Shown in pieces: positions 1-51,964 of a stretch of 51,964 bases of DNA (positions are counted from its first letter, which is position 1; each line of letters begins with the position of its first letter). The notes under the pieces are model-generated. The model made no database searches. It was not told the DNA's origin and worked only from the letters and a program-made list of their open reading frames with translations. The position numbers and the translations under genes were made by a program. Where the stretch lies: assembly GCA_003818605.1 (NCBI GenBank), contig RPQS01000025.1:1-51964 (forward strand), given 5' to 3'. The DNA is from Candidatus Zhuqueibacterota bacterium (lineage in GTDB: Bacteria; Electryoneota; RPQS01).

Positions 1-658
1 ATTCATCCGGATGGCGCAGCGAAACGAAGGCGAAATCCATTTCGAAATCCGGGAAAGGCAGCGTCGCCGTCCAGCGAATGGTTTCCACCGCGGCGTCACG
101 TGCCCATTTCAATTGGTCGGTGAAAGCCTTGAGAGTGCGTAAGTCCGGCAAACGGTAAAAACCTCCGACGCGGACATTGACCGGATGAATCTCCCGCCCG
201 CCGACAATCGTCATTAGCTCATTGCCGATCTTCTTGAGCTTCAATCCGCGCTTAACTGCATCAGGATGATCTTTAGCTAATTGCAGCCCGTCTTCATAAC
301 CGAGAAAATCGGGAGCGTGCAGCATGTAAATATGCAGACCATGACTTTCGATCCACTCTCCGGCAAAGAGCAGCCGCCGCAGATCGCGAATGCCGCTATT
401 GACCCGTACGCCGAAGGCGGCTTCAATCGCTTGACAAGCGCTCATCTGATAAGCCACCGGACAGATTCCGCAGATGCGGGCCGTGATATCAGGCACTTCT
501 AAAAAATGCCGTTCGCGCAGGAACGCTTCAAAAAAACGCGGCGGCTCGAAAATGCGCATTTGCACGTCCACCACGCGGTCATCGCGCACCTTAACAGAAA
601 TCCCGCCTTCACCTTCCACGCGGGCCAGAAAATCCACTTTCACCGATTTACTTTTCAT
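1..658 (-). CDS. hydA: Group 3b [NiFe] hydrogenase large (alpha) subunit, N-terminal part
   Basis: This is the catalytic large subunit of a cytoplasmic bidirectional [NiFe] hydrogenase (sulfhydrogenase alpha). It holds the Ni-Fe centre and interconverts H2 with protons and electrons. Only the first 219 codons are in the window; the frame is open at base 1, so the C-terminal nickel-binding motif is outside. The N-terminal L1 motif RICGICP is visible, with Cys63 and Cys66 as expected Ni ligands, preceded by the typical VEGEGG segment near residue 14. The ATG at 656-658 is chosen because GGGAGAG lies just upstream and the start overlaps the delta-subunit stop (648-650), implying translational coupling. 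It is the last visible gene of a beta, cNMP-binding, gamma, delta, alpha operon. The assignment to group 3b rests mainly on the neighbours. Confidence 0.92.
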
Positions 659-1427
659 GGGATTCACTCTCCCGGCGGAACGGTTCGGCGCACGCGTTGA
701 AGCTGCGGAAGGCGCGCAGCAGCGCATCCTCTTTCATTCCCAATTGACGGAAACCGGCGGACAACGACGACGTGTTCGGAGTTTCCTTCGGACCGAAGCA
801 GCCGTAGCAGCCGCGATGGAACGACGGACACAACGCTCCGCAGCCCGCGTGCACGACCGGTCCTAAACACGGAATCCCTTTGGACACCATCACGCACGTT
901 ATACCCTTGAGTTTGCATTCGAGACACACACTGTGCGGCAGAATCTGCGGTTTGCGTCCGTTGAGAAAAGCGCTGAGGACTTCAATCAGGTGCGCTTTGC
1001 TGATCGGACAGCCGCGTAACTCGAAATCCACGAACACGTGATCGGAAATCGGCGTGGATTTCTTCAGCGTGTCAATATAATGCGGCGACGCGTAGACGAT
1101 GGAGAAGAATTCCTTGACGTCCTTAAAATTCCGTAACGCTTGAATACCGCCGGATGTGGCGCAGGCACCGATGGTAATCAGGACTTCCGATTCCCGGCGG
1201 ATGCGGTGAATGCGTTCCGCATCGTGCGGCGTGGTAATCGAACCTTCCACCAGCGACAGCGTGTACGGTCCTTTGACAACGGCGCGCGTGGCTTCGGGAA
1301 AATAAGCGATCTGCACGACGTCAGCTATCGCGAGCAGCTCATCTTCGCAATCCAGCAGACTCAATTGACATCCGTCGCACGAGGCGAATTTCCAAACGGC
1401 TACTTTGGGTTTGGGCTGCGTTTTCAT
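648..1427 (-). CDS. hydD: Group 3b [NiFe] hydrogenase small (delta) subunit
   Basis: This 259-residue small subunit passes electrons between the Ni-Fe site of alpha and the gamma/beta electron-transfer subunits through iron-sulfur clusters. Visible cluster ligands include the CDGCQ motif near residue 17, GACATSGG in the middle, LRGCP, and a cysteine-rich C-terminal third (CLEC, then several Cys ending in [10 protein letters not shown]) able to bind two further clusters. There is no Tat signal, so the enzyme is cytoplasmic. The longer reading with a start at 1499 would extend far into the gamma gene, so I chose the ATG at 1425-1427 (MKTQPKPK), which begins one base after the gamma stop codon. 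This tight spacing is typical of translational coupling in hydBGDA-type operons. Confidence 0.93.
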
Positions 1428-1428
1428 A

Positions 1429-2265
1429 TCAGATTTCCCGCTTCCTGAGCCAGTCGCGGATCGAATCGTAAGAATACACCGGTCCATCCTTGCAGACAAA
1501 CGTCGGACCGAACTGGCAGTGGCCGCACAATCCGATGCCGCATTTCATGTTGCGCTCCATGGACAGATAAATGCGGGAATCGGCGACGCCGCGCTTCTGT
1601 AATTCCATGATCGCATAGCGCATCATAATCTCCGGCCCGCAGACCATGGCGATAGCCGTATGCGGATCGAAGGGAGCTTTCGAAATCAGGCGGGTCACCA
1701 CGCCCACGCTGCCTTTCCATCCCGTTGTGGCGCGATCCACCGTGATTCCGACTTCGACATCGAATCGCCCGCGCCATTGCTCCAGCTCGCGTTCGTAAAG
1801 CATATCCTGCGGTGTGCGGGTGCCATATAAGAGCGCCACCTGTCCATACTCTTCCCGATGCGACAGAATATGATAAAACGCGGGGCGAAGCGGAGCCAGT
1901 CCGATGCCGCCCGCCACCAGTACGACGTCGCAGCCGCGCGCCTGTGTGATCGGCCACGAACTGCCGAACGGGCCGCGAATGCCCAGCAGATCCCCTTTCT
2001 TCAATTTCCGCAAAGCTTCCGTGACGTGTCCGACGGCGCGCGTCGTATGCACCAGAGCTTGCGATTTGCCGGGATCTCCGCTGATGCTGATCGGCACTTC
2101 ACCAACGCCGAAAGCGTAGAGCATATTGAACTGCCCGGCGGCGAAGGCGAAATTGCTCTTTCCGCCCGCAGGCTCCAATTCCAGCGTGAACGTGTCGTGC
2201 GTCTCCTGCACCGTGCGTTTCACGCGGAAGGGTAAGGGAGTCATTTGCTCGCGAACACTGGCCAT
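1429..2265 (-). CDS. hydG: Sulfhydrogenase gamma subunit, FAD/NAD(P)-binding oxidoreductase
   Basis: This 278-residue flavoprotein of the ferredoxin-NADP reductase / dihydroorotate dehydrogenase electron-transfer (PyrK-like) family links the hydrogenase to NAD(P)(H). The N-terminal half is the FAD-binding barrel, followed by a Rossmann-like NAD(P) domain with [10 protein letters not shown] near residue 120 and the CGPE segment near 210. The C-terminus carries a cysteine cluster ([11 protein letters not shown], then a further FVC) matching the [2Fe-2S] site of the family. It starts five bases after the stop of the cNMP-binding gene and ends one base before delta. With beta, gamma and delta all present, the enzyme is best read as a soluble NAD(P)-reducing hydrogenase or H2-evolving sulfhydrogenase; the direction in vivo is not visible from sequence. 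Confidence 0.92.
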
Positions 2266-2270
2266 GATGA

Positions 2271-2741
2271 TCAGCCTTTTACCCGACGGGTTGAATATAA
2301 ATCCAAAAGCTGCATAACCACCGCTTCCATTCGATCCACCATAATGGGAACGAAACGGCGCAGCAGTTCACGATCCAATTCGTGATCGTTCTCGCATTTG
2401 GTACGAAGACATTTTGCATCCAGTGCAATTGCGAGCGTCATTTTAACCGCTCGGGCGTCGAAATGCCAGCGATACGGAGGGATCAGCCAGGACCATCCCA
2501 GCGTATCCCCATCGGTCAGCGTGGTCAAGGTAACCGCGCCGTGCCCGGGCAAATACGCGTCGAGAGCAACCATTCCTTTGCGGACCACGTAGAACACATC
2601 CGCTTCACCGTCTTCTCGAAAGATGATTTCGCCCTCATTAAAGCGTACGTTCTTGGCGCAACCCACGAGCAACTTCAAGTGCTCGGAACTCATCCCTTGG
2701 AACAATGGGTGTTCCGCCAACAACGGTTCAATCGTTTCCAT
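2271..2741 (-). CDS. Cyclic nucleotide-binding domain protein within the hydrogenase operon
   Basis: This 156-residue protein consists of one Crp/Fnr-type cyclic-nucleotide-binding beta-barrel ([11 protein letters not shown] at the N-terminus, then [20 protein letters not shown]). It is too short to carry the winged-helix DNA-binding domain of a true Crp/Fnr regulator: after the barrel only an alpha-helical tail to residue 156 remains. The start ATG at 2739-2741 overlaps the beta-subunit stop by 14 bases and is preceded by GAGG with good spacing, so it is co-translated with the hydrogenase. I infer a post-translational sensor or accessory role for the complex. Such stand-alone cNMP-type proteins are known next to group 3b hydrogenases in several bacteria. 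Whether it binds a nucleotide is unknown. Confidence 0.85.
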
Positions 2742-3879
2742 CGGGAACCTCTTTGATTGTGACGCGGTGCTTAAGAGCCGTCGCTTCTTCCGTCAAGTCT
2801 ATGCCCGCCGGGCACCATGTGATGCAGCGCCCGCAGCCGACGCATCCCGGCGTGCCGAATTGATCCACCCACGTGCCCAATTTATGAGTCAGCCAGTGGC
2901 GGTATCTGGCGCGAACGGATGACCGGACGCTGCCGCCGTGAATATACGAGTAATCAAGGGTAAAGCACGAATCCCAACGTCGCACGCGCTGAGCGGTGGT
3001 GCCGCCGAGGTCGGTTCGATCTTCGACCGTGGCGCAGAAGCACGTGGGACACACCATGGTGCAGTTGGTGCAGCTCAAACAGCGCGCCGCCACGTCATCC
3101 CAGCGGGGATGTTCCACCGCCTCGTAGAGAATATCTCTCAGTCCGTTTGTATCCAGCTTTCGTACTTGACCGGATGCGGCCGCGCGTGTGACCTGTTCCA
3201 CCCATTTTATGTCTGAAGCGGCGGCTTCCTTATGGGGTATGGCAGCAAGAATCTCTCCGCCCTTGAGGGATCCTATTTCTACGACAAACCGGTGCCCGTG
3301 TTCATCTATCCGTTCGGTTAGGCACAGATCGAAATGCGAAGCCGCTCGCGGCCCGCTTCCCATGGAAGCGCAAAAGCAGGTGGCGGCACTGTCCAGGCAA
3401 TTCACGGCGATAATAAAAATATTTTTCCGCAATTCGCTGTACGTAGCATCGGCGTACGGTCCTTGCATCATCACACGGTCTTGGATGAGAATCGCCGCCA
3501 GTTCGCAGGCACGCACTCCAAGAAAGGCGTAGTGCGGCGGTTTCCCCGCTGTACCGGCGGGCTGCAAACCCGAGCGCACGCCTTCCCAAAGTACGGTCTG
3601 CGGAGGATGCAGAAAGCGTTTCCAAGACTGCGGGCCGCAATGATACCCGAAGAATGCCTGATCTCTGCGTTCCTGTAAACGATATCGGGCGGGCGATTGT
3701 TCATCCGCCCAACCCGCGGGCAAATCCTCTACCGTGGTGACTTCACCGTGCACGATAGAGCCGTCCACGACCGTTGGGCCAACCACCGTATAGCCGTATC
3801 GCTGAAGCTCCGTCAACAAGCTTGATAAAGCTTCTCTTTCCAGAACTAAAGGAACAGGCTGTGTCGTGGATTTCACCAT
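2728..3879 (-). CDS. hydB: Sulfhydrogenase beta subunit, dicluster 4Fe-4S ferredoxin
   Basis: This 383-residue iron-sulfur subunit carries electrons between the hydrogenase core and the flavin-containing gamma subunit; in characterised sulfhydrogenases it is also implicated in polysulfide reduction. Two cysteine clusters are visible near the C-terminus: CLSCTNCTMVCPTCFC near residue 263 and CVGCGRCITWCP near residue 348, each able to ligate a [4Fe-4S] centre. The N-terminal two thirds match the long HydB-type domain. The ATG at 3877-3879 lies about 28 bases downstream of the start site predicted from a strong promoter (3915-3943), with AGGA upstream, and opens the operon. Confidence 0.92.
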   Translation of the reverse strand: MVKSTTQPVPLVLEREALSSLLTELQRYGYTVVGPTVVDGSIVHGEVTTVEDLPAGWADEQSPARYRLQERRDQAFFGYHCGPQSWKRFLHPPQTVLWEGVRSGLQPAGTAGKPPHYAFLGVRACELAAILIQDRVMMQGPYADATYSELRKNIFIIAVNCLDSAATCFCASMGSGPRAASHFDLCLTERIDEHGHRFVVEIGSLKGGEILAAIPHKEAAASDIKWVEQVTRAAASGQVRKLDTNGLRDILYEAVEHPRWDDVAARCLSCTNCTMVCPTCFCATVEDRTDLGGTTAQRVRRWDSCFTLDYSYIHGGSVRSSVRARYRHWLTHKLGTWVDQFGTPGCVGCGRCITWCPAGIDLTEEATALKHRVTIKEVPDGND

Positions 3880-3914
3880 GCTTAATCCTGAATCCTGCGA
3901 TGAAAATTTGTGAA

Positions 3915-3943
3915 AATATACGCTTTTTCCACCTTCTTGTCAA
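3915..3943 (-). promoter_or_regulatory. Promoter of the hydrogenase operon
   Basis: On the minus strand there is TTGACA (3938-3943), a 17-base spacer and TATATT (3915-3920). The predicted transcription start is near 3908, giving a leader of about 28 nt before the hydB ATG. The same architecture recurs at several other genes in the window. Confidence 0.75.
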
Positions 3944-3984
3944 GTATCTCCGGAGCGGAGTGTTCGCCGTCCGGGGTCGCAAAG

Positions 3985-4015
3985 AAAAGCGGCTTCGCAT
4001 GTTAGCGAAGCCGCT
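3985..4015 (-). terminator. Intrinsic terminator of the first C25 peptidase gene
   Basis: An 11-bp perfect inverted repeat (3988-3998 with 4005-4015, AGCGGCTTCGC arms, 6-nt loop) is followed on the minus strand by a T-rich run. It lies 27 bases past the stop codon at 4042. Confidence 0.85.
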
Positions 4016-4041
4016 GAAAATCCATGGCCGATAGATGATAT

Positions 4042-7000
4042 CTACCGTGCCGATGTCACAAGGTAGAACCGTTTCAAGTACGTGTCCGCCTCGTTCGTGA
4101 TAGTGCAGGTTGTTGCCGAAACGGTGGCGATAGGCGCTTCGATAAAGCTGGAGGGATCGTTGGATGCATACACATTGTAAGAAGTCGCGTTCGGAACCGC
4201 ACTCCAGCGGAGAATAACATCCGCACCCGAGACTTGGATGGAAAGATCCGTCACGGCATTCGGAACTCCCACAATCATGGTCACGGGAACCGTCACAACG
4301 GTTTCATCCGGATCATTCGACGTGATCGAGATCTGTCCGGTGTACGTGTCTGCGGCCAATCCGGTGGCGTCAAAGGTCACCGTTAGCGGTGTGGATCCCG
4401 ACGGATTTACCGTACCGCTGGTTGGCGACACTCGCAGCCACGGCTGAACCGCCGTAAAGCGGATTGCCAGATTCGACACGAGATATGCCGCATTGTATAC
4501 GACCTGCAGGCCGTCCGTTCCCGTAGCATTCTCGATGCCGATCGTTAGATTGTTCACCGTGCCCGAAACGCTCTGATATTGGAAGAAAATCTCGCCCGAA
4601 GAGTAGAGAATCGCTTCAAATGTGTACAGACCGGGGTAGGTTGTTCCGAAATGCGGTATGCTGTCCCACTGCACGATGAAGCGGCTGTTGGTGGCATCAT
4701 TATAATAATAAATGCCGGCACCGTTCTGCGGGCTTAAATCGTCCCAAAGTGGAGCCAACATGGCGTTCGGCAGCCGGCCGCTGGGGATTTCCCGATTGCC
4801 GTAATCGGTGGTGTCGCCGCTGAAATGGAGGATGCCGTTGGAACTGATTCGCGCCGCCGTATAGGTCGTGCCGTATAGGGGGAAGCCCCACGGCAGAGTT
4901 ACGCCAAAATGCTCGTCATCTCCGGTGGTATTCAGCCGCGTCCCGATTCCGGCAATTTCCACCCAATTGTATACCGGCCCGCCCGCTTCATTGCTGTCAT
5001 ACCAGCGATAGCCGAACGTATCCGGCCCGCCCTGATTGTCCAGCGTTCTCGATCCGTGCCTCGGATCCGCTTGATCTTTTGCCAAGATCAAATCAGGGTA
5101 CTCTTCCCGAATTGCCGCGAGCCGTGTGCTGTTCGTTGTAGCGGAGGCCGAGAAAATCAAATCCGCCTGTCCGATGTTGTCAAGAGCAAGTGTACGGGTT
5201 GTGGAAGCCTCCGGATCAAGGCCGACTTCAAACAACGCCGGATTAACGCTGATGTCCGGGTAAGGTATCGGGGCAATGGGCGGGAAGATGATGTAGTCCA
5301 GCCACGCGCAGTCGCTGCCGCTGCTGAGCGATCCGTCCTTCAGATAGCGCCAGAGGAAAGTATGATTTCCTGCCGTTACCGCGAATGCGGCTTGCGTCCA
5401 CGCAACGGTGCCCGACCATTGTGCCTGCTGTGCTCCGTCAATATAGAACCGCAGATAGTCGTAGCCGGATTCGGAAGAAACCTTGTAGTAAAACCGGATT
5501 GTATCTGCCGCTAAAATGGTAACCGTGACCGATAGATCGCTCGTGTCGCTGTGTGTGATGGTGCCGGATTTCGCGCAATAAACGCCTTCCTGCGGATCGG
5601 TGGAAGTGATGGTCCACGGGAGATTCCCGCCCGGTGTCCACGGGAAGCGCGTGAAGTTCCCTGTTTCGAAATCCTCCAACACCAAGCCGATAGCCAGCGA
5701 AAACGATCCGGTAGTCGCGTAGTTCGTACCGGTCATATCTACATGGAAAGGCGCGGCGTGTCCGATAGGAGCTTCAGTATCAATTGTAACGGCAAACGTC
5801 ACAACGTCCGTCGCGCCGGCAGCCAACGATGCCAAACTGCCGCTGTTGTCCGTGATGACAACATAGGGATCGGCGGAGGATAACAGCGCTGCGAGATTCA
5901 CGACCAGAGCGGAGCCATTGTTGGTCAAATTGACGTCCAGTGTCGCGCTTTCTCCGGGATCAAGCCGCCCATTGTTGTTTCCGGACGGATCGTGCACGGT
6001 GACCGTTCCCACGGTAATTTCTGGGGCATGGGCGGTAATATTGAATCCGTCCGTCCATTCGTTGCTCGCGTTATCGGTTGCCGTGACGACAACGGCGATC
6101 ACGTGTCCGTCGGGGACGTTGGTGGCTACAACCGCTTCGAAGCCGTTGGTGATAGTTGCGCTCTGTCCGGAGAGAATCGTACCGTAGCTTTCCGTTGCAT
6201 CGGTAAATGTCAGGTATGGATCCACTGTGGAAAGAGTCACGTTCACTCCGGCGGCGGATACCGTGCCGACATTTTCTTCCGTAAGAGTCAGGTCAAGGGT
6301 CTCACCGAAGTCGGCCAGCCCGTTGCCGTTGCCGCCCGCCGCATCATTAATGACTTCTGCGGACGTGACAACATACGGGCCGGAATTGGGGATGACCTGA
6401 ATCGAATCAATCACCGGAATGCGGCCTTGGCGCGTGATAACGATATGCGCGTAGCCAGGCGCGGTGATGGCGGCATAATTCAGTGTCAGCGAACCGCTCG
6501 TTCCCACTAAACCCGCGGCCAGCAGTTGACCGCCCGAACTGAAACCGACGTATGAATACGGATTCGCCGTAACCGTGAACGAGGTTTGTCCGATGAAAAT
6601 CGGATCCGGATAGCTGACGGTATTGGCCGTGGGAACTCCCAGATACGTCGTTAAAGAGGGATCGCCCATCAGCGAATAAATTTCCCAATAATAGTTTATG
6701 CGGCTGCTGTTCCCTTCCACGACGGCGATGTTGCCCGCCATAATGAAGCCGTATTGCGTCGTGTACCAATTCGGGAACGTTTCGCTGTGATCGTGGAACA
6801 TTCCATCGTATGCGCCGCGATGAGCTGCATCATACACCGGATTGACCGCCACGGCTTTGGCTCCCACGCCCCACCAATAGTCTTCATCCCAATACGAGTT
6901 GTTCGTTCCGCCGATGTAGCCGATGGCGCCTTTGTTTTCGGCTCGCAGTAGAGCTTCGGCGAAGCAGTTCGCCACGTCGAACTTGCTTGTCAGGCAGCAA

Positions 7001-8481
7001 TTCCCGACCATCGTGCCATATTTGTGCGCGTTGGTCATATTGGCCACATCCGATACCGAGAACGAAGGATCCGCCCAGCCGCTCGAACTGCCGTGCGCCG
7101 TATAATTCATATAGCCCCGGCCCTCGCTGGCATTCGCCAGAACCAGTGCATCCGAACTTCCCGATTCGGGATAGAGATACGTATTGGATGTCAGGCCGTG
7201 CGCCGTGTTGAAGTAATACGTCGTGCCGTAGTTGATCTGCCCGTTGCCGTAGGTCGGAGCGTTATCCGCATCCACACCGGCAATCATCACGCAGCGTCCC
7301 AGATAGCTGGGATCGGGCATTTCATAGCGTTCGTATTCCAGCGTCTTGTCAATCTGCGGCTGCAGTTCGTCCGTTGTGCGTGCCGAAAACCGACCGAAAT
7401 AAATTTCCGGCATGTAATCCGATCCGGCCAGCCGCACATAAGTCAAATCCGTATAGTGGCTGGAGACGCCGCTCCAGACCGGAATCTGAGCGGTATCGCC
7501 CACAAACAGCACAAAGCTCGGAGCCGGGTCTTCGGTTGTGCCCGCATCGTATAAGCCCTGCAAATATGCTTTAATCGAAGTTGCCGTGGAACCCACGGCG
7601 GGTTCGCCCTTATAGGCAACGATGACGTTGTAGCCCTGTTTTCTCTTCCAGTCTACGAACGGCGCGAGCTGCGCGGCAAACATCGAATGAGAGATAATCA
7701 CGTACTTGATCGGATAGCGCGTCAGGTCTTCATCAAGCGAAGAATCGCGCCGGTAGTTCAGTACGGATTGACTATAGATGGATTCGAAGTAGGGTGAATA
7801 CGTTTTTGTGTGCATGTCCCGCGTGGCAATGTAATCACCGCCGTTGAAATGCACGGCGATTTCGATATTGTTATACACAGCCAGAGTCTTTTGCTCGGGA
7901 TTGTACTTCACCGGTTCCACGGTAATCACAAACAAACGCAGACCGCGCATGATTCCCAATTCTTCCGCCGTCACGAGCGGATGGTCATCATAGGAGTTGC
8001 GCGAGTACGCGGTCGCTTTGTATTCGAATGGTACGTCTTCCGGTCTCTGGCTTTTCGACAGCGACGGCTGCGCCGGCATTAACGGATACTCAATCGAGTG
8101 ATCGGTTAATTTGATTTCGCTGCGATCAAACCGGGCGGCTTCCACGATAACCTCCGCACCCAGCGGTACGGCAATGATGCGCCGCTCGAGTGGCAAGGCC
8201 GGTTCGCCGATCCGATTGCTATACGCAAAACCGGGCACGCTGATCCGGCTGAAGGTGCCCATGCGGGTTTGCACGTTAAAACTTTCCAAACCGCTGAACC
8301 GGAACGACAAATCAATTCCGTCCTCGCGGTTGCTGACCAGCTTGAATCCTTCATCCACCGCTGCTGACCGGGTCATTCCATCAAGCGAGACCCACTTGGC
8401 ATCCGAAGCGGCTTGAACCATCGAAAGATTCAGTCCGGTCACGAAGCAGGTTAATAATACCAAGCGCAAAAAAGTTTTCAT
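4042..8481 (-). CDS. Secreted gingipain-like C25 cysteine peptidase with multi-module C-terminal tail
   Basis: This 1479-residue exported protease has a signal peptide (residues 1 to about 24), a C25 propeptide-like region with the IGEPALPL segment, and a gingipain catalytic domain (about 265-640). The catalytic pair is visible: His463 in TAHGSSSGW and Cys496 in GNCCLTSKF. Their spacing of 33 residues equals that of RgpB His211/Cys244. Downstream come CARDB-like beta-sandwiches, a jelly-roll-like domain, an ASPM-SPD-2-like strand region, a nidogen-like module of about 190 residues (GPVYNW to WDDLSP to IGIENATGTDGLQ), a BACON-like module ending in SNDPD, and a terminal Fn3-like module that ends FYLVTSAR. 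The ATG at 8479-8481 is chosen over an in-frame start at 8547 because GGAGG sits 8 nt upstream and it opens the signal peptide. PorU sortases are also C25 proteins, but the long tail favours a secreted protease. Confidence 0.9.
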   Translation of the reverse strand: MKTFLRLVLLTCFVTGLNLSMVQAASDAKWVSLDGMTRSAAVDEGFKLVSNREDGIDLSFRFSGLESFNVQTRMGTFSRISVPGFAYSNRIGEPALPLERRIIAVPLGAEVIVEAARFDRSEIKLTDHSIEYPLMPAQPSLSKSQRPEDVPFEYKATAYSRNSYDDHPLVTAEELGIMRGLRLFVITVEPVKYNPEQKTLAVYNNIEIAVHFNGGDYIATRDMHTKTYSPYFESIYSQSVLNYRRDSSLDEDLTRYPIKYVIISHSMFAAQLAPFVDWKRKQGYNVIVAYKGEPAVGSTATSIKAYLQGLYDAGTTEDPAPSFVLFVGDTAQIPVWSGVSSHYTDLTYVRLAGSDYMPEIYFGRFSARTTDELQPQIDKTLEYERYEMPDPSYLGRCVMIAGVDADNAPTYGNGQINYGTTYYFNTAHGLTSNTYLYPESGSSDALVLANASEGRGYMNYTAHGSSSGWADPSFSVSDVANMTNAHKYGTMVGNCCLTSKFDVANCFAEALLRAENKGAIGYIGGTNNSYWDEDYWWGVGAKAVAVNPVYDAAHRGAYDGMFHDHSETFPNWYTTQYGFIMAGNIAVVEGNSSRINYYWEIYSLMGDPSLTTYLGVPTANTVSYPDPIFIGQTSFTVTANPYSYVGFSSGGQLLAAGLVGTSGSLTLNYAAITAPGYAHIVITRQGRIPVIDSIQVIPNSGPYVVTSAEVINDAAGGNGNGLADFGETLDLTLTEENVGTVSAAGVNVTLSTVDPYLTFTDATESYGTILSGQSATITNGFEAVVATNVPDGHVIAVVVTATDNASNEWTDGFNITAHAPEITVGTVTVHDPSGNNNGRLDPGESATLDVNLTNNGSALVVNLAALLSSADPYVVITDNSGSLASLAAGATDVVTFAVTIDTEAPIGHAAPFHVDMTGTNYATTGSFSLAIGLVLEDFETGNFTRFPWTPGGNLPWTITSTDPQEGVYCAKSGTITHSDTSDLSVTVTILAADTIRFYYKVSSESGYDYLRFYIDGAQQAQWSGTVAWTQAAFAVTAGNHTFLWRYLKDGSLSSGSDCAWLDYIIFPPIAPIPYPDISVNPALFEVGLDPEASTTRTLALDNIGQADLIFSASATTNSTRLAAIREEYPDLILAKDQADPRHGSRTLDNQGGPDTFGYRWYDSNEAGGPVYNWVEIAGIGTRLNTTGDDEHFGVTLPWGFPLYGTTYTAARISSNGILHFSGDTTDYGNREIPSGRLPNAMLAPLWDDLSPQNGAGIYYYNDATNSRFIVQWDSIPHFGTTYPGLYTFEAILYSSGEIFFQYQSVSGTVNNLTIGIENATGTDGLQVVYNAAYLVSNLAIRFTAVQPWLRVSPTSGTVNPSGSTPLTVTFDATGLAADTYTGQISITSNDPDETVVTVPVTMIVGVPNAVTDLSIQVSGADVILRWSAVPNATSYNVYASNDPSSFIEAPIATVSATTCTITNEADTYLKRFYLVTSAR

Positions 8482-8588
8482 CCGACATTCCTCCGCGAAA
8501 ATACATATGTCTTCGGTCATCGCTTGAAGCAAATCCTGACTTTTCAAACCATGCGACTTCCGCCTGTCATCGCCATGTTATTAAAGAT

Positions 8589-8617
8589 ATTCTACGAACA
8601 AATCCGCCGAATAGCAA
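8589..8617 (-). promoter_or_regulatory. Candidate promoter of the first C25 peptidase gene
   Basis: On the minus strand TTGCTA (8612-8617), a 17-base spacer and TAGAAT (8589-8594) lie about 108 bases upstream of the ATG at 8481. The -35 box matches four of six and the -10 box five of six consensus bases. Confidence 0.5.
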
Positions 8618-8808
8618 GAACTAATCGTCCGGTATGGGAAAATTGTATCAAAAACTGTCCAATCCCTGTCTGTCCCTATTCATTCGCCTTTTTAACCATT
8701 CTGCTCAGTATCAAACCACTTGTATTTAGGGAAATTCGCCGATTGGCACTCCCGAAAAATCGAGCAACTCTGACCCTTCGAGACAGAAAGTCGGAACTGA
8801 GTATAAAA

Positions 8809-8838
8809 TTGGGCTGGTTGGAAAAAGACTGGTAAAAT
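8809..8838 (+). promoter_or_regulatory. Weak candidate promoter of the M14 carboxypeptidase gene
   Basis: TTGGGC (8809-8814), an 18-base spacer and TAAAAT (8833-8838) precede the ATG at 8896 by about 57 bases. The -35 box is poor, so this is tentative. Confidence 0.3.
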
Positions 8839-8895
8839 CGCCGTTTTCATATTATATTTCAGTGACACGCGTGATTGTGTTATGCGAGGAAAAAC

Positions 8896-11451
8896 ATGTA
8901 TTTCGAAAAATTGACGCATTGGGCGCTATTCTTGGCTCTCGCGTTTGTCGTCTCGACGGCTTTTGGGCAACAGCCTGTAGCCCGCAAGAACATGCTGAAT
9001 TCCGGACTTGCCGAAGTCCAAATGACATCGAAGCTCGATCTGCAGACGATAGATCGCATGGGCGGCAACATTGATTGGGTTCAAGGAAACGTGGCTCGGG
9101 TCTATTTACTCCCCGAAGATTTCGAACAACTGCGCGCCTCCGGATTCTCGTTGCAGTGGATTCCTGATGAAGGCAAACTGAGCTTGCAGGACCTGTGGGA
9201 GAAAACGCGGCATACCCGCGATCCGCTCGATGCCTATCATACAAATGACGAAATCCGTACGCAGTTTGCGCTATGGCAGGCGGCATATCCGACTCTCTTC
9301 AAATACGACTCTATCGGCATGTCCGTTTTAGGACGACCCCTTTTAGTCGCCAAGCTCTCGGATTATGTAACCACGGATGAACCGGAAATCGAAGTGAAGT
9401 ACGTGGCCAACATGCATGGCGATGAAACGGTGGGCAAGGAAAATTGTCTCCGGTTTATAGATACACTGCTCACCGGATACGGAATTGATCCCGAATTAAC
9501 TGAGCTGATGACCGATTACGAAATGTGGTTTTTGCCGCTGATGAATCCGGACGGCAACTACAGCTCATCGCGCTACAATGCCAACGGCTATGATTTGAAT
9601 CGTACGTTTCCGGACCGGTGCGACGATTCGGTTAATACGACTACGGGCCGCCCGATTGAAGTGGCCAATGTAATGAACTGGACGGCCAGCCGGAATTTCG
9701 TACTGTCGGCCAATTTCCATGGCGGGGCGTTGGTTGCCAACTACCCGTGGGACAACAACTGCACCGGTGGCGACGTTTATGCTCCGACTCAGGAAGACTG
9801 CTTGTTTGTCTATATAGCCAGGCGCTATTCCTACTACAACACGCCGATGTGGAACAACTCGGCGTTTCCGCCTTGTGGCATCACCCATGGCGCGGACTGG
9901 TACGAACTCAGCGGCGGCATGCAGGATTGGGATTATGTATGGATGGGTGATCGCGAACTGACCCTTGAAATCAGCAATACCAAGAATCCAGCGGCTTCCC
10001 AGCTTGAACAATTCTGGCGTGACAATCGTCAAAGCATGCGTTATTATCTCTTGGAAGCCAAGTACGGCGTGCGCGGAACCGTCACGGACGTGGTATCGGG
10101 GCTGCCCCTGCGGGCGAGCATATCCGTGAATTCCATTCCATATCTGACTTTTAGCAGTGCGCTGCACGGTGAATATTATCGCATGCTTCGGCCCGGAACC
10201 TATTCAATTTCCTTTTCGGTGCCGGGTTACGGATCACAAACTCATTCCGTCACGGTCGCGCCGAATTCCTATACGACGCTGAACGTTCAACTCGGATTAC
10301 CGCCGGATATTGCCGTCAGTCCCGATACGATCCGGACTACGGTGGGCCGTTGCAGTAATGGGAGTGCCTCCTATACTATAATCAATAACGGCGCCGGGCC
10401 GTTGACATGGTCGGCGGTGGAGGGCTATACCAATTACAGCGGATACGGGAGCGCCGTCGGCGGCGACTGGCGATTCATTGACAGCGATCAATCGGACGGA
10501 CCGGTTTATGCTTGGAAAGACATCAGCTCCGCGGGGACTCTGGTCAGCTTTAGTTCGGACGATCAGACTCTGGGGCCGTATTCCGTCGGATTTTCTTTCC
10601 CCTATTTCGGCCAAGCACATACGACATTCAGGATTTGCGGCAACGGATGGATTTCCTTCACGTCCACGTCCACGGCCTATGAGAACGGAATGCTGCCCTC
10701 TTCCGGTGCGCCGCTTAATATGCTGGCGGCATGGTGGGATGATTTGAGTCCGCAGCGTTCGGGAACGCAGGTCAGATATTGGTCGAACAACTCCGATACG
10801 CTGGTTGTGACATTCTCGAATGTGCAGAGTTACAGCGGCAGCGGATTGTATACATTCCAGTTCATTTTGCTCTCGTCGGGCAAGATTGTGTATCAATACA
10901 ATTCGATGGGAACTCTTCGCTTGAATTCTTCAACCATCGGTTTGCAGAACGCCGCGGGTACAAAGGGAATGGCTGTCATCAACAATCAAACGTACATCCA
11001 CGATGCGATGGCTATTGAATTCTGCCCGCATTCGATGATTACTCCGGCTCCGCTGGCAGGAACAGTCGCGCCCATGTCTTCGCAATCGTATGCTGTCAGC
11101 GTAAACACCTGCTGTGTGCCTTTGGGAACGATTGCCGGAATCCTCGCCATTTCATCCAACGATCCGGATTCTCCGACACTTCATGTTCCCGTTGTTATCA
11201 CGGTCGTGGATGCTCCGCCGGACCCGGTCACCGATCTGACGATTTATTCCGAAGGAACAAATGCGCTTCTAAAGTGGAATCCGGTTCCAACGGCATCCGG
11301 CTATCTGGTTTATCGCATGAGCGGAGCCGAACAAGATTACTCCACTGGAGAACTGCTCACGCTCGTACCCATTACCGCCACTTCATACACTGATACGGTT
11401 ACGGCGGCGGCGGCAGGCGTTCGTTTCTATCAGGTTGTTTCCGTCCGCTGA
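8896..11451 (+). CDS. Secreted M14 zinc carboxypeptidase with multi-module C-terminal tail
   Basis: This 851-residue exported metallocarboxypeptidase removes C-terminal residues from peptides. After a signal peptide (about 1-24, ending STAFGQ) the M14 domain shows all expected residues: zinc ligands His174 and Glu177 in NMHGDE, His275 in NFHGG, the NPDG and YDLNRTFP substrate-site segments, and the catalytic Glu358 in LTLEIS. It continues with a carboxypeptidase-regulatory (transthyretin-like) domain, an ASPM-SPD-2-like strand region, a nidogen-like module (GPVYAW to WWDDLSP), a BACON-like module with SSNDPD, and a terminal Fn3-like module ending FYQVVSVR. The last four modules occur in the same order as in the divergent C25 peptidase. 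The ATG at 8896 has AGGA 5 nt upstream; the upstream TTG at 8875 is rejected because it would extend the signal peptide N-region. Confidence 0.93.
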   Translation: MYFEKLTHWALFLALAFVVSTAFGQQPVARKNMLNSGLAEVQMTSKLDLQTIDRMGGNIDWVQGNVARVYLLPEDFEQLRASGFSLQWIPDEGKLSLQDLWEKTRHTRDPLDAYHTNDEIRTQFALWQAAYPTLFKYDSIGMSVLGRPLLVAKLSDYVTTDEPEIEVKYVANMHGDETVGKENCLRFIDTLLTGYGIDPELTELMTDYEMWFLPLMNPDGNYSSSRYNANGYDLNRTFPDRCDDSVNTTTGRPIEVANVMNWTASRNFVLSANFHGGALVANYPWDNNCTGGDVYAPTQEDCLFVYIARRYSYYNTPMWNNSAFPPCGITHGADWYELSGGMQDWDYVWMGDRELTLEISNTKNPAASQLEQFWRDNRQSMRYYLLEAKYGVRGTVTDVVSGLPLRASISVNSIPYLTFSSALHGEYYRMLRPGTYSISFSVPGYGSQTHSVTVAPNSYTTLNVQLGLPPDIAVSPDTIRTTVGRCSNGSASYTIINNGAGPLTWSAVEGYTNYSGYGSAVGGDWRFIDSDQSDGPVYAWKDISSAGTLVSFSSDDQTLGPYSVGFSFPYFGQAHTTFRICGNGWISFTSTSTAYENGMLPSSGAPLNMLAAWWDDLSPQRSGTQVRYWSNNSDTLVVTFSNVQSYSGSGLYTFQFILLSSGKIVYQYNSMGTLRLNSSTIGLQNAAGTKGMAVINNQTYIHDAMAIEFCPHSMITPAPLAGTVAPMSSQSYAVSVNTCCVPLGTIAGILAISSNDPDSPTLHVPVVITVVDAPPDPVTDLTIYSEGTNALLKWNPVPTASGYLVYRMSGAEQDYSTGELLTLVPITATSYTDTVTAAAAGVRFYQVVSVR

Positions 11452-11466
11452 ATCTTCATGCAGGTA

Positions 11467-11502
11467 AACAAAAAAGCCCGTTGCAGTGTGGGCTTTTTTG
11501 TT
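11467..11502. terminator. Bidirectional intrinsic terminator
   Basis: A perfect 13-bp inverted repeat (11467-11479 with 11490-11502, core CAAAAAAGCCC, 10-nt loop) has an A run on the left arm and a T run on the right arm. It sits between the convergent M14 and flavodiiron genes and can serve both. Confidence 0.9.
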
Positions 11503-11525
11503 GTCCGAAATTTCGTAAGCCTGTG

Positions 11526-12737
11526 CTATGGAGCGGCGACTTCAGCAAGCTTGTGCGCCGTCTGCAATCCTAAAGCGTAGCATTCCTGAATCGTTGTCTT
11601 ATCCGGCAGATAGCGGATTTTTAAACCGTCGCTAACCAAAGCGACTTTCATTACCGTCAGAATGGATTTGATCTCTTCAACAGCCGTCCCGTTCCATCCG
11701 TACGAGCCAAATGCGGCTCCGATCAAATTCGCGGGTTTTAGTCCTTTCAAATACGTCAACACGTCGGCTACCGTTGGAAAAAGACCATCGTTGAGTGTCG
11801 GGCTTCCCACTAAAAGCGCGCCTGCTTCCAACACCTCAGTTGCCACGTCGCTGCGGCTGTACTTGCGAAGCGGCATGTATTTCACTTCCGTTCCGCCGGC
11901 GGCAAGTCCTTCGCAAATTGCCAGCGCCATTTTTTCCGTGCTGCCCCACATCGTATCAAACACAACGACCGCTTTGCGTGTGGGTTTCTTCGCGGCCCAG
12001 CATCCGTAGCGATCCAGTATCCACTGCCTATCCTGTTCGCGCCGCCAGACCGGACCGTGATCCGGAGCGATCAGGTCAAATGGAATTCCGGAGGTCTTGA
12101 CTTTTTCCAGTAATTTCGTAATGCGCGGACTGAACGGCATCAGAATATTGGCATAGTATCGCGCGGCTTCGGATTCGAGAACTCCGTGCGCGATTTCATC
12201 GGCGAACCGTTCGCGCGAAGCCAAATGCATGCCGAAAGCGTCCTGCGAAAAAAGCAGCTTGTCTTCTTCCAAATACGAGAACATGCTGTCGGGCCAATGC
12301 AGCATGCGTGTTTCCGTGAAGGTCAGCGTCAAATCGCCCAACTTCAGGCTCTCGCCGTCTTTGACGGCGGTAATCTTGTCCAAATGATAATAGTCGGCCA
12401 GAGCCTTGACGCCCATGGCGGATGCAAATACTTTTTCCGGTTTCGCCAATTCGATAATTTCGGGCAGGCAGCCCGTATGATCCATTTCCGAATGGTTGGA
12501 AATGATATAGCTGATCTCCCGCGGTTCGACCACCGACATCACGCGCGCCAGCATTTCGCTGCGGAACGGAGCCTTCACCGTGTCCACCAACGTGATTTTC
12601 CCGCCTAAAATGAGATAGGCATTGTACGTTGATCCACTCGGCGTGGCATAACCGTGAAAATCCTGAAGTGTCCAATCTATCGCTCCCACCCACCACACAT
12701 GGTCACTGATCTGAACCGCTTTGAAGACATCGCTCAC
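11526..12737 (-). CDS. fprA: Flavodiiron protein (A-type flavoprotein, FprA/ROO family)
   Basis: This 403-residue cytoplasmic enzyme reduces O2 to water and/or NO to N2O. The N-terminal metallo-beta-lactamase-like domain has a complete diiron ligand set: His82, Glu84, Asp86 (and neighbouring His87) in NHSEMDH, His147 in MLHWPD, Asp166 in FSQDAFG and His227 in APDHGP, with spacings close to Desulfovibrio gigas ROO. The C-terminal third (from about residue 252, VVFDTMWGSTEKMA) is a flavodoxin domain that binds FMN. No rubredoxin or reductase domain is fused. The start is a GTG (12735-12737) with a strong GGGAGG six bases upstream. It has its own promoter and shares a bidirectional terminator with the M14 gene, so it is probably monocistronic. 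Confidence 0.95.
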   Translation of the reverse strand: MSDVFKAVQISDHVWWVGAIDWTLQDFHGYATPSGSTYNAYLILGGKITLVDTVKAPFRSEMLARVMSVVEPREISYIISNHSEMDHTGCLPEIIELAKPEKVFASAMGVKALADYYHLDKITAVKDGESLKLGDLTLTFTETRMLHWPDSMFSYLEEDKLLFSQDAFGMHLASRERFADEIAHGVLESEAARYYANILMPFSPRITKLLEKVKTSGIPFDLIAPDHGPVWRREQDRQWILDRYGCWAAKKPTRKAVVVFDTMWGSTEKMALAICEGLAAGGTEVKYMPLRKYSRSDVATEVLEAGALLVGSPTLNDGLFPTVADVLTYLKGLKPANLIGAAFGSYGWNGTAVEEIKSILTVMKVALVSDGLKIRYLPDKTTIQECYALGLQTAHKLAEVAAP

Positions 12738-12778
12738 AATCGGCCTCCCTTGTTATTGTAGATCAATGGGTCGGCTTT

Positions 12779-12807
12779 AAGATACAAACAACCGTTTGGA
12801 AAGTCAA
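12779..12807 (-). promoter_or_regulatory. Promoter of the flavodiiron protein gene
   Basis: On the minus strand TTGACT (12802-12807), a 17-base spacer and TATCTT (12779-12784) lie about 42 bases upstream of the GTG start. Confidence 0.7.
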
Positions 12808-12826
12808 GTTGCGTTTACGGCTGAAT

Positions 12827-12855
12827 AAAAAGCGCGGAGTCAGAAGACTCCGCGC
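12827..12855 (-). terminator. Intrinsic terminator of the second C25 peptidase gene
   Basis: A perfect 10-bp inverted repeat (12832-12841 with 12846-12855, arms GCGCGGAGTC, 4-nt loop) is followed on the minus strand by TTTTT. It lies 37 bases past the stop at 12892. Confidence 0.88.
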
Positions 12856-12891
12856 CGCATTTCTGTCGGGGATCAATGATGCCAAAGCGGC

Positions 12892-15800
12892 CTATTCCGT
12901 AGCCGATTGCACCTGATAGAATTGCCGGATTCCGGCCGTGTCCGTTCGCGCCACGTTCATGAGCGTATCGGATGTGCTTTGGAAAAACGTGTATGGGCCT
13001 TCAATAGCCGTGGAGCAATAGACTTTATACAGCGGGACTCCCAAATTTGTCCAGGACAAACGCACGTAGTCGCCCTCGACTTGCGATACGACCTGTGGCG
13101 GAACCAGCGTGAATCCGTGCGCGCGAATCAGGCGATTACCGCTGCGTGCGGACGAGGCGGCGGATTCTTCGCTGTACCAAACGCTGTCGCAGGGATCGTA
13201 CACGTATGACCTTCCCGCCGCCGTACTGCTGGTATCGTGCAAAAACGCCTCATAATGACCGGATGCCGGATTCGACACGGCGACATAGAACGATCCGGTC
13301 AGCGCCAACGGATCTCCATCTTCATCGTATGTGGCTGCGTAAGTCCAATTGTCCGGACTGCGCGGCATCCCGCCAACTTCATTGCCGATACTCCCGACTT
13401 GTTTGCTGAGCAGAAGACTGCCCGGCAGATTATCCGGCCCGTCGGCATTTAAGATTTGCACTTCAAGAAGCGAATGCGTCGTATCAGGGTGTTCCGCCGA
13501 TATGCCGATGTTCACTCCGTAAAGAAGAAACGGCACGCCGGTGGGATCGAATTTCACGGCCCAGCGATAATCCCTGTTTTCCGACCAGTGGGCGGCCTCC
13601 GCCGTGCCGTCGTCATAGACCAATTCATTGACGCAGCCCGGTCTCGCGTCGAAAGTAAAAGTATCGGTTTGGGCGACAGCCGCTTCCGCATCTTGTACGC
13701 GGATGAAATAGACATACGCGTCTTCCGCGAAGGGGCCGACGGTGGCGGCGTATTCATCCGGATTTGCCGTGGCGATGAGATCCGCCGAATCGGCGGCTCC
13801 GCCCAGGGGCCAGTAAATCATCCGTACTGTAAATCCCGAAGCGTCATCCGTTGCGATTGCGGTTACCGTGAACGACTCCAACATCTGGTCATGCAGAGGA
13901 TCATGGAGAACTGCTGGCGGATCATTGGGCATGACAACGGTGAATGGACCGTCAGAAACATCGCTCGCCGCGGGATAACTCAGGCTCGAAACGCGGATCC
14001 GCGCGTTTCCCGAAGTCGGCGGTGCTGCGTACCATTCAAAGATGCCGTCATTACCCGTGTTGGGAGCTAACGTATCCCATAAGCCCGCCGGATAATCCCG
14101 GTTGAGTTCGATGCAGACGTCGCCGGTCACGTTTTGCGATGTCCATTGAATGTAATACGGATTGTCAATGATCCACGTTTCGCCGCCGTTCGGTACGGCA
14201 ACCGTAATCGTCCGCAAAGCAATCGTGAAATTCGCCGCGGAGGTATCGCCGACACCGGTTTGCACTGTGCCCGCGATACGCACGCGCGCGGTGGTGGATA
14301 CGTCCCCCGCCACCGTCCACGGATGCGATCCGTCATTCGGCGTGCTGGCGATAATCGTTTCCCACGAAGCTTCGGGATAGCTGCGATTGATTTCGATTTT
14401 GATGTTTTCCGTCAGATTTTCCGACGTCCACTTGATGCTGTCCAAATCTTCCACATACCAGATTTCACCGCCGTTGGGAGTAGTCAAATACAAGTGCGGA
14501 ACTGCGGAAACGACCGGAATGTTCGCCGTATAGGTGACCTTGTTGAAAGCCGTCGCGGCTAATTTTAAAGTCTGACCGGCGAGCGGTGTTCCACTGATCG
14601 TGATGGTTGCAAGGCCGCTTCCGTTTGTGTAAGCCGCCCCGTAGATCGTGTCGTTTCTCGTTAAAGCGCATAATGCGCCGGATACGCCGGTGACCGTTAC
14701 ATTAAACGTGGTTTGACCCTGCGCGAACTGCGAAGCATGACTGACCGACATAGCAGTCGGAGTTTTCGTGCGTACTTGAACGGAAGGGTCGCCGAAAATA
14801 TGCCATGTGTTGAACATAGCGGCGCCCGCTGTTCCATTCAGATCAATCATCTTGCACGAAGCGTTGAAGCAGATTCCGCCAAAGGTGGTTTTACTCTGTG
14901 CGCAGACAATATCCGTGGCTTCATCCTGGGCGTCCATCGGGGGCAGCCAGGATTGATTGACCGACGCCATATACGTTGCCAGCGCGCCGATCGGCTGGCC
15001 GGAGCGCACGGAGCGAAGCCAGTATTCCGCGAAGCACGTTGTATTGTGGAACTGACCATTGACGCAGGCAACACTGAAAATGAACGGCAGCAGATTGTCA
15101 TTGGTCAGGTTGGTGATATTCGTATTGTTGAAGCCGGTCGTTGACCAGGAAGTGGTGCTGCCGTGGCCTATATAATTCACGAATCCGCGTCCGGCATTCA
15201 ACGCCGTGCTCACCTGCGCGGCCGTCGCGCCCGGATCGTAGATCTGATCTACCGATGTATATCCATATCCTAAAAGATCCGTGCGGATATAGCCCATATG
15301 CTCGTAATCAATCTCGCCGCCGTTGTGGCCGATGCCATCCCCTTCGGCGGAGGCAATTCCCGTTGCGCGCTGGCACCAGCTTGCCCCGGTGGTTGCGTCG
15401 CGTTCGTATTCGATGCTGCGTTCGACTTGAGTATTCACATGTGCAATGAGCTGAGCGGAAAAACGTCCGATAAAAATGTCGGGATAGTTATCGGCGCCCG
15501 CGACCTTCGCGTATTTCGGATCGCATGCGCTGTCCGAAGACATAATGGTCGCTACCTGCGCGGCATCTCCGACTAACAGCGCGTATGCGAGATTTCCGCT
15601 CGTGCTCGTATAGAAATTCTGGATGTAGTTCTTGATGGACGTGGAATTGTTCCCGATGGTCGAGACGTTGACCATCGTGGTCTTGATTCCCTTCTGAATC
15701 TTCCAACTGTAGAACGGCTGCATGGCCGTGCGGAAGGAATCGGCGGTGATAATGAGCATCTCGCCCTGTTCATCCACGGCCGTATAGCGGGAATCTTTTT

Positions 15801-16494
15801 CTTGAAGAGTTCCGTAGTTCAGAAAATGCCGTTGATAGAGCAGATTAAAAGCGGGATCCACTTTCGTGAACGGCGCGCGGCGCTCGAATACGTTTTTCCG
15901 TCCCTGTCCCGAAGATTCTACGGCAACGGTGACGGACGTGTAGACGCGCAGCGTTTGCGTGACGGGCATATATTGAAAAGCGTAAACTTCGATCACGGTT
16001 CCGCGCAGATCGCGCAAAATGTACGGCTCGCGCAAGGCGACGGTCTGACCGGGATACCAACGTTGACTTTCGTAGACCGAACCAAACGAATACGGAACAG
16101 TTGCGGGATCAATATTGCGGGACAGATTGCCTTTCGAGGGGGCAATCGGCATGGATGGATAATCCGTAAACTGCGATGCGACAATCTTGATCTCCATTTC
16201 CGCATCATCCGGAATAATAATACTCCGGCAGATGCGCGGCAGATCGGGTTCTCCGGCATTCAAAAAATGCGCTTCGCGTCCGCAATTCACCGTATAGTAA
16301 TTCTGGCCGCTGATTTCCACGGCATCACGCGTGAATGCGTTCACGTCGAACCGCACGACGGTCCGCGAACCACTCGACTCGAGTACGTTGACTGATACAT
16401 CCTGAGCGGCGGAATTCAGTTCTACGCGCTCGGCAGCCCAACCCCATGCAGGCAGTGCAAGCAACATGACGAATAGAATCCAAACATGCTTCAT
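12892..16494 (-). CDS. Secreted gingipain-like C25 cysteine peptidase with PNGGE repeats
   Basis: This 1200-residue exported protease has a signal peptide (about 1-20, ending GWAAE), a C25 propeptide-like region (GEPDLPRICR), and a catalytic domain with His444 in YIGHGSTTSW and Cys477 in ACVNGQF, again 33 residues apart as in gingipain R. A beta-sandwich follows, then two tandem repeats of about 95 residues starting at PNGGEIW (near 672) and PNGGETW (near 770), then Ig-like segments, and a terminal Fn3-like module ending FYQVQSATE. There is no classical T9SS sorting domain. The ATG at 16492-16494 has GAGGA upstream and opens the signal peptide. It is a paralogue of the other C25 peptidase only in the protease part; the tail differs except for the last module. 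Confidence 0.9.
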   Translation of the reverse strand: MKHVWILFVMLLALPAWGWAAERVELNSAAQDVSVNVLESSGSRTVVRFDVNAFTRDAVEISGQNYYTVNCGREAHFLNAGEPDLPRICRSIIIPDDAEMEIKIVASQFTDYPSMPIAPSKGNLSRNIDPATVPYSFGSVYESQRWYPGQTVALREPYILRDLRGTVIEVYAFQYMPVTQTLRVYTSVTVAVESSGQGRKNVFERRAPFTKVDPAFNLLYQRHFLNYGTLQEKDSRYTAVDEQGEMLIITADSFRTAMQPFYSWKIQKGIKTTMVNVSTIGNNSTSIKNYIQNFYTSTSGNLAYALLVGDAAQVATIMSSDSACDPKYAKVAGADNYPDIFIGRFSAQLIAHVNTQVERSIEYERDATTGASWCQRATGIASAEGDGIGHNGGEIDYEHMGYIRTDLLGYGYTSVDQIYDPGATAAQVSTALNAGRGFVNYIGHGSTTSWSTTGFNNTNITNLTNDNLLPFIFSVACVNGQFHNTTCFAEYWLRSVRSGQPIGALATYMASVNQSWLPPMDAQDEATDIVCAQSKTTFGGICFNASCKMIDLNGTAGAAMFNTWHIFGDPSVQVRTKTPTAMSVSHASQFAQGQTTFNVTVTGVSGALCALTRNDTIYGAAYTNGSGLATITISGTPLAGQTLKLAATAFNKVTYTANIPVVSAVPHLYLTTPNGGEIWYVEDLDSIKWTSENLTENIKIEINRSYPEASWETIIASTPNDGSHPWTVAGDVSTTARVRIAGTVQTGVGDTSAANFTIALRTITVAVPNGGETWIIDNPYYIQWTSQNVTGDVCIELNRDYPAGLWDTLAPNTGNDGIFEWYAAPPTSGNARIRVSSLSYPAASDVSDGPFTVVMPNDPPAVLHDPLHDQMLESFTVTAIATDDASGFTVRMIYWPLGGAADSADLIATANPDEYAATVGPFAEDAYVYFIRVQDAEAAVAQTDTFTFDARPGCVNELVYDDGTAEAAHWSENRDYRWAVKFDPTGVPFLLYGVNIGISAEHPDTTHSLLEVQILNADGPDNLPGSLLLSKQVGSIGNEVGGMPRSPDNWTYAATYDEDGDPLALTGSFYVAVSNPASGHYEAFLHDTSSTAAGRSYVYDPCDSVWYSEESAASSARSGNRLIRAHGFTLVPPQVVSQVEGDYVRLSWTNLGVPLYKVYCSTAIEGPYTFFQSTSDTLMNVARTDTAGIRQFYQVQSATE

Positions 16495-16511
16495 GCGTCA
16501 TTTCCTCATAC

Positions 16512-16529
16512 TGTGCCGGTTTCGGCACA
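16512..16529. repeat. Inverted repeat in the leader of the second C25 gene
   Basis: TGTGCCG and CGGCACA (16512-16518 with 16523-16529) form a 7-bp hairpin with a 4-nt loop, ending 17 bases before the ATG. A second pair of 6-bp arms, TCCTGA and TCAGGA, lies at 16545-16550 and 16563-16568. Either may be an operator or an mRNA leader structure. Confidence 0.45.
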
Positions 16530-16593
16530 AAGTGTTGTCAGTAATCCTGACCCGATGTTAACTCAGGATGCCGCGCAACGAGTTCAGTACAAA

Positions 16594-16622
16594 AATTTAA
16601 CCAATTTACGACCTGTTTACAA
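16594..16622 (-). promoter_or_regulatory. Weak candidate promoter of the second C25 gene
   Basis: On the minus strand TTGTAA (16617-16622), a 17-base spacer and TAAATT (16594-16599) match four of six bases each. It is listed because the spacing equals that of the stronger promoters nearby. Confidence 0.35.
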
Positions 16623-16641
16623 GTGAAAACAGAGGTCTTAT

Positions 16642-16683
16642 AAAAAAACCGAAACGGGAAACCCTCTTCGTTTCACGCTTCGG
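16642..16683 (-). terminator. Intrinsic terminator of the 468-residue secreted protein gene
   Basis: An imperfect 14-bp stem (16649-16683, CCGAA ends, one wobble and one mismatch) is followed on the minus strand by seven T (16642-16648). It lies about 75 bases past the stop at 16758. Confidence 0.8.
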
Positions 16684-16757
16684 TATATTGTATAATCTGT
16701 TTTTATAGATAATTAGCTGTCGGTGCGGGGAGGCACTATTCCGGCGATGATATTATC

Positions 16758-18164
16758 TTACTCCGGGGTTGCTGTTACATAAAAGAAATGTATACCGGTG
16801 TTTGCCCGAAGGTCGAAGGTATGGTTATTCACTGGAGTCTGCCCGATGTGAGTGTATTCGCCTTCGTACGCTTCGGCTCCATAGATATGATATGTTACCG
16901 CACCGGCCGCCGCTTCCCAGCGGAGCCGCACGATATTCTGTTGGAGGATAAATGTACAGGTCAGATTTGTCACAGAGTCGCAAAGAACTGCCGCACGGCA
17001 GACATTTATCGTATTACCGTTGTGCATGAGTATTCTGTCCGCGACGCCGGGATATTTCAATACATTGAATGTTGATCCCCACATGCGATTTGTTTGCCCT
17101 AACTGCATTCCCGTCTCTGCATCAAATACGCGGAATAGACCGTTATACCATACTAATATGCGTTCGTTTCCGCTGGTATCTACTTTTGCTGTCCAAAGAT
17201 TTTCATTAGCCGTAGCCATTTCCGGATTCGACCAGAGCACTTCGTAGGTGTAGTGATCGAAGGCTGTCCCTTCCGGCGTAATTAAACGCTTCACACCGTT
17301 TCTGTCCATTTGTGGAACCGCATAGCCTCTCAGGCAGGGATGAGAATCGGCACAAAATGGATAGGCGGGCTGTCCCGGTTGTCCGATGTCCACAGTGGTC
17401 ATTTGAGAGCGAAAAACGTCATCGCATATCGGTTCATATCCCGAGCAGAGGAGACGATAATATCCGGAGACAACAAACTGCAGTGTGCGATAGTCTGAAA
17501 ACGGGCGTATATAATAACTGTCGCTAAACCCCGTATGTGTAAAGTATGGACAGTTTAACCCCTCGAAAGTCGTCCCTGTCATATTTTCTGAATAGCCGTT
17601 TTCCAGTGAGCTGTCCCATTCATGAATCCTCTTGCTCCACATTAAAATATCGTTCTTGTGGGGGGGAGGGGGCCAGACCGCCAGATCGCCAATATAGGCA
17701 TACATGGCACCATGACTACGTTCCTCCGAAACTCCTATTATGCGTGTGTGGATGAATGGCTCTGCCCAGGTATTCGCCTGTAGATCAACAGTGACGACGT
17801 AAAGATTCTGTTTGGGGAACGCTTGGACATCCGGGTTGTAGAAAAACGATCCTTTATATGTGATAACAACACCCAAATCCATTTCGCCCGGCCCCGTTTT
17901 CATCAGGCATAATTTGCACATACCCGAAGCGACTGAATCAGGAATGGCAAGATACCGCGGGGCTTGACCATGTTCCGGGACATAGCAAAGCGAATCCCCT
18001 CTCACATAGGCATACCCGTATGTGCGAGCATTAGTCCATCGTTGAAAATCGCAGTAATATCCCGGAATCGAAATGCTGCAATCCAATACCATTGTGTATT
18101 CGGCGAAAGCCGGATACCGGCACAGCACGAATATAATGATATTGCAGTATATGAATTTACGCAT
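16758..18164 (-). CDS. Secreted protein of unknown function with terminal Fn3-like module
   Basis: I do not recognise the main body of this 468-residue protein. It has a signal peptide (MRKFIYCN start, cleavage near PAFAE), a cysteine-containing central region rich in aromatic residues, and a C-terminal Fn3-like module (from VTNLTC, near residue 398) ending FFYVTATPE. That terminal module resembles those of the C25, M14 and a later S8 peptidase. The ORF is open upstream to 18638, but that part runs across the end of the methyltransferase gene in another frame. The ATG at 18162-18164 is supported by a near-consensus promoter whose start site falls about 18 nt before it. Codon use looks less GC-rich than in neighbours, and a G7-A-G5 tract at 17660-17672 encodes a proline run. 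Confidence 0.75.
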   Translation of the reverse strand: MRKFIYCNIIIFVLCRYPAFAEYTMVLDCSISIPGYYCDFQRWTNARTYGYAYVRGDSLCYVPEHGQAPRYLAIPDSVASGMCKLCLMKTGPGEMDLGVVITYKGSFFYNPDVQAFPKQNLYVVTVDLQANTWAEPFIHTRIIGVSEERSHGAMYAYIGDLAVWPPPPHKNDILMWSKRIHEWDSSLENGYSENMTGTTFEGLNCPYFTHTGFSDSYYIRPFSDYRTLQFVVSGYYRLLCSGYEPICDDVFRSQMTTVDIGQPGQPAYPFCADSHPCLRGYAVPQMDRNGVKRLITPEGTAFDHYTYEVLWSNPEMATANENLWTAKVDTSGNERILVWYNGLFRVFDAETGMQLGQTNRMWGSTFNVLKYPGVADRILMHNGNTINVCRAAVLCDSVTNLTCTFILQQNIVRLRWEAAAGAVTYHIYGAEAYEGEYTHIGQTPVNNHTFDLRANTGIHFFYVTATPE

Positions 18165-18188
18165 TGTGCATAATCCGATGTTATACGC

Positions 18189-18217
18189 AATATATTGAAC
18201 GGTTGGCCGGTTGTCAA
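18189..18217 (-). promoter_or_regulatory. Promoter of the 468-residue secreted protein gene
   Basis: On the minus strand TTGACA (18212-18217), a 17-base spacer and TATATT (18189-18194) match the pattern of the hydrogenase promoter exactly. Its position rules out translation starts upstream of 18189 and supports the ATG at 18164. Confidence 0.75.
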
Positions 18218-18235
18218 TAGATTCCAATAAAATAC

Positions 18236-19045
18236 TTATAATTTCTGATGTGCCGCCAATGAAAACAGCAGCGGCAAGCGGGGGATGCCGGCGGGCAGTA
18301 TCCAGCGGCCGTCCGCTTGCTGGGTCATATTCGGAAATTGCGGATAGCACGAATACGGATATTCGTTGAATTCCCCGATCTCCAATCCGGCTTTCTTCAG
18401 CGCGTGAAAAATATCCGCAATCGTCCATGCCCAATAATTTTCTCCATGCGTCGGAACGAACGATGGATCGGCGTAATCCGGTCCGGGCGGTATCACGACT
18501 TCGGCGGCGTTGCTGAAGTAATCGTAAGCCAGTTCGAATTTGTCCGTATTTTCGCGAAACATGAGAGCCAGCGGATGAATCTCCGCAATGAAAAATAGAC
18601 CGCCCGGCTTGAGAAAATGCGCCACGATGCGCGCCCATTTCTCCAAATCACACAGCCACGTAATCACGCCGTACGATGTGAATACCACATCGAACTTCTC
18701 GGTCAAGTGCTGATCCAGTTCCAAGACGTCGCAGCAGATAAATTGGCAGCGGTCGGCAAGTCTGGCTTGCTGCGCGAGATCGCGCGCCTGCTCAATTGAG
18801 GCTTCGGAAAAATCTACGCCGACAACCTGCGCACCCAGCCGCGCCCAGCTTAGAGAATCCATTCCGAAATGGCATTGCAGATGGAGCAGCGATTTGCCGT
18901 TCACATCGCCCACTCCGTCCAGTTCAATCTCGAATAAAGTGTTTCGTCCGGCCAAAAATCCCGGCACGTCGTAAAATTCGCTGCGCGCATGGACCGGCGT
19001 TATTTCATTCCAGCGCCGACGGTTAATTTCATGTTGTTCGATCAT
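18236..19045 (-). CDS. Class I SAM-dependent methyltransferase
   Basis: This 269-residue cytoplasmic protein has the class I methyltransferase fold. Motif I is LLHLQCHFGMDS near residue 53 (a variant of the usual glycine-rich ExGxGxG loop), followed by the acidic VVGVDFSE that holds the SAM ribose, CDVLELDQ as motif II, FDVVFTSYG as motif III-like, and LKPGGLFFIAE. This subfamily is common in bacteria but its substrate is unknown. The gene follows the S8 peptidase by 71 bases containing a GC-rich hairpin, on the same strand, so it may be partly cotranscribed. Start ATG 19043-19045 is preceded by a weak GGGA. Confidence 0.88.
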   Translation of the reverse strand: MIEQHEINRRRWNEITPVHARSEFYDVPGFLAGRNTLFEIELDGVGDVNGKSLLHLQCHFGMDSLSWARLGAQVVGVDFSEASIEQARDLAQQARLADRCQFICCDVLELDQHLTEKFDVVFTSYGVITWLCDLEKWARIVAHFLKPGGLFFIAEIHPLALMFRENTDKFELAYDYFSNAAEVVIPPGPDYADPSFVPTHGENYWAWTIADIFHALKKAGLEIGEFNEYPYSCYPQFPNMTQQADGRWILPAGIPRLPLLFSLAAHQKL

Positions 19046-19064
19046 GATGGTATTCCCGTTACGG

Positions 19065-19092
19065 ACAGGGGCGCGTATTACCGCGCCCCTGT
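19065..19092. repeat. GC-rich intercistronic hairpin
   Basis: A perfect 11-bp inverted repeat (19065-19075 with 19082-19092, arms ACAGGGGCGCG, 6-nt loop) lies between the S8 stop and the methyltransferase start. Neither side has a proper T run, so it is either a weak terminator or an mRNA-stabilising or attenuating structure. Confidence 0.7.
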
Positions 19093-19116
19093 TTCAATTC
19101 GGATTGACGGAATAGA

Positions 19117-20997
19117 CTATTTCATCGCCGCCAGAAGTTCCAAAGACTTTTTCGGGTTGACAAGCTTCATGCTGCGCTCGCCGGCTTTCCGTTCGTCGCA
19201 GCCTTGCAGAATTAGATCGCGGATCTGCAAAGCGGTCAGCGCCGGTTTCTTGGCCAGCAGTTTGCCCGCCAGATTCATGACGTTCGGTGAAGACATGGAC
19301 GTGCCCGAAAACTTGATCTGATCGCCGCCGGGCACGTAGCTCAGCACTTCAAAGCCGTTCGCGTAGGCGTCCACTTTGCCGAAGCTGGTGAAATCGGTTT
19401 CATCGCCGGCCTGATCCACGGCTCCGATGGAAATGATATTGGGCAGACTGAATGAACTCGGATAGAATTCCTCGAACAGGACGTTCGCGTCCGCGTTGCC
19501 GGCCGACGTGATAAACAGAATTTCGGGCGCGCCCTTAATAGCATCGAATAAACCTTTGTACGTGATGTCATAGATCTGACGCGACAAAGCCTTGCGTTCT
19601 TCGGGTGTTCCGCCCGCGTTGTTCGCTTCGAGCGCACCTTCAATGCTTGCCAGCGAACCGCCCCAGCTCATGTTCACCAACCGGACGCCGTTCTGCTTGA
19701 AGTACGTTACGGTTTCCTGCATGGCTTTGGCGTCTTTTTGCGCTTGTTCAATCGTCGGCAGTTCAGGAATCATGTGATAGTCGAACGTCGTGCGACAGGC
19801 CAGAATGCGGGCAAAAGGATTTCCCTTTGCCGCAATGCCCGCCACGTGCGTTCCGTGAGCGTAGTTTCCGTATTTACTGATTTCTTCGAATACCGGCTTC
19901 ACGGAATCTTTAGGCAGCGTGGCCATGAGCTGCTTGATTTCTCCGGCTTCTTCGCTCTGAATGTTCGCCTGCAAATCTTCCAGTCCCTTAATCCGCCGCT
20001 GCATCCGCACGCGGTCGGTTTTCAGATCGCCGATGGGGAAGAGCAGCGAAGTTTCTTTATCGGAATGCAGACTCCACGCGATGCCATGCACGTCGTCCAC
20101 GAATCCGTTTTTATCGTCGTCCGCGTTGTTATCGGGAACTTCTTTCGTGTTCGTCCACATCTGATTCTTGAAAATGTCCGTATCCACACCGCTGTCCCAG
20201 ACGGCCATAATCACCGGACTCACACCGGCCTTTTCCGATAAAGCCACATCCCGCTCCGCCCAAATGTCCGCCTTCTTCACTTCGTTAGCGGCGATGTATT
20301 CGCTATACACAGCTACGATGTCTTCCTTGTACGGAAGCATCACTTTTACCGTGTAAGCCGATCCGATTAAGCTCGTGGCAATGTCTTTGCTCATTTCGCC
20401 GCCGCTCTTGTCCAGAATCGGCTGTGTGGCGGCTTCAATACTGCCCTGCAGGAGTGTTTTGGAGATGATTTCGAAACTGGACTTGGTTTGTTTCGCTCCG
20501 GCTTCTATCGTGGCAAAGGGAAGCGGAGTCAACAGCTTCTTGATCTCCGCGCGAAACGCCGCCGCAAAATCAGCTCCCCCCGCGCGCTTAGCCTGAATGT
20601 ACGCTTGCGCCAACAGCCCCGTGACTAAGCGGGTGGCTTCCTTGTCTTCCAAAGCTTTGCGCTTGGCCAGATTTTCAAGATAGACATCGTAGTTACCTTC
20701 TAAAAAGGCAATCTGTCCGAGATCCGCATAAAACGACTGCTGCGTTGTTTTATCCTGAATGTCATACTTGCTCAGATCATCCAGCAAATCTTTCTTGACT
20801 TCCCCGGCCAGCTTCATCAAAGCTTGCTCATTATCCAAGATCTCAGCGGCTTTGATCCCGATTTTATATGTGTGCCGCGGCAGATCGTCCAATTTGGTAA
20901 TCACGGTCTTTTCCGCCGCCCATGCGGCCGGGCCGAATACGGCCAAGATAAAAAACAACGAAGCCAAAAGTGCAACAACCGAAAAACGGGAATTCAT
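19117..20997 (-). CDS. Secreted subtilisin-like S8 serine peptidase without sorting tail
   Basis: This 626-residue exported serine protease has a signal peptide (about 1-28, ending AAWAAE), a long N-terminal region of about 230 residues without a recognised domain, and a subtilase domain with the full triad: Asp268 in VWDSGVD, His381 in AHGTHVAG and Ser567 in SGTSMSSPN. An acidic DDDKNGFVDD loop after the Asp motif resembles a calcium-binding insertion seen in FCB subtilases. The protein ends soon after the Ser motif (LLAAMK), so it has neither the Fn3-like nor the T9SS-type tail of the other proteases and may stay periplasmic. The ATG at 20995-20997 (MNSRF) has GGAG six bases upstream; the start at 21015 is less likely. 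Confidence 0.93.
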   Translation of the reverse strand: MNSRFSVVALLASLFFILAVFGPAAWAAEKTVITKLDDLPRHTYKIGIKAAEILDNEQALMKLAGEVKKDLLDDLSKYDIQDKTTQQSFYADLGQIAFLEGNYDVYLENLAKRKALEDKEATRLVTGLLAQAYIQAKRAGGADFAAAFRAEIKKLLTPLPFATIEAGAKQTKSSFEIISKTLLQGSIEAATQPILDKSGGEMSKDIATSLIGSAYTVKVMLPYKEDIVAVYSEYIAANEVKKADIWAERDVALSEKAGVSPVIMAVWDSGVDTDIFKNQMWTNTKEVPDNNADDDKNGFVDDVHGIAWSLHSDKETSLLFPIGDLKTDRVRMQRRIKGLEDLQANIQSEEAGEIKQLMATLPKDSVKPVFEEISKYGNYAHGTHVAGIAAKGNPFARILACRTTFDYHMIPELPTIEQAQKDAKAMQETVTYFKQNGVRLVNMSWGGSLASIEGALEANNAGGTPEERKALSRQIYDITYKGLFDAIKGAPEILFITSAGNADANVLFEEFYPSSFSLPNIISIGAVDQAGDETDFTSFGKVDAYANGFEVLSYVPGGDQIKFSGTSMSSPNVMNLAGKLLAKKPALTALQIRDLILQGCDERKAGERSMKLVNPKKSLELLAAMK

Positions 20998-21039
20998 TGG
21001 GGTCTCCATTATCACAGTTGATGTCGAGTGTATCTTCTT

Positions 21040-21052
21040 CGATTTGAAATCG
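21040..21052. promoter_or_regulatory. Short palindrome in the S8 peptidase leader
   Basis: CGATTT and AAATCG arms flank a single base (21040-21052). It lies 43 bases upstream of the S8 start, downstream of the predicted promoter, where an operator could act. It may be chance. Confidence 0.3.
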
Positions 21053-21101
21053 TCGGCGGCCTGCTCAAAATAACAGCAGACCGAATCACAATCAAAACAT
21101 T

Positions 21102-21130
21102 AAGCTACAGAGTATTATCATCATTGTCAA
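21102..21130 (-). promoter_or_regulatory. Candidate promoter of the S8 peptidase gene
   Basis: On the minus strand a perfect TTGACA (21125-21130), a 17-base spacer and TAGCTT (21102-21107) are found. The -10 box is weak. The leader would be about 100 nt. Confidence 0.45.
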
Positions 21131-21308
21131 GTTTGCGAATTTTCTTATTTTTAGAGATAATCTTCTCAACCCTCCCGTCCGATTGAATTCGTATCACGAT
21201 AAATTACAAAATAATCCCTTCGGGAAACCTCTGAGACAGTTATGCGTATAGAGGATAAGCAAGTCTATTAACCATGGAATGGCTTAAGTATCTAATTTCA
21301 GGAAATCC

Positions 21309-23612
21309 ATGATATTCCACAAACAGAAGATATCACTTCTAATTACCTTTTCATTATTGCTTGGAATTTCCTCGCTGATGGCTGAGAACCGGAATCTTAC
21401 TTCCGGATCTCTGCGCGGCCATGTTGTTGATGCGGTTACGAACGAGGAGTTGGCAGGCGCCTCTGTTAGCGTGGAAGGGACCACACTCGGCGCGGCGACC
21501 GATGCGGAAGGCCGCTTTAATATTACCGAGATACCGGTCGGCATATACCGGGTGCGCGGTTCGTATCTGGGTTATAACACTCTTTTAAAAACCGACATCG
21601 TGATTCGTTCCGGTCAGCAGACCGAAATCATGCTGATGATGCAGCCTTCTCCTCTGAATCTGCCTGAAGTCGTGATTACGCCGTCCTACTTTGAAGAACG
21701 CTCGGCCGCTCCAGTGAGCACTCAGTCTTTTTCCAACGAGGAGATTCGCCGCGCACCGGGAGGCAATGAAGACGTTGTGCGCGCCGTATCAGTCTTACCG
21801 GGAGTCGTTCAGGCGCAAGCCGGTCGGAATGATTTAGTGGTTCGCGGGGGAGCGCCGTCCGAAAACCTGTATGTCATAGATCATCTCGAAGTGCCGAACA
21901 TCAATCATTTCGGGACGCAGGGAGCGGGCGGCGGTCCGCTCAGCTTTGTCAATCTTGATTATGTTCGCGACGTGGATTTTTCCACGGGTGGATTCGGAGT
22001 GCCGTACGGCGACAAACTGTCGTCCGCCATGAATATTCAGTTGAAAGAAGGGAGAACCGACCGTTTCGGCGGCAAAGCGACCATTTCCGCTTCGCAGTTC
22101 GGATTGAATGCCGACGGCCCCCTCGGGAAAAACGGATCCGCGCTGTTTTCTGTCCGTCGCAGCTATCTGGATTTCTTTTTCAAATCGGCGGGTTTCTCTT
22201 TCGTGCCGGAATATTGGGATTTTCTGGGAAAGACCACGCATCGCCTCAGCCCGCACGATGAACTCTCCGTGTTGGCCATCGGCACGGTGGATGATGTCCG
22301 TTTTTTCAACGATTCCCCCGAGAAACGCTTTGACAACTCCCGCATTCTGGGGACATCTCAAGATCAGTACTTCTCGAATATCTACTGGAAGCACCTGTTT
22401 CACGGCGGATTCCTGACGACATCCCTCGGTCGCACGTATACTTCCTTCGACTACCGCCAAGCGGATTCGCTGCTCGCGCCGATTTTCACGAGTCAATCGC
22501 GGGAAGGACAGACGTCGCTCCGCTCGGATGTCGTGTGGATGTTCAACCGCAAAACCGAGTTATCTCTGGGTGTGCAGGCGAAAGCCGCTCGTCTCAAAGG
22601 TTCACTGTATCTTGCCTCGATTCAAACTTCGCTCGGTGATTCTTTGGCGAGTTCGCGTGACTGGGATGCGATGGCTTTCAAATCCGCCGCCTACGTTCAA
22701 GCCAGTCATCCGCTCTCTCCGCGTTTTCGCCTCACAGCAGGATTGCGGCTGGACTTCTTCGACCGTATCTCGAAACAAACGGCTCTGGCTCCGCGTTTCT
22801 CCGCCAACTATCAATTAACGAACAACACATCGCTGAATTTAAGCGCTGGCTCATACTATCAAGCGCCGTCGTACATCTGGCTGATGTCGAACGGTGCGAA
22901 CCGTGGTCTCGCGTTTCTTAGAGCGGATCAGGCCGTGCTGGGAATTGAACAGCTGTTGAGGCCGGACATGCGCGTTCGTGTGGAAGGTTATATGAAATCC
23001 TATCGCGATTATCCGGCCAGCGTCACTCGCCCTTATCTTGTCTTATCTAATACGGGCGGCGGCTTCGGCGGTTCGGAAGAGGGTTTTTCCTCCTTCGGTT
23101 TCGATCCTTTAGTGAGTAAAGGAAAAGGCTTTTCCCGCGGGGTGGAACTGCTGATCCAAAAACGTTTTTCCGATCTCTGTTGCTACGGCATCACCAGCGC
23201 CAGCTATACGCAAACCGATTTCGAAGCTCTGGACGGCATGAGTCGTCCCGGTCTCTACGATCAACGGCTGATCTTCAATTTAAGCGGAGGCTACATTCCC
23301 AATAATAAATGGGAATTCAGTCTGAAATTCCGTGTGGGAACGGGCACGCCGTATACTCCGTTTGATTCCGACGGCACTCAGAATATCGCGGCTTATGCAA
23401 GCGAAAGATTGCCGACTTTCCATGCTCTGGATTTGCGCGCCGACCGCCGCTGGAATTTTCTCCGCTGGAATCTGATAACCTATCTGGATATTCAGAATGT
23501 ATACAATCATCAAAATATCCAAGGCTACCGCTGGGATGAACGCGAACGAAAAGTTGTCACCGATACGGATATCGGTATCCTGCCCAGCCTCGGAATCAGC
23601 GCTGAGTTTTAA
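21309..23612 (+). CDS. TonB-dependent outer-membrane receptor with CarboxypepD_reg-like N-domain
   Basis: This 767-residue outer-membrane protein probably imports an unknown ligand using TonB energy. It has a signal peptide (about 1-26, ending LMAE), a carboxypeptidase-regulatory-like beta-sandwich (SLRGHVVDAVTNEELAGA, residues about 33-110) as in SusC-type receptors, a plug domain (from about 120, with LVVRGGAPSENLYVID), and a beta-barrel that ends in a terminal phenylalanine (GISAEF), as expected for BAM-dependent insertion. The barrel is on the short side. No SusD partner is next to it, so a SusCD polysaccharide system is unlikely; a peptide or metal ligand is conceivable given the protease neighbours. 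Start ATG 21309-21311 has AGGA 5 nt upstream. Confidence 0.9.
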   Translation: MIFHKQKISLLITFSLLLGISSLMAENRNLTSGSLRGHVVDAVTNEELAGASVSVEGTTLGAATDAEGRFNITEIPVGIYRVRGSYLGYNTLLKTDIVIRSGQQTEIMLMMQPSPLNLPEVVITPSYFEERSAAPVSTQSFSNEEIRRAPGGNEDVVRAVSVLPGVVQAQAGRNDLVVRGGAPSENLYVIDHLEVPNINHFGTQGAGGGPLSFVNLDYVRDVDFSTGGFGVPYGDKLSSAMNIQLKEGRTDRFGGKATISASQFGLNADGPLGKNGSALFSVRRSYLDFFFKSAGFSFVPEYWDFLGKTTHRLSPHDELSVLAIGTVDDVRFFNDSPEKRFDNSRILGTSQDQYFSNIYWKHLFHGGFLTTSLGRTYTSFDYRQADSLLAPIFTSQSREGQTSLRSDVVWMFNRKTELSLGVQAKAARLKGSLYLASIQTSLGDSLASSRDWDAMAFKSAAYVQASHPLSPRFRLTAGLRLDFFDRISKQTALAPRFSANYQLTNNTSLNLSAGSYYQAPSYIWLMSNGANRGLAFLRADQAVLGIEQLLRPDMRVRVEGYMKSYRDYPASVTRPYLVLSNTGGGFGGSEEGFSSFGFDPLVSKGKGFSRGVELLIQKRFSDLCCYGITSASYTQTDFEALDGMSRPGLYDQRLIFNLSGGYIPNNKWEFSLKFRVGTGTPYTPFDSDGTQNIAAYASERLPTFHALDLRADRRWNFLRWNLITYLDIQNVYNHQNIQGYRWDERERKVVTDTDIGILPSLGISAEF

Positions 23613-23660
23613 TCCTATACACAGATGAGAATTTAGCCCTATCCGGGTTTCTATCGTTTA

Positions 23661-23699
23661 TGCGTGGATCAGCCTCTATGGGTTGACCCGCGCATTTTT
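23661..23699 (+). terminator. Probable terminator of the TonB receptor gene
   Basis: TGCGTGGATCA (23661-23671) pairs with TGACCCGCGCA (23684-23694), allowing one wobble and one mismatch, followed by five T. It lies about 50 bases past the stop. Confidence 0.65.
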
Positions 23700-23807
23700 G
23701 TTTCATTATCCCGTTATCTTCTTCAAACTAAACATTTATCACATAATAGACGATAATAATAGATAGGACTCCAACGAGAAGGTTTTTTGCAAGTTTATAG
23801 GAATTTC

Positions 23808-23836
23808 TTGACTTGCCTGTCTGCCCGATGTATATT
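23808..23836 (+). promoter_or_regulatory. Promoter of the coiled-coil / S8 peptidase gene pair
   Basis: TTGACT (23808-23813), a 17-base spacer and TATATT (23831-23836) give a predicted start near 23843, about 35 nt before the ATG at 23878. Confidence 0.75.
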
Positions 23837-23877
23837 TTCCAAGATAGGTGTATTCTACCTTTTGAGGAGATTCCTGA

Positions 23878-24294
23878 ATGAAGAGGCTTGCCGTTTCTAC
23901 TGTGATGATTCTGTGCTGGTGTTCTCTGCTTGCCGCTCCGAGCCCTGTGCCTTCCGGAGTTTCCGCGCTCACTTATCCGGAACGGATTCACCTGCTTGAG
24001 GAGGAAACTCAGGCACAAATGACAGTGCTTTTCCAACAAGTTGCTGCCGATCCGGCTCAACGCGAGTCAATCGAAAGGCAAATCATTAAACTGAAGAATC
24101 AAGCCGAAATACACCGTTTGGAAATTCTGCTCGAATGGGCTGAAGCGGAGGGAAACCAAAATAAGGCTGCGGAAATACGGAAAGCCCTCGACCAATGGCG
24201 GACTCCCGTCGTGCCGCCCAAGCAATCACCCGTTCCACGTGATGCTCCGAATGCAACCGGCATTGTTCCCGAATCCAAAGATTCTTCGCGGTGA
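23878..24294 (+). CDS. Small secreted coiled-coil protein
   Basis: This 138-residue protein has a signal peptide (about 1-20, ending LLAA), an alpha-helical middle rich in Glu, Gln, Arg and Leu (about residues 33-105, heptad-like, likely coiled coil), and a short proline-rich tail. I recognise no family. GAGGA precedes the ATG with good spacing. It is transcribed from a good promoter and its stop codon is three bases before the TTG start of the large S8 peptidase, so the two are almost certainly coexpressed. A role as protease chaperone, inhibitor or export partner is inference from position only. Confidence 0.75.
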   Translation: MKRLAVSTVMILCWCSLLAAPSPVPSGVSALTYPERIHLLEEETQAQMTVLFQQVAADPAQRESIERQIIKLKNQAEIHRLEILLEWAEAEGNQNKAAEIRKALDQWRTPVVPPKQSPVPRDAPNATGIVPESKDSSR

Positions 24295-24297
24295 TCC

Positions 24298-27200
24298 TTG
24301 CGAAAACTGCTGATCATATTCCCTCTACTTGGACTGCTGCTTTACGCAGGATTCGCGGCAAGCGATGAAGCGGCGGATGCCGTCTCCGTGCAGGGAGTTC
24401 TTCTCGAAACTCCGCTTCCGCAAGCAGCCGCAGATTATCGCGTGCCAGTGAATCGCTCCAAGGAAAACCTTCCGCCTCTCTTTTTCCCGCCGCACGCAGG
24501 AACGCTAAAACCGCGCCCGATCACTCCGAAAGATTTCTATCTGAATTTGGCGGACGTATCCAATCCGCACGGCTTGATCGTAAAATTTTCCGAAGAAGCG
24601 ATGATTCGCTGGCGCGACGGCAAGCCGTATTCTAAGACCGGTGCGGATGTCGCAGCTGTCTTAGAGTTTCTTGCCCGGTACCCGGACATTAAAATGGAGC
24701 GGGATGATCCGCTGCAGCCCGAGGAACTTTTCGATTACTGGGAAGCTAACGGCGAAAAAAACACGGGACAGGATCTGGCCAACCTGAATAATTTCTATCA
24801 ATTTTACATTCCGCAGAATCCGAAACCACTCGATATCGTCCGCGAAGTTCTCACTTGGGATATTACAGAAACGGCTTTCTATCTTCCCCAATGGCAGTTG
24901 GCTTGTACGGATGATCCTCCCGCCACTTTAAATTGGGAAGCGGATCAGCCTTACCTTGATCCCGCACCGCTGGGAATTAATGCGGAGTATTCGTGGAACT
25001 ATCATCCGACTCTGGGTCGGGGACGAGCGGATTATTGGTGCATTGACGTGGAAATGGACTGGTCCGAAAACCACGAAGATTTCCCGCAGGCTTTTCAGGT
25101 TTTAGGCGGCGGGGATGCGGGCGGCGCCGCTGATCATGGCGATGCCGTGATGGGAATCGTCGCGGCCTGCAATAACGGCTTCGGCATTACCGGAATCAGT
25201 TCGAACGTCACGCCCAAAGCGATTTCGTGGCCCACACGGTCGGGGATTACTCATCAGGACAAATGGATTTCTGCATTCAATCTCGCCGCGGCTTATCTAT
25301 TGCCCGGCGAATCTTACCTGATTGAGATCCACTACTATGGCCCCGATCCGGGTTTTGGCTGCGATTCCGTCTGCGGAAATTGTTCGCAATTCCGCTTCAT
25401 TCCCGTGGAATACTGGGACAATGTTTTTACGGCGATTCAGACTCATACCGCCAACGGATTTATCGTCTACGAAGCGGCGGGCAACGGCCAAATGGATCTG
25501 AATAATCCCGTTTACGGAAATCGCTTCCAGCGTTCATTCCGTAACTCGCAGGCGATTTTAGTCGGCGCGGCATTGCCGGAAACGCGCGAAGCCGAATGCT
25601 GGTCTAATTTCGGCTCCCGAGTGGATCTGCAAGGCTGGGGACGCGATATTTTCACGCTCGGTTACGGCAATCTTTGGCAAGGCACAGCGGATCCCGACCG
25701 CAGTCAGTGGTATACGTCTTCTTTCGGAGGAACGTCGGGAGCCACGCCGATTGCCGCCGGAGCGGGGAATTTGCTGCAAGGAATTTCGCAGGGGAAATTC
25801 GGCATGACTCTTTCACCGGATCAGGTGCGCGATTATTTGTCTGCCACCGGAACGGCTTGGACGGGATCCCGCGATGTTGGCGAACGCCCCGATTTAGCGC
25901 AAGCCATCAATTATATCGAACCCGACGTCACATCCTATCATCGTGCCGGTTGGGACAATCCTGTTGTTCCGCGCGCTGCCATGGATGCCGGCTGGGACGA
26001 CTGCCATGTCACTCCGTATTTATACGGCAATGGCAACACCTACTTCAACGTGATCGGCATAAATTCGGGTCGTTCCCCCGCGGCCGATTGCACGTCCGTC
26101 GGAGTCTATAGCGAACTCTGCGTGGATAGCGATGGTATCTATGGACTGTCCTGGACACCGCGCATTGCGCCGTTGCAGCAGATGGGCGGAATCAATCTCC
26201 CCGCCGCCGTAATTCGCGGCGGCCGCCATACCTTGGGCTGGCTGCTCGATCCTTACAACGCCTTTAATGAATTTTCGGAGAGCAACAATTCATTTTTTAC
26301 GCAGTACGTATGGTCGCCGATTTCGATAGCGAATGATAATCCGATAGAACGTATTGCACCGCCGCTAAAAACTTGGGGCAGCCCCGTTTATTACAATGGA
26401 GATGGTTTTCATGCTCATGGCGGTTGGTGGCTGGGCGTCGCGGTGATGCCGCAATTAGGTAATGATGTGGATCTCTATACGTTCAACACATCCTATTCCA
26501 GCACAACCGGTTTCGACACGTGGGAAAAGTACAGCATGCGCGGCACAGGTTTCCCTGATTTGATTATGGTTAACGGCAACATTCAAGGCTATAATCCCAC
26601 CCGCTATTTTCAAGCCGTGCGATATTCGGACACATCGAACCAATCCTACCATGTCGAAGCCGATACCAGCAAGCCCGCTTATGGAGTGCCTTGCAGCATG
26701 ATTGGCACGCTGACGAATCCGGAAATATTCGATATGTACGAGCTATATCTGGTTTCCGGGCAGCAGTACTTTATTGGTATCACGGATGTCGCGGCGGCGT
26801 TGGATCTTTCCTTGTTGATCTTCGATCCGGCAAGCTCTGTGGAATCTTATTGGGATTGCCGGTGGCTGGCCAATGCGCACGGAGCGGGCGGCAATGAAGT
26901 TGTTATGGTGGATGCCGATATATCCGGTTATTATGCCGCCGTGGTGATGAAAACCGGTTCCGGGAATTATAGCACGGAAGGTTCCTTCACTTTTTCGGTC
27001 GAGAATCCGGGACTGTGCAATCTGGTACCGGGCTTAAATCGGGAGGGTTGGGATGCCCCCGTCGTCATTCGCAATGATGGCGGCGCAACTGCGGATGATT
27101 GCCGCTTTCCGGCAGCCATTCAAGGTAACACGGATAATTTCATCAGTGGAACTTGGTTTAACAATAGCATGATGCCATTGGATATGACGTTTGCCAATCG

Positions 27201-28362
27201 GGTCTATGTGGACAACGAAGCCGTAACGGACTTTTTTCACGGCGGCTCGTTGAACCCGTTCTCATTCGGCCAGGAACTCAATGTTCCTATCGGGCCGATT
27301 CGCGGCGGGCGGCATACATTGACTCTTGCCGTGGATGCCGATAACGATGTTGCCGAAACAAACGAAACGGACAACACCTACTCCGCCCAACATGTCTGGA
27401 GTCCGCTGACGCTCGAATCCGGAGTGCCTGTCAATCGCTCCGCACCTCCTGCGCGCGGAAGCGGTGTCTATCCCAATGGCGACGGCTTCGCGTTTTCACC
27501 TTTTCCCGAACAAGGCAGCGCCGTTTGTCTTTTGGCGGAATCGTCAACATCGGATTACGATCTGTATCTTTATTCCGATTATGCGGGAACGGATTCCGGA
27601 TTCTCTTTCCTGATCGAAAACTCGATCCATGCTTCCGGATCGTCCGACTACGTGTTTGTTCCGTGGCGCTTGTCAGGTACATATTCGTCGTATTACCCGG
27701 CAATTATAAACTACAACGGTTCGAACCTGTCGTTTCGCGTGGAAGCACGGCAGGCGGAAGGCCGCTTTGAAACCACTCACTTGTGGGCTGCCGAAGACAG
27801 CCTGCCGCCGGAAAACCTGTTGCATATTTATGAATTTCTGCTTAGCGGCGGCGTCCGTTATGTGTTTGAATGCGGCATCCTTGCCGGAAATGCGGACCTC
27901 GAAATACGTCTGCATCCTGATTCGGCGGAAGCCACCGCAAGATTCGATGCCGTCGCTGTATCCGATGCGGGCGGCCCGGGTGAAGATGAAGAATTTATGT
28001 TCACTCCGCCGCTGACGGATTATTATGCTCTCATTATAAACAAAATCAATTCTGCATCGCTGAACGAGTTTAGCCGCTATCAATTGCGCATCGGACCGGA
28101 TAGTCCGCTGCCGGTGAATGACCTGCGCGCGCTGAAAGCGGATTCATCCGATGATATCCGTTTGACATGGACGCACGTTCAGCAAAGCATATTCGGCCTT
28201 CCCTTGTTGAATCGTCTCTATGTGATTTATCGCAGCACGACTCCCCAGTTTACTCCCACTCCCGCCGAATACATCGGCCAAACAACTGACAGTACGTTTA
28301 CGGATCCCGTCAGTTCATCCATTCCCAGATATTTTTACTGCGTCACGGTTCGCAACGATTAA
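24298..28362 (+). CDS. Secreted S8 family peptidase with duplicated CARDB-containing unit
   Basis: This 1354-residue exported protein begins with a TTG start three bases after the upstream stop and has a signal peptide (RKLLIIFPLLGLLLYAGFAA). The subtilase domain (about 225-540) has Asp250 in CIDVEMDW, His280 in DHGDAVMG and Ser480 in GGTSGATP. This is the divergent S8 branch in which the Asp motif is DVE-like. After it come two copies of a unit of about 365 residues (about 543-905 and 910-1265). Each unit starts with GWD..VV, contains a CARDB-like sandwich with IRGGRHTL, then VWSP, an APP....NGDGF segment and a pre-peptidase-like domain. The C-terminus is a Fn3-like module (from about 1277) ending YFYCVTVRND. 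No T9SS-type domain is present. Confidence 0.9.
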   Translation: MRKLLIIFPLLGLLLYAGFAASDEAADAVSVQGVLLETPLPQAAADYRVPVNRSKENLPPLFFPPHAGTLKPRPITPKDFYLNLADVSNPHGLIVKFSEEAMIRWRDGKPYSKTGADVAAVLEFLARYPDIKMERDDPLQPEELFDYWEANGEKNTGQDLANLNNFYQFYIPQNPKPLDIVREVLTWDITETAFYLPQWQLACTDDPPATLNWEADQPYLDPAPLGINAEYSWNYHPTLGRGRADYWCIDVEMDWSENHEDFPQAFQVLGGGDAGGAADHGDAVMGIVAACNNGFGITGISSNVTPKAISWPTRSGITHQDKWISAFNLAAAYLLPGESYLIEIHYYGPDPGFGCDSVCGNCSQFRFIPVEYWDNVFTAIQTHTANGFIVYEAAGNGQMDLNNPVYGNRFQRSFRNSQAILVGAALPETREAECWSNFGSRVDLQGWGRDIFTLGYGNLWQGTADPDRSQWYTSSFGGTSGATPIAAGAGNLLQGISQGKFGMTLSPDQVRDYLSATGTAWTGSRDVGERPDLAQAINYIEPDVTSYHRAGWDNPVVPRAAMDAGWDDCHVTPYLYGNGNTYFNVIGINSGRSPAADCTSVGVYSELCVDSDGIYGLSWTPRIAPLQQMGGINLPAAVIRGGRHTLGWLLDPYNAFNEFSESNNSFFTQYVWSPISIANDNPIERIAPPLKTWGSPVYYNGDGFHAHGGWWLGVAVMPQLGNDVDLYTFNTSYSSTTGFDTWEKYSMRGTGFPDLIMVNGNIQGYNPTRYFQAVRYSDTSNQSYHVEADTSKPAYGVPCSMIGTLTNPEIFDMYELYLVSGQQYFIGITDVAAALDLSLLIFDPASSVESYWDCRWLANAHGAGGNEVVMVDADISGYYAAVVMKTGSGNYSTEGSFTFSVENPGLCNLVPGLNREGWDAPVVIRNDGGATADDCRFPAAIQGNTDNFISGTWFNNSMMPLDMTFANRVYVDNEAVTDFFHGGSLNPFSFGQELNVPIGPIRGGRHTLTLAVDADNDVAETNETDNTYSAQHVWSPLTLESGVPVNRSAPPARGSGVYPNGDGFAFSPFPEQGSAVCLLAESSTSDYDLYLYSDYAGTDSGFSFLIENSIHASGSSDYVFVPWRLSGTYSSYYPAIINYNGSNLSFRVEARQAEGRFETTHLWAAEDSLPPENLLHIYEFLLSGGVRYVFECGILAGNADLEIRLHPDSAEATARFDAVAVSDAGGPGEDEEFMFTPPLTDYYALIINKINSASLNEFSRYQLRIGPDSPLPVNDLRALKADSSDDIRLTWTHVQQSIFGLPLLNRLYVIYRSTTPQFTPTPAEYIGQTTDSTFTDPVSSSIPRYFYCVTVRND

Positions 28363-28463
28363 TTCTCTCCGCGGCATCCCCTCAATGAAAGGACGGAGTC
28401 GGGTCAGCCCTCGCTTCTCGTTTATGAAAGATATTGCCCTCAACACTCAATACAGTTTCGATT

Positions 28464-29645
28464 ATGAGATTACTCATCATTATTTTCTTTCTCCTCACGG
28501 CCGGCATGGCTTTCGGTGAGGTTCAGATAGTAACTCGCGATCTACAGCAGGCCATCAATCTTGCAGTGGACGGGGACACGCTGCTCATTGAACCCGGCCG
28601 CTATATTGCCGATTCTGCGCCGTTCGTGGAATCCATCTGCGGAAACTGCGCCGACCATCAAACCGAAGTTCATGCCACGCGCGGTTTTGTGGTGGATGCC
28701 AAGCGGCTTGTCCTGCGTGGACGACATGCCGCAAAGACTGTCTTGGAAACCCGCGCCGGATACGGCCTTCTTTTACTGAATTCCCACGGAACCGTTATCG
28801 AAAATCTGACGGTCACCGGCGGCAAGCGGGATCGCGAGGGCAATGCTACGGACGGCGGTATCGTGCTCAAGTATTCCTCGGCAACGATCCGCCGTTGTCT
28901 CATCGCCGATAATAGTGATTACAACGATTCCACGGTCGTGGGCATTGGCGGAGTAATGATCCGCGAAGGCAGCGATGCACGAATTGAAGAGTGCGTCATT
29001 CGCAGCAATTCCTGGGACGGCGTGGCTCTTTATCGCGGGGCGCGCGCAACGATTTCCGATTGCGTGATTGATTCCGGCCGCGGTGCGGGCATCGGAGCAA
29101 CGTGGGATGCCGTGGCCGTATGCCTGCGGAATCGGATTTCCCATTACTGGAAAGGAATCGGTTCATTCGGAACCGCCACTGTGGTTGCGCGGAATAACGC
29201 CGTTTTTGAGAATCTGGGCTGGGGGGTTATTGTGTCAGGTTCCAGCACAATGATTGCGGAAAATAACGTTTCCGCACGCAACGGAAACTGCGGCATGGCG
29301 GTCTGGAATCGCGGCACGCGCGGCCGATTCGTCAACAATATTTCCGCTTTCAACGGCTGGAGAAAAGAATGGGTTTGTCCGTGCGTGGGGTTCTGGAATC
29401 AGGAGGGCGATACGGCGGGCTGGCAAATATCGCACAATCTTGTCTGGAATAATTCCGCTGGCAACGTGCAGGGAATGGACTCCACGGCATTTCTTATCGC
29501 GGATCCGCAATTTTCCGATACAGTGAGCTTTCGTTTAGCGGAATCTTCTCCGGCTCGCGGACAAGGCAGCCCGGAACTGACAAACTATAACGGCGCACCG
29601 TCGGATATCGGCCTGTCCGGCGGGCCGGAAGCCGTCAAACCATAG
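28464..29645 (+). CDS. Secreted right-handed parallel beta-helix protein
   Basis: This 393-residue protein has a signal peptide (MRLLIIIFFLLTAGMAFGE) and a body of short repeats of about 22-25 residues with N, G and hydrophobic ladder positions (for example RCLIADNSDYND, ECVIRSNSWDG, DCVIDSGRGAG, RNNAVFENLGWG, ENNVSARNGNCG). These fit the PbH1 / NosD-like parallel beta-helix fold of pectate-lyase-type proteins. There is no clear catalytic motif, so polysaccharide binding or cleavage is only possible. The ATG at 28464 is chosen because it opens the signal peptide; no good ribosome binding site is visible. It is followed by yjbQ after ten bases. Confidence 0.82.
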   Translation: MRLLIIIFFLLTAGMAFGEVQIVTRDLQQAINLAVDGDTLLIEPGRYIADSAPFVESICGNCADHQTEVHATRGFVVDAKRLVLRGRHAAKTVLETRAGYGLLLLNSHGTVIENLTVTGGKRDREGNATDGGIVLKYSSATIRRCLIADNSDYNDSTVVGIGGVMIREGSDARIEECVIRSNSWDGVALYRGARATISDCVIDSGRGAGIGATWDAVAVCLRNRISHYWKGIGSFGTATVVARNNAVFENLGWGVIVSGSSTMIAENNVSARNGNCGMAVWNRGTRGRFVNNISAFNGWRKEWVCPCVGFWNQEGDTAGWQISHNLVWNNSAGNVQGMDSTAFLIADPQFSDTVSFRLAESSPARGQGSPELTNYNGAPSDIGLSGGPEAVKP

Positions 29646-29655
29646 CGGGAGAAAC

Positions 29656-30072
29656 ATGGTTCACGGAGAAGAGATCGTCATTTCCATGAAAGGTTTTTCG
29701 GACATTCACGATATCACCGCGAATGTCGAAGAAATCGTAGGAAGATCCGGAATTCGCAGCGGATTGGTATGCGTCTTTGCTGTTGGTTCAACCGCTTCGG
29801 TTTCCACGATTGAATTCGAAGGCGCGTTAACGGAGGATTTTCGCGAGCAGTTGGAAAAATTGTTTCCCCGCACAATGCGCACACGTCACAGCGAAACATG
29901 GGGCGATGACAACGGTTTCTCGCATATTCGGGCTACGTTAATGGGACCGCAGATTACGGTCCCCTTAAAGGACGGTCAGTTGGTGCTCGGCACATGGCAG
30001 CAAATCGTCGTGATAGACCATGACAACCGCCCGCGTACGCGTAAGATCTTCGTACAGATCATGGGAGAGTAA
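29656..30072 (+). CDS. yjbQ: YjbQ family protein (UPF0047)
   Basis: This 138-residue cytoplasmic protein matches the YjbQ/UPF0047 family, whose Escherichia coli member has weak thiamine-phosphate synthase activity; the physiological role is unclear. Conserved features are SGLVCVFAVGSTASV near residue 35, the HSETWGDDNGFSHIRATLMGP region near 80-100 (His-containing site), and LGTWQQIVVIDHDN with PRTRK near the C-terminus. The length is that of the family. The ATG has GGGAGA a few bases upstream and sits ten bases after the beta-helix gene, so the two share a transcript. It converges on fapA with a gap of 20 bases. Confidence 0.93.
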   Translation: MVHGEEIVISMKGFSDIHDITANVEEIVGRSGIRSGLVCVFAVGSTASVSTIEFEGALTEDFREQLEKLFPRTMRTRHSETWGDDNGFSHIRATLMGPQITVPLKDGQLVLGTWQQIVVIDHDNRPRTRKIFVQIMGE

Positions 30073-30092
30073 CCGTTTCAGTATCGCACGGT

Positions 30093-31865
30093 TCAGGGAG
30101 AAGTAACGGATAATTGACCGTTGCCCCCGCTGCAAATGACGGCGGGGCCGGTTCCTTCCGGCAGCACGGCTTCGATTCCGTCTACTGAAACGCGCGTGGA
30201 TGTTTTCAGCCGTTCCTCAACGGAGACCAATCCGATGTCATCCGTGCTGGCGATCACTCGCTGCAGCATATCCCGGAGTTCTTCCTGCTTCGTTCGCAAT
30301 AGTGATTTGATGGGTGGAATCGTCTCCATGAGTTCACGATAGACTTCCGCTTTATGCCGCTGATCCCGGTTGCTGTCGCGCGTCTGAGTTAAAAACCGCA
30401 TGAACAGCATTTGCAGAGAAACGCGGTCACACTGCACGACGATCTCCCGTCCGAAAAGAGCCTCCAATCGTTCCAATCCGGCGGTAGCCGCCTCGATGTA
30501 TTTTTGGTTTTCGATAATCCGCTGCTTGTAATAACCGGAGATCCCCACGCAAATGTTGCTGATCACGCCGTTTTCATCCGGATCCACCGAACGAAGCACG
30601 ATGTTTTTGCGAGCCGTTAAGTCGGATCCGGCGACGTGATCCGCCACGATGGTATCGGCCATGAGAGCGGAACCGTGCACTTGGCCCTTGACGATGATTT
30701 GGCCGCGCGCCGTAATCTTGGCTTCATGAACGTTGCCCATCATAACCACATTGGCATCGCTGTTCAGCGCGGCTCGGCGTACGCTTCCGCTGACGACGAT
30801 ATCATCCACGGCTTCAATCGTTGAATTCTCCGCGACATCGCCCGTGATATAAACGTCTCCTTCGGTGACAATCCGGCTTCCCGCCTGAAGATCACCGTTG
30901 ATCTGAACGGCTTGACTTGTGCTGACGCTGACCACGCTGTTGCCCGGCACCGTCAATACGGGATTGACTTTAAACAGAGCGCTTTCCGGCACCTCGCGCA
31001 CGGAATAGGAAGCCTGAGTTCCGCGGTACCGGAACGTCACGGTGCCGCGCCCGTCAATCTCGGCAATGACTTCATTGCCGCTCGGCGACAGATGCACGCC
31101 GAATCCCGTCCGCAGTTCCGTGTCCTGACCCCTTTCCACTGGCAGCAGTTTTCCGAACACGTCAAATCCGTCTTCCAGATCCTTCGTCGGCGAAGTTTTC
31201 GTGCAAATGATGTTTCCGGCGGATATTTTGCGTCGGGAAATGTAATCGCCGGCGTTTGCGCCGGACGGCACGGCGGGAAACAGCAGCTTCAATTCGGCAT
31301 TGAAGCCCGTTTCCGGAAGCTTGCCTCGCGCAAAAATAAAATTCACGGCGGGTGTTTCCAACTCGCGGACTTCGGCGACTTTCTGCGTAATCGCTTCGCG
31401 ATTCACCAGAGACATGGAGACTCCGGATTTCGCAACGGCTTCCAACACCTGATCGAGGCTTACCGGATGATCGTCCTGATCCAGATATAGAATATCCAAC
31501 AGCGCAACCATATTCGGATAGACGTTTTCACCCCGCAGCCCATCCCGAAAATGAACGCGCGGCGCGCCGCGCCGGAGCATCTGCTTGCGAATGTTCACCA
31601 CGACGTCCACGGCATCATCCACCGCTTCGCGATCCGCGATTCCGTCGAAATATAAATTTGATTCCGCCACGCCGAATCGTGCGGCGATTTCCCGCTTGAC
31701 CTTCCGTAAGTGAATCAGCAGCGCTTTCTGATCCACCAGCTCGTGGGCGGGTATATTGAGCGCCACCTTCCATGCATTCTCGCTCTGTTCGACCACACGT
31801 AGCGTTTTTTCGTTCGTTGGAATCCCCGTCGGCTCACACGCCGAAGAATTACCCAAGACACTCAT
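30093..31865 (-). CDS. FapA / DUF342 family polymer-forming protein
   Basis: This 590-residue cytoplasmic protein belongs to the DUF342 (FapA, flagellar assembly protein A) family. The centre (about residues 310-440) is a ladder of short glycine-containing beta-helix repeats like those of bactofilin-type polymer-forming proteins (for example GDVYITGDVAENSTI, NVVMMGNVHEAKITA, GQIIVKGQVHGSALM). The C-terminal part is helical and probably coiled coil. The N-terminal 230 residues form the FapA N-domain. There are no flagellar genes in the window, so a motility role cannot be concluded; FapA-like proteins are also found in non-motile bacteria. Start ATG 31863-31865. It is divergent from the macrodomain gene. 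Confidence 0.85.
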   Translation of the reverse strand: MSVLGNSSACEPTGIPTNEKTLRVVEQSENAWKVALNIPAHELVDQKALLIHLRKVKREIAARFGVAESNLYFDGIADREAVDDAVDVVVNIRKQMLRRGAPRVHFRDGLRGENVYPNMVALLDILYLDQDDHPVSLDQVLEAVAKSGVSMSLVNREAITQKVAEVRELETPAVNFIFARGKLPETGFNAELKLLFPAVPSGANAGDYISRRKISAGNIICTKTSPTKDLEDGFDVFGKLLPVERGQDTELRTGFGVHLSPSGNEVIAEIDGRGTVTFRYRGTQASYSVREVPESALFKVNPVLTVPGNSVVSVSTSQAVQINGDLQAGSRIVTEGDVYITGDVAENSTIEAVDDIVVSGSVRRAALNSDANVVMMGNVHEAKITARGQIIVKGQVHGSALMADTIVADHVAGSDLTARKNIVLRSVDPDENGVISNICVGISGYYKQRIIENQKYIEAATAGLERLEALFGREIVVQCDRVSLQMLFMRFLTQTRDSNRDQRHKAEVYRELMETIPPIKSLLRTKQEELRDMLQRVIASTDDIGLVSVEERLKTSTRVSVDGIEAVLPEGTGPAVICSGGNGQLSVTSP

Positions 31866-31907
31866 TTTGAGCCCCGTTTGAGAAAATGAATTTTGTTAAA
31901 ATAGCCC

Positions 31908-31936
31908 GGCGACAATGTATCAATCCGCTTGTCGCC
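31908..31936. promoter_or_regulatory. Operator-like inverted repeat between fapA-like and macrodomain genes
   Basis: GGCGACAA (31908-31915) and TTGTCGCC (31929-31936) are perfect 8-bp arms separated by 13 bases. The pair lies in the 198-base divergent region, 42 bases upstream of the fapA-like start, and could bind a dimeric regulator. Confidence 0.45.
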
Positions 31937-32063
31937 ATAATGTCGTGCAAGAATTGTGCTCTATCTGAAGATCATAGACCGACAGATAATCTTTCCGGCG
32001 CAAAACACTTCTTTCTCGATTCGATTTGCCGCTCCCGCATTACACTTCTGTAAGGACTCTTTT

Positions 32064-32582
32064 ATGGATCCGCGCATCCGCATCATTCAAGCCGATATCA
32101 CAACTCTCGAAGTTGACGCTATTGTCAATGCCGCTAATTCATCGCTGCTCGGCGGCGGCGGAGTGGACGGCGCCATCCATCGTGCCGCCGGCCCGGAATT
32201 GCTGGTAGAGTGCCGCACTTTCGGCGGCTGTCAAACCGGAGAGGCAAAAATTACCAAAGGGTATCGCCTTCCCGCAAAGTGGGTGATCCACACGGTCGGC
32301 CCCGTCTGGCGCGGCGGGAATTACCGCGAGGATGAATTGCTTACCCAGTGCTACCAAAACTGTTTTCATTTGGCCGCATTAAAAAATATCTCCACAATCG
32401 CCTTCCCTTCCATTAGTACGGGAGCCTATGGATTTCCCGTTTACCGCGCCTGCCGGATTGCCCTTCGCGAATCGTCAGCCTTCCTCGCCCGGAATACTTC
32501 CGTTCTATCTATTCAATTTGTTTGCTTCGATTCGCCGACTTTTCGGGCTTATCAAGAGGCCGTCGCCGAATTCGCTTCTTGA
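32064..32582 (+). CDS. Macrodomain protein, ADP-ribose / O-acetyl-ADP-ribose hydrolase type
   Basis: This 172-residue protein is a stand-alone macrodomain of the YmdB/MacroD class, which removes ADP-ribose from proteins or hydrolyses O-acetyl-ADP-ribose. Visible hallmarks are [19 protein letters not shown] at the N-terminus (the NAAN catalytic Asn region), [18 protein letters not shown] as the diphosphate-binding loop, and [12 protein letters not shown] near residue 120 as the second loop. The gene is shown from the ATG at 32064, with AAGGA upstream; the open frame extends to 31956 but that part lacks homology-like sequence. It stands alone between fapA and the dehydrogenase operon. Confidence 0.93.
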
Positions 32583-32896
32583 TTTCCTACTTTTAGATCA
32601 ACAATTTTCTATCATCGCAACAATACTCCAAAGAGAGGCATTCTTGTCGTGCCCTTAATTAAATTGTCATAACTCGCTTAATTAATTGTATAAATTTGAC
32701 ATAACAACAGAATTGAGCCGGCATTGATGCGTGCAGATGAATCGTATCCGTCATTAAGGATTGCATTTTTTAGCAAAATCGCCATATTTGACCAAAAATT
32801 TGTGGAGAAACATCCCCATTAAGGAGTATTATAATCGGCGGTCTTGAGGCCATGCCTCCAAATTAGAAAAGATTGTGTTCATCAGGAAATGTCAGT
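32583..32896. other. Leader/intergenic region before the 2-oxoacid dehydrogenase operon
   Basis: These 314 AT-rich bases contain no gene I can support. A TTGACA at 32696-32701 has no -10 box at 17 bases. TATAAT at 32830-32835 lacks a -35 box. A small hairpin (GAGGC 32846-32850, GCCTC 32854-32858) and an unused AAGGAG at 32821-32826 lie close to the first gene. The true promoter is unresolved. Confidence 0.5.
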
Positions 32897-34039
32897 ATGA
32901 ATCCTTCCAGCAGCAGAACGGCGGAGAAACCCGCGGCACCCCCCGACAATGATTTCTTTTCCCAATTTGATCCTTTAGTGGGTAAAAAACTCGGCATTCT
33001 CAATGAAGACGGAACACTCGTTGCGCAGGCTTTACCGTCCGGTCTCGATGATGAAAAACTGCTTGCGGCCTATCGCATAATGACTCAGGCGCGTGTTGCC
33101 GACTTAAAAGCGGTATCTCTGCAAAGACAGGGTCGCCTTTTTACTCTTCCGCCTAACATGGGGCAGGAAGCTTGCGCGGTCGGCAGTGCACTCGCTTTGG
33201 AAGCTGGCGATTGGCTGGTGCCCGCTTATCGTGAATTAGGTGCGCTGTTAGTTCGGGGAGTTCCGCTATCCCGCATTTATATGTATCACGGCGGTAGTGA
33301 ATACGGCAGTGTGTATCCACCGGAAGTTCGCGTGCTGCCACCCTCTGTACCGATTTCTTCACAGCTTCTTCATGCGGTAGGCATCGGTCATGCGGTGAAT
33401 TATCTGGGCGGTTGTGAAGTGGTCATGACCTATTTCGGTGACGGCGGCACATCCGAAGGAGACTTTCACGAAGCCCTGAACTGGGCGGCGGTGTTCAATT
33501 GCCCGGTTGTATTTTTCTGCAATAATAATCAGTACGCTATTTCCCAGCCGCGTGCGCGACAAACCAAATCCAAAACCATCGCGCAAAAAGCAATTGCCTA
33601 CGGCATGCCGGGTATTCAGGTGGACGGCAACGACCTGCCCGCCGTCTATTACGCAGCGCGCGAAGCCGTAAATTATGCCCGTTCCGGCAAAGGCCCGGTG
33701 CTCATTGAAGCCGAAACCTACCGTTTGGCCGCGCATACCACCTCCGACGATCCCTCCAAATACCGCACGTCCGAAGAAGAAGAAAAGTGGAAAGGGCGCG
33801 ATCCGCTGATTCGTATGCGGAAGTATCTCGAAAGTAAAAATCTTTGGAACGATTCTCTGGAAGAGAAGGAAAAGGAAGAAGCGGCGCGCAAGGCGGATGA
33901 AGCCTTCCGCGAAGCTGAAGCATTTCCACCTAATTCTCCGGATGAAATCATCAATCACGTTTACGAACAGCCGAATGATGAACTTCGGAAGCAGGCCGAA
34001 TCTCTGAAGAGCTTCCTGAAGTGGAAGGAGGGACGCTGA
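32897..34039 (+). CDS. pdhA: 2-oxoacid dehydrogenase E1 component, alpha subunit
   Basis: This 380-residue thiamine-diphosphate enzyme subunit decarboxylates a 2-oxoacid as the first step of the dehydrogenase complex. The ThDP-binding motif is visible: GDGGTSEGDFHEALNWAA near residue 182, followed by FFCNNNQYAIS. GQEACAVG near 86 and the AHTTSDDPSKYR loop near 280 are typical of the heterotetrameric E1 alpha family. The sequence resembles both pyruvate dehydrogenase PdhA of Gram-positive type and branched-chain BkdA, so the substrate is uncertain. The ATG at 32897 (MNPSSS) is chosen over the TTG at 32873; AGGA lies 9 bases upstream. The beta-subunit gene starts one base after its stop. Confidence 0.92.
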   Translation: MNPSSSRTAEKPAAPPDNDFFSQFDPLVGKKLGILNEDGTLVAQALPSGLDDEKLLAAYRIMTQARVADLKAVSLQRQGRLFTLPPNMGQEACAVGSALALEAGDWLVPAYRELGALLVRGVPLSRIYMYHGGSEYGSVYPPEVRVLPPSVPISSQLLHAVGIGHAVNYLGGCEVVMTYFGDGGTSEGDFHEALNWAAVFNCPVVFFCNNNQYAISQPRARQTKSKTIAQKAIAYGMPGIQVDGNDLPAVYYAAREAVNYARSGKGPVLIEAETYRLAAHTTSDDPSKYRTSEEEEKWKGRDPLIRMRKYLESKNLWNDSLEEKEKEEAARKADEAFREAEAFPPNSPDEIINHVYEQPNDELRKQAESLKSFLKWKEGR

Positions 34040-34040
34040 C

Positions 34041-35024
34041 ATGGCTGTTATGACCATGATTCAAGCCGTCAATTCGGCTTTAAATGTAAAACTTGCCGAT
34101 GATGAACGTGTGCTCTGCTTCGGTGAAGATGTTGGTGTCGAAGGCGGCGTCTTTCGCGCGACCGACGGCTTGCAGAAAAAGTACGGCGTGAAGCGTGTTT
34201 TTGACACCCCCCTTGCGGAATCGTCCATCGTCGGTGCGGCGGTCGGTATGGCCATCGCCGGATTGCGGCCCATTGCTGAGATTCAGTTTGACGGTTTCGT
34301 TCATCCTGCTTTCAATCAGATCGTTTCTCATGTAGCTCGTTTTCGTTACCGCACGCGCGGCAAGATGCCTTTGCCGATGGTGATTCGCTTTCCCAACGGC
34401 GGCGGCGTGCGCGCGCTTGAATTGCACAGCGATAGTCTCGAAGCCGTGTATGGACACATTCCGGGATTGAAAGTCGTCATGCCCTCCACGCCCTATGATG
34501 CCAAGGGCTTGCTCATCAGCGCGATTGAGGATAATGATCCGGTCATCTTCATGGAACCCAAGCGAATTTACCGGGCCATCAAACAGGAAGTACCGGAGGG
34601 ATTGTATCGCATTCCCATCGGCAAGGCGCGGATTTTATCGGAAGGCACACATATCACGGTTGTTGCCTATGGAGCGATGGTGCGGCTCGTTCAGCAAGCG
34701 ATGGTGGATTTGAAAAAGGACGGCATTTCCGTGGAGTTGATTGATCTGCGCACCATCTATCCGCTGGACACGGCAACAATCATCGAATCCGTGAAGAAAA
34801 CAGGGCGCATCCTCGTCGTTCACGAATCGCCGCGCAGCTTCGGAGTGGCGGCGGAGATTATCGCGCGCGTGAATGAAGAGGCCTTTTTCCATCTCGAAGC
34901 TCCGCCCGCGCGCCTGACCGGCAACGATACCATTCCCCCGCTGCCGAAAAGCGAAGACTTGTACTTTTTCCCGGCGGAAAGAATCTATTACGAAATTAAG
35001 CGGGTGATGGAGGCAAACGCATGA
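34041..35024 (+). CDS. pdhB: 2-oxoacid dehydrogenase E1 component, beta subunit
   Basis: This 327-residue partner of E1 alpha forms the alpha2beta2 enzyme. Typical segments are CFGEDVGVEGGVFRATDGL near residue 27, FDTPLAESSIVGAAVGMA near 54, and EIQFDGFVHPAFNQIVSHVARFRYRT near 79, with the C-terminal transketolase domain from about 200 (GTHITVVAYGAMV, VELIDLRTIYPLD). The gene follows alpha by a single base and overlaps the E2 start by four bases (ATGA), so all are translationally coupled. The beta subunit does not settle pyruvate versus branched-chain specificity. Confidence 0.93.
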   Translation: MAVMTMIQAVNSALNVKLADDERVLCFGEDVGVEGGVFRATDGLQKKYGVKRVFDTPLAESSIVGAAVGMAIAGLRPIAEIQFDGFVHPAFNQIVSHVARFRYRTRGKMPLPMVIRFPNGGGVRALELHSDSLEAVYGHIPGLKVVMPSTPYDAKGLLISAIEDNDPVIFMEPKRIYRAIKQEVPEGLYRIPIGKARILSEGTHITVVAYGAMVRLVQQAMVDLKKDGISVELIDLRTIYPLDTATIIESVKKTGRILVVHESPRSFGVAAEIIARVNEEAFFHLEAPPARLTGNDTIPPLPKSEDLYFFPAERIYYEIKRVMEANA

Positions 35025-36355
35025 TCTTTGTCTTTAAATTCCCCGACATCGGCGAAGGCATTCACGAGGGCAAGATTCTCGAGTGGCATGTCGCTCGCGG
35101 CCACACCGTGAAAGAGGGAGATCCTCTGCTTAAAGTGGAAACCGATAAAGTTGTCGCGGACATTCCTTCTCCGCGCACGGGTGTTGTGCGCAGTCTCTTC
35201 GGAAAAGTGGGACAAGTTATCAACGTCGGTGACGTGATTGTAGAACTCGAAGTGGAACCGAAGGGCGATGAACTGGAAATCGCCGCAGGCAAGCCGGTTC
35301 CCTCCCGCCCGCACGTGGAAGGAGTGGAGGAGAAAGGGTTTGGTGTTGTCGGGCAGATTGAAGTTGCACATGATGATGCTTTTCTGCCCGCTACCGGTGA
35401 AGGGTTCGAGGGAGATATTCAGGCTCATACCGCTGCGGAATCGAAAAAGATCCTTGCTTCGCCCGTTGCGCGACGGATGGCTCGTGATATTGGTGTGGAT
35501 ATCCGAACATTAAAAGGCACCGGCCCCGGCGGCCGCGTCATGAAAGAAGATGTCCAACGCGCGCAAAAAACTCCGGCGGCGGCGGCGTCTCACGCTCCGG
35601 CTTCATCTGCCGTTCTTGTTCCGGCGGTCGCAGCTGTTCATCCGGTTGAACCCGTCGAGCGTGCGGAATATGAGGAACTGTCTCAAATCCGCAAGACGAT
35701 TGCCGCCCGGATGTCGCAATCCAAATTCACCGCGCCGCATCTCACCGCTCATGAAGAAGTGGAAGTCTCCAAGTTAGTGGAACTCCGCCGGGAACAGAAG
35801 GCCTCGTTTGCCGCGCAAGGCGTCTCGCTTTCGTATCTTCCCTTCATGGTACGCGCTGTGGCGTTAGCCCTTCGCAATCATCGCAAGCTCAACTGTCGTC
35901 TCGATCTGGAAAACAACCGCGTCGTTTACCATAACTATTTCAACATCGGCATCGCGGTGGACACGCCGGATGGGTTGATCGTTCCGGTCATCAAAGATGC
36001 GGACAAGAAAAGCATTCTGGAATTAGCCACGGTAATTGCCGATTTCGGAAATCGTGCCCGCGAGCGCAAACTAACGATTGCCGAAATCCGCGACGGCACA
36101 TTCACGATTACAAACTACGGATCCATTGCGGGCACTTACGGTGTTCCGATTATCAACTATCCCGAAGTGGCTGTTCTCGGAATCGGTCGCATCCAATCCA
36201 AGCCCGTGGTTAAAGAAGGCCAGATCACTCCCGGCCATATACTGCCGCTCTCATTAAGCGCCGATCACCGGATTGTGGACGGCGGCGACGTGGCGCGTTT
36301 TTTACTCGATGTGATGAATTCACTCGCGGATCCGGTCAACATGCTGCTCAGATGA
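35021..36355 (+). CDS. pdhC: 2-oxoacid dehydrogenase E2, dihydrolipoamide acyltransferase
   Basis: This 444-residue core subunit carries the lipoyl arm and transfers the acyl group to CoA. Domains in order: one lipoyl domain (1-80) with the lipoylated Lys43 in VETDKVVAD; an acidic linker; the peripheral subunit-binding domain (about 145-182, SPVARRMARDIGVDI then GTGPGGRVMKEDV); an Ala/Pro linker; and the acyltransferase domain (about 215-444) with catalytic His416 in SADHRIVDGG. Only one lipoyl domain is present, as in BkdB and many Gram-positive PDH complexes. The ATG overlaps the E1 beta stop by four bases. Confidence 0.94.
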   Translation: MIFVFKFPDIGEGIHEGKILEWHVARGHTVKEGDPLLKVETDKVVADIPSPRTGVVRSLFGKVGQVINVGDVIVELEVEPKGDELEIAAGKPVPSRPHVEGVEEKGFGVVGQIEVAHDDAFLPATGEGFEGDIQAHTAAESKKILASPVARRMARDIGVDIRTLKGTGPGGRVMKEDVQRAQKTPAAAASHAPASSAVLVPAVAAVHPVEPVERAEYEELSQIRKTIAARMSQSKFTAPHLTAHEEVEVSKLVELRREQKASFAAQGVSLSYLPFMVRAVALALRNHRKLNCRLDLENNRVVYHNYFNIGIAVDTPDGLIVPVIKDADKKSILELATVIADFGNRARERKLTIAEIRDGTFTITNYGSIAGTYGVPIINYPEVAVLGIGRIQSKPVVKEGQITPGHILPLSLSADHRIVDGGDVARFLLDVMNSLADPVNMLLR

Positions 36356-36365
36356 GGAATTATAC

Positions 36366-37715
36366 ATGAAGTCCTTTGACGTTATCATTATCGGTGCCGG
36401 ACCCGGCGGCTATGTGTCGGCTATCCGCGCGGCCCAATTGGGCATGAAAACCGCGCTGGTCGAAAAAAGCCGCATGGGTGGCATGTGTTTGAACTGGGGA
36501 TGCGTTCCTTCGCGAAGGCTCATGGAAAGTGCGCGATTTTATGGCCGTATCCGCAATGCTTCCGCCTTCGGAATCGAGGGAATCGAAGCCGATAAACTCC
36601 GCTTTGACTGGAAACGGGCTGTGACCGAAAAAGATCGCATCGTCACAAAGCTGGTCAAGGGAGTTGAATTTCTCCTGAAAAAGTATAAAGTGGAGGTGAT
36701 AACCGGGGAAGCCAGTCTGATCGGCGGGACGGAAGTCCGTGTCGGCGGAGAAACTTACGGAGCGGGGAAGACCATCTTAGCCACCGGATCGCGTCCGGAT
36801 CGTGCACCCGTCGAGATGTTGCCGGAAAAACTGGTGGTGGAAATAGACGATCTCTATTCCCGCGGCGATATTCCGCAAAAAATCATCGTGGCCGGAGGCG
36901 ATACCGTGGCTTGCGAAATGGCCAGCATGCTGCGGTTGATCGGCAAAGATGTGGTCATGGTGGCTCCCGAGGAAAAACTCTTGCCGTGGCTGGACAATTC
37001 TCTGAGTTCCTTCGTGGCGGACAAATTCAAACGCGACGGCATCCAAGTCTTCACGGCCAGTCGTTTTTCAGGCGTGGAAGGCAAACAAGTCCGTGTCGGG
37101 GACTCGCTGCTCGATGCCGACATCGTGGTAAACTGCTCCCGCCGCAAAGCCGTTTTGCCCGTCATGCAGGATGTTCCTCTCGATTTGGATCAAGGTTTCG
37201 CCGCCGTGAACGAATATCTGCAAACGAGTGTGCCTTCAGTGTATGCCATCGGTGACGTCACCGGCCGCATTTTCGCGCATGTTGCCTCGGCGCAAGGTAT
37301 GTGCGCCGTAAATCATATCGCAGGCTTGAAGGAACCGGTGGATTATTTGCGCATGCCCATCACCATCTACATGGATCCGGAAATCAGCGCCGTGGGAATG
37401 ACCGAAGAAGAAATCAAAACGGCGGGCATAGATTTTGTGAAGGGCGAGTTCCCGATGGCCGTCAACAGCAAAGCTCTGGTGGAAGGAACTGCCGAGGGTT
37501 TTGTCAAGGTTCTTGCCGAGCAAAAATATGGTGAGATTCTTGGTGTTCATGCCGTTGCCGCGCGCGCGACGGATCTAATTTCCGAAGCGGTTATGTGCAT
37601 GCGGACGGAAGGCACGTTAGACGACTTAACCCGCGTCGTGCACCCACACCCCACCGTCAGCGAAACTTTTCTCGAAGCCGGATTTAAGGCTTCGGGAAGA
37701 CCGCTGCACATGTGA
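36366..37715 (+). CDS. lpdA: Dihydrolipoyl dehydrogenase (E3)
   Basis: This 449-residue flavoenzyme reoxidises dihydrolipoamide and reduces NAD+. The FAD-binding GAGPGG (11-15) is followed by the redox disulfide Cys41/Cys46 in CLNWGCVPS, an NAD-binding region near 170-200 (VAGGDTVACEMASML, in place of the usual GxGxxG), the second FAD motif YAIGDVTG near 297, and the C-terminal dimerisation domain with catalytic His428 and Glu433 (HPTVSE). Two oddities: the usual Ser-Lys after the second Cys is Ser-Arg, and the NAD-site glycine motif is altered. It starts ten bases after E2 and overlaps the lipoate ligase start by four bases. Confidence 0.93.
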   Translation: MKSFDVIIIGAGPGGYVSAIRAAQLGMKTALVEKSRMGGMCLNWGCVPSRRLMESARFYGRIRNASAFGIEGIEADKLRFDWKRAVTEKDRIVTKLVKGVEFLLKKYKVEVITGEASLIGGTEVRVGGETYGAGKTILATGSRPDRAPVEMLPEKLVVEIDDLYSRGDIPQKIIVAGGDTVACEMASMLRLIGKDVVMVAPEEKLLPWLDNSLSSFVADKFKRDGIQVFTASRFSGVEGKQVRVGDSLLDADIVVNCSRRKAVLPVMQDVPLDLDQGFAAVNEYLQTSVPSVYAIGDVTGRIFAHVASAQGMCAVNHIAGLKEPVDYLRMPITIYMDPEISAVGMTEEEIKTAGIDFVKGEFPMAVNSKALVEGTAEGFVKVLAEQKYGEILGVHAVAARATDLISEAVMCMRTEGTLDDLTRVVHPHPTVSETFLEAGFKASGRPLHM

Positions 37716-38404
37716 ATAAACGATTGAGCATGTTCGGATATTCACCCTCTTCAGTAACCTGTCTGCCGTACGATCTGCCCGACGCGCCGCTGCTCGAACC
37801 GTCGGCTGAAGCAGCGCGCTGCATGGTATTTGTTCCATCCGGGATCATGGTGGTGATCGGTAAAGGTTCCGATCCGGCCCTCGAGTTGAACAAAGATACG
37901 ATTCTTGCCGACGGCATTCCGGTGCTGCGTCGCGGGACGGGAGGCTGTGCCGTTGTGCTCACGCGGGACATGATGGCCGTTTCGTTTTCCATCAGCAGCG
38001 ATACTCAACTCAAGTCCAGTGAATATTTCCGGCTTTTTAATGAGACCGTCATCCGTGCGTTGAAAGCACAAGGCATCTCCGGATTGCATCACGCGGGAAC
38101 ATCGGATATCGCTCTCGAAAATCGTAAAATTGCCGGAACGGCAATTTACCGCAACCGCAATCTGATTTTTTATCACGCGATTATCAATGTGGCCGGAAAT
38201 ACCGACCTGATCGAGCGCTATTTAAGCATTCCGCCCCGCCTTCCGGCCTATCGTGAAGGACGTAGGCATTCCGATTTTGTTACATCCCTGCAAGCAGCCG
38301 GGTACCAAATCCGTCTTGCGGAATTTCAAAAAGATGTCGAGCGCGAATTTGCTGCGACCCTTCGGCACATCGCGCTTCTCCTTTCGCGTGTTTCCGTAAA
38401 ATGA
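37712..38404 (+). CDS. lplA: Lipoate-protein ligase A-like protein
   Basis: This 230-residue cytoplasmic protein belongs to the LplA/LipB biotin-lipoate ligase fold and probably lipoylates the E2 subunit encoded upstream. The motif VLRRGTGGCAVVL near residue 71 matches the RR(G/S)GGG substrate loop, with Gly-Cys in place of the third Gly; DIALENRKIAGTA near 132-144 carries the catalytic Lys139, and FYHAII follows. The length fits short LplA forms without the accessory domain. The GTG start (37712-37714) overlaps the E3 stop in a GTGA; an in-frame ATG at 37730 is an alternative. The operon context supports function in lipoylation, either scavenging lipoate or octanoyl transfer. Confidence 0.85.
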   Translation: MNKRLSMFGYSPSSVTCLPYDLPDAPLLEPSAEAARCMVFVPSGIMVVIGKGSDPALELNKDTILADGIPVLRRGTGGCAVVLTRDMMAVSFSISSDTQLKSSEYFRLFNETVIRALKAQGISGLHHAGTSDIALENRKIAGTAIYRNRNLIFYHAIINVAGNTDLIERYLSIPPRLPAYREGRRHSDFVTSLQAAGYQIRLAEFQKDVEREFAATLRHIALLLSRVSVK

Positions 38405-38477
38405 ACCACGGCATGAATAAAACGCAACGGAGAGCTGCATAGGGTATAGGTCTTATGTGTCCGGCATCGAATAGAAA

Positions 38478-38496
38478 AGGACTCGCACGGAGTCCT
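38478..38496. repeat. 19-bp hairpin repeat, copy 1
   Basis: AGGACTCGCACGGAGTCCT has 7-bp arms around a GCACG loop. Copy 2 at 38673-38691 shares 17 of 19 bases and keeps the GCACG core. Confidence 0.6.
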
Positions 38497-38512
38497 GTCC
38501 TCAGATTGCTGA

Positions 38513-38540
38513 CAAACCCCGCCATTTCTGGCGGGGTTTG
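38513..38540 (+). terminator. Probable terminator of the 2-oxoacid dehydrogenase operon
   Basis: A perfect 11-bp inverted repeat (38513-38523 with 38530-38540, arms CAAACCCCGCC, 6-nt loop) is followed by GTTATTG. The T run is weak but the stem is strong. Confidence 0.65.
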
Positions 38541-38672
38541 GTTATTGTGGCTTAGTGACAGCCCCCAGCTATCTCATTTCATTCGGTTGGCTCTCAGAAG
38601 TTATCAATTTGATGGCCAGACATACTTTCGAGAACTTACTCAGGTGTGCAGAGGGACTTTGTCAACAGCATG

Positions 38673-38696
38673 AGGACGCGCACGAAGTCCTTTTTT
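38673..38696 (+). terminator. 19-bp hairpin repeat copy 2 with T run
   Basis: AGGACGCGCACGAAGTCCT (38673-38691) is followed directly by six T (38691-38696 including the last arm base), so this copy looks like a small intrinsic terminator reading on the plus strand. The arms pair over only 5 bp. Confidence 0.5.
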
Positions 38697-38714
38697 AATA
38701 CAGGTGTGTTGTCG

Positions 38715-41700
38715 TTACCGAACCAGAGCCACCTTGCGCACGGCAACGGAGTGTCCCGCTGTCTCCAATCGCGCAAAATAGATTCCGCTGGCTAAGCCCG
38801 ACGCGTTATATATGCGTTCATATTTGCCCGCGTTGCACCAGCCTTCGAACACGGTTCCGGCCTCGCGCCCTAAAATGTCAAAAAGCGAAAGCTTCACGCG
38901 CGCGCCGCGCGGCACGTGCCAGGTGAACATCGTGGCCGGATTAAACGGATTCGGATAATTGGGTTCCAACACGAACTCATTCGGGAAGGCGGACGGCTGA
39001 GACGACCCCGCTTCCAGATCAGGATCCGTCGTGATCATCAACGCACGTCCCGCTTCAATCGGCACCGCGTGCGGATCATATTGCAAAAGGAATAAATACT
39101 GCAATCCATCCGTGCCGCTCGGATTTTCCAGTCCCACCAAACCTTCAAGGCGTCCATTGATCGTGTGGTATTGATACTTGATCACTCCGTCCCCGGTCAA
39201 ACTCGGCACGTAGAGAGGATCATAAAGAATCGCCTGGAACGTCGCCGAACAGGTCGTGTCCCAGCAGTTCACCGCATACCATTCCACGATAACCGAATGG
39301 TTCTGCGTATCGTTATAGTAGAAAACCCCGCCGTCGAAATGCTGCGGTTCCCAATCGTCGTAAAACGGCGCTAAAAATCCGTTCGGTCCGCTCGTGCTGG
39401 GAATCGGATACGGTGACCATTCATCCGAATTCCCTGATCCCATCATAATAAATCCGTTGGCATGAATCCTGATCGTGGTATAATCCGCGCCATAAAAACG
39501 GAACGTGAACGGGAGTGTCCGCTGCACGGATCCGTCGCCTCCGGTGTTCAATTCCGTTCCAGGCAATCCGCCCGCATTGGGATTGATTCCGATCCAATCG
39601 TAGATCGGCCACGGTGTGTCGTAGTTGTCGAAGATGCGATAACCGTATCCGTCCGGACCCGTCGGCCACGCGCGCGGAGATAACGTCAACGCGAATTCGT
39701 GAACGGTCGGCGCTTCCGCATGCAGGAAGTTGTGTATATATTCGTCCCACGGTAAATCACCGGCATGGACTTCGTACCTTCCGTGATATAGCGGCATACT
39801 GAAGCTGCCGTCCAAGCCGGATACCGTTTCCAGATCATATTCCGGAATCCACACGCGAATCCCCGCCAGCGGCTGCCCGTTTCCGGTTACGTAACCTTGA
39901 AAATCGGCCAGCGACACTGCCGTTAGTTGGAAATCATGGATGAGCTCCTGTCCTGCACTCACCGCGATGTTGATCACCCCCTCGCCAAAACCATACTTGC
40001 GGCAGTGAATCCAGTGTGTGCCCGGCTGCAGATATAGTGTGTAGCGGCCGTCGCCGGCGGTATAAATACTGTGTGAACTGTCTGTGAAAACCCGAACTCC
40101 CGAAAGCGTGGTATCGCCATGCCTGATGAGGCCTGTCACTCGTCCCATCCCCGCCACACCTAAACTGCACGCAGCAAACGGACGGATTTTTCCGTAGCCC
40201 CACAAAGTGTCCAACCCCGCCGCTCCCGCGTCCTGCGCGCCGTTGACCAGCAGCAAATAGGCGGCCTCCGGAGTGATTCCGGGAAACCGGGAAAAGATCA
40301 CCGCGCATGCGCCGCCCACGTGCGGCGTCGCTCCGCTCGTTCCGGTAATGCTCGAACACCCGCCGCCCATGCCTAAAGAGGGAACCCCCTGCGGCCCGGC
40401 CACATCAGGCCGGATTAATCCCGGCATTTCTCGGTTGTGAAAAGGATAGTCCTCATATTCCGCCGGATATTCGTTGCCGGATCCCTCCGGTCCGCAAAAG
40501 GCCATGCGGGCATGAACGCAAATATCCTGACGCGACCACGCGCACGGCCCGTGCCCTGAGTAATACTCATGGCTCCCGCCCTGATTATAAGCCGCCACTG
40601 CCACAATCGAACTCACTCCGCCGTGTTGCGGCTGCTGCGGAGTCATCGCCGGAGGCGGACAGTTCGATGGAGCCGCCGCCGAAAACGGCACTGGATTCAC
40701 GTGCCCGTAGTTGCCCGTCGAATTTGCGTGTAAAAGTCCCGCCGCCAGTTCCATTTCACTCACGATTCGATGAGCTACATAATTGGGACACTCGCGCGTT
40801 CCGTCCGCCGTACATTCCGAATGCTTAAAGCTGAGACTGGCGGAAATCACCTGTGCACCCATCTCCACGGCGTATTGACTGGCTTCCCACACCGAACCTT
40901 GCAGTTCATAGGCGGAAAGCACCATCAGCTTCGCTCCCGGCGCGACCGAGATCGTATCGCAGGGCGTGAAGTTCGCGCTGATGACGGACCCGGTTTTTGT
41001 ACCGTGCCCGTCTCTGTCGTTCACGTTGCTGTTGTCGTCGTCGAAATTCCAGCCGCGAAAATCATCAATGTAGCCGTTATGGTCGTCGTCCACGCCGTTG
41101 ATCTCGCCCGCATCTATCGTACCGTTGTGATTCAGATCTTCACCCGGATTAATCCAATGATGTCCCGCGAATCCGGGATGCGAAATATCTTCTCCCGAAT
41201 CTTTATGCCCGACGATCACGCCCAATCCCCAAGCCTGATATTGAGTCCAGACCCGTATCATCTGCATGTCAGCCACTCCCCAACCCACGGCATCCAGCGT
41301 ATTCTCGAAGCGTGTGTCTGCCGTCATGTAAACCACTTCCGGAAAGCTCGTGTCAAGCTCCCTTAGAATATCAGCGGTGGCTGTAACCCGCACACCGTTT
41401 AGAATCCACAGCGGCCGCAATAAAGTCACCTGCCCGCTCTTTCGCGCAGACTCCAACCGCGCCATCACCCGTGATCCCACATCTTGAAAGCGGGCTTTTA
41501 GAGTTTCCACCACATATTTGCGCCGCGCATCCATTGGAAGACTCTTGGCCACAGGATAAACATCATCCATCGTCAGCCGCTGGTCCAAAAATAAAATGAC
41601 GGGAATCGGCTGATCTTCTGGTGTTGTCAACATCAATTCATTCAGCACCACGGTATGTTCCGCGGCTGCGGCAACTCCGCCCGTCATGAACATGAGACTG

Positions 41701-41756
41701 CACACGATCCAGCCTATGATGGATAGAGACCGATCTAAGGGTGATTTTGTCTTCAT
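38715..41756 (-). CDS. Secreted S8 peptidase with nidogen-like module and T9SS-type C-terminal domain
   Basis: This 1013-residue exported subtilase has a signal peptide (about 1-32, ending GVAAAAE), a propeptide, and a catalytic domain with Asp186 in HKDSGED, His251 in GHGTKTG and Ser474 in TGTSGATPH. A calcium-binding-like acidic insertion (DLNHNGTIDAGE, then DDDHNGYIDD) follows the Asp motif. Two carboxypeptidase-regulatory-like sandwiches come next, then a nidogen-like module of about 200 residues (PIYDW to YDDWEP to GLENPSGTDGLQ). The protein ends in a T9SS type A-like sorting domain: NYPNPFNP, then LFDILGRE and SGIYFARLE, ending VALVR. So it is likely exported and cell-surface attached or released by the type IX system. 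The ATG at 41754-41756 has GGAG upstream; an upstream start at 41864 is rejected. Confidence 0.93.
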   Translation of the reverse strand: MKTKSPLDRSLSIIGWIVCSLMFMTGGVAAAAEHTVVLNELMLTTPEDQPIPVILFLDQRLTMDDVYPVAKSLPMDARRKYVVETLKARFQDVGSRVMARLESARKSGQVTLLRPLWILNGVRVTATADILRELDTSFPEVVYMTADTRFENTLDAVGWGVADMQMIRVWTQYQAWGLGVIVGHKDSGEDISHPGFAGHHWINPGEDLNHNGTIDAGEINGVDDDHNGYIDDFRGWNFDDDNSNVNDRDGHGTKTGSVISANFTPCDTISVAPGAKLMVLSAYELQGSVWEASQYAVEMGAQVISASLSFKHSECTADGTRECPNYVAHRIVSEMELAAGLLHANSTGNYGHVNPVPFSAAAPSNCPPPAMTPQQPQHGGVSSIVAVAAYNQGGSHEYYSGHGPCAWSRQDICVHARMAFCGPEGSGNEYPAEYEDYPFHNREMPGLIRPDVAGPQGVPSLGMGGGCSSITGTSGATPHVGGACAVIFSRFPGITPEAAYLLLVNGAQDAGAAGLDTLWGYGKIRPFAACSLGVAGMGRVTGLIRHGDTTLSGVRVFTDSSHSIYTAGDGRYTLYLQPGTHWIHCRKYGFGEGVINIAVSAGQELIHDFQLTAVSLADFQGYVTGNGQPLAGIRVWIPEYDLETVSGLDGSFSMPLYHGRYEVHAGDLPWDEYIHNFLHAEAPTVHEFALTLSPRAWPTGPDGYGYRIFDNYDTPWPIYDWIGINPNAGGLPGTELNTGGDGSVQRTLPFTFRFYGADYTTIRIHANGFIMMGSGNSDEWSPYPIPSTSGPNGFLAPFYDDWEPQHFDGGVFYYNDTQNHSVIVEWYAVNCWDTTCSATFQAILYDPLYVPSLTGDGVIKYQYHTINGRLEGLVGLENPSGTDGLQYLFLLQYDPHAVPIEAGRALMITTDPDLEAGSSQPSAFPNEFVLEPNYPNPFNPATMFTWHVPRGARVKLSLFDILGREAGTVFEGWCNAGKYERIYNASGLASGIYFARLETAGHSVAVRKVALVR

Positions 41757-41857
41757 GATTCGCTTCTCCGCTGGTGGCTCGTTTCGAGGGTAAAGTTGCG
41801 CTAAGCAGTGGCGTTTTGCGGCGGTGTTCCGTATATTTCTTCTGCGGATTCCCCGCC

Positions 41858-43864
41858 ATGACAATTAAATCTATGTCGGATCAAATAAATCAATCGAATA
41901 AGCGCCTGAGGTCAGACTGGCCCGGTTGGCCCTATCTCATCATCGGGCTGGCCGTGTTGCTCCGTGTCATCCATATCCTTAACAGCCGTTCCAATCCGAC
42001 GTTTTGGGCTCCCGCTGTGGATCCGGGTTGGTATGACCAAACCGCTCAAAACATTGTACTCGGACAGTGGGGGCCGTTTCCGCTGTTCCGTGCGCCGCTG
42101 TATACGACTCTTTTAGCAGCCGTCTATGCGGTTTTCGGTCACGATCTGGTGGTTGCCCGCCTTCTGAACGTGCTCTTTCAGGGAGTCGCGATCTGGGCGG
42201 TGTGGCGGATCGGCCGGGCTTATTTCACTTCCGCCGTCGGAATCGTTGCCGCCTTGCTATTGGCCGTAAACGGCACCACGATTTACTTTGCCGGAGAACT
42301 TGTTTCATCCAGCGCCGAAATGATGGTGGCCGCACTGGGCCTATGGGCAACGCTCCGCCTGACTCGCGATCCGGGACTGACCTCCGTCACCGTTTGCGGT
42401 TTAATATGGGGTTTTGCCGCCATTACCCGCCCCAATTTTCTTTTCGTCTACCCCGTCGTCATCGCGGCAATCGTACTGCTCGCCCGGATTAAGCCTCTTT
42501 TTTCCCGCCGAACGGCTGTCTCTGTCGGGGTCTGGCTGATCTCCGCCTTCATTCCCATCTTGCCTATTACGGCGGCCAATTATTTCTATGGCGGTGAAGT
42601 CGTGATGATCGCTACGCAGGGCGGTGTCAATTTCTGGATCGGCAACAACCCCGAATCCACAGGTATTCTCTCGATCTTGCCCGGATACGGCAACACGTGG
42701 ACAATGGGGGATGCGGAATCTGAGGCCGAACGCGAAATGGGTCGTCCACTGAAGTCCGGCGAATTATCCAACTACTACTACGCAAAAGGCTGGAATTTCC
42801 TGAAAGCGCATCCCGGACCCGCCATCCGGTTCATGATACGGAAAACCGCGCTGTTTTTCAACCGTTTTGAAATATCCAACAATAAACACATTACTCATTT
42901 TGCCGGATTATCCCCGTGGCTGCCCTTCCTGATTCACCTGAATTTCGGAATTCTGATCCCATTGGGACTATTGGGTTTCTGGATTGCATGCAGGAGCCAG
43001 CCTGCCATAAGAATAATTGCCGGACTGTTGCTCTGCTATGCAGCCAGCGTGGTTCTCTTTTTCATTACCGCTCGTTTTCGTATGCCGGTCGTGCCTTGGC
43101 TCGTCTTTCCCGCTGCTATCGGGCTGGTTTGGATTGCGGGTATTTTCCGCAAGCGTCCAACTCGCAGTGATCTCGATCCGCTCTTTATTCTTATCCCCGG
43201 GATAGTAATAGCCTATTTGAATATATGGAATCTTACCGAAGCTCCGATTGGTTGGGCACGTTACATGGAAGGAAACGCATTTTTAAGGCTCAATCAGTTG
43301 GATTCAGCTAAGGTATGCTTTTTTGATTCTATACGTGATAGCAATGCCGTAGCCCGCTCCCAATTGAATCTCGGAGTCATCGCTCAGAGGTTGGGCAATA
43401 ATACGGAGGCTCTGTACTGGTATCAGGAAGCGCTGAAGGCGGATTCCCACAATGCGGATATCTGGAATAACCTCGGCACCATTCAGGAAGCCTCTGGCGA
43501 TACCCTGAAAGCGCTGGCCAGTTATCAAAAGGCGCGCGCGCTTCGCCCGTCTGCTCCGGATCCGCGGCACAACCTTGCGGGAATCCATTTCCGTCTTGGA
43601 AACAGCGCTTTCAAGCAGCGACAGGATTCTCTCGCCCTTCGTCATTTCCAGGAATGCATCGCGCTGGAACCGTCCGCTCCGGTTTTTCACAATCTGGCGC
43701 TCGTCTACGCGGAACTGGGTGACATGTCACGCGCTCTCGCTTCCGTCGAACGCGCGCTTCAGTTCGATCCGTACTTCGTGCAATCCGAAAAACTCAGGGC
43801 GCGGCTTTTATTGGAGATGAAAGCAACTCTAAAAGCCGAACCGGTTCCGCTAACGCGGGATTGA
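41858..43864 (+). CDS. GT39-type membrane glycosyltransferase with TPR tail
   Basis: This 668-residue inner-membrane protein has about ten hydrophobic segments in residues 20-440 and resembles the ArnT/PMT (GT39, GT-C fold) family, which moves sugars from polyprenyl-phosphate donors. After the first membrane helix the acidic motif AVDPGWYDQTAQ fits the family's catalytic Asp loop. The C-terminal 170 residues are soluble and contain four to five TPR units (for example RSQLNLGVIAQRLGN, ADIWNNLGTIQEASGD, PVFHNLALVYAELGD). The ATG at 41858 is preferred; one at 41873 and a GTG at 41774 are alternatives. Its last 71 bases overlap the 3-prime end of the oppositely oriented membrane protein gene. Substrate unknown. 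Confidence 0.82.
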   Translation: MTIKSMSDQINQSNKRLRSDWPGWPYLIIGLAVLLRVIHILNSRSNPTFWAPAVDPGWYDQTAQNIVLGQWGPFPLFRAPLYTTLLAAVYAVFGHDLVVARLLNVLFQGVAIWAVWRIGRAYFTSAVGIVAALLLAVNGTTIYFAGELVSSSAEMMVAALGLWATLRLTRDPGLTSVTVCGLIWGFAAITRPNFLFVYPVVIAAIVLLARIKPLFSRRTAVSVGVWLISAFIPILPITAANYFYGGEVVMIATQGGVNFWIGNNPESTGILSILPGYGNTWTMGDAESEAEREMGRPLKSGELSNYYYAKGWNFLKAHPGPAIRFMIRKTALFFNRFEISNNKHITHFAGLSPWLPFLIHLNFGILIPLGLLGFWIACRSQPAIRIIAGLLLCYAASVVLFFITARFRMPVVPWLVFPAAIGLVWIAGIFRKRPTRSDLDPLFILIPGIVIAYLNIWNLTEAPIGWARYMEGNAFLRLNQLDSAKVCFFDSIRDSNAVARSQLNLGVIAQRLGNNTEALYWYQEALKADSHNADIWNNLGTIQEASGDTLKALASYQKARALRPSAPDPRHNLAGIHFRLGNSAFKQRQDSLALRHFQECIALEPSAPVFHNLALVYAELGDMSRALASVERALQFDPYFVQSEKLRARLLLEMKATLKAEPVPLTRD

Positions 43865-45689
43865 GTTCGCAGGCTTGTATCGCTTCTTTCCGGGCTTCTT
43901 CTCGTTTTCCCGATTGCGCATAAATCAACGCAAGATTGTGATGCCTTTCCGCCGACATCGGTAAAAGCGTCACGGCTTCCATCTGAAATTTCAGTGCGTC
44001 TTCCGGCCGGTTCTCAAGCAAGAGAGAACCGGCTTCTTTTTCGAGCACCTCCGCCCACAGCGTATCCGCGCGATTCATCACCAGCTCATACACTCGCCAC
44101 ATCGTCCGGTATACATTTCCCGCCTGAATCACCGACATACGATGCGGCCGCACCGGCTTCGCTTCCGGAAAAGTCTGAATGTAGAGCGGATCGCGTGCGC
44201 CTAAATGCAGCCAAACCGTATCCACTCCGGCAAAACGCATTTCAATCAGAAGTTGCCGCAATTCGCGCGGATTTCCCGCCGTAAAAAACTCGCGCCCTTT
44301 CCATAACGAAGCCAAATCCGCGCACTGGGATGTGGTGGGACACATCACCGGAGATCCAAGCTTCGACTCTATCAGCCGCACATGATCCGAACATTCCCTC
44401 TGCCGCGCGTAGCCGAGAACGCCCGACTGAGCGGTTTGTATCAGCGTGAGAATCATCAGGATGGTGAACAAGCGCCCGCGTGCCCGTTGAGATGAGGCAA
44501 GGTCAAGTATAAATAGGGGGACGGCGAAGAGCAAAACGCGCGGTCCCCAATGTACGCCTTCCCATACCGGCGTTACCGCCATAGCGGCCAGAATACAAAT
44601 CACTCCAAGCCAAAGTGCAGGCCTATGGCGATAGGGAGGAAGCAGTAGAAGCAGCGTCCACGGCAGGCAGACGAGAAGTGAATTGGCTCCCATCAACGCC
44701 ATCGGCGGAAGCGGAGACTGCCACAGGCGATACGCATGAATGGCTGTGGCGGCAAACACCGCGATTAAACCAAAGATCCAATGCCTTCGCTTGTTGCCGG
44801 ACTCCCCCTTCCACAGACAATAAGCTCCGGTTAATAAGAGCAGAATAATAGTGCACGACAGAAAAATATTCCGGTCCGCTCGAAAGAGCAGATGATATAC
44901 AGCGGTCAATCTGTCTCCGAACCACTCCGCGAAACCGTGCGATCCCGCCGCGCGATTCATCTGCAGCTGTATCCAGGCGGATTGCTCCGATCCCATCCCC
45001 TGCCATAAAAGCAGCGCTGCCGATCCTGCCAAGGCTCCCAACACGAACCAACATACGGGAGCGAAACGGCTTTTATCGCGAATGTTCCGGAATACTTCGT
45101 AACCGGCCAAAGCCGCGCCGATGATCGCCGTTTCATGCCGCAGGACAATCGCGGCGGACAGCAGTAATCCCGATGCGAAGCGCAGTACGCGGCCATGATT
45201 ATGGCTGAATACCAGCCAAATCGCCGGCCATGCAAAAAGCCAACTCAGCGCGTGTTCCCAGGGTATCAAACCATAGAACGTCAGCGGCAGCAGCAGAAAC
45301 GCGAAAGGAACGCCCGCCCATTCAAACGCGATCCAAGTGATGATGCTGATCAGCGCGGGCGCCAGTCGTCTCAGTACATGATTTCCGTCGAACAGGTGTT
45401 TATATAATACTCTTGCCCACGGCGAAAACCCCAGTGCAAATCCGCCGCTTTCCCGCTCGGCAAAGGGCAGCAGCAAAGGCGGATTCCCGCTCGGTTCGGC
45501 CAACCGCGAACGGATCGGTCCGTCGGTCACGCTCTCTGCCCACAGTCCGCTTCCGGCATACGCGGCAATTCGCTTGACGCCGTCGTCAATCGTCCACGTT
45601 CCCTCGCGGGGAAGAAGCAGCGATCCGGCGATCATCAGGATCGCCCAGACAACGCCGCAGCGGCGGGATCGTCGGCTGATATTGTTCAT
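43794..45689 (-). CDS. Polytopic membrane protein with C-terminal TPR, GT-C glycosyltransferase-like
   Basis: This 631-residue protein has about ten hydrophobic segments, an early acidic motif (TIDDGVKRIAAY, reminiscent of the GT-C Asp loop) and a C-terminal soluble part with one or two TPR units (AERHHNLALIYAQSGKREEA). Its architecture mirrors the convergent GT39-type gene, but I cannot assign a family with certainty. The frame is open to 45737, yet that stretch contains the terminator of the upstream gene, so I chose the ATG at 45687-45689 (MNNISRRSRR). No clear ribosome binding site precedes it. Its 3-prime end overlaps the neighbour by 71 bases. Confidence 0.75.
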   Translation of the reverse strand: MNNISRRSRRCGVVWAILMIAGSLLLPREGTWTIDDGVKRIAAYAGSGLWAESVTDGPIRSRLAEPSGNPPLLLPFAERESGGFALGFSPWARVLYKHLFDGNHVLRRLAPALISIITWIAFEWAGVPFAFLLLPLTFYGLIPWEHALSWLFAWPAIWLVFSHNHGRVLRFASGLLLSAAIVLRHETAIIGAALAGYEVFRNIRDKSRFAPVCWFVLGALAGSAALLLWQGMGSEQSAWIQLQMNRAAGSHGFAEWFGDRLTAVYHLLFRADRNIFLSCTIILLLLTGAYCLWKGESGNKRRHWIFGLIAVFAATAIHAYRLWQSPLPPMALMGANSLLVCLPWTLLLLLPPYRHRPALWLGVICILAAMAVTPVWEGVHWGPRVLLFAVPLFILDLASSQRARGRLFTILMILTLIQTAQSGVLGYARQRECSDHVRLIESKLGSPVMCPTTSQCADLASLWKGREFFTAGNPRELRQLLIEMRFAGVDTVWLHLGARDPLYIQTFPEAKPVRPHRMSVIQAGNVYRTMWRVYELVMNRADTLWAEVLEKEAGSLLLENRPEDALKFQMEAVTLLPMSAERHHNLALIYAQSGKREEARKEAIQACELNPALAEPVRLLELLSSPIKAAP

Positions 45690-45693
45690 AATG

Positions 45694-45735
45694 AAAAAAA
45701 CGGAGGGCTGCAAAGCGGTTGCCATGCAGCCCTCC
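45694..45735 (-). terminator. Intrinsic terminator of the PorV-like / lipoprotein operon
   Basis: A perfect 11-bp inverted repeat (45702-45712 with 45725-45735, arms GGAGGGCTGCA, 12-nt loop) is followed on the minus strand by a run of seven T (45694-45700). It lies 37 bases past the lipoprotein stop and just upstream of the next minus-strand gene. Confidence 0.9.
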
Positions 45736-45771
45736 AAGTCACAGTTTTATTCTGCAAGACTCCGCCGGCCT

Positions 45772-48018
45772 TTATTGGCCTCCCAACTCACTGCCTGAAT
45801 GAATGGTGTTAAAGGCCAATGTTTGGTAAGCGACGAGGATTCCCACCGGATGTCCTTCGACGGTGAATCCCGGCATAATCGGAATAGACACCAATTCATC
45901 GTTCTTGATAAAAGACAACGGGAACGTGAACAGCGCCGCGCGGAAACGATTCACCGTCCAGATTCGCAACTGACCGGTGTTCGGATCGAAGTTAATGAGG
46001 CCTTCGTTGCGATTGAAGAACGTGGAGACGGGCTGGTCATGGCTCGGATCCACCGGAATAAACGAGTAATCCACCTGCAGCTCATCGGCGGTGGTCCAGA
46101 TTCCGGACTGCGCCGGCGTGGAAACCACGATCCGCCAGCGTCCGTTGGATTGATCTACCCACATGAACTCGCCGTACACGCCGCGGGTCACGTTGTAAAC
46201 GCGCGTGACGTCCAGAATACGGGCGTTCGTGTTGAACGTGGTCGCGATGGAATCATCGTCGGGAGACAGATAAGCCACGCTGGCCGACGTAGGCGGGAGA
46301 ACCGCGCAGTCCACGTTTGCCGTGTCGTATTGCTGATTCGACGTGCTCGAGAAGTAGTTATACTGCGTCAGCGAGTAGTCGAATCCCGTCTGTCCCGTGG
46401 AACGGCCGAAATAATCCACTTCCGGCAAATAGCTCAAACGCGTGCCGCCGAACAAGACCGATCGCACGATCGCCGTGTCAATTTCCAGACGCCTTAAAAA
46501 CTGGTCCGTTGTGTTCGCACCTGCGAAGTCCGCCGGACTTAAATCGGGATGGGTTCGGTCGTAGCGGGGTTTGGCCGTGATCGTCGAAAGCCCCACGTAG
46601 TTGCGGAAGAAGGTGTCGGCTACGCGGGTGAGTCCCGGAGCCAGCGGGCCTGTCGGCAATTGAAAGATGCCGCCGAAAATGCTGCGTCCCGAAATCATCA
46701 CGTTCCCGCCGACGTCCATATAGTCCATGAGCACGCGCAGCTTTGCGTGAACCGGAGCGGGATCCATATTCTGGCAGGGAACGTTGTCGGCGATAATCCA
46801 AATCCATTTAAAACGGCGAATGTAATCATAGGGAATGAGGTTCGCTGAGAAAATGTCGTTGTCTATAAGCCAATGAACCTGATCGTCGTTGTAAAGGATG
46901 GGATCATGCTGATAGGAAAAAGGCATGACTTGACGAACTTGTTCCGCCAACTCTAAACCCTCTTCCACGACTTGATTGTAGAAGGCTGTCAAATCGGCGT
47001 TCTGCTGTCCGCCGCAAATCCGCGATAAATTGTAAGAACGATTCCAGTCAATCAGCAGCAGTTGCTTGTCGAAAACGGGTCGAACGGCGCGGAAGGTGGC
47101 CATCGCGACCGTGTCCGCTTCCGTCAAACCGTCGTCCCGTACCTTGAGCAGAAAACGGTACGAACCGTCGAAGTCGAACGTCTGGCCCATGTTTGCCATG
47201 CACCAAGCGGAATCGGCGAACCACCCGGAAATATTCACTTGCGTCATCGCGTTCCACGGACTCCAGCCGGAAGCAAAGCCGGTGACGCGGCTGCTGTCGT
47301 CATACACGGGATGCGGCAGCGTGTCCGTAGTGCCGTCGGTGCGATCCACAACCAGCAGCCAGCTGAACTCCAATTGAATGATGTTCAACTCGCGGCTGTC
47401 CGGATCGGTGCCCTGCCACAAAAAGCTGATGCCGGTGTAAGTGGCGGTCGTCGTGTCGTTCCAGAATAGCGTGTCGGGAACGTTGTAAACCGTGCGGAAT
47501 TCCAAAGGATTCAGCAGTTCCACGTCCAGCGCCCATTTCACGCGCGGCGTATTGGGCGGATTGTTCGTGCGGAAAAATGTCCGGACTTTCACGGGGGAAA
47601 CGCTGTTCTGATTGTCAATACAGCGGACCATGAAAATATGTTGCGTGATGCTGTCCTGCTCCGTCCGCCGCAGGCGGATCGTGTCGGACGTCAGATACGT
47701 CTGCACCCACGCGCTCGCCGGCAGCCCGTTGATGTAGTTGCGTAAGGCTTCGTCGCCCGCGTTATAGGCGTCAATGGCGGCCTGCGTCGAATCGTCGTGG
47801 TATTGATAGCCAACCACCATTCCGTCCGGATCGTAGCCCATCCAGTGAACTACCGGGGCGTAGTTGAACACGCTGCTGTCCAGCGGCACGTTCACAAAAT
47901 ACACCGTGGGCAACTGATTCGTATCCTCATCGCCCGTCAGACGGTCACATCCCCAGTAGATTCCCACGAGGGCCAAAGCCAGTGCGGCGACAATGTAGAC
48001 TCTTATTTGATGAAGCAT
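45772..48018 (-). CDS. Probable surface lipoprotein of unknown function, PorV operon
   Basis: This 748-residue protein has a lipoprotein-like signal: a hydrophobic core followed by GIYWGC with Cys24 as the putative lipidated residue. The lipobox is imperfect because Tyr occupies the -3 position. The body contains beta-sandwich-like segments (Asp- and Trp-rich, SGWSPWNAM, FSWLLVVDRTDGT) and a Rossmann-like central part (LLIDWNRSYN; VLMDYMDVGGNVMISGRS) that resembles glutamine-amidotransferase-like folds, but I recognise no family. The ATG at 48016-48018 is supported by GGAG six bases upstream; an upstream start at 48174 is rejected. It is the last gene of an operon with a PorV-like protein and a T9SS-tailed secreted protein. 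Confidence 0.78.
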   Translation of the reverse strand: MLHQIRVYIVAALALALVGIYWGCDRLTGDEDTNQLPTVYFVNVPLDSSVFNYAPVVHWMGYDPDGMVVGYQYHDDSTQAAIDAYNAGDEALRNYINGLPASAWVQTYLTSDTIRLRRTEQDSITQHIFMVRCIDNQNSVSPVKVRTFFRTNNPPNTPRVKWALDVELLNPLEFRTVYNVPDTLFWNDTTTATYTGISFLWQGTDPDSRELNIIQLEFSWLLVVDRTDGTTDTLPHPVYDDSSRVTGFASGWSPWNAMTQVNISGWFADSAWCMANMGQTFDFDGSYRFLLKVRDDGLTEADTVAMATFRAVRPVFDKQLLLIDWNRSYNLSRICGGQQNADLTAFYNQVVEEGLELAEQVRQVMPFSYQHDPILYNDDQVHWLIDNDIFSANLIPYDYIRRFKWIWIIADNVPCQNMDPAPVHAKLRVLMDYMDVGGNVMISGRSIFGGIFQLPTGPLAPGLTRVADTFFRNYVGLSTITAKPRYDRTHPDLSPADFAGANTTDQFLRRLEIDTAIVRSVLFGGTRLSYLPEVDYFGRSTGQTGFDYSLTQYNYFSSTSNQQYDTANVDCAVLPPTSASVAYLSPDDDSIATTFNTNARILDVTRVYNVTRGVYGEFMWVDQSNGRWRIVVSTPAQSGIWTTADELQVDYSFIPVDPSHDQPVSTFFNRNEGLINFDPNTGQLRIWTVNRFRAALFTFPLSFIKNDELVSIPIMPGFTVEGHPVGILVAYQTLAFNTIHSGSELGGQ

Positions 48019-48044
48019 GTTGGTCTCCGTAAACGTTCCGCGTC

Positions 48045-48087
48045 CCTTGCGGCGCGGCCCAACCGATCGGCGGATGTTTCCGCAAGG
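48045..48087. repeat. Intercistronic inverted repeat between porV-like and lipoprotein genes
   Basis: CCTTGCGG (48045-48052) and CCGCAAGG (48080-48087) are 8-bp arms around a 27-base loop that itself contains CCGATCGG. There is no T run. It may tune the level of lipoprotein relative to PorV-like message. Confidence 0.45.
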
Positions 48088-48088
48088 T

Positions 48089-49174
48089 TTAGAAGAACGA
48101 CTTGGGGAACTTGTACCCGAGTGAGAACCGGTGTGTATTTTCCATGAACGCGATCCCGGTAAACGCGTAGTCAATCGTCAATCCCAAACGATGAAGCTTC
48201 AGGCCGGCGCCGATGGTCGCGCCGTTCTGGAAAAACTTTCCCGTCTCGCTAAACAGCGGATATTCATAAAACGGATCCCGATCCGTGGCGTCCTCGCCGT
48301 CGTCAATTTTCCGCTGGTAGTCTTCCCAGTTCCAGCGATGAACACCGTTGATCTTCTTGCCGAACCGCAGGAAGGCCATGTCCTGATAGCCGTACTCCAA
48401 ACCGATATTGTAGACTTCCACGTTATCGTTCGGATGCGACCAGGCCAAGCCGACCAGCAGCGCGTGTGTGCCCACCGAGTCCGATCCCGTCCACCATTGC
48501 CTGTCTTTGGAATTCAACGCGTAGGCGGAAACGCCGAACGTGAAATTCATCGGCATCGGAAACGGCCCGTCTACGAAATTCATATCGGGTCCGAAATTCG
48601 ACGTGAACATGGCAATGCGCACGCTGCGCCAGCCTGTATTATAATACGTTCCCACGTCCGCCGCCCAGCCTGATGCGGATTTATCCGCCAGCGTTTCGTT
48701 CAAGTACTTGAACGTGCCGCCGACGGAAAATTTATCCGTGAGCTTCTGACTGTACGTGAGTCCGAGCGCCACGTCTCCGGCCGTAAATTTACGACCCGTG
48801 CCGTTGGGACGCTCCGGCGTCGTTTCATCCATTTCGTCTGTAGTCAGGTAGACCACGGACGCGGCCCACGCTCCGTTCCATTTGTCCATCGGATGCGTGA
48901 TCCCAAGAAAACCGTATTGAAGGCCTGCGACATAGTCAATGTAGCTGAACATGCCTTCGGGCTTTTCCAGCCGGGCAATCGCGCCCGGATTGTGGTAGAT
49001 GGCGCTGGCGTCGTTGGCAACCGCTACAAACGCTTCGCCCATTCCCACCGCGCGGCAACTTGGACTGATTTTCAGGAACTGCACGCCCGCAGTCCCGACT
49101 TTAGCCTGAGCCCAAACGCTCTGGGGAATGAAGGGAAGTGCGGCCAGCAATACAAGAAGCGGCCATCGCTTCAT
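48089..49174 (-). CDS. porV: PorV/PorQ family outer-membrane protein
   Basis: This 361-residue protein has a signal peptide (about 1-23, ending VWAQ) and an N-terminus GTAGVQFLKISPSCRAVGMG typical of the PorV/PorQ family (FadL-like beta-barrels). NDASAIYHNPGAIA follows near residue 53, and the protein ends in Phe. PorV shuttles T9SS cargo from the translocon to the attachment complex; PorQ-type and other paralogues have less clear roles, so exact subtype is open. It is expressed between a T9SS-tailed secreted protein (36 bases upstream) and a lipoprotein (70 bases downstream). Confidence 0.85.
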   Translation of the reverse strand: MKRWPLLVLLAALPFIPQSVWAQAKVGTAGVQFLKISPSCRAVGMGEAFVAVANDASAIYHNPGAIARLEKPEGMFSYIDYVAGLQYGFLGITHPMDKWNGAWAASVVYLTTDEMDETTPERPNGTGRKFTAGDVALGLTYSQKLTDKFSVGGTFKYLNETLADKSASGWAADVGTYYNTGWRSVRIAMFTSNFGPDMNFVDGPFPMPMNFTFGVSAYALNSKDRQWWTGSDSVGTHALLVGLAWSHPNDNVEVYNIGLEYGYQDMAFLRFGKKINGVHRWNWEDYQRKIDDGEDATDRDPFYEYPLFSETGKFFQNGATIGAGLKLHRLGLTIDYAFTGIAFMENTHRFSLGYKFPKSFF

Positions 49175-49210
49175 AGGAGGATCCTTCCGTCTATGTGAAG
49201 CAACTGAAGC

Positions 49211-51964
49211 TTAGCGAATGATGACAAACTTGCCGGTCTCGATCTCATGACCGTGGCCTTCCGTGAGATTCTCGACCGAAAAGAGATAAATGCCCGATAC
49301 AACCTGTTGGCGATTGCGCGAATTCAAATCCCAGCGTTCCGACGTCGGACTGGCCCACTGACTGCGATCGCCGATCACGTTGTGAGGCACAATCTGAACT
49401 AAATCTCCGGCCACCGTGTAAATACGGATCAGGCACTTCTCGGGTAGGTTGATGAATTCGATCCGCCGATCCTGCTGACCGTAGAATTCGGTCGTCCCGT
49501 CGTTCATGTTTTCCCAACTGATGCCCCGGTCGCCGCCGTACTTGCTCGTATAGTCCGTATACGCGCGGTAAGGATTGGGAACCGCCCGGACCGGCTCTTT
49601 GTTCGTGCCGGCCGGCGCCAGCAGCACGGCATTAGCCGTCGGGCGCGTGGATAGCGGGCCTAATCCAGATCGTGGATCACCGAAATCGAACGCCGTCACC
49701 GAATAGTACCGCGGAGCCAGCTTGTGAGCGGGAATGCGGTATTCGTACGTCGAATCGTCAATTTGAATGCTGCTGAAGCCGGTGTTGTTTCCCACGGGTT
49801 TTAAAAACCCGGTGACGCCGCGGATAACCGTATCCGCCTGTCCCGCCGCCGTCAGCGAATCGTAGTCGTGTTGATTCACCGGGAACGTCATCATCGAGTC
49901 GTTGTCATTGAAGTACGCGTAGTCAATCCTGTCCAACTCGACCAGCAGCGAATACTGGTTGTCCCGGTTCGTATTGGCCACGTGGATGCGATAGCCTTCG
50001 AAGTCCTGCACCCGCGAGAACGGATCCCGGTATTCGTCCAGCTCCGATGACGTGGTAGACCAGCGCAGCACCACTTCCTCTTCTTTTAGCTCATAGCCCA
50101 GACCGCCGACATAGCAGCCGCTTCGTACCTGACCGCCCAAATGCGCGGCGGCGTTGTACGTATTCGGCCAGCAGTGCATCAGGGCCGGAATCGGCGGCGG
50201 CGGCGGTCCTGTGAAGTCCGGAATGCCGTCGCCCATGTCCACGACCTCGTTTTGCGCCATCCAGCCCATGTCCCAGTAGCCCAGCTTGGGATGGATGTAA
50301 TACAGTGTGTCCGGGATAATCTTGTCTTCCGTCGTAGCTCCCAGTGCATTCAGGTTGGCATTGAGGATCGAATCAATCACGCCGTTGCGTTCCGTTCCGT
50401 CGATGTCCGGCCCGCTGTACCATCCCACGGAAATGCCCCGACCGCCGTTGACCAGCGGATTGCCTTTGAAGTAGTATACTTCCACGCTGTCCTCGCCGAT
50501 CGGAATTTCTCCGTAGAGACCGTCCGCTCCCACGTCTTCGCCGTACCAACCGTCGCCAGTGTCCAGTTTGCCGTCGCCTTGCGTGCCGTCCTGATCCACG
50601 ATGTTGGGATCATGATCGTCGCCCCAGTCGTACTGCGGCGTATCGAACATGCGGTTGTCGTACACGTCCTTCGCCCACCGTGCGTTTTCCCGCAGGTCCG
50701 CGAAGTTGAAAAGACTCGAATCAATGTTTGTATTGGACGCCTGCGGGTGCGTGGCGTCGTGGAAATTCTCCCCGGCCACGTAGGCGATCGTCATGTTGAA
50801 CTTTTCGCCCGGATTCAAACGGTAAATCCACCGGCCCGATGGATCCTGATAATCGCGGATTCCCAACGGCCCCCAGGACAGCAGATAGCGCGTATCGTAG
50901 CCGTCGCGCATGTCCGCCGCATTCGGAGACGGATCGGATGTGCACCAGGATTTATTGCCGATGCTGTCTCCCCGCGGATTGTAAATCGTCTGCGCCGTAT
51001 ACGGAGTCAATCCGACCGATGTCTGCCAGAAATCAAACTCGCTGTTGCTCAGGACTTGATACTTATGCTCGTCGCCCATGGGAGTGCCGAACAATTGCGT
51101 CCAGCCCATGCCCATGCTGTCCCGCGCGCAGTAGTCTTCCCAGGAGGGGCCGTAGTCCAGGGTCACGTCGCCGTTGGAAATCCACCAGTTGAACGACGTG
51201 CGCAGGCGCGGGTTCGGCGCGCGAATCACGCGTGTTCCCGCCACGCTCGAAACGTTCAGCGCTCCCGCCGTGGATTCCGGATGACGTCCGTCGTTGTCGG
51301 CGATCCAGGCCACGTCCATCGGAATCCGGAACGTATCGCCCCGCGCGTTCCCTTCCCGGTAGTCTTTTACGAAACCGCAGATGTCGTCCGTGTGCTCGTT
51401 GAAATAGCCCTGAATGCCGATGTCTGCGTCCACGTAAAGACCGACGTACAGGTTCTTGAGAAAGTTCGAAGCGATGTTCTCGATTTCGTAGTCAATCAGA
51501 ATGAAATCCTCGGCAAACGCCTGACTGAACGAGTAGGACGTCTGCTTCACGCGAATACCCAGCGGACGGTGCGGCCCGTCAATCGGATCGTTTAAAACGA
51601 AATTCTGATCCCGCAACGTGTCCGCATACGCGCAGAGAAAATCCTGATCCGAAATGGCGTCCGGATGAGTCACGAAATCGCCTAAACAGTTCGTCAGTCC
51701 GGGCCGTGTGGAACGCTCGATGATCCCGTCGTTCTCGCCTTCGCCCGGCCAGAACTCGTTGATGGACGGACTGAGCCAGCCGTCAGTGCCGACGCTCACC
51801 CGCTTCGTCTCGTAACCCTCCTCCACAATCAGCGCGCCGATCCACAAACCGGCTTGGAACAAGTACTGCTGTCCGCTGCCGCACGGATATTCGCACTGGG
51901 GAGCCCAGTCGTTGGGAGGACACGGATCGAACAACCGCCCCGGTTGTTGAGGGCCGTCGTTCCC
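49211..51964 (-). CDS. Large secreted protein with T9SS-type C-terminal domain, partial
   Basis: The frame is open at the right edge, so the N-terminus and signal peptide are outside; 917 codons are visible. The visible body has many Trp, Tyr and Asp residues and repeated beta-rich segments (QYLFQAGLWIGALI; LYVGLYVDADIG), with an acidic DQDGTQGDGKLDTGDG stretch that resembles Ca-binding loops. The C-terminal domain begins near VRAVPNPYRAY and continues with IRIYTVAGDLV, WDLNSRNRQQVVSGIY and ends ETGKFVIIR, the layout of FlgD-like / T9SS sorting domains. The protein is therefore probable T9SS cargo and leads the operon with the PorV-like protein and lipoprotein. The TTG at 51932-51934 is not a real start. 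Confidence 0.82.
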   Translation of the reverse strand, partial: GNDGPQQPGRLFDPCPPNDWAPQCEYPCGSGQQYLFQAGLWIGALIVEEGYETKRVSVGTDGWLSPSINEFWPGEGENDGIIERSTRPGLTNCLGDFVTHPDAISDQDFLCAYADTLRDQNFVLNDPIDGPHRPLGIRVKQTSYSFSQAFAEDFILIDYEIENIASNFLKNLYVGLYVDADIGIQGYFNEHTDDICGFVKDYREGNARGDTFRIPMDVAWIADNDGRHPESTAGALNVSSVAGTRVIRAPNPRLRTSFNWWISNGDVTLDYGPSWEDYCARDSMGMGWTQLFGTPMGDEHKYQVLSNSEFDFWQTSVGLTPYTAQTIYNPRGDSIGNKSWCTSDPSPNAADMRDGYDTRYLLSWGPLGIRDYQDPSGRWIYRLNPGEKFNMTIAYVAGENFHDATHPQASNTNIDSSLFNFADLRENARWAKDVYDNRMFDTPQYDWGDDHDPNIVDQDGTQGDGKLDTGDGWYGEDVGADGLYGEIPIGEDSVEVYYFKGNPLVNGGRGISVGWYSGPDIDGTERNGVIDSILNANLNALGATTEDKIIPDTLYYIHPKLGYWDMGWMAQNEVVDMGDGIPDFTGPPPPPIPALMHCWPNTYNAAAHLGGQVRSGCYVGGLGYELKEEEVVLRWSTTSSELDEYRDPFSRVQDFEGYRIHVANTNRDNQYSLLVELDRIDYAYFNDNDSMMTFPVNQHDYDSLTAAGQADTVIRGVTGFLKPVGNNTGFSSIQIDDSTYEYRIPAHKLAPRYYSVTAFDFGDPRSGLGPLSTRPTANAVLLAPAGTNKEPVRAVPNPYRAYTDYTSKYGGDRGISWENMNDGTTEFYGQQDRRIEFINLPEKCLIRIYTVAGDLVQIVPHNVIGDRSQWASPTSERWDLNSRNRQQVVSGIYLFSVENLTEGHGHEIETGKFVIIR

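Follow-up and report, generated by a model that had tools for sequence, protein, structure and literature searches.

The window analyzed here, a 51,964-nucleotide stretch of a Candidatus Zhuqueibacterota genome (a fragmented assembly of 3.23 Mb in 253 contigs), carries two adjoining genes on its forward strand. The upstream gene (23,878–24,294, +; ATG start) encodes an exported helical protein of 138 amino acids that belongs to a new small family, and the downstream gene (24,298–28,362, +; TTG start) encodes a secreted S8 peptidase of 1354 amino acids. Both ORFs are as an earlier note on this DNA had described them, with the first ending 3 nt before the TTG of the second. They share one reading frame, with TGA TCC as the sole separator; the large ORF has no in-frame alternative start upstream of the TTG, and its complete signal peptide (LRKLLIIFPLLGLLLYAGFAA; predicted from the hydrophobic N terminus, 24,298–24,360, +) requires that codon. 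So short a separator raised the possibility of a read-through fusion; the presence of a signal peptide on the large ORF itself, and a frame relation that relatives do not keep, led us to reject it. An SD-like GGTGATC read from the sequence (24,290–24,296, +) overlaps the TGA stop of the small gene. The earlier note had further placed both genes behind one good promoter. A sigma-70-like TTGACT-17-TATATT, identified by consensus match only and located 41 nt upstream of the small gene (23,808–23,836, +), is the top match of the region (10/12), but the region holds 7 promoter-like matches against 5.9 ± 2.1 expected from shuffles, which is no excess, so the element is best regarded as a candidate. 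That the small gene is coding is indicated by conservation of its protein sequence in other genera and other phyla.

The surroundings include a second S8 peptidase of 632 amino acids (Peptidase_S8, 1.8e-25; 19,117–21,015, −), ≈3.3 kb from the protease and beyond a TonB-dependent receptor, with no small gene noted alongside. Downstream of the protease lie genes for a beta-helix/NosD-like secreted protein (28,434–29,645, +) and a UPF0047 protein (29,656–30,072, +); a UPF0047 gene is also close to the degraded copy of the pair in G001, described below.

The large protein matches the Pfam families Peptidase_S8 (1.1e-7) and CARDB (6.5e-8; 33.2 bits against PF07705, above the cut-off of 22.7) and gives a profile match to subtilisins. 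Alignment with homologs shows the catalytic triad (D250, H280, and S480) and the oxyanion N396 to be intact. By inspection, the peptidase carries its own propeptide-like N-terminal region, which together with the S8 catalytic domain spans 24,514–25,929 (+) in the alignment. The remainder is built from two copies of a CARDB-like unit that we call the U module, the first with the signature GGRHTLG...QYVWSP (25,942–26,694, +) and the second at 27,040–27,756 (+). A P segment that is PPC-like by inspection separates the two copies (26,695–27,039, +), a second P segment follows (27,757–28,107, +), and the protein ends in an FN3-like domain common throughout the window's family (28,108–28,359, +). 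In general, U modules are ≈240 amino acids long, share the motif GGRHT...QYVWSP, and usually occur in two copies. They hold a CARDB-like Ig fold, and 12 of 26 members match PF07705, but U is longer than CARDB, and it is with U that the small gene co-occurs; our literature search returned no report of such a small partner for CARDB proteins. Structure prediction of the U/P module from a two-row alignment gave a mean pLDDT of 31. An NCBIfam scan of the window's large protein found no T9SS C-terminal domain (Por_Secre_tail/TIGR04183).

AlphaFold2 models the small protein as a signal peptide, three helices (residues 33–57, 59–91, and 94–108; 23,974–24,201, +), and a disordered, proline-rich tail, with block pLDDT values of 88 to 97 for the helices from an alignment of only two rows. 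The earlier description of an exported coiled-coil protein thus holds for export and helicity, whereas "coiled-coil" only approximates the three-helix model. The mature protein, ≈13 kDa with a pI of 5.4 and no Cys, matches no Pfam or NCBIfam family. A Pfam scan of 10 family members yielded no significant relative, a PDB profile search yielded nothing significant (the best match, at 7e-4, is to a short helix of a designed protein), and a fold search with the model likewise gave no significant match. Besides the signal peptide, no recognized secretion signal was found. Within the predicted disordered tail, VPRDAPNATG (24,232–24,261, +) is the counterpart of a V-x-R-D-P-x-T-G motif in relatives. 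Although picked post hoc, that motif retains 72% identity between lineages in which core identity is down to 21%. Conserved Arg/Lys and EGGxR residues at the C terminus were set aside because they mostly coincide with the SD and start codon of the next gene, which leaves the more internal RDPxTG motif as the one lead from the tail.

Searching 61 genomes for the gene pair, the check proposed in the earlier note, recovered both the long protease and the small gene in seven (G001, G003, G004, G005, G007, G008, and G010) as well as in the window. Within the window's family, the pair occurs in all eight protease-bearing genomes, in one of them degraded, and the small gene occurs in none of the three without the protease (G002, G006, and G009, which have neither). 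The degraded pair is that of G001, from the same genus as the window, in which, through a deletion, the small gene runs into the protease near residue 95, after which the protease frame breaks. This deletion (L051:4500–4700) is clean and reflects either gene decay or misassembly; a search of same-genus contigs returned this degraded copy alone. The pair is split between contigs in G004, and G007 and G010 each have two small paralogues in tandem. The small gene therefore does adjoin the protease in relatives, and conserved order and coupling strongly support the proposal that the two form a functional pair. The two genes make up a real functional module that has been conserved.

Among the pairs collected here and in the wider searches below, the small gene comes first, and in 23 of 24 the large gene starts between −4 and +20 nt from the small-gene stop. 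Many pairs have ATGA or GTGA stop/start overlaps in which the SD falls within the small gene's 3′ terminus; where the genes are spaced apart (G003, G004, G008, and G062), a separate SD follows the stop. The rare TTG start had been read as a hint of fixed stoichiometry. Across the 23 pairs with a listed start, however, the best-placed large-gene start is ATG except for GTG in two and TTG in the window only; being a peculiarity of the window, the TTG says nothing about stoichiometry.

To survey other lineages, we searched with a profile of the small family and, separately, for U modules across 386 genomes. The profile identified relatives in G062, G088, G230, G231, G233, G361, and G364; weak matches in G018, G034, G163, G297, and G362 were treated as chance. 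Some of these loci repeat the arrangement around an S8 protein: G088 has three successive tandem modules of two small genes and an S8 gene, and G361 and G230 have two small genes upstream of one S8 gene. Elsewhere, the gene directly downstream encodes an M43 metallopeptidase (L118, L120, and L182), a sortilin/BNR protein (L123 and L187), or another giant (L125, L126, L128, and L181). Profiles made from the noncatalytic part of the window's protease reveal U in every readable large protein directly 3′ of a small gene, be it S8, M43, sortilin/BNR, TIG, or other. Long S8 homologs have the small gene in 12 of 12 cases with U and in 0 of 22 without it (Fisher p = 1.8e-9, kinship ignored). Single genomes show the same distribution, with G230 encoding one S8 protein with U and a small gene and another with neither, and G233 and G364 encoding S8 homologs with neither alongside U-bearing BNR proteins that have the small gene. 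The assumption that the protease is the partner must therefore be given up, since the small family also precedes M43 and nonpeptidase giants and is missing from U-less S8 homologs.

The survey of 386 genomes yields the same picture at the level of whole genomes. The small gene and U occur together in 14, the small gene alone in one, and U alone in one; put differently, 14 of the 15 genomes with full-length U have the small gene (hypergeometric p = 1.5e-23, kinship ignored). Many of these pairs stem from few lineages and are not independent. In the reverse test, loci found through U alone (L180, L181, and L182) carry a small gene upstream, with a diverged one at L187, and a genome from a later search, G386, has a distal small gene, a proximal small gene, and an S8-U gene in the same order. 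Of the U proteins with readable upstream sequence, 23 have a small gene just ahead, and one further U protein, in G008, is second in such an operon. No small gene was found in cis for L186 or for L183, whose upstream sequence stops at a contig end after just 184 nt; an adjacent partner is thus not obligatory for U. The pair co-occurs in five bacterial families or more, where the flanks are unrelated, and the small-gene module is reused in tandem in G088 and G062. The partnership of the U module with a small helical protein is thus well supported as a rule.

Several loci depart from the simple arrangement. In G231, one of the 23 cases above, the small gene and the U gene are separated by a gene for an additional exported protein of ≈150 amino acids (L125, about 9059–9540). 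A small gene in G233 (L195:784–1176, −) precedes an exported SBBP-repeat–like protein that is truncated by the contig end and hence is not among the readable large proteins. In G387, two small domains share a reading frame close to the end of a contig (L194:74–739), and no U protein was found in that genome.

Some of the S8 partners appear to have lost their activity. The catalytic Asp is replaced in three U proteases, by Ile in G007 and G010 and by Val in the second S8 protein of G008. As judged from these residues, the three (L057, L058, and L056:5139–8054) are likely pseudo-proteases; they keep His, Ser, and the U module, and their operons retain the small gene. The small-gene tree sorts by partner class (6 changes) and not by genome (21 changes), suggesting that small gene and partner travel together. 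Diverged proximal and distal small paralogues stand in tandem in G007, G010, G088 (three times), G361, G230, and G386, and the distal copies group in a single clade with members from both the window's family and the G088 lineage, across phyla.

Nearly all of the genomes concerned have a T9SS. Among the 18 examined, SprA, the T9SS translocon, scores above cut-off in 17, and T9SS type A sorting domains number from ≈70 to >150 per genome. The window's genome, from a little-known phylum, has an SprA homologue and no fewer than 150 matches to the type A sorting domain. Some other U proteins end in such a domain, whereas the window's protein ends in the FN3-like domain.

The closest described systems each differ from the small family. 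Skp has a beta head and forms a trimer, features in which the small protein differs. It also serves many cargoes with no gene-by-gene cargo pairing and has no sequence match to the small protein: the best E-value against Skp/OmpH (PF03938) is 0.15, in one member, and no Skp is among the PDB matches. In Flavobacterium johnsoniae, however, the T9SS translocon includes a helical Skp homologue, SkpA, as a functioning component (PMC10994853), which makes a helical periplasmic helper plausible, short of proof. Like the small protein, SkpA and PGN_0300 of the T9SS extended translocon (PMC10994853) are small and helical; these periplasmic proteins are needed for T9SS export, and the window's genome has SprA. 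The lipase-specific foldases Lif and LipH (PMC7046727, PMC3352829) are likewise dedicated, mostly helical periplasmic chaperones, each for one secreted enzyme. They are, however, membrane-anchored, much larger, and restricted to lipases, whereas the partner of the small protein is defined by a noncatalytic module; a Pfam scan of 10 small-family members gave no foldase match, and none of the partners scanned matched a lipase. Nor could homology be detected between the small protein and Skp, SurA, or Lif. S8 propeptides and separate inhibitors share with the small protein an S8 partner, as in the window, but the small family follows U rather than S8. Its all-helical model and its M43 and sortilin partners also separate it from I9-type subtilisin propeptides and inhibitors. 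A literature search found no description of the gene pair.

In our judgment, there is an even chance that the small protein acts in the periplasm as a partner dedicated to very large, Sec-exported U-module proteins, most likely as their chaperone in export or folding. The small cistron would be translated first and its ribosomes would reinitiate on the large cistron, so that partner and cargo would appear together in a coupled ratio. Sec would export both. Until the giant has passed through the outer membrane or become attached to it, the helical core would shield its repeated U/P beta-sandwich region or assist in folding it. The observations behind this proposal are the conserved order and coupling, the constancy of U, the independence from the type of enzyme, the confident helical model, and SprA in nearly all genomes; from them we infer a periplasmic site of action, contact with U, chaperone activity, and any T9SS link. 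Counted against it are the lack of homology to Skp, SurA, or Lif, the U proteins L186 and L183 without an adjacent small gene, and the missing T9SS C-terminal domain in the window's large protein, unlike some U proteins.

The main rival to a chaperone is a structural subunit, which we regard as a possible but distinctly less probable function. The small protein would be secreted with the giant and remain bound to its U modules at the surface, where it would serve as an anchor, a clamp, or a spacer; loci with two small genes might supply a heterodimer. Fixed pairing and coupling suit such a role, as do the tandem diverged paralogues with their single distal clade across phyla and the tail motif that stays 72% identical while cores fall to 21%. 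That motif was chosen post hoc, however; moreover, the small protein has no recognized secretion signal beyond its signal peptide, and a small-gene-first order is common for helpers. It is also conceivable, if rather improbable, that the small family and U form a targeting system in which the helical adaptor recognizes U and delivers giants lacking a C-terminal sorting domain, such as the window's protease, to the T9SS translocon or another outer-membrane route.

Other readings fare worse. A mainly translational device, in which a giant cistron that initiates weakly receives its ribosomes from the small cistron while the small protein itself is nearly functionless, would explain the many stop/start overlaps in which an SD lies within the small gene's 3′ terminus, and R/K and EGGxR at the C terminus do partly reflect SD and start signals. 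We consider it unlikely, given that the protein core is conserved across phyla, tracks partner class, and retains a signal peptide, and that in the spaced pairs (G003, G004, G008, and G062) a separate SD follows the stop. The earlier note had offered inhibitor, chaperone, and substrate presentation as possible roles, of which only the chaperone survives. Although the window's peptidase has an intact triad, a role directed at the S8 catalytic domain, whether as a protease inhibitor, as a propeptide-like foldase, or in substrate presentation, is very unlikely because the small gene follows U across enzymes, pairing also with M43 and nonpeptidase proteins, is absent beside S8 homologs without U, and stays with S8 proteins lacking the catalytic Asp; the peptidase also already has, by inspection, its own propeptide-like region. 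A chance or neutral neighborhood within a conserved genome segment, which the shared ancestry of the pairs in the window's family might suggest, has a negligible likelihood in view of the unrelated flanks across five or more bacterial families and the tandem reuse in G088 and G062, and is refuted by the small genes at loci found via U and by the later-searched G386.

The small family is probably a previously undescribed family of dedicated export or assembly helpers. It constitutes a new protein family whose partner is predictable from a domain, in several little-known T9SS-bearing bacterial lineages, and the rule that a U module implies an upstream helical partner is applicable to any genome. 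The pairing may explain how giant surface proteins without a recognized sorting domain are exported or assembled, and, should U indeed be the address that the helical partner reads, such chaperone-addressed cargo would represent a class not yet described.
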